The notes under the pieces: generated by a model
Told to the model about the DNA's origin: nothing
Database searches by the model: none
The model's input: the letters and a program-made list of their open reading frames with translations, nothing else
DNA from: a virus
Length of the DNA stretch: 22,708 bases
Virus record (IMG/VR): IMGVR_UViG_3300010354_012352
Span: 1-22,708 of that record
Reading direction: 5' to 3' (one strand)
Program-made: the position numbers and the translations under genes
Shown here: positions 1 through 22,708 of the stretch, piece after piece
How the letters are laid out: each line of letters starts with the position of its first letter
How positions within the stretch are numbered: the stretch's first letter is position 1

Positions 1-117
1 CAAGGTACACAAGGTACACAAGGTACACAAGGTACACAAGGTACTCAAGGTACTCAAGGTACTCAGGGTACTCAGGGTGCTCAAGGTACTCAGGGTGCTC
101 AAGGTATTCAAGGACTT
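1..117 (+). repeat. 9-base minisatellite encoding Gly-X-Gln
   Basis: The first ~117 bases are a head-to-tail array of a 9-base unit of the form CAAGGTACA, CAAGGTACT or CAGGGTGCT. The first four units are identical at the base level, not only in protein. Such pure arrays can expand or contract by slippage in steps of three residues without breaking the frame. Confidence 0.85.
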
Positions 118-621
118 CAAGGACTTCAAGGTATTCAAGGAACTCAAGCAACCCAAGGAGTTCAAGGAGTTCAAGGTAACCAAGCAAATCAAGGTCTTCA
201 AGGTTTACAAGGACTTCAAGGTATTCAAGGAACTCAAGCAACCCAAGGAGTTCAAGGTAACCAAGCAAATCAAGGTCTTCAAGGTTTACAAGGACTTCAA
301 GGATTGCAGGGTAGACAAGGTACACAAGCAGCTCAAGGAACTCAAGGATTACAAGGTTTAACTGGACCAGTTGCTGGTACTGATGGACAAGTAATTTATA
401 ATAATGGTGGAGCTGCAGGAGGTGCAACTAATTTAATCTATGATGATATTAATAACCGAGTTGGAATTGGAACTGCAACACCACAATTCCTTGCTGATGT
501 TAATGGTGATTTAAGAGTTACTTCAACAAATAGAATGAGATTTGGTGGAACCTCAACAACCACAAACTTCTATATACAATATAATTCAACGACTAATAGT
601 TTAGACTTCGTATCGGGATGA
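1..621 (+). CDS. Collagen-like tail-fibre protein, C-terminal part (5' end outside window)
   Basis: The frame is open from base 1, so the start lies upstream; 206 residues are visible. Residues 1 to about 118 are collagen-type triplets read as Gly-X-Gln (GTQ, GAQ, GIQ, GLQ, GVQ, GNQ), ending in GLTGPVAG. In five triplets the helix glycine is replaced by alanine (ATQ twice, ANQ twice, AAQ once). A globular tail follows with the phage-fibre signature NNRVGIGTATP and a final YNSTTNSLDF motif. Phage collagen-like segments generally form trimeric stalks of fibres, so a virion fibre or adhesin stalk is inferred. The stop lies four bases before the next gene, and the same C-terminal motif and junction recur at 5241/5246. 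The Gly-X-Y array is obvious; the exact fibre type is unknown. Confidence 0.85.
   Translation, partial: QGTQGTQGTQGTQGTQGTQGTQGTQGAQGTQGAQGIQGLQGLQGIQGTQATQGVQGVQGNQANQGLQGLQGLQGIQGTQATQGVQGNQANQGLQGLQGLQGLQGRQGTQAAQGTQGLQGLTGPVAGTDGQVIYNNGGAAGGATNLIYDDINNRVGIGTATPQFLADVNGDLRVTSTNRMRFGGTSTTTNFYIQYNSTTNSLDFVSG
121..291 (+). repeat. Higher-order tandem duplication within the collagen-like stalk
   Basis: Two adjacent blocks, 121-210 (90 bases) and 211-291 (81 bases), have the same series of 9-base units. They differ by one extra 9-base unit in the first block. The match is at nucleotide level and includes the alanine-interrupted triplets, indicating a recent block duplication rather than selection for collagen composition alone. 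Confidence 0.8.
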
Positions 622-625
622 TATT

Positions 626-2164
626 ATGGGGATAGTTGGTAGAATAGATCAATATGCGTCGATGCTTACTAATGAGTTTGATGATTATTCTATGAGTGAG
701 AACTTGCTCATTCGTAGCGAGCAATTTAATAATAATGATTGGGCTAAAGCAAACACCACAGTATCTAATAATGCATCAATTGGTCCTGATGGAACATTAA
801 GTGCAGATAATGTGAGTAATACTCCAAACGTTGCTTCTTATATTTCTCAAGGTAAAACTTTAGTAAATAGCACGACTTATACTTTTAGTTTATATGTAAA
901 ACCTCTTACTGCAAATAAGTTTCTTGCCGTTGAATGGGGAAATCCGGGAACTACTTATAGTGTGGGGAATTTTGATCTGAGTACTCTAAGTTTTAGTGGT
1001 CAAGGTTCTGGGACTATAACTGAGTTTAATTCTGGTTGGTATAGGATATCTCATACGGTTACTACATCGGCAACAGGAACTGTAACCTTTAATGTAATTT
1101 ATCTTGGGGCATATGGAACTACCGCTGCAAGTGTAACATTTGCCTTTTGGGGTGCTCAGTTAGAAAGGAGTACGGTAGCAACAGATTATACTCAAACAAT
1201 AACTGCAGCAGTATCTAGGGTTTTACCGACAACAACAAACATAAACATCACAGGTCTTTCTACATATTTTGCTTCTGGATTTAGTGAAAATGTCGGTGTA
1301 GGATCAACCCTATCAGCAAATGTTTTTCCTCCTTATGATCTAGTTTATGATGACTTTGTATTTGGTGGAACATTATTTGGTCCGGGGCAAGGAAGATATA
1401 AGAGGCAAAATATTGATAAGAGTGTAGTTGTGTATAATGAGATTGATGAAGTAACTGACTTTAGAAATATTGTAAGAACTGGATTAGTTTTAGATCTAGA
1501 TGCTGGTCAGGCACTTTCTTATAAGACAACTGGAACAACTTGGAATGATATTAGTGGTATCGGTAATACTGCGACATTAATTAATGGACCAACTTACAGC
1601 ACGACAACTGGTGGTTCTATTGTTTTTGACGGAACTAATGATACTGTAAAGATACCAGTTTCCCTTTCTTTAAAACCAACTAATTTTACATTTGATATTT
1701 GGGTCAGATCTAATGTGGTAAGTGGAGAACAAATGTTCTTTTCTAGTCATTATGAATCTTTTGGAACTCCTAGTGGAATTAGATGTGGAATAAGTAGTGC
1801 GTTTACTGGTACTAGATTATATTACTTTTCTACTTATTTGAATGGATCTATAGAAACTGTTCTTGGAGGTTCACCTTCAAGTTATGTCAATACTTGGATT
1901 AACTTTGTTGGAACTTGGGATGGAACAACTAAATACGGATATCTTAATAGTACCTTTTTCTTAATACAAAATGCTGCTGGGCAAGTTCATAGTCAATTGA
2001 ACGATTTTTATCTTGGGAATAATGCAGACCAAATTGCAAATAATAATTATGGAGATTCTGTTTTAAATGGAAGTATTGGAGCTTTCAAGTTTTATAATAG
2101 GGCACTTACGCAGGCAGAAATCACTCAAAACTATAATGCTCTTAGACATAGATTTGGTTTATAA
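626..2164 (+). CDS. LamG/concanavalin A-like tail-fibre or adhesin protein
   Basis: 512 residues. The N-terminal third (about 25-190) reads as a carbohydrate-binding beta-sandwich, starting SENLLIRSEQFNNNDW and ending with the WGAQLERSTVATDY motif common in phage fibre proteins. The C-terminal 220 residues resemble a LamG/concanavalin A-like fold (Laminin_G_3 type): GLVLDLDAG near residue 290, IVFDGTNDTVKIP, FTFDIWVRS, and GSIGAFKFYNRALTQAEI near the end. It probably binds a host-surface glycan. It starts four bases after the collagen-like gene in the +1 frame, with only a weak Shine-Dalgarno (GGGA), so translational coupling is likely. No signal peptide or membrane segment is seen, as expected for a virion protein. 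The family call is by motif; the ligand is unknown. Confidence 0.8.
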   Translation: MGIVGRIDQYASMLTNEFDDYSMSENLLIRSEQFNNNDWAKANTTVSNNASIGPDGTLSADNVSNTPNVASYISQGKTLVNSTTYTFSLYVKPLTANKFLAVEWGNPGTTYSVGNFDLSTLSFSGQGSGTITEFNSGWYRISHTVTTSATGTVTFNVIYLGAYGTTAASVTFAFWGAQLERSTVATDYTQTITAAVSRVLPTTTNINITGLSTYFASGFSENVGVGSTLSANVFPPYDLVYDDFVFGGTLFGPGQGRYKRQNIDKSVVVYNEIDEVTDFRNIVRTGLVLDLDAGQALSYKTTGTTWNDISGIGNTATLINGPTYSTTTGGSIVFDGTNDTVKIPVSLSLKPTNFTFDIWVRSNVVSGEQMFFSSHYESFGTPSGIRCGISSAFTGTRLYYFSTYLNGSIETVLGGSPSSYVNTWINFVGTWDGTTKYGYLNSTFFLIQNAAGQVHSQLNDFYLGNNADQIANNNYGDSVLNGSIGAFKFYNRALTQAEITQNYNALRHRFGL

Positions 2165-2169
2165 CAAAT

Positions 2170-2177
2170 AATAAATA
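2170..2177 (+). promoter_or_regulatory. Candidate T4-type late promoter (AATAAATA)
   Basis: AATAAATA matches the NATAAATA late-promoter form of T4-like cyanophages. It lies in the 34-base gap before the structural gene at 2199, with 21 bases between box and ATG. A Shine-Dalgarno AAAGGA sits at 2182-2187. The box-to-ATG distance equals that of the box at 7075-7082. Confidence 0.6.
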
Positions 2178-2198
2178 CAACAAAGGAATCAATTAATT

Positions 2199-5036
2199 AT
2201 GGCAAGAAAGGTATTACTGGAAACTGGATATACATTTACACCCTCAACGAGGACTATCGTTATTCCGAGAGTCATTCCAAGGGAAAGATTGATATTAATT
2301 ACTAATGTCACCAGTAATCAAGTAATTTACAATTTTTCCGATTCAAATCTAAAAGCGACTAGTTATACACTTAGTGGTTCTGCAGATACTACTACCGTTG
2401 TCTTAAATTTTGATACTGCAGGAATGGGTAGTACTGATAAACTTCAGATTATTCTTGATGATTATGAGGAGAGGATATATCCAGCTGAAGTAGTAATGGA
2501 TCCTGTGACGAAACTGAGAGTTTCGACTCCACAGGCACTAATTGATACTGACTTTGAATATAGCACACAACCTACTAAATGGGAGTCACTCTCTTTACAG
2601 GAGAATAGACCAACAGCGTTTTATGATTCTACCACTCCAGTTACTTCCGTTACTAACATTACTGGAGCAGGTACACGTACAGTAACTGTAACACTTTCAA
2701 GTACGACTGGTATTGCTGTAGGAACTCCTGTTTTTATTCAGGATGCTACTGATCCAATTGCGAGTGGTTGGCAATTAGTTGAAACTGTTACTCTAAACAC
2801 AAACTTTACTTATGTTGCAAGAGCAAACGTAACGAACGGGACAATTTTTGATTCATCGAAAACTTATGTGTTTATTGGAGAATTTTATACTTCAGCAGCA
2901 ATTCCAGTAAGTTCAGGTGCTGGTCTTGCATTTGTAGGTGCTGGAACATCAATTACATGTACTACAACATCTGCTCACGGACTTTCTGTTGGTAACGGTA
3001 TTTTTGTAAGAAACACAACAGCAACAACAAACCCACCAAACGGAGCATTTTTTATCAAATTTGTTCAGTCTTCAAACACATTCATCTTTGATGTTGACCT
3101 TGCTCCAACTGGAACAATTACTGCAACTGGTGGAACTCAAAACCTATATGGAAGACCATATGGATCAACAATTCATAGACCTTACGATGGTGGAGTAGCT
3201 TTTACTGCAGGAAATCCATATCATGGTAATCAGTTAATACGTCAAACGAGAAGATATTTTAGATATCAGTCTGGTAAAGGAATTCAGTTTAGTACTGGAA
3301 CTAACTTGAAACCTGCTATAAGTATTGATAATATGACTTCATCAGGAACAACAGTGACAGTTACCACAAAATTCCCACATAATTTGGGTACTGGTGGAAC
3401 TGTCGTTGTTTCTGGTGCTGATCAATCAGCATATAATGGAACATTTACGGTTGCATCAGTTCCTTCTGATTTGACATTTACTTATAGCACTGCACCATTA
3501 ACACCAGCATCATCACCTGCAACTGGATTCCCAATTACAGTTTCTCCAGGAACTTGGTATGGTGCTAGAACTCGTATTGGAATGTTTGATGATCAGAATG
3601 GATTTTTCTTTGAATATGACGGCCAAACATTATATGCAGTAAGAAGAACAAGCACGGATCAACTTTCTGGTGGTGTTTCTGTAACTAATGGATCTGCAGT
3701 AGTAACTGGAACTGGTACTAAGTTTTCATCTGAGTTAAAACCTGCAGATATGATAGTCATTCGTGGAATGATATATGTTGTACTTTCTATTACGAGTGAT
3801 ACTAATTTGATTATTTCTCCTGAATATAGAGGAACAACTATTACTAGTGGAAGAGTAATTGTTACAAAGAGATTCCAACAAAAAGTACCACAGTCGCAGT
3901 GGAATATTGATAAGTGTGATGGAACTGGAATTTCTGGATATACTATAGATCTGACAAAGATGCAGATGCTTTATATTGACTATTCTTGGTATGGTGCAGG
4001 TGCAATTCGTTTTGGATTTAAGAACCAGAGAGGTGAAGTTGTATATGCCCACAGAATACCTAATGCAAACTATAGAACCGAAGCATTTATGAGATCTGGT
4101 AACTTACCAGCTAGATATGAATGTAACACTATTGCTCCAGTTACTTATTTGACGGCAACTTTAACTTCTGGTGTCACAGCATCGATGTCAGTAAATGATA
4201 CTTCTGAGTTTCCAACTTCTGGAACTGTAGTTGTTCGTGCTTCTGGAAATACTGGAGCATCCGTCGAATATATTAACTATACTGGAAAAACTGCAACAAC
4301 ATTAACTGGTTTAACAAGAAACGTTTCGAACTTAACTGGTCCTGGAGGATTGACTGCTGGTGGTGGAACTACGGCGCCGACCACATTTACATATAGTGCA
4401 ACTGCTCCCATTATGGTTGAACTTCATTCTCCACAAACTTCGGTAAATGTAAGCCACTGGGGTTCTTCTGTGATTATGGACGGTAGATTTGATGATGATA
4501 AATCTTTCGTGTTTACTGCAGGTATGAATACTTCATTAAGTATTGCTTCAGGTGCTACAAATGCTCTGATTTCATTACGCCTTGCTCCAACTGTTGACTC
4601 TGGACAGACGGGACTATTGGGACAAAGAGAACTAATTAACCGAATGCAATTAACTCTTCGTGAACTTGGTGCGGTCGCAAGTGGCAATATGAGAGTTAGT
4701 TTGATATTGAATGGAAGAGTAAGTGCTGGAACTTTTACCTCTGCTGGTGGTTCTTCTCTTTCTCAGGTTTGTTTACACACAGCAACAACAACTATAACTG
4801 GCGGTGAAACAATTTATTCTTTCTTTGTTCCTGCTGGTGTTAACTCAAAAGATCTTAATCTTGTTCGTGATCTTGCAAATTCAATTTTAGGTGGAGGAAC
4901 TAGTTTAAACGTTCCAACAACTGCTGCTAATCTTTATCCTGATGGACCTGATGTTGTGACTGTTGTTGCTACTAATGTTGCGGTTAATGCTCAGACAATT
5001 AACGCTAGAATTTCTTGGACGGAGGCACAAGCATAA
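2199..5036 (+). CDS. Large modular beta-rich virion structural protein
   Basis: 945 residues, beginning MARKVLLETGYTFTP. The N-terminal ~140 residues are a compact domain ending near PVTKLRVSTPQALIDTDFEY. Several beta-rich modules typical of phage baseplate and fibre proteins follow. Three modules (about 155-215, 245-305 and 380-440) share a pattern of T-x-T-V followed by a V-G or H-G-L turn and then V-x-V; two of them show the H-x-L-x-x-G turn. Another carries SAVVTGTGTKFSSEL and PEYRGTT (~500-550), and one carries SEFPTSGTVVVR and YINYTGKTATTLTG (~660-705). Composition is Thr/Ser/Gly-rich with few cysteines. It has its own late promoter and Shine-Dalgarno, and the next gene starts one base after its stop. 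A baseplate or tail-fibre attachment role is inferred from content and neighbours; I do not recognise a specific T4 homologue. Confidence 0.75.
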   Translation: MARKVLLETGYTFTPSTRTIVIPRVIPRERLILITNVTSNQVIYNFSDSNLKATSYTLSGSADTTTVVLNFDTAGMGSTDKLQIILDDYEERIYPAEVVMDPVTKLRVSTPQALIDTDFEYSTQPTKWESLSLQENRPTAFYDSTTPVTSVTNITGAGTRTVTVTLSSTTGIAVGTPVFIQDATDPIASGWQLVETVTLNTNFTYVARANVTNGTIFDSSKTYVFIGEFYTSAAIPVSSGAGLAFVGAGTSITCTTTSAHGLSVGNGIFVRNTTATTNPPNGAFFIKFVQSSNTFIFDVDLAPTGTITATGGTQNLYGRPYGSTIHRPYDGGVAFTAGNPYHGNQLIRQTRRYFRYQSGKGIQFSTGTNLKPAISIDNMTSSGTTVTVTTKFPHNLGTGGTVVVSGADQSAYNGTFTVASVPSDLTFTYSTAPLTPASSPATGFPITVSPGTWYGARTRIGMFDDQNGFFFEYDGQTLYAVRRTSTDQLSGGVSVTNGSAVVTGTGTKFSSELKPADMIVIRGMIYVVLSITSDTNLIISPEYRGTTITSGRVIVTKRFQQKVPQSQWNIDKCDGTGISGYTIDLTKMQMLYIDYSWYGAGAIRFGFKNQRGEVVYAHRIPNANYRTEAFMRSGNLPARYECNTIAPVTYLTATLTSGVTASMSVNDTSEFPTSGTVVVRASGNTGASVEYINYTGKTATTLTGLTRNVSNLTGPGGLTAGGGTTAPTTFTYSATAPIMVELHSPQTSVNVSHWGSSVIMDGRFDDDKSFVFTAGMNTSLSIASGATNALISLRLAPTVDSGQTGLLGQRELINRMQLTLRELGAVASGNMRVSLILNGRVSAGTFTSAGGSSLSQVCLHTATTTITGGETIYSFFVPAGVNSKDLNLVRDLANSILGGGTSLNVPTTAANLYPDGPDVVTVVATNVAVNAQTINARISWTEAQA

Positions 5037-5037
5037 A

Positions 5038-5241
5038 ATGGCAAAACTTAAAGGCGGATCAAGAGTTTATGGTAATATCACAATTGATAACGATATTACC
5101 AGCGTGGTTAATGTTACTGCAACTGGAAACGTTGCAGTAGATGGTGCATTTAGAGCAGAGTCATCTAACTCTACTGAAAGATTTGAAGTTTATTATAACG
5201 AAACCACAGATAGTTTAGATTTTGATTACTTAACTGCTTGA
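5038..5241 (+). CDS. 67-residue fibre adaptor-like protein
   Basis: The ATG at 5038 is chosen over upstream in-frame codons because it gives MAKLKGGSRVYGN, matching the start of the 7104 gene (MAKLKSGTRIFGD), and because GGAGG lies at 5021-5025. It starts one base after the stop of the 945-residue gene. The C-terminus (FEVYYNETTDSLDF) resembles that of the collagen-like protein (FYIQYNSTTNSLDF). It therefore looks like a minimal joint: the N-terminal cap of one fibre family fused to the C-terminal motif of another. The next gene starts four bases after its stop. Role unknown; a fibre adaptor or trimerisation cap is an inference. Confidence 0.7.
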   Translation: MAKLKGGSRVYGNITIDNDITSVVNVTATGNVAVDGAFRAESSNSTERFEVYYNETTDSLDFDYLTA

Positions 5242-5245
5242 TATT

Positions 5246-7072
5246 ATGACAGTTGCTGCAAAATTGACTGGTGTTGGAACATTTTATGCATATGAATATG
5301 ATGAGACCGATGTATCTAAATTTAGAGTTGGTAGTGCTGGGACTGCTTTTTCTTTTGAATTTGATGAGAATACTGCAAGCACATTAACTGGCGTTAAGAT
5401 GATGAGTGCTATCTCTAATGGTGGATTAATTGTCCGTGATTCACTTAATGAGGTTGATCCATTTTCTACATTTGATCCACTTACTAGTAGTTTAGCTTTG
5501 GCGGTGTATACTGATGCTGGATATCCCGGTGGATATTCTATATTGGAACCTATTGGTCAACAGGCATATACTACCCCGGGAACTTTTAATTTTACAGTTC
5601 CTTCTTATGCTACTTCTATTTCTGCCGTTGCTATTGGTGCAGGTGGGGGAGGTGGAGGAACTGATGGTGGTAATGGCAACTCAAGAGCTGCAGGGGGAGG
5701 TGGAGCACTATCTTATGCTAATAATATTTCCGTAACTGCAGGAGAAACTCTCACCATAGTTGTAGGTGCTGGTGGTAATGGCGGGGCTAATGGTTCTAAT
5801 GGATCTACTGGTGGAGATAGTTCAATATCAAGAGGAGCTTCTACACTTCTTTTAGCAAAAGCTGGTCAGGGTGGAGGAACAAGTACGACTGTTAATACTC
5901 CGGGTGGATTTAATGGTGATGGTGTTGGTGATGTAAGATGGAATGGAGGTGCTGGGGGAAGAGGAAGTAATAATAGTGGTGCAGGTGGAGGCGGCGCCGC
6001 TGGATATACTGGAGAAGGTGGTACTGGTGGATATGGACCTTCTGGATCTGAAACTAATGCAACCGTAGTTGCAAATAGTGGTGGTGGTGCTGGCGGACAG
6101 TATGGTGATACTGGAGCATTTGGTGGTGGAGGTGGTGGAGGTGTTGGACTTCTTGCCTCTGGATCAGTAACTACAGGAACAGTCAATACTGGACTTGGGA
6201 ATGGTGGTGGTGCTGGTTCTGGGGGAACTAATGGATCTAATGCAGTTAATGGTGCAGACTCCGGAGCCGCTGGTGGGGCATATGGTGGGGGTGGAGGTTC
6301 TGCAAATGATGATGGTGCTGCTGGTGGTAATGGTGCTGGTGGTGCTATAAGAATTATTTGGGGAACATCGGGTACTAGATCTTATCCTAGTTCCTTAGTA
6401 AACGATCAAACTACTTTTAGTGGAGGTGTGGCGCTAACAGATTTAACTGGATTTATATGGGCAAATAATCATAGTCTTGTCCCAAGAAATGGAACAACAT
6501 ATTCTTCTACTAAAGGTGGTATTGTCTTATTTGATGGTGTAGATGACTATCTTACTACTGGTGATTCTTTAGGTCTTGGTTATGCAGGTGTTGTGGGTAC
6601 TGGTGCAAGAACTAGTATAATATGGTTTAGAATTGATACTCCTAACGTTGCATATAGACTTTATGGGTGGGGAACAACTGTAACTGGGGCAAAATGGAAT
6701 CTTTCTCTGGATGCCACTACATTTAAAGCTAGAGCAGAAATTGGGGGTGCTGCTGTTACCGCTGGTCCAACGGAACCATCTGTTATAGATGGAAATTGGC
6801 ATATGGTTGCAACAACAGCACCTGCGAATGGAACTGCAAATGATATTAGACTTTATATTGACGGAGCATTAGTAACGGATACTGTAATCACTAATGGAGC
6901 AACCGCAATTAATACTAGTAATTCGGGATTACCTGTAACCGTAGGAGCATCACTTGCCGATGCTTCTCCCGGATATATGTCTGGCGCAATATCATCATTT
7001 TTTATATATGAGGAGCAATTGACGGAATTGCAAATTAAAGAGCATTACAGATTAATTTTAAATCGCTACTAA
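5246..7072 (+). CDS. Glycine-rich plus LamG-like adhesin
   Basis: 608 residues. Residues ~1-105 form a leader domain (MTVAAKLTGVGTFYAYEYDE). A domain starting QQAYTTPGTFNFTVP (~108) leads into a long glycine-rich region (~130-375) with many GGGG runs and ending GAIRIIWG. The C-terminal ~200 residues are LamG-like: GGIVLFDGVDDYL, GNWHMVATTA, IRLYIDGALV and MSGAISSFFIYEEQLTELQI. The glycine-rich part recalls polyglycine-II receptor-binding domains such as the gp38 adhesins of T-even phages, by composition only. Start ATG 5246 lies four bases after the 67-residue gene, with no clear Shine-Dalgarno, so re-initiation is likely. Probably a receptor-binding virion protein. Confidence 0.8.
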   Translation: MTVAAKLTGVGTFYAYEYDETDVSKFRVGSAGTAFSFEFDENTASTLTGVKMMSAISNGGLIVRDSLNEVDPFSTFDPLTSSLALAVYTDAGYPGGYSILEPIGQQAYTTPGTFNFTVPSYATSISAVAIGAGGGGGGTDGGNGNSRAAGGGGALSYANNISVTAGETLTIVVGAGGNGGANGSNGSTGGDSSISRGASTLLLAKAGQGGGTSTTVNTPGGFNGDGVGDVRWNGGAGGRGSNNSGAGGGGAAGYTGEGGTGGYGPSGSETNATVVANSGGGAGGQYGDTGAFGGGGGGGVGLLASGSVTTGTVNTGLGNGGGAGSGGTNGSNAVNGADSGAAGGAYGGGGGSANDDGAAGGNGAGGAIRIIWGTSGTRSYPSSLVNDQTTFSGGVALTDLTGFIWANNHSLVPRNGTTYSSTKGGIVLFDGVDDYLTTGDSLGLGYAGVVGTGARTSIIWFRIDTPNVAYRLYGWGTTVTGAKWNLSLDATTFKARAEIGGAAVTAGPTEPSVIDGNWHMVATTAPANGTANDIRLYIDGALVTDTVITNGATAINTSNSGLPVTVGASLADASPGYMSGAISSFFIYEEQLTELQIKEHYRLILNRY

Positions 7073-7074
7073 AC

Positions 7075-7082
7075 CATAAATA
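7075..7082 (+). promoter_or_regulatory. Candidate T4-type late promoter (CATAAATA)
   Basis: CATAAATA in the 31-base gap before the 7104 gene, with 21 bases between box and ATG, exactly as for the box at 2170-2177. This fits the NATAAATA late motif of T4-like phages, read by the sliding-clamp/gp55/gp33 machinery. Confidence 0.6.
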
Positions 7083-7103
7083 TTCAAAAACGTAGTTAAC
7101 AAT

Positions 7104-7784
7104 ATGGCAAAATTAAAAAGTGGAACCAGAATTTTTGGTGATTTGCTTGTTGATGGAGCTATTGATTTTTCTTCTGTAACTTTAATAGCTCCTGTTGTTG
7201 GTGAAGTTGAATATGACGGGACAAATTTTTATGCCTCTGGAAATGCAAGTTATGGTAGAGGGACTATACCACTAACAAATTATACTAGTGGTGCAGGAAC
7301 TGCTGGCATCACAGGTTCAACAAACTTTGCACTTTTTCCTGCAGCAAATGACACAATAACCTTACCTGTTGGAACTTATCTTGTAAGGATGAGAGTTAGA
7401 GTTGCAGTAACTGGATCTACTTCTGCTGCTACTATGGCAATAAATCTTAGAGGAGCAGGAACTGCAGTTGGATCATTTAGTTGGGGAGGAACCGGGGCAA
7501 TTCTTGATGCCGGTGCTGCTAACTCTTTTATCGTTGCGGCAACTGCTCTTGGAACAAACGTTGTGGTGACTGCATCGAGCACCGGAAACCCAAGACAATA
7601 TATTGCTTTAGGTGAAGGTATATTAAAAGTTACTACTGCTGGCACAATTATTCCAGCATATCAATTCTCTGCGACGGTGACTGGAGGAACAACAACTTTG
7701 GTTGCTGATAATTATATGACAATTCAATCTCTAGATACGCAAAGTGCTGCTGCTTTTGGACCTTCTGGTTCCGGATGGGGTTAA
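7104..7784 (+). CDS. C1q/TNF-like fibre tip protein
   Basis: 226 residues. The N-terminus MAKLKSGTRIFGDLLVDG matches the 67-residue gene at 5038. Residues ~55-215 have the strand pattern of a C1q/TNF-like jelly roll: GRGTIPLTNYTSG, TITLPVGTYLVRMRVRV, MAINLRGAG and DNYMTIQSL. The protein ends in a short Gly/Ser/Trp tail (FGPSGSGWG). Such modules form trimeric tips of phage fibres and bind receptors. It has its own late promoter and is the last structural gene before the carbohydrate island. The domain call rests on pattern recognition alone. Confidence 0.65.
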   Translation: MAKLKSGTRIFGDLLVDGAIDFSSVTLIAPVVGEVEYDGTNFYASGNASYGRGTIPLTNYTSGAGTAGITGSTNFALFPAANDTITLPVGTYLVRMRVRVAVTGSTSAATMAINLRGAGTAVGSFSWGGTGAILDAGAANSFIVAATALGTNVVVTASSTGNPRQYIALGEGILKVTTAGTIIPAYQFSATVTGGTTTLVADNYMTIQSLDTQSAAAFGPSGSGWG

Positions 7785-7806
7785 ATATAGATGAATTGAT
7801 TTTTTG

Positions 7807-7815
7807 TGTTATAAT
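7807..7815 (+). promoter_or_regulatory. Candidate extended -10 promoter (TGTTATAAT)
   Basis: A perfect TATAAT (7810-7815) preceded by TG-N forms an extended -10, which does not need a -35; none is seen at 17-base spacing. It lies 35 bases before the first gene of the carbohydrate island, in the only sizeable gap there. It suggests that the island is read by host-type sigma70 polymerase, apart from the late fibre genes. Confidence 0.5.
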
Positions 7816-7850
7816 GACTTTAAACTGTTTATTTTGGATGATAATTTTAT

Positions 7851-8843
7851 ATGTCTGATAATTTTGTAAAAGATGCCTTGAAAAATGGAGGAAGCATTCA
7901 CCCTCTTATTTTTCCGGCAAAGTATTTAAAAGGACCTGCGATCACGAATCCATCCATCTATAATGATAATGGAACTATTCTTGTAAATCTTCGAAACATT
8001 AATTATACTCTTTATCATTCTGAAAAGCGAAAGTTTGAACACCACTGGGGTCCTCTAGTTTATATTCACCCAGAGAATGACATTAGGTTAAGAACTAATA
8101 ATGTAATGGGTGAGATTGATGAAAATATGCAACTTAAGTGGTATGATAGAATTGATACTTCTAAGTTTCCTGATAAAGAACTTTGGGACTTCGTTGGTCT
8201 TGAAGATTGTAGAATTGTTAGGTGGAACGGAAAACTTTATGTTTCGGGAGTTCGTAGAGATCTAGATACCAAAGGTACTGGTAGAATGGAACTCTCTGAG
8301 ATTGAAATTACTGAGGATGGTGTAAAAGAAGTTGCACAGTATCGCATTCCAACTCCAGGCCACGTTGGAGATGAGGGATCATACTGTGAAAAGAATTGGA
8401 TGCCAATTATTGATATGCCGTTCCATTATGTTAAGTGGACTAATGGCACAGAAGTTGTAAAGTATGACATTAAAACAAATCGCACAGAACAAGTTGTTTT
8501 AAAACAGTGGAAAGACCTTGGTACAATTGACCTTCGTGGAGGATCTCAGGTAATTCCTTATAATCATAATCATCGTTTCTGCCTCAATCATGAAACTTAC
8601 TTGACTAGAAGTGATGCAGGAAGAAAGGATGGAATTTACAGGCATCGTTTTATTGTTTGGGATAATGATTGGAATATTGTTAAAGTTTCTAGGCAGTTTT
8701 CTTTTCTGAACGCCAGTATTGAATTTGCGGTCGGTATGTGTGAGTACGGTGATGATTATCTAATTACTTTTGGATTTCAGGACAATGCTGCATATCTACT
8801 CAGAGTTTCTCAACAATTTGTAAAAGAATATATCTTCGAATAA
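7851..8843 (+). CDS. GH130/GH43-like five-bladed propeller protein
   Basis: 330 residues. The phrase FVGLEDCRIVRWNGKLYVSG (~122-141) resembles the G-x-E-D-P-R segment of GH130 (DUF377) glycoside phosphorylases and related five-bladed beta-propellers. Later segments DLRGGSQVIPYN and SIEFAVGMCEYGDDYLITFG fit further blades. GH130 members cleave or phosphorolyse beta-mannosides; whether this copy is catalytic is unknown, since the usual proline after ED is cysteine here. It is the first gene of the island, 35 bases downstream of an extended -10 promoter, and the next gene starts one base after its stop. It could trim or bind a glycan made by the following enzymes, or be a glycosyltransferase-associated lectin-like protein. 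Confidence 0.6.
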   Translation: MSDNFVKDALKNGGSIHPLIFPAKYLKGPAITNPSIYNDNGTILVNLRNINYTLYHSEKRKFEHHWGPLVYIHPENDIRLRTNNVMGEIDENMQLKWYDRIDTSKFPDKELWDFVGLEDCRIVRWNGKLYVSGVRRDLDTKGTGRMELSEIEITEDGVKEVAQYRIPTPGHVGDEGSYCEKNWMPIIDMPFHYVKWTNGTEVVKYDIKTNRTEQVVLKQWKDLGTIDLRGGSQVIPYNHNHRFCLNHETYLTRSDAGRKDGIYRHRFIVWDNDWNIVKVSRQFSFLNASIEFAVGMCEYGDDYLITFGFQDNAAYLLRVSQQFVKEYIFE

Positions 8844-8844
8844 A

Positions 8845-9402
8845 ATGAGTTTTATTAATCACGATCACGTAAATACTATCGTAAAAAAACTAGATCAGAT
8901 AATCAGTAAATATAATATTTTTATTGAATCTGGAACTTTTGGTGGAGAAACTATTGTAAATCTCAGAAATAGTTTTCAAACTTTATATACAATTGAACTA
9001 TCTGAAAAATATTATCAGTATTTTGACGAAATAAAGAACAGGGAAAAGTATTATAATATTCAAAATCTTTTTGGTGATACTGTAAAAGTTCTACCAAAGA
9101 TTCTTGAAGAACTGAAAGAATCTGATAGAGTAATCTTCTGGTTAGATGGACACTGGTCTTCTTTGGACACTGCTAAAGGAGAAAAGGATTGTCCCGTTAT
9201 TGACGAATGCACTTCAATTGATCAACTCTATAAATCAAATGAGGCGATTATTTTAATCGATGATTATCGTTTATTCGGAACTTATATTGCCGAAGATTGG
9301 TCAGATGTTACTGAAGAAAATATTCTTAAATGCTTTAAAAACTTTAAAATAGTTCAACATTTTGTTGAAGAAGATATTTTGGTACTTTATATTAAAAAAT
9401 GA
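8845..9402 (+). CDS. Class I SAM methyltransferase-like protein
   Basis: 185 residues with a Rossmann-type layout. Motif I-like FIESGTFGGETI is at ~26-37, followed by TIELSEKYYQYF, an acidic strand IFWLDGHWS near 98-106 and AIILIDDYRLFG near 134-145. The pattern (SGTFGG, IELS, LDGHWS, LIDD) is that of small FkbM/TylF-like methyltransferases common in polysaccharide clusters, which usually O-methylate sugars. It starts one base after the GH130-like gene and overlaps the next by four bases (ATGA), so it is part of a coupled operon. The acceptor is unknown; a lack of methyltransferase activity cannot be excluded. Confidence 0.6.
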   Translation: MSFINHDHVNTIVKKLDQIISKYNIFIESGTFGGETIVNLRNSFQTLYTIELSEKYYQYFDEIKNREKYYNIQNLFGDTVKVLPKILEELKESDRVIFWLDGHWSSLDTAKGEKDCPVIDECTSIDQLYKSNEAIILIDDYRLFGTYIAEDWSDVTEENILKCFKNFKIVQHFVEEDILVLYIKK

Positions 9403-10199
9403 TTTCATTTAATAAACTTGGAAATAAAGGTAGATTGGGAAATCAAATGTTCCAATATGCTGGTCTGAAAGGAATCGCAAGACATCATAACTATGATTTC
9501 TGTATTCCTTTATCTGGTATATTTGGAACTAATGATGAGAGAGTTCAGGCATCAGACGTGAACTTATATAATTTCCCAAATATAGTAAACAATACAGTTC
9601 AAATGACTAATTTTTCTACAATAGAAGAATCGACATTTGCTTTTGATGAGGAATTGTTTTATAATTGTCCAGACAGCACCAATATATTTGGATACTTGCA
9701 AACTGAAAAGTATTTCAAACATATAGAAGATGAAATCAGGGAGGACTTTAAGTTTCCTAATTTCACGCAAAAAATGTGTCAAACATATGTTGAAGGTGTA
9801 TTTGAGAAATCAGAAGTGATCGCTTTACATATTCGTAGAAGTGATTATGTTACTGATCCAAACTTTCCTCTACTAGATTTTAATTATTATCAGCGGGCAC
9901 TTGAAGTTTTAGATTTGGATCTACCTATTATTGTTCTTTCTGATGATCCTGAGTGGTGTGAAAAACAATTTTTCTTTAAGAATGAAAGATTTAAGATATC
10001 AAAATCTAATAATACTTTAGTTGATTTGTGTCTAATGAGTTTGTGTCAGTATCATATTATCGCTAACAGTTCTTATAGTTGGTGGGGTGCTTGGTTGGCA
10101 GATTCTAAGAAAGTAGTTGCTCCTAAAAAATGGTTCTCTGGAGACCTATCTGATTGGGACACTAAAGATTTATACTGTCCTGAATGGATTTCTATATAG
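9399..10199 (+). CDS. GT11 family alpha-1,2-fucosyltransferase-like protein
   Basis: 266 residues. It carries the GT11 hallmarks in order: GRLGNQMFQYAG (11-22), LHIRRSDYV (~142-150; the HxRRxDY GDP-fucose-binding motif), SDDPEWC (~187) and ANSSYSWWGAWLA (~222-234). GT11 enzymes move fucose from GDP-fucose to galactose or similar acceptors in O-antigens and capsules. Length is slightly short of the usual ~280-300. No GDP-fucose synthesis genes are in the window, so the donor would come from the host or from elsewhere in the phage genome. The ATG overlaps the previous stop by four bases. Confidence 0.85.
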   Translation: MISFNKLGNKGRLGNQMFQYAGLKGIARHHNYDFCIPLSGIFGTNDERVQASDVNLYNFPNIVNNTVQMTNFSTIEESTFAFDEELFYNCPDSTNIFGYLQTEKYFKHIEDEIREDFKFPNFTQKMCQTYVEGVFEKSEVIALHIRRSDYVTDPNFPLLDFNYYQRALEVLDLDLPIIVLSDDPEWCEKQFFFKNERFKISKSNNTLVDLCLMSLCQYHIIANSSYSWWGAWLADSKKVVAPKKWFSGDLSDWDTKDLYCPEWISI

Positions 10200-10232
10200 T
10201 TATATTAAAAATAGTTATTTTTTGAGTTGTTT

Positions 10233-12419
10233 ATGAACATTTCAGTAATTTGTGCGTGTAAAAATCGTTCTAATGCCCTTAGAGTATCCTTATCATCTTG
10301 GTTACTTCGTGATGAAATTAAGGAAATTATTATTGTTGATTGGAATTCTGATGAACCAATCAATTATCTAACTAAGTTGGATAAGAGAATTAAAATTGTC
10401 AGAGTTGAGGATGAAAAGTATTTTAATCAACCTCAACCTTTAAACTTGGCTCTCAGTATGACTACTGGAGACTATATTTTAAAATTAGATACTGATTATA
10501 TTATCAATCCCTACAAAGAATTTTTTGAAAACTATATTCCCAGTGAATCATCTTTTGTTTCAGGAAATCAATCGGTAGATAGCCCAGAATTTATAGATCC
10601 CAAAACTGGGAATTCTATGATTGATATGACCAATATGTCCATACAAGAAATAGCAGATTATGTTAATACATATTCTCATTTCTATAAATTTTTAACTGGA
10701 ATGTTGTTTGTTTCCAAAGAAAATTTACTTAGCATTGGTGGGTATAATGAGACTTTTACTAAGTATTATGCTTTTGAAGATGATGAAATATGTCAAAGAC
10801 TAGAGTTGTATGGATTGGATCATATTAAGTTAAAATATGATTATAATATGATTCACATTCCTCATTCTGATCATAAGAGGTTTGAGAATTTTAGGGGATT
10901 TATTGAGTCTAAATCGAGCACAGATTTAGACTCAATGCCTGATTGTGAATATAAATGGCAAACTGAATACTTTATTGCACAGAAGCATATTGATAATAAT
11001 AAAAAAATGTGTTCTGAGATAAAAAATTATTATGTTAAGCCAAGAACAAAGTGGGATATAAGTAACATTGATGATCAAAATTATTTTGCCAAAAAAATAA
11101 TAGATGATAAGTTGGATGGATTTCCTCCTGCATACTACGTTTCATTGGAAGAAAGTCAAGAAAGAAGAGACAATCTTGAATCTCAATTTGGATTTTATGG
11201 TATTAATCTTACAGGAATTATTTCAAAAAGATTTTCTGAGTGTGACGATATAGTATATGGAAAATATCTTGCAAGTTTAAATGAAGGGACTACTGGATGT
11301 GTAATATCTCACCTAAAAGCAATTAAGCAATGGTATGATACAACTGATCAAGAGTATGGATTCTTCTGTGAAGATGATCTAAGTTTAGAGACAGTTGATT
11401 ATTGGAATTTTACTTGGAAAGAATTTATTGATACCATTCCAGATGACGCTGATTGTGTTCAATTATTTGCAATACGTGGTGAGTATGATACATTTGAACT
11501 TCGTGAAAGATATTGGGATGATTGGGGTGCTTCTGCCTATATTGTTAGAAGAGAATATGCAAAGAGATTAATTGATACTTATATTCGTGATGATGGATAT
11601 TGTCTTGAAATTCCCAATCAAACTACTATGCCTTTGATTGAAAATATTCTTTTTGCTAGTTTAGGTAAGTGTTATACCATACCATTATTTGTAGAAGAAG
11701 TTAAGTTCCAATCTACATTTGTAGGAAAAGATGATGATGTAAATGATGGGCAGAAAAAGAATCATTATGTATCTCATAAAAAAGTTTTAGAATGGTGGAA
11801 AGGAAAAACAACTTTAGTAGAAAATACAAGTGTTTCTAAAGTTCAAATTCATAATAAAAATTTGACACTAACTGATTTATTTGAGTCTGGTAATTACAAT
11901 ACCGATAAAAGTGATCTTGGATATCTTGAACATTTTTATGATGATTTCTTTATTAAATTCAAAGAAACATCGATTACTATGATGGAAATTGGTGTTTATA
12001 ATGGAGGATCTATTAAACTTTGGAAAGATTATTTAAATTCTGAAAGTAAAATATACGCTGCAGATATAGAATATTTTGACCATCTTGAAGGAACGTATTC
12101 TGTTATGGGTGATATGTATTCTGATCAGCAAGTATCTAAATTTCCTAATGATTATTTTGATCTAATCATTGATGACGGACCTCATTCTTTTGAATCTTTT
12201 ATTTTGTTAATTCAGAAATATTTTTCCAAAATCAAGCAAGGTGGAACTTTAATTGTAGAGGATGTTATTTATACTGAGTGGGTTGAACCTCTTGTTAAGA
12301 TGGCAGAATTAATTGGATACTCTGATGTTAAAGTTGTAAATATGACTGAAAAACAAAAGACCCAAGAGTTATTTGAACGCTGGAGGGGTGGATTGTACAT
12401 CCTAAATATTACAAAATGA
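10233..12419 (+). CDS. Trifunctional GT2-GT25-methyltransferase fusion
   Basis: 728 residues from ATG 10233; an upstream in-frame TTG at 10227 would add two residues and is less likely. Three modules are visible. (1) GT2-like, ~1-260: ISVICACKNRS, IIIVDWNSDEP, a D-x-D (LKLDTDY, ~85) and FEDDEICQRL (~181). (2) GT25-like, ~300-530: YYVSLEESQERRDNL, GCVISHLKA (~355) and FFCEDDLSL (~377). (3) Class I methyltransferase, ~560-728: GNYNTDKSDLGYLEHFY, MEIGVYNGGS (~583), LIIDDGPHSF (~645) and GGTLIVEDV, resembling TylF/MycE-type sugar O-methyltransferases. Such a chain could add two sugars and methylate one. GT25 includes LPS galactosyltransferases and collagen galactosyltransferases. The Shine-Dalgarno is weak. 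Module calls are by motif; substrates are unknown. Confidence 0.8.
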   Translation: MNISVICACKNRSNALRVSLSSWLLRDEIKEIIIVDWNSDEPINYLTKLDKRIKIVRVEDEKYFNQPQPLNLALSMTTGDYILKLDTDYIINPYKEFFENYIPSESSFVSGNQSVDSPEFIDPKTGNSMIDMTNMSIQEIADYVNTYSHFYKFLTGMLFVSKENLLSIGGYNETFTKYYAFEDDEICQRLELYGLDHIKLKYDYNMIHIPHSDHKRFENFRGFIESKSSTDLDSMPDCEYKWQTEYFIAQKHIDNNKKMCSEIKNYYVKPRTKWDISNIDDQNYFAKKIIDDKLDGFPPAYYVSLEESQERRDNLESQFGFYGINLTGIISKRFSECDDIVYGKYLASLNEGTTGCVISHLKAIKQWYDTTDQEYGFFCEDDLSLETVDYWNFTWKEFIDTIPDDADCVQLFAIRGEYDTFELRERYWDDWGASAYIVRREYAKRLIDTYIRDDGYCLEIPNQTTMPLIENILFASLGKCYTIPLFVEEVKFQSTFVGKDDDVNDGQKKNHYVSHKKVLEWWKGKTTLVENTSVSKVQIHNKNLTLTDLFESGNYNTDKSDLGYLEHFYDDFFIKFKETSITMMEIGVYNGGSIKLWKDYLNSESKIYAADIEYFDHLEGTYSVMGDMYSDQQVSKFPNDYFDLIIDDGPHSFESFILLIQKYFSKIKQGGTLIVEDVIYTEWVEPLVKMAELIGYSDVKVVNMTEKQKTQELFERWRGGLYILNITK

Positions 12420-12451
12420 AATACTTTATTTCAACACTGATTTAGATTAAT

Positions 12452-14593
12452 ATGGCACATCAAGAACAAAAAGATTTCGTAGAAAAATTAAGAAATAGTT
12501 TTTCAGAGTTTTTTACTAACAAAAAAGTTTTAGAAATTGGAAGTCTAAACATAAATGGATCTATTAGAGAATTTTTTGATAACTGTAAATATACAGGAAT
12601 AGATGTTGGTTTTGGTGATGGTGTTGATATAGTTTGTGAGGGGCAAAATTATAAAGCCTCTGACGATACTTATGACGTTGTTCTTTCTGCAGAATGTTTT
12701 GAGCATAATCCATATTGGTTAGAAACATTTAAAAATATGATCCGTTTATGTAAAAACAACGGACTAGTATTCTTTACTTGTGCAACAGATGGTAGACCAG
12801 AACACGGAACATCTAAAACAACACCATTAGATTCTCCATTGACAGTTAATCTTGGTTGGGATTATTATCGTAATTTAAATGAAAAAAACTTTACTGATGA
12901 AATAAATTTTGATGATTATTTTTCAGAATACCAATTTGAAATTAATGAAGAACATAAAGACTTATATTTTTGGGGCATAGTTAATAAGGGAGTAAGTAAA
13001 AACATTCAAATTGACAAATCAAAAAATAAAGAGTATGATAGTAACATTGGAAAAAATGTTTATAAAGAAGATATGATAAGTGTTTCTCCATATGAAAAAG
13101 TTCATAATGTAGTGGATTGTTTTCAATACAATAATGAAAAAGAATTACTTGAGCTTAGGGTAAAATTATTAAAAGATCAAGTTGATTTATTCTTGATCTT
13201 TGAAGGAAATTATACACACGATGGAAGTCCAAAAGAATTTACTTGTAATAGAGTAATTGATGAACTTGGATTGCCAAAGAGTAAAATAAGAGTCTTTGAA
13301 ATTGATCTTTCTGATCCAGGAAAACCATCTACTTTTGATTTAAACTATAATCCTCAACAAAAGGTAGGAAGTATAGAGAGAATTCAAAGAGATTATTTGA
13401 ATAATATTTTAGATGAATTTGATGATGACACAGTCTTTATAGTTAGTGATTGTGATGAAATTATTAATTCAACAAATGTAAAATTTGTTTCTGAAATAGC
13501 TAGATCGAATAAAGATTTTGTATTTAAAATTCCTCTGGTTCATCTTGAGGGTAGAGCAGATTATAGGGTTCATTATTTGAATTCTAAATCTTATCCTTGG
13601 GACAGATCTATGTTTGTTTGTACCAAGAAAGTTTTAGAAAAAAATCCTGCTACCCATATTAGATCTGAATTTCTCAGAAAAGGATATGAGATTAGGTATG
13701 TAACTCATGGCGGAGAAATTTGTCAGGATTTAGGTTGGAATTTTAGTTGGATGGGAACTAATGAAGACCGAGTTAATAAATTTAAAACATTATGTGATAT
13801 TAAAAATGATTTTATTTCTTCATTAGCATCTGGTTATGATTATGATGAGCTTATAACGTATATTCAGAATTATACTTTTGAAGATGGTGGACATTCTTGC
13901 TATGGAAACTTCAAAGTTATTTTGAAAAAATATTCTATTTTAGAATTACCTCCAATAATCTTTAGTCTTCCTAGGGTTGAACAGTATCTTATTCCAGATA
14001 TTGTCGATTTAAAAAATAGTAAGAACGAAGAACTTACAAAACTTATGAATACTTATTCTCTGGATACTGAGAATGCGGAGAATAATTTTAACCTTGGTGT
14101 ATGGTATGAAGATGAGGGACATACTGCTCCCGCACTATCTTATTTTTTGAGATGTGCTGAGAGGGCAACTGATAATAATCTTGCATATGAAGCGTTAATT
14201 AGATCTTCTTATTGCTATCAGAAGCAAGGAACTAGAGACGGAAGTGCAAAATCTTTGTTGGAACAAGCATTATGTTTAATGCCAGAAAGACCAGAAGCTT
14301 ATTTCCTTTTGAGTAGATTTGCTGAGAGAAGACAGTGGTGGCAGGATTGTTATATTCATGCTGATAGAGGATTGAGGTATTCTGATTTTAATTCAGTACC
14401 TCTTAAAACCTGTGTTGAATATCCTGGCAAATATGGATTATTATTTGAAAAAGCAGTTGGTGCCTGGTGGTGGGGGAAAGTTGATGAGGCAAGAGATCTT
14501 CTTTTAGACGTTAAAAATAATTATGATGTTAATGAATATCATAAAAAGCAACTTGAGGAAAACCTTAAGAGACTTAAGATTACTATTGAATAA
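12452..14593 (+). CDS. Methyltransferase-GT17-TPR fusion protein
   Basis: 713 residues. Residues ~1-190 form a class I methyltransferase (KVLEIGSLNINGSIREFF, YTGIDV, YDVVLSAECFEHNPYW). Residues ~205-480 match GT17, the family of beta-1,4-N-acetylglucosaminyltransferase MGAT3: VVDCFQYNNEKELLELRV (~219), LFLIFEGNYTHDGSPKEF, FIVSDCDEI (~328) and GWNFSWMG. Residues ~540-713 form TPR-like helical repeats (NFNLGVWYEDEG, ALSYFLRCAERA, AKSLLEQALCLMPERPEAY), perhaps for protein contacts. The N-terminal module is nearly duplicated in the next gene. It follows the GT2-GT25 gene after a 32-base gap with no clear promoter. Module calls are firm to moderate; the acceptor is unknown. Confidence 0.8.
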   Translation: MAHQEQKDFVEKLRNSFSEFFTNKKVLEIGSLNINGSIREFFDNCKYTGIDVGFGDGVDIVCEGQNYKASDDTYDVVLSAECFEHNPYWLETFKNMIRLCKNNGLVFFTCATDGRPEHGTSKTTPLDSPLTVNLGWDYYRNLNEKNFTDEINFDDYFSEYQFEINEEHKDLYFWGIVNKGVSKNIQIDKSKNKEYDSNIGKNVYKEDMISVSPYEKVHNVVDCFQYNNEKELLELRVKLLKDQVDLFLIFEGNYTHDGSPKEFTCNRVIDELGLPKSKIRVFEIDLSDPGKPSTFDLNYNPQQKVGSIERIQRDYLNNILDEFDDDTVFIVSDCDEIINSTNVKFVSEIARSNKDFVFKIPLVHLEGRADYRVHYLNSKSYPWDRSMFVCTKKVLEKNPATHIRSEFLRKGYEIRYVTHGGEICQDLGWNFSWMGTNEDRVNKFKTLCDIKNDFISSLASGYDYDELITYIQNYTFEDGGHSCYGNFKVILKKYSILELPPIIFSLPRVEQYLIPDIVDLKNSKNEELTKLMNTYSLDTENAENNFNLGVWYEDEGHTAPALSYFLRCAERATDNNLAYEALIRSSYCYQKQGTRDGSAKSLLEQALCLMPERPEAYFLLSRFAERRQWWQDCYIHADRGLRYSDFNSVPLKTCVEYPGKYGLLFEKAVGAWWWGKVDEARDLLLDVKNNYDVNEYHKKQLEENLKRLKITIE

Positions 14594-14602
14594 TACTATT
14601 CT

Positions 14603-15934
14603 ATGTCATATAATCATCAAATAACTTTTGTAGAAAACTTAAAAAAAAGTTATCCCGAATTTTTTAAAAATCGAAGTGTTTTAGAAATTGGAAGTCTAAA
14701 CATTAATGGATCTATAAGGAATTCTTTTGAAAATTGTTTATATGTTGGAATTGATGTTAGGGGTGGAGAGTGTGTAGACGTTGTCTGTAATGGTAAAAAT
14801 TATAGAGCTCCTAACGAAACTTATGATGTTATTTGTTCCTTAGGTTCTTTTGAATACAATCCAGATTGGATTGCAACATTTAAAAATATGATCAGAATGT
14901 GTGTTCCTGGAGGACTGGTATTCTTTACTTGTTCTACTGAAAGCACTTCTGATCAAGAAAATGTACAAAAAACTTTAGAAAGTATTCCCCTGGAGACGGG
15001 GGATGAATGGGGTAACTACTATAAAAATTTAAAAGAAAGTGATTTTCATAATCATATAAATTTTGAAGATCACTTTGGTGATTTTTATTTTAACGTTGAT
15101 GAAGAATCAAAAGACTTAGTTTTTTATGGAGTAAAGAAAGGTAAGGTAAAAGAAAAGAAACCAATTCCTATGATTGGAATTCCAATAGTAAATGGATTTC
15201 ATTGGATTGAAAGACTTATTGATAGCATAGATTATCCTACCGATAAGGTTTTTATATTTGATAATAATGGTAGAGGTGAACTGACAAAAGATCTAGATAA
15301 TCTTGCTAAAAAGACATATACTTTCATTAAGGAAATAAAAGTATGTCACCTTCCAGCAAATATTGGAGTTGCTGGATCTTGGAATATGATTATTAAGTGT
15401 GGTATGAAATGTCCATATTGGATTATTTCAAATCACGATATTGCATTTACTCCTGGATTTTTGGAGAATTTTATTTCTAAGGCAGAGGACAAGGAAGTCG
15501 GTATTGTTCACGGTGGAGTTCGTGGGGCCTGGGATCTATTTCTTTTGAAGGACTGGGTGGTCCAGGAATGTGGATTGTTTGATGAAAACTTCTATCCAGC
15601 TTATGTTGAAGATTGTGATTATTTTATAAGAACAATGCTGAAAGGAATAAAAAAAGCAAATGCAGATCTTCATTATCTACACGGTGAAAAAGATTATGAA
15701 ACTACCGGATCGCAAACTTGGAGACAAGATCCTTCATTGAAGGATAAATTATATCATAGTCGTTATGTTAATGAAGTTTCATATATGTACTCTAAGTGGG
15801 GTCCCGAATGGCATAAGGGATTAGATTGGGTTGATACTAATCCATACAAACATCCCTTTGATAATAAGGAACTTCCTTTAAATTATACGACCTATGATTT
15901 AAACTTTGTAAGAGAAAAACATTTAGGATTTTAA
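14603..15934 (+). CDS. Methyltransferase-GT2 fusion protein
   Basis: 443 residues. The N-terminal ~185 residues are a paralogue of the preceding gene's methyltransferase, with VLEIGSLNINGSIR intact. The segment SAECFEHNPYW has become SLGSFEYNPDW, losing the Glu-Cys and His, so its activity may differ. From ~190 a GT2-like domain follows: IPMIGIPIVNGFHWIERL, VFIFDNNGRGE, LPANIGVAGSWNMI, ISNHDIAFTPGFLENF (~275) and AYVEDCDYFIRTMLKG (~335). It lies nine bases after the previous stop. This pair of genes shows one methyltransferase head joined to two different glycosyltransferases, suggesting that the head is a shared functional or docking module of the same pathway. Confidence 0.8.
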   Translation: MSYNHQITFVENLKKSYPEFFKNRSVLEIGSLNINGSIRNSFENCLYVGIDVRGGECVDVVCNGKNYRAPNETYDVICSLGSFEYNPDWIATFKNMIRMCVPGGLVFFTCSTESTSDQENVQKTLESIPLETGDEWGNYYKNLKESDFHNHINFEDHFGDFYFNVDEESKDLVFYGVKKGKVKEKKPIPMIGIPIVNGFHWIERLIDSIDYPTDKVFIFDNNGRGELTKDLDNLAKKTYTFIKEIKVCHLPANIGVAGSWNMIIKCGMKCPYWIISNHDIAFTPGFLENFISKAEDKEVGIVHGGVRGAWDLFLLKDWVVQECGLFDENFYPAYVEDCDYFIRTMLKGIKKANADLHYLHGEKDYETTGSQTWRQDPSLKDKLYHSRYVNEVSYMYSKWGPEWHKGLDWVDTNPYKHPFDNKELPLNYTTYDLNFVREKHLGF

Positions 15935-15937
15935 CAT

Positions 15938-16765
15938 ATGGATTTTTCAGAAAAAATTGATATAGTTATTCAGGGACCATATACAGACTACACTGATTAT
16001 GTGGCGGAATGCTATCTACAGATTCCCTTTATTAATAATGTAATTATTTCTTGTTGGGAAAATGATAAAATGCCCGTTCAAAAAAGAAGGGTAAAGTTTA
16101 TTAGAAGTAAGTATCCAGTTTCTTGTGGAACTGATAATAAAAATATGCAGATCGTTTCTTCACTGAACGGTCTTAAGGCTTGTGAAACTAATTATGCCAT
16201 CAAAGTAAGGTCTGATCAAAAATTTACTTATGATAGTATGTTGGGTATGTATGATTTCTTTTTGAAGAATAATCAAAAAAATATTCAATATACTTACAAC
16301 GATAAAAAACCTAATAATAGAATCTTTGTTGCGGGTCATTATCCTAGATATCTTTTTGCCGCTAGAGATCACATTTATTGGGGTCAAACTGATGACTTGA
16401 TTGAATTATTTGATATCCCTTTGGAACAACATAGTTTAGTTGATAAAATAAGAGTTCCTAAAGATAGACTTGGTTGGTATGTTGATTACTTTATTAGAAG
16501 TGAAACTTACATAGGTGCTCACTATTGCTCTAATTTTGATGAGCAAATTAACAGGTTTCTTTTACTTCCCCAAGAGCATTTATATGATAATGCAGTTTAC
16601 TGGTATCATGTTAAATCAGTTAGTGACAATATAACCAGAAAAGTTTTTAAATCTTTTCCTAAGAGTGTCATAAACTTAGAATGGGTTCGGTGGAGAAGAT
16701 CTGGATTTAGTTTTAATTTTGATGAATATTTAAAAGTATCTGCTTGGGACGAGGAGGGATTTTGA
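15938..16765 (+). CDS. WavE-like LPS biosynthesis protein
   Basis: 275 residues. Features fitting the WavE family (putative glycosyltransferases of LPS core synthesis, described in Vibrio) are DIVIQGPYTDYTDYV near the N-terminus, VIISCWENDK and YAIKVRSDQKFTY (~86-98), a K-x-R-S-D-Q motif, followed by a Trp/Tyr-rich C-terminal half. It starts three bases after the preceding gene and is the last gene of the carbohydrate island; the glutaredoxin gene starts four bases after its stop. No membrane segment is seen, so cytoplasmic action is expected. The family call is moderate. Confidence 0.65.
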   Translation: MDFSEKIDIVIQGPYTDYTDYVAECYLQIPFINNVIISCWENDKMPVQKRRVKFIRSKYPVSCGTDNKNMQIVSSLNGLKACETNYAIKVRSDQKFTYDSMLGMYDFFLKNNQKNIQYTYNDKKPNNRIFVAGHYPRYLFAARDHIYWGQTDDLIELFDIPLEQHSLVDKIRVPKDRLGWYVDYFIRSETYIGAHYCSNFDEQINRFLLLPQEHLYDNAVYWYHVKSVSDNITRKVFKSFPKSVINLEWVRWRRSGFSFNFDEYLKVSAWDEEGF

Positions 16766-16769
16766 TCAA

Positions 16770-17006
16770 ATGAATTTTACTGTATATTCTAAAGATGGAT
16801 GTCCGTACTGCCAAAAAGTTAAACAGGTTTTAGAGTTGACTAAACAGCAGTTTGTGGTGTATAATTTGGGGGAAGATTTTACAAAAGATGAATTTTATTC
16901 AGAATTTGGTAAAGGATCTACATTTCCTCAGGTTATTTGTAATGATACACATATTGGAGGGTGTACTGACACTGTAAAATATCTTCAAGAAAAAAATATT
17001 TTATGA
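16770..17006 (+). CDS. nrdC: Glutaredoxin
   Basis: 78 residues, the full length of a small phage glutaredoxin. The dithiol active site CPYC is at residues 11-14. The cis-proline loop (STFPQVICND, ~51-60) and the GGCTD segment complete the glutathione-binding fold. In T4-like phages such proteins keep ribonucleotide reductase reduced for dNTP synthesis. A strong Shine-Dalgarno GAGGAGG (16751-16757) lies inside the end of the WavE-like gene. The product is of a different functional class from its upstream neighbours, although the spacing suggests the same transcript. The gene symbol follows T4 usage by analogy. Confidence 0.9.
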   Translation: MNFTVYSKDGCPYCQKVKQVLELTKQQFVVYNLGEDFTKDEFYSEFGKGSTFPQVICNDTHIGGCTDTVKYLQEKNIL

Positions 17007-17011
17007 CCAAC

Positions 17012-17018
17012 CTAAATA
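17012..17018 (+). promoter_or_regulatory. Possible late-promoter-like box (CTAAATA)
   Basis: CTAAATA lies just after the glutaredoxin stop, at the head of a 190-base non-coding stretch. It resembles the late motif but lacks one base of NATAAATA. It is far (178 bases) from the next start codon, so any transcript would carry the structured leader described at 17069-17186. Weak evidence. Confidence 0.25.
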
Positions 17019-17068
17019 ATTCATACCACAAAAATCGTGGTCTTGAATTTATTCTTAATGGGGGAAAA

Positions 17069-17121
17069 AGAAAGCAAACAAAACCTTTCCACGTCATTTT
17101 TGAAAAGATGGTTTGCTTTCT
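17069..17121 (+). other. Long stem-loop in the 17007-17196 non-coding region
   Basis: AGAAAGCAAAC at 17069-17079 is perfectly complementary to GTTTGCTTTCT at 17111-17121, giving an 11-bp stem with a 31-base loop. The loop can itself pair weakly (CATTTT with AAAAGATG). No U-run follows, so it is not a standard terminator. It could be a processing site, an mRNA-stability element or part of a regulatory leader with the next hairpin. Confidence 0.6.
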
Positions 17122-17125
17122 CAAT

Positions 17126-17186
17126 CGGGAAATAACCATCTACTTTGAGTTTTCCTTCCTTTTTAGGAAAAAATAGTAGTTTCCCG
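17126..17186 (+). promoter_or_regulatory. Nested hairpin abutting the ribosome binding site of the 17197 gene
   Basis: CGGGAAA (17126-17132) pairs with TTTCCCG (17180-17186), and CTACT (17140-17144) with AGTAG (17175-17179). This is a 12-bp stem with a 7-base one-sided bulge. Inside, TTTTCC (17150-17155) pairs with GGAAAA (17166-17171). The last G of the stem begins the Shine-Dalgarno GGAGA that serves ATG 17197. The hairpin could therefore modulate ribosome access or protect the 5' end. Confidence 0.55.
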
Positions 17187-17196
17187 GAGAAAAGAA

Positions 17197-17433
17197 ATGG
17201 TAGCAGTTAGTTTAGTATTTGGTTCCTTTCTAACAATATTATTTCTTATAGTTGGATTGATGGTGGGATGGGTTGCTAGAGAATATATGATGAACTATCG
17301 GGAAATTCCAAGACTTCATCCAGAAATGTTTGATACTCAAGGTAATATTATTCCTGATGAGGTAATAGCTTTTAGATTTGAAAATACTGATTACGATTAT
17401 GACAACGACAACGACAACGAAGAAGAAGAGTAA
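17197..17433 (+). CDS. Small single-pass membrane protein with acidic tail
   Basis: 78 residues. Residues ~4-26 form one hydrophobic helix (VSLVFGSFLTILFLIVGLMV) followed by GWVAREYMMNY. This gives a likely inner-membrane anchor with the remaining residues on one side, orientation undetermined. The middle (EIPRLHPEMFDTQGNIIPDE) is neat and probably conserved. The tail is strongly acidic (DYDYDNDNDNEEEE) and comes from a simple repeat that also encodes the start of the next gene in another frame. The Shine-Dalgarno GGAG lies at 17186-17189, next to a hairpin. Function not recognised. Confidence 0.75.
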   Translation: MVAVSLVFGSFLTILFLIVGLMVGWVAREYMMNYREIPRLHPEMFDTQGNIIPDEVIAFRFENTDYDYDNDNDNEEEE

Positions 17434-17986
17434 AACATCTACTAGTTCAGTAAGTGATAATTTACCCATTAATCCCTTTGCATTTGAAGTTTTAAATTTA
17501 GTTTCAAAGCAAAGGGCAAATGCTAAGAAAGTAGAACTTCTTAGAAAATATGGTGATAACTCACTGAAAGCAATTTTCATTTGGAACTTTGATGATAGTG
17601 TAATTTCGTTACTTCCTGATGGACCAGTTCCTTATGCTAGTGTTGGCGAGCAAAATTCTTTCAGTGGGACTATAAGTGAAAAGGTAAATGATGCAGTTTC
17701 AAAGATGTCTGAATTAAATACGACATCTCTTGGTGCAAACGATCAAGGAAAATCTTCTATTCGTAAAGAATATCAAAAGTTTTATAATTTTATTAAAGGT
17801 GGAAATGATAGTTTGAGTTCTCTACGTAGAGAAACTATGTTTATTAATATTCTTCAAGGTCTTCATCCACTTGAAGCAGAAATTGTAATTCTTGTGAAAG
17901 ATAAAAAACTGGAAACAAAATATAAAATAACAAAAGAAATCGTTTCTGAAGCTTTTCCTGATATTAGGTGGGGAGGACGTTCGTGA
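17399..17986 (+). CDS. Uncharacterised conserved T4-like phage protein
   Basis: 195 residues from ATG 17399; an in-frame TTG at 17378 is a less likely start. The N-terminus is a Thr/Lys-rich tail (MTTTTTTKKKSKTSTSS) encoded by the same simple repeat as the acidic tail of the previous gene (35-base overlap). The body is predicted soluble: NPFAFEVLNLVSKQRANAKK, KAIFIWNFDDSVISLLPDG, YNFIKGGNDSLSSLRRETMF and LHPLEAEIVILVKDKKLE, ending in EAFPDIRWGGRS. From memory the pattern matches an uncharacterised family of T4-like phages (possibly DUF6433); this is unverified. It overlaps the next gene by four bases. Function unknown. Confidence 0.75.
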   Translation: MTTTTTTKKKSKTSTSSVSDNLPINPFAFEVLNLVSKQRANAKKVELLRKYGDNSLKAIFIWNFDDSVISLLPDGPVPYASVGEQNSFSGTISEKVNDAVSKMSELNTTSLGANDQGKSSIRKEYQKFYNFIKGGNDSLSSLRRETMFINILQGLHPLEAEIVILVKDKKLETKYKITKEIVSEAFPDIRWGGRS

Positions 17987-18336
17987 GTAAACTTCATGAA
18001 GTAATTGAGAAGGCCCAGAATAAGGTAAAGCATATGGATCATTGGACATCTGTAGAAAAAGAAACTTGTAAGTCACGTTATGGATGTGACATTATGATTG
18101 AAAATGGTTCATATGCCGAAGTGTGTACAAAAGAAGCTCCGAATGATGCTTATATTGTTAAGTATCTTGTGGATGATAAGATTTGTTTTGACTTAACAAG
18201 AGGATCTAGAACTAAATTGTTTGATATGTACTGGGATAAGTTTCGTGAGAATTTAAAGAGTATTGATTTTGGATACGGTAGAATTAATCCAAAACTTTGG
18301 AAATATAAAGCACCTGAAAAGAAAAAGAGAAAATAA
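17983..18336 (+). CDS. Hypothetical phage protein, 117 residues
   Basis: The GTG at 17983 is chosen because GGGAGG lies at 17971-17976, six bases upstream, and because it gives a GTGA overlap with the previous stop. An earlier in-frame GTG at 17968 overlaps the Shine-Dalgarno and is rejected. The product (MSKLHEVIEKAQNK) is basic at its C-terminus (YKAPEKKKRK), with three cysteines and a KLFDMYWDKFRENL helix-like stretch. No known motif is recognised. It is the last gene before a strong terminator. Confidence 0.75.
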   Translation: MSKLHEVIEKAQNKVKHMDHWTSVEKETCKSRYGCDIMIENGSYAEVCTKEAPNDAYIVKYLVDDKICFDLTRGSRTKLFDMYWDKFRENLKSIDFGYGRINPKLWKYKAPEKKKRK

Positions 18337-18345
18337 TTTGTCAGA

Positions 18346-18374
18346 TGCCGGGAAAAAATTCCGGCAATTTTTTT
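18346..18374 (+). terminator. Rho-independent terminator
   Basis: TGCCGG (18346-18351) pairs with CCGGCA (18361-18366), with extra A-T pairs inside the stem. A run of seven T follows at 18368-18374. It lies 10 bases after the stop of the 117-residue gene. Confidence 0.9.
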
Positions 18375-18392
18375 GCCCCTTAAGATTTTATA

Positions 18393-18411
18393 AAACTGTA
18401 ACAGTTTATAC
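18393..18411 (+). promoter_or_regulatory. Operator-like dyad and possible NtcA box
   Basis: AAACTGT (18393-18399) and ACAGTTT (18401-18407) form a 7-bp dyad around one base. Overlapping it, GTA (18398-18400) and TAC (18409-18411) are separated by eight bases, the GTA-N8-TAC form of the cyanobacterial nitrogen regulator NtcA. The box is centred about 51 bases before the expected start of transcription; classical NtcA-activated promoters have it nearer -41. Short motifs like this also occur by chance. Confidence 0.35.
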
Positions 18412-18420
18412 AAATTAAAC

Positions 18421-18449
18421 TTGCTATATAACTTCAATGGAGGTATAAT
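18421..18449 (+). promoter_or_regulatory. Sigma70-like promoter for the micro-protein unit
   Basis: TTGCTA (18421-18426) and a perfect TATAAT (18444-18449) are separated by exactly 17 bases. Transcription would start near 18456, at the edge of the structured leader. The promoter lies directly after a terminator, so the unit is transcribed independently. Confidence 0.7.
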
Positions 18450-18455
18450 ATCTCT

Positions 18456-18553
18456 AACGTTCATCGCTTATTGCGACGGAAGTAAGTTGACTCGGAACGG
18501 AACGTTCATTCGCTATTTGCAAATAGCGAACGCAAAAGCCGACTGAAGGAACG
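18456..18553 (+). promoter_or_regulatory. Duplicated structured leader RNA
   Basis: Two related modules lie in tandem. Each starts AACGTTCAT (18456 and 18501), has a hairpin closed by CGC/GCG, then CGAC-GAAG (18474-18482 and 18540-18548), and ends in GGAACG (18499-18504 and 18548-18553). The first hairpin is short (TCGC, 5-base loop, GCGA). The second is a perfect 22-base palindrome (18509-18530). CGTTC and GAACG copies can pair in several alternative ways. The leader precedes a Shine-Dalgarno (GGAG, 18575-18578) and two small genes. Function unknown. Confidence 0.55.
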
Positions 18554-18586
18554 CTCTTTAACCTAAAAAACTAAGGAGAAAACCTA

Positions 18587-18724
18587 ATGTCAAAAGTAGT
18601 ATATCGTGGTGTCGAATATGATACTCAAAAGCGTCTTGAGTATCAACAGCAAATGATGCAACAACCTCAACAATACAATGAAACCTATCGTGGTGTTAAG
18701 TTTGTAAAAGAGGGGCATAAGTGA
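18587..18724 (+). CDS. 45-residue YRG-motif (DUF4278-like) micro-protein
   Basis: The ATG at 18587 has a good Shine-Dalgarno (GGAG, 18575-18578). The product MSKVVYRGVEYDTQKR has a Gln/Met-rich middle and a second NETYRGVKFVKEG. The two Y-R-G-V motifs, one at each end, are the pattern of DUF4278 and similar small proteins of cyanobacteria (YRG near the start and again near the end). Function is unknown in both host and phage. It lies in its own promoter-terminator unit and almost abuts a second micro-gene. Confidence 0.75.
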   Translation: MSKVVYRGVEYDTQKRLEYQQQMMQQPQQYNETYRGVKFVKEGHK

Positions 18725-18725
18725 A

Positions 18726-18827
18726 ATGAATACTTACTTTGTCCGTTATCTTAAAAGAAAAGCAAAGAAGGAAAAACTTCTTAAAGATGCACAACTGAAT
18801 ATGGCAAAGCAACCTCAAGTTGCTTGA
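18726..18827 (+). CDS. 33-residue basic micro-protein
   Basis: Start ATG 18726 comes one base after the previous stop. GAGGGG at 18710-18715, inside the preceding gene, may serve as Shine-Dalgarno. The product begins MNTYFVRYLKRKAKKEK and ends MAKQPQVA. It is very basic in the first half and probably one helix. It resembles no family I know, but the tight spacing, a terminator directly after the stop and the shared promoter support it as a real gene. Confidence 0.55.
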   Translation: MNTYFVRYLKRKAKKEKLLKDAQLNMAKQPQVA

Positions 18828-18831
18828 TTCT

Positions 18832-18858
18832 GGGGGGATTGACTTCCCCCCTTTTTTT
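18832..18858 (+). terminator. Rho-independent terminator with G6/C6 stem
   Basis: GGGGGGA (18832-18838) pairs with TCCCCCC (18845-18851) around a 6-base loop, and seven T follow at 18852-18858. This is a very strong intrinsic terminator directly after the 33-residue gene. Its loop contains the -35 of the next promoter. Confidence 0.93.
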
Positions 18859-18867
18859 ATGTAAAAT
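18839..18867 (+). promoter_or_regulatory. Sigma70-like promoter overlapping the terminator
   Basis: TTGACT (18839-18844) lies exactly in the terminator loop. TAAAAT (18862-18867) follows after 17 bases. Each hexamer matches its consensus at five of six positions. Transcription would start near 18874, giving a ~15-base leader for the gene at 18889 and the thyX-phoH operon beyond. Confidence 0.6.
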
Positions 18868-18888
18868 AACCGAAGAGAACTATAAGGT

Positions 18889-19056
18889 ATGGACAGAGAC
18901 AAACTAAAACTTATTGTTCGTAATCTAGAATTGCTTGTAGACTCTTTAAAAGCAGAAATTTATTCTGATGTGCAGGCATATAAGTATGAAAATGTAAAAC
19001 CAAAGCATTTAGATTACGACGAAATTTTTGAAGACGATGATGGGTACCCAGATTAA
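18889..19056 (+). CDS. 55-residue acidic hypothetical protein
   Basis: MDRDKLKLIVRNLELLVDSL forms a leucine-patterned helix. A Tyr/Lys-rich middle (YSDVQAYKYENVKPK) and an acidic tail (LDYDEIFEDDDGYPD) follow. It is the first gene after the terminator-embedded promoter and ends two bases before the coiled-coil gene. No enzymatic motif is seen. The amphipathic helix plus acidic tail suggest a small binding protein, but this is only inference. Confidence 0.7.
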   Translation: MDRDKLKLIVRNLELLVDSLKAEIYSDVQAYKYENVKPKHLDYDEIFEDDDGYPD

Positions 19057-19058
19057 AA

Positions 19059-19280
19059 ATGAAAAGTTTTGAAAAACAACTTATTTCCGAAGTTAGAAGA
19101 CAGCAATTACAGAAAGTGAGTAGAGCAAAAGAACTAATAAAGTTGCTTGAAAGATTGATCAAGCAAGATCATCTTTATACCGAAGAACGTATTAAAGAGA
19201 TGAAGGAGCAACTTCGTGCAATAAAACAACAGATGGCAGAAATAGAAGAACAAACATCAAAAGGATTTGGAAAAAAATGA
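19059..19280 (+). CDS. 73-residue coiled-coil protein
   Basis: From MKSFEKQLISEVRRQQLQK onward the chain is almost all helix-forming and highly charged. Heptad-like Leu/Ile positions (ELIKLLERLI, RIKEMKEQLRAIKQQMAEIE) point to a coiled coil over ~60 residues. It ends TSKGFGKK. The stop overlaps the thyX start as ATGA, so translation is coupled to thyX. No family is recognised; a small structural or regulatory partner is possible. Confidence 0.7.
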   Translation: MKSFEKQLISEVRRQQLQKVSRAKELIKLLERLIKQDHLYTEERIKEMKEQLRAIKQQMAEIEEQTSKGFGKK

Positions 19281-19912
19281 CAGTAAAACTCATTAGTGTG
19301 ACTCCTGATGCAGAAAAAACAATGGCATATGTTGCTAGAGTTAGTAACCCTGCGAATCAAGACAACGAAAACTATGCCAAGTTGCTTGCTTATTGTATTA
19401 AGCATAATCATTGGTCTGTTTTTGAACAGTCTTTTATGACCTTGGAGATTGAAACTAATCGTGGTATCGCAGCGCAAATTTTGCGTCACCGTTCGTTTAC
19501 ATATCAAGAATTTTCACAGCGTTACGCTGATTCTTCTCTGTTGAGTGGTTATATTCCTGTACCAGAACTTCGTCGTCAGGATACTAAGAATCGTCAGAAC
19601 TCTATTGATGATATTCCTGATTATGAAAAGTTGACTTTGCAGAGTAAAATTCAAGAGCATTTTGCGCACTCTATGCGCCTCTACAAGGAACTTCTTGCTC
19701 ACGGTGTGGCAAAGGAGTGTTCAAGGTTTGTGCTGCCCTTAGCAACGCCCACAAGGATCTATATGAGCGGATCTTGCAGGTCATGGATACATTATATTAA
19801 TCTTCGCTCTGCAAACGGAACACAGAAGGAACATATGGATATTGCACTTGAATGCAAAGAAATTTTCAAAGAACAATTCCCTTCAGTTGCAGAAGCACTT
19901 GAATGGATCTAA
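19277..19912 (+). CDS. thyX: FAD-dependent thymidylate synthase ThyX
   Basis: 211 residues, in the normal range for ThyX. The signature RHR-x7-S is present as RHRSFTYQEFSQRY (~69-82). The upstream YCIKHNHWSVFEQSFMTLEI and the late GSCRSWIHYINLRSANGTQKEH are also typical of the family. ThyX makes dTMP from dUMP with methylene-tetrahydrofolate, FAD and NADPH, supplying thymidine for phage DNA synthesis. It is common in marine T4-like cyanophages. The four-base ATGA overlap with the coiled-coil gene suggests coupled translation; AAAGGA at 19260-19265 may serve as Shine-Dalgarno. Confidence 0.97.
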   Translation: MTVKLISVTPDAEKTMAYVARVSNPANQDNENYAKLLAYCIKHNHWSVFEQSFMTLEIETNRGIAAQILRHRSFTYQEFSQRYADSSLLSGYIPVPELRRQDTKNRQNSIDDIPDYEKLTLQSKIQEHFAHSMRLYKELLAHGVAKECSRFVLPLATPTRIYMSGSCRSWIHYINLRSANGTQKEHMDIALECKEIFKEQFPSVAEALEWI

Positions 19913-19938
19913 ATAAATTATCTTGATATTCTAATTTT

Positions 19939-20181
19939 ATGGCAATTTATCCAATTATTCATAAAGAAACTGGTGAAAAAAGAGTTGTTGAAATGAGTGT
20001 TCATGATATTCAACAGTGGTATAAGGACAATCCTGAATGGCAGAGGGATTGGTCTGAAGGATGTGCTTCACCTGGTGAAGTTGGGGATTGGCAGAATAAG
20101 CTTATCCAAAAGAACCCAGGATGGAATGATGTACTAGGTCGTGCTGCTAAAATGCCCGGATCAAACGTAAAAAAACTTTAA
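19939..20181 (+). CDS. FmdB-like small phage protein
   Basis: 80 residues. The start MAIYPIIHKETGEKRVVEMS, the middle IQQWYKDNPEWQRDW and the end GWNDVLGRAAKMPGSN follow the pattern of small FmdB-like proteins widespread in T4-like phages (KETGE near the start, NP-hydrophobic in the middle, F/W-x-DVL-x-R near the end). The paired zinc-binding cysteines of true FmdB proteins are missing; only one Cys is present. CTAAATA at 19909-19915, overlapping the thyX stop, could be a weak late-type box. Function unknown. Confidence 0.7.
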   Translation: MAIYPIIHKETGEKRVVEMSVHDIQQWYKDNPEWQRDWSEGCASPGEVGDWQNKLIQKNPGWNDVLGRAAKMPGSNVKKL

Positions 20182-20187
20182 TTACCT

Positions 20188-20943
20188 ATGGCAAGAAAAA
20201 GAAGGACGAATGACCAACCAATTGGAGTTGGTTTAACAACCCGTCAAATGAAGCGTAGAAAACCTTTAAGTAGTGATTATCTGGTTGATATTGAACCTCT
20301 TACAGAGAATCAGAAGATTCTTTTTAATTCATATTCTTCTAATAAGCATCTTGTTGCTTATGGGTGCGCTGGAACTGGCAAAACTTTTATTACACTCTAT
20401 AATGCTTTGTGCGATGTTTTGGATGAAAGAAGTCCTTACGAAAGAGTCTATATTGTACGTTCATTAGTAGCTACAAGAGAGATTGGATTTCTTCCTGGAA
20501 CTCACGATGATAAGTCTGATATTTACCAGATTCCTTATAAGAATATGGTTAAGTATATGTTCCAGATGTCTTCTGACTCTGAATTTGAAATGCTTTATGG
20601 CAATCTTAAAGCACAAGAAACAATTAAGTTTTGGAGTACATCATTCCTTCGTGGAACAACTCTTGATAATGCAATTGTGATTGTTGATGAATTTCAGAAT
20701 CTTAATTTCCATGAACTTGATTCTATTATCACTCGTGTTGGTGAAAATACTAAAATCTGTTTCTGTGGAGATGCAACACAAACAGATTTAGTTAAAACAA
20801 ATGAAAGAAATGGTATTATAGACTTTATGTCTATCTTGCGTAAAATGCCATCTTTTGATATAATTGAGTTTGGAGTTGACGATATCGTTCGCTCTGGTCT
20901 TGTCAAAGAGTATATTTTAGCAAAAATGGAAGCTGGTTTTTGA
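20188..20943 (+). CDS. phoH: PhoH-like P-loop ATPase
   Basis: 251 residues. The Walker A GCAGTGKT (~59-66) follows ENQKILFNSYSSNKHLVAYG. The Walker B IVIVDEFQN (~163-171) and CFCGDATQTDL (~192-202) complete a PhoH-type ATPase core. PhoH is one of the most widely shared genes of marine phages, but its role in infection is not settled; in bacteria relatives act in RNA metabolism or phosphate stress. The basic N-terminus (MARKRRTNDQP) may bind nucleic acid. It begins six bases after the FmdB-like gene and shares one base with the start of the nuclease gene. Confidence 0.95.
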   Translation: MARKRRTNDQPIGVGLTTRQMKRRKPLSSDYLVDIEPLTENQKILFNSYSSNKHLVAYGCAGTGKTFITLYNALCDVLDERSPYERVYIVRSLVATREIGFLPGTHDDKSDIYQIPYKNMVKYMFQMSSDSEFEMLYGNLKAQETIKFWSTSFLRGTTLDNAIVIVDEFQNLNFHELDSIITRVGENTKICFCGDATQTDLVKTNERNGIIDFMSILRKMPSFDIIEFGVDDIVRSGLVKEYILAKMEAGF

Positions 20944-21623
20944 TGTTCAAGCATATTGATGTGAATCTCCCTCAACTTGAAAGGGAGACTATAGATGGTG
21001 TTCGTTACTATAAAGTTCCTAATGATGATGAACTTCTTAAATTAGTTTCAATTACTTCTGTTACTAGTCATAAAAATCGCCAGTTTTTTGCAAACTGGCG
21101 TAAAAAAGTTGGCGAAGAAGAAGCAGATAAAATCACTAAACAAGCAACCAGTCGTGGGACTGATATGCATACTTTAGTAGAAAATTATCTTTCTAATGTA
21201 GACCTTCCAGATGTCCAACCTCTGTCGCAGTTTCTGTTTAAAATTGCGAAGAAGGATTTGAATCGTATAAATAATGTTTATGCTCTTGAAGGTTCCCTAT
21301 ACAGCAAAGTACTTGGAGTAGCGGGAACTGTAGATTGTATTGCCGAGTTTGATGGCGAATTAGCGATAATCGATTTCAAAACATCCAAAAAACCAAAACC
21401 ACGGGAGTGGATTGAACATTATTTTGTTCAATGCGCTGCTTATGCCTGTATGTTCTATGAACTTACGGACATTCCCGTCAAAAAACTTGTAATCATTATG
21501 GCTTGCGAAAATGGAGAATCAATCGTTTATGAAGAATATGACAAATCAAAATACATCAAACTACTCACCCAATACATTAGAGAGTTTGTTAGAGATAAAC
21601 TGGAACAGTATGGAAACAAATAA
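20943..21623 (+). CDS. PD-(D/E)XK (RecB/Cas4-like) nuclease
   Basis: 226 residues from ATG 20943, which overlaps the phoH stop by one base (TGATG). An in-frame TTG three bases earlier is rejected. RGTDMHTLVENYL (~70-82) supplies a helix with the His and Glu typical of RecB-like nucleases. The core is VAGTVDCIAEFDG (~126-138) then LAIIDFKTSKKPKP (~140-153), giving D...D-x-K. HYFVQCAAYACM (~160) is the following Q-x-x-x-Y helix. Similar proteins in T4-like cyanophages are annotated as exonucleases. No iron-sulfur cysteine cluster of true Cas4 is seen. A role in host DNA breakdown or recombination is inferred. Confidence 0.85.
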   Translation: MFKHIDVNLPQLERETIDGVRYYKVPNDDELLKLVSITSVTSHKNRQFFANWRKKVGEEEADKITKQATSRGTDMHTLVENYLSNVDLPDVQPLSQFLFKIAKKDLNRINNVYALEGSLYSKVLGVAGTVDCIAEFDGELAIIDFKTSKKPKPREWIEHYFVQCAAYACMFYELTDIPVKKLVIIMACENGESIVYEEYDKSKYIKLLTQYIREFVRDKLEQYGNK

Positions 21624-21870
21624 AGAACTAGAACAGGCAATAGAGAACAAGTTTTTAACACCATCTAAATTTGCTTTAGAGATCGAAAATATCGTGGCAG
21701 TTGAAAAGGTAAATTATATCGACGCTATTTGCCATTATTGTGAAATTAACGGTATTGATGTAGAATCGGTAACGAAACTTATTTCAAAACCACTCAAAGA
21801 ACGACTAAAATGGGACGCTATTCGTCTCAACTTTATGAAAAAAACTTCTAGGGCAAAACTTCCACTATGA
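21610..21870 (+). CDS. 33: gp33-like late-transcription coactivator
   Basis: 86 residues from ATG 21610; upstream in-frame ATGs (from 21511) would overlap the nuclease gene by more than 100 bases and are rejected. METNKELEQAIENKFLTPSKFALEIE is followed by YIDAICHYCEINGIDVESV and KLISKPLKERLKWDAIRLNF, which fit the small helical late-transcription coactivator family including T4 gp33. Position next to gp59 also matches T4-like cyanophages. T4 gp33 ties RNA polymerase to the sliding clamp at late promoters. The C-terminus is basic and ends AKLPL, without an obvious acidic-hydrophobic clamp motif. It overlaps the nuclease gene by 14 bases and gp59 by four. Confidence 0.75.
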   Translation: METNKELEQAIENKFLTPSKFALEIENIVAVEKVNYIDAICHYCEINGIDVESVTKLISKPLKERLKWDAIRLNFMKKTSRAKLPL

Positions 21871-22457
21871 GTCCTTTTGAGACATATCAAACTTATCTTT
21901 CTATGAAAAGTCATTTTACGAATCGTAAATATGACTTTTTTAAGTATGGGGGCAAATCAAAAGCAACAGTTGCAACATTCAACAAACGCAAAGACAAATA
22001 TTGGTTTGAGAAGACCTCAAGAAAGTATTCTGACAAAGAAGTTGTAGACTTTTTATTATCTAATTTTGTATCAGTAGACAACCCACAAAACTTATGGATT
22101 GGAGAAATTATCAATTCTGGCGAAAGGACTTACGCCGACTGGATGAGAAGACAACAGAGTTTGAGTTACTTATTCAAAGAGCAAAGCAACGAATTGTTCT
22201 CGGAGATCAAATTAGACGATGCTCTGAACTGTTCCAAAGGGCACCCACCAGTTCTCAAAAGACTTCTAAGCGGGAAGTTATCTCTAGAAACATTCGTAAT
22301 TTACGACAAAATATTCCGTTTCTCAGAAAATTTTGATAAAAAACTATTGGATCCTGTGTGGGAAACCGTAAGTTTGAAAATCAAAAAGTATGATCCCTTT
22401 CTAAATATCAATATGTTCCAATACAAAAAAATCTTAAGAGATATTTTATATGAGTAA
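21867..22457 (+). CDS. 59: gp59-like helicase loader
   Basis: 196 residues, near the 217 of T4 gp59. MSPFETYQTYLSMKSHF at the start, the KYGGKSKATVATFNKRKDKYW segment and YADWMRRQQSLSYLF fit the all-helical gp59 fold with its N-terminal HMG-like half. T4 gp59 places the gp41 helicase on gp32-coated forks and restrains the polymerase. The start overlaps the gp33 stop as ATGA, and its end overlaps the next gene by eight bases. Gene order gp33-gp59 is the T4 order. The assignment rests on pattern and context together. Confidence 0.85.
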   Translation: MSPFETYQTYLSMKSHFTNRKYDFFKYGGKSKATVATFNKRKDKYWFEKTSRKYSDKEVVDFLLSNFVSVDNPQNLWIGEIINSGERTYADWMRRQQSLSYLFKEQSNELFSEIKLDDALNCSKGHPPVLKRLLSGKLSLETFVIYDKIFRFSENFDKKLLDPVWETVSLKIKKYDPFLNINMFQYKKILRDILYE

Positions 22458-22708
22458 ATTTTTTGATTCTGAATTAATTCAGCAAGAATTACGTGAAATT
22501 AATGAACTTCAGGAATTCATTTACAAAAGTATTTTATCTTTTGGTATGATGGATCGTGAAGGTAAATTGGAACATATTGAAAAACTAACAGAACTTCTTG
22601 AGAAACAGAAGATTATGTACACGAGACTGTCTTTATCTGATGATCCTGATGCTATCGAGATGAAGGAAAATTTGAGAAAGTCCGTTGCTTTGATGGGATT
22701 CTCTCCCG
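22450..22708 (+). CDS. DUF1825-like protein (3' end outside window)
   Basis: 86 residues are visible from ATG 22450, with the frame open to the window edge. FFDSELIQQELREINELQEF, HIEKLTELLEKQKIMYTRLS and LSDDPDAIEMKE match the DUF1825 family of cyanobacteria and their phages, normally ~105-110 residues, so only ~20 are missing. The protein is helical, leucine-patterned and acidic. Function is unknown. The start lies inside the end of gp59 (eight-base overlap), indicating coupled translation with the replication genes. Confidence 0.8.
   Translation, partial: MSKFFDSELIQQELREINELQEFIYKSILSFGMMDREGKLEHIEKLTELLEKQKIMYTRLSLSDDPDAIEMKENLRKSVALMGFSP

Follow-up and report, generated by a model that had tools for sequence, protein, structure and literature searches.

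Glycosyltransferases are common in marine phages, and their targets are largely unknown and have usually been guessed. In the gtrABC serotype-conversion cassettes, phage-encoded sugar transfer is carried out by membrane proteins together with a lipid-linked sugar. T4-like marine phages possess a hypervariable island of tail fibres and glycosyltransferases in their structural region. For this "host recognition cluster" of pelagimyophages and cyanomyophages the available part of the original report lists the glycosyltransferases generically, with GT8 as the commonest, and infers O-chain modification (PMC7029224). The T4-like cyanophage S-SCSM1 combines fucosyltransferases and several other glycosyltransferases in one genome; its cell-wall/LPS gene set, as given in the accessible part of the description, includes GDP-fucose synthesis (PMC9602691).

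The locus analyzed here lies in a window of 22,708 nucleotides from an uncultured T4-like cyanophage. It resembles these loci in gene content, and the host recognition cluster also in position, and differs from them by an invariant pair of a GH130-like protein and a TPR module. The available part of PMC7029224 describes no such pair, and that of PMC9602691 neither a GH130-like gene nor a TPR partner. Glycosyltransferase-rich variable regions beside fibres are already known, but our literature search found no earlier description of this cluster or its obligate GH130-like/TPR pair. A near-identity DNA search with the island against GenBank phages gave no match.

The island and its borders

As predicted, seven consecutive open reading frames (g1 to g7) occupy positions 7851–16765, all on the plus strand. 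They are tightly packed, with intergenic spacings from g1 to g7 of +1, −4, +27, +32, +9 and +3 nt. In comparison with the sister locus L006 each gene exhibited a dN/dS of 0.04–0.11; all seven are under strong purifying selection. The island is flanked by tail-fibre genes and nrdC. The window starts within a collagen-like (Gly-Thr-Gln) fibre gene, of which positions 1–621 (plus strand) encode the C-terminal part with 16 consecutive Gly-X-X triplets. Four further plus-strand reading frames follow between 626 and 7784. Those at 626–2164, 2199–5036 and 5246–7072 matched virion structural or tail-fibre proteins in PHROGs, and the one at 7104–7784 had no PHROGs match. The island is therefore indeed located directly behind fibre genes. 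Its right border, which is conserved in relatives, is formed by the glutaredoxin-like nrdC gene (16770–17006, plus strand; Pfam and PHROG). Since nrdC starts only 4 nt after g7, the transcription unit need not stop at 16765.

An extended −10 promoter-like element, TGTTATAAT, was found before g1 at 7808–7816 (plus strand). A generic promoter scan of the region yielded only the background level (63 versus 63.6), so that a motif test in relatives was needed. In 20 of 87 distinct relatives, which are not independent of each other, the motif TGnTATAAT occurred in the 120 nt preceding g1, compared with 1.4 expected from mononucleotide shuffles. This recurrence agrees with the proposal that the island has its own extended −10 promoter.

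No transmembrane segments were detected in g1 to g7 (maximum Kyte-Doolittle 19-residue mean 1.23). According to Pfam and PHROGs the seven genes include no sugar-nucleotide synthesis enzyme, initiating transferase, lipid-carrier enzyme, flippase/polymerase or ligase. Consequently, the island is neither a complete LPS/O-antigen cluster nor a gtr-type serotype conversion system, which comprises a membrane flippase and a membrane glycosyltransferase. GDP-mannose dehydratase genes occur elsewhere in the genomes, both with and without g1, and a tie of the conserved genes to the GDP-fucose/GDP-mannose pathway was rejected on these grounds.

The g1 protein and the TPR module of g5

The gene g1 (7851–8843, plus strand) encodes a predicted inverting mannosyltransferase/phosphorylase. 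The protein itself had no Pfam match; 17 of 43 g1 relatives matched Glyco_hydro_130 with E values up to 0.1 (best 2.6e-5). Searches of the PDB with the single sequence and with a profile gave no match, and a fold search was therefore performed. The AlphaFold model (pLDDT 84.9) showed the five-bladed beta-propeller of the GH130/GT108 superfamily. Its best Foldseek matches were GT108 and GH130 structures, the closest solved ones being GT108 mannosyltransferases. The Leishmania mannosyltransferase/phosphorylases of this family (MPT-2 and MPT-4; PDB 6q4x and 6q50) and the GH130 phosphorylases share the propeller fold and the acid motif with g1. However, g1 is only 10–15% identical to them (TM about 0.5–0.6) and represents a phage-restricted clade with another genomic role. 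Comparison of the g1 family profile with bacterial GH130 aligned the GxED acid motif (E 1.3e-5). Using the GH130 residues reported in PMC4599007, we found the acid pair E118-D119 as well as R48, N33 and D311 in 43/43 g1 relatives; g1 thus carries the catalytic Asp in G-x-E/Y-D, the −1 subsite Asn/Asp and the Arg of the superfamily. Because the Pfam cut-off was not reached, g1 is classed as GH130/GT108-like and not as a GH130 member. Its nearest viral structural relatives reside in giant-virus proteins, some of which are annotated as glycosyltransferase fusions. A "beta-mannosyltransferase" of an Actinomycetia phage (23% identity) was set apart as a distant relative, since the neighbouring genes listed for it included no TPR gene.

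The TPR module occupies positions 14012–14590 (plus strand) at the C-terminus of g5. Single-sequence Pfam matches to TPR were below the cut-off, and the family profile matched designed TPRs (4.6e-14) and the TPRs of human O-GlcNAc transferase (OGT; 2.6e-4). Judged by this profile, the g5 C-terminus is a genuine TPR. OGT likewise joins TPR repeats to a glycosyltransferase, but the phage TPR is fused to GT25, GT17, GT2 or FkbM methyltransferase domains instead of the OGT catalytic domain.

In order to compare gene content, hundreds of uncultured viruses were included. Among loci anchored on nrdC, 19 contained both g1 and TPR, none g1 only and 16 neither (19/19 versus 0/16). TPR was present in all 87 loci recruited by g1, and whole records carried either one copy of each (14 records) or neither (6 records). 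In cyanophages the pair follows fibre genes, and in a second T4-like clade the two were adjacent genes in 80/83 loci, behind tail fibres. The loci read in this clade had tail-fibre reading frames upstream and neck proteins and terminase downstream, although a large reading frame within five genes upstream was observed in only 23 of the 44 loci with sufficient upstream sequence. Among 84,980 prokaryote genomes g1 occurred on five contigs only, each time with an adjoining TPR partner; phage genes were visible on three of them (L234, L236, L237), and the other two (L233, L235) are too short to tell. TPR divergence followed that of g1 with a Spearman coefficient of 0.82, the best of all modules (others 0.42–0.72). 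TPR accompanied g1 in 66/66 loci, compared with 28/66 for GT17, 18/66 for GT11, 8/66 for WavE, 6–7/66 for methyltransferases and 3/66 for g2. Across relatives, g1 and TPR are the only invariant elements; every other module is a swapped accessory. The pair was detected in at least 600 IMG/VR stretches, with high similarity in only 2 of 50,697 GenBank phage records. Among isolates, the Synechococcus phage S-SCSM2R (host WH7803) possesses it, and S-SKS1 and S-SRM01 do not.

This constant association suggests an undescribed, widespread viral system that decorates either the fibres of the virus or the host surface. The expectation that the genes form a complete assembly line, yielding a short glycan with methyl and fucose groups, has to be abandoned: only g1 and TPR are conserved, and the synthesis, carrier, flippase and ligase functions named above are missing. 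Once the invariant core is told apart from exchangeable decoration genes, what had been a vague "LPS-gene" annotation becomes a defined system whose enzymology can be tested.

Accessory enzymes

The rare accessory g2 (8845–9402, plus strand, as are all genes below) had no Pfam match; its structure model (pLDDT 81.7) has a class-I (Rossmann) SAM methyltransferase fold. The g3 product (9399–10199) belongs to the alpha-1,2-fucosyltransferase-like family GT11 (Pfam 6e-26, 91.8 bits at a cut-off of 23.9; PHROG 1e-106). A fusion of Methyltransf_23 and GT2 is encoded by g6 (14603–15934; Pfam and PHROG), and g7 (15938–16765), again a rare accessory, is a WavE-like protein of an LPS-synthesis family (Pfam 1.4e-13, 51.2 bits at a cut-off of 27).

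For g4 (10227–12419), whose true start may be the ATG at 10233, Pfam and PHROG indicated a fusion of GT2/GT7C (1e-8), GT25 (3.8e-5) and Methyltransf_24 (7e-5, below the cut-off). The GT25 assignment is marginal in Pfam with 24.1 bits at a cut-off of 24.0, and a PHROG glucosyltransferase match reached 6.9e-52. The g5 protein (12452–14593; Pfam and PHROG) consists of Methyltransf_23 (1.6e-8; 51% identical to that of g6), Glyco_transf_17 (9e-11, 41.9 bits at a cut-off of 26) and TPR. PHROGs placed g3 to g6 in glycosyltransferase or methyltransferase families independently of Pfam, and together with profiles and structure models these searches support all modules originally named.

A blastn comparison with L006 revealed an insert of about 1.19 kb at 11815–13000, which contains both Methyltransf_24 and Methyltransf_23 and, between them, the stop codon of g4 and the start codon of g5. 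Its flanks are collinear with L006 (87.7% and 87.2% identity), which has about 29 bp where the window has 1186 bp. This alignment identifies g4 and g5 as the halves of an ancestral GT2-GT25-GT17-TPR protein, split by an insert with two methyltransferases. Three glycosyltransferase-methyltransferase fusions are thus present as predicted, but two of them are products of the insertion into one larger fusion.

Candidate acceptors of the glycan

The island products are best read as soluble cytosolic glycan-building enzymes at a host-recognition locus. In different T4-like genomic settings the core is found immediately after tail-fibre genes. For this reason we favour a fibre of the phage itself, or some other protein of the virion, as putative acceptor for this two-part obligate core and its accessories, with a confidence close to even but short of it. 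The narrower proposal is more tentative: a previously undescribed, phage-restricted two-component system, in which a GH130/GT108-like transferase and a TPR acceptor-binding module glycosylate T4-like tail fibres, and swappable glycosyltransferases and methyltransferases give a phage-specific fibre glycan. In such a system g1 would add a sugar, probably beta-mannosyl, from a GDP-sugar or sugar-1-phosphate in the host cytosol. The exchangeable glycosyl- and methyltransferase domains are carried by the TPR module or lie next to it, and this module would keep g1, the acceptor or both within a complex. Accessory GT2, GT25, GT17, GT11 and WavE enzymes might then extend the glycan, methyltransferases might cap it, and accessory turnover would vary the glycan coat of the virion.

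Remodelling of the host surface is a possible alternative, which we consider somewhat less probable than a virion acceptor. Here, the cytosolic enzymes would act on the LPS of the infected cyanobacterium, building or modifying its core or O-units before host machinery exports them, and superinfection or later adsorption would be blocked. GT25, WavE and GT11 include members of LPS pathways, the promoter is of the host sigma-70 type, consistent with early expression rather than clearly late, and hypervariable accessories are typical of antigen diversification. Glycosyltransferase-rich host recognition clusters are read in this way in the available part of PMC7029224. Fibre adjacency may merely reflect a plastic host recognition locus, and the TPR could simply oligomerize the enzymes. 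Yet genes for membrane proteins, flippases, lipid-carrier enzymes or ligases are missing from the island, a TPR core is unusual among LPS transferases, and the core remains with structural genes even when shrunk to two or three genes. It is unlikely that g1 is a catabolic mannoside phosphorylase, an auxiliary metabolic gene supplying mannose-1-phosphate to host metabolism among unrelated cargo. This role would fit its GH130 fold and the annotation of relatives as phosphorylases (in S-SCSM2R as "MGP protein"); it would also fit H247, which the profile alignment, in a poorly aligned middle region, pairs with the His of the YHG motif in GH130. The obligate linkage to TPR and to glycosyl- and methyltransferases, the nearest structures being GT108 transferases, and an island in which no transporter or glycosidase was found argue against it. 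It is very improbable that the enzymes glycosylate or hypermodify the DNA or nucleotides of the phage: phage glycosyltransferases are often so annotated (e.g., PMC10611076), but the families are glycan-specific, no base-modification gene adjoins the island, and the island is located in the fibre module instead of the replication module.

The original view still stands that host surface and fibres cannot be told apart as targets from the sequence; comparative genomics tilts the balance only modestly to the virion. We slightly favour fibres or the virion over host LPS. If fibres are the target, the receptor-binding proteins of abundant phages would bear variable phage-made glycans, which would alter the reading of host range and phage-phage competition. 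No single fibre type was consistently adjacent to the core, and enrichment of collagen-like fibres beside it was not significant (2/17 versus 0/11). Glycosylation of collagen hydroxylysine by GT25 and a lysyl hydroxylase, as by a collagen galactosyltransferase, was rejected, as this requires Lys in the Gly-X-Y repeats and the ten residues most often found at X or Y do not include it; the repeats beside g1 are of the type Gly-(Thr/Asn/Leu/Val)-Gln.

Module identity and coding status of the island

The module assignments originally predicted for the seven island genes (g1 to g7) were confirmed. Pfam and PHROGs identified the GT11, GT2, GT17, WavE and methyltransferase modules, and the GT25 module was marginal in Pfam and strong in PHROGs. 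Two calls, g1 and g2, rested on structure. The GH130-like nature of g1, which itself gave no Pfam match, was borne out by weak matches to this family in 17 of 43 relatives, by its AlphaFold model (pLDDT 84.9, pTM 0.87) and by the invariance, across the 43 relatives, of the acid motif of GH130 and of the sugar-binding residues that PMC4599007 names. The best PDB matches of the model were Leishmania GT108 mannosyltransferases and GH130 phosphorylases; its nearest viral structural relatives were domains in proteins of giant viruses, some of which carry a glycosyltransferase-fusion annotation. The predicted methyltransferase g2 adopts a class-I methyltransferase fold. Comparison with the sister locus L006 revealed dN/dS values of 0.04–0.11 for all seven genes. 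Thus, the genes are functional. Hydropathy analysis detected no membrane segment in any of the seven proteins.

The exact extended -10 noted before g1 is present in the window; 20 of the 87 relatives also have it (1.4 expected), and TATAAT was found in 47 (19 expected). Expectations were derived by mononucleotide shuffling, and the relatives do not count as independent samples, yet the excess is large. Such a host-type promoter would permit expression without phage late factors.

Conservation of the core pair and shuffling of accessories

Relatives were collected via g1, via g5 and via the glutaredoxin-type gene nrdC, the last route avoiding selection on the island. Of 35 nrdC-anchored loci whose upstream sequence spans 4 kb or more, 19 carried g1 together with the TPR module (the C-terminus of g5 in the window) and 16 lacked both (Fisher p = 2e-10 if loci are independent; near-identical contigs were kept in this sample). 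The TPR module lay downstream of g1 in 87 of 87 distinct g1 loci, in 42 as the directly following gene. Exactly one g1 and one TPR module were found in 14 of 21 whole records and neither in six; in the remaining record the TPR module lies at the extreme contig end, where g1 would be cut off. Accessory modules were counted in the 66 loci with sufficient sequence: GT25 in 50, GT2 in 38, a second GT2 in 29, GT17 in 28, GT11 in 18, WavE in 8, each methyltransferase in 6–7 and g2 in 3. In the same loci the divergence of the TPR module followed that of g1 (Spearman 0.82), with lower values for the accessories (0.42–0.72). That the glycan-active enzymes of the island are soluble and include an obligate pair is regarded as established.

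The window, an IMG/VR fragment of 22.7 kb, derives from a T4-like cyanophage; downstream of the island it shares the gene order nrdC, thymidylate synthase, phoH, exonuclease and gp59-type loader with Synechococcus phages S-SKS1 and S-SRM01. Fibre genes lie upstream of the island. The fibre cluster of S-SRM01 stops a few hundred bases before nrdC and the island is absent there, while S-SKS1 carries other cargo at this place (sulfotransferase, 2OG oxygenase). Consequently, the island site is a cargo position.

The sister locus L006 is collinear with the window (~87% DNA identity) and encodes a single 1069-aa GT2-GT25-GT17-TPR protein in place of g4 and g5. Approximately 1186 extra bases in the window (11815–13000) supply MT24, a stop, a new start and MT23. 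g6 carries a relative of the inserted MT23: the proteins are 51% identical, and against the L006 g6 copy the DNA identity is 73% over 286 bp. Since 13 of 87 loci have the fused form and one has the MT23-GT17-TPR form of the window, the split is most simply regarded as derived. Evolution of the island proceeds by domain shuffling around the core.

Breadth of the pair

Scanned by peptide patterns, an approach that misses distant homologues, 84,980 prokaryote genomes yielded g1 in five contigs, with the pair side by side in all five. These contigs (L233–L237) are apparently phage contigs binned into bacterial and archaeal MAGs, which is clear only for L234 (neck, terminase, sheath), L236 and L237 with recognisable phage genes; L233 and L235 (3–4 kb) are too short for confident classification as phage. 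In a second large IMG/VR clade, g1 is directly followed by a ~410-aa TPR protein in 80 of 83 loci (five from the genome scan). The C-terminus of this protein is an FkbM-like methyltransferase. Usually a fusion of cytidylyltransferase and mannose-6-phosphate-isomerase-type cupin comes third (L234:7131-7910, by Pfam; L236:3611-4372 and L273:12272-13039, by position and length), which possibly makes an activated donor.

Variable loci combining fibres and glycosyltransferases in marine myoviruses, and multi-gene glycan sets in one cyanophage, are already known from PMC7029224 and PMC9602691, respectively. No description of the GH130-like/TPR pair was found in the open-licence papers searched, and as only such papers were covered this absence is weak evidence.

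Acceptor and further cargo

In the proposed mechanism g1 would carry out an indispensable transfer, mannose being the usual sugar of its family. The TPR module would bring enzymes and acceptor together, and the accessories would elaborate and methylate the glycan. As acceptor we tentatively favor the virion or its fibres over host LPS, which we consider only somewhat less probable. The pair stays beside fibre or other structural genes across phage contexts, even when alone. The second-clade trio lies behind a tail-fibre ORF in the loci read in detail, and in L273 it precedes a head-tail adaptor, head closure protein and terminase. In Synechococcus phage DSL-LC02 the pair sits between tail-fibre genes, its TPR protein being fused to FkbM methyltransferase and radical SAM/SPASM domains (L003:14959-17112). 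The presence of TPR and the lack of any encoded lipid-carrier or membrane component also argue for a virion acceptor. However, several accessories belong to LPS families, comparable loci were given an O-chain reading in PMC7029224, no neighbouring acceptor is constant, and of the second-clade loci tested for a large upstream ORF (44) only 23 had one.

Collagen-like Gly-X-Gln fibres occur near the island (window 1-621; L042:3-9821; L067:8005-9930), and their enrichment there was not significant. Since Thr is the most frequent X residue, their O-glycosylation is conceivable.

Sugar-nucleotidyltransferase genes, one a HAD-phosphatase fusion, were found inside relatives' islands (L016:13889-15259, L023:13917-14636). 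Thus, some islands do encode donor synthesis. Upstream of g1, sulfotransferase, 2OG-Fe(II) oxygenase, GT2-methyltransferase fusion and DUF6165 genes recur in relatives (L033:182-961, L088:3082-3744, L031:8017-9558, L193:1965-2348), and some island glycans may be sulfated. The island of one relative (L023:15620-16855, IMGVR_UViG_3300007345_000027) also contains a 412-aa RuBisCO large-chain-like protein with no match among 50,697 phage records. It was recognized by Pfam (1.1e-42), its best PDB match is an archaeal-type RuBisCO (3.5e-40), and the active-site stretch K-x-D-E is kept in the alignment.
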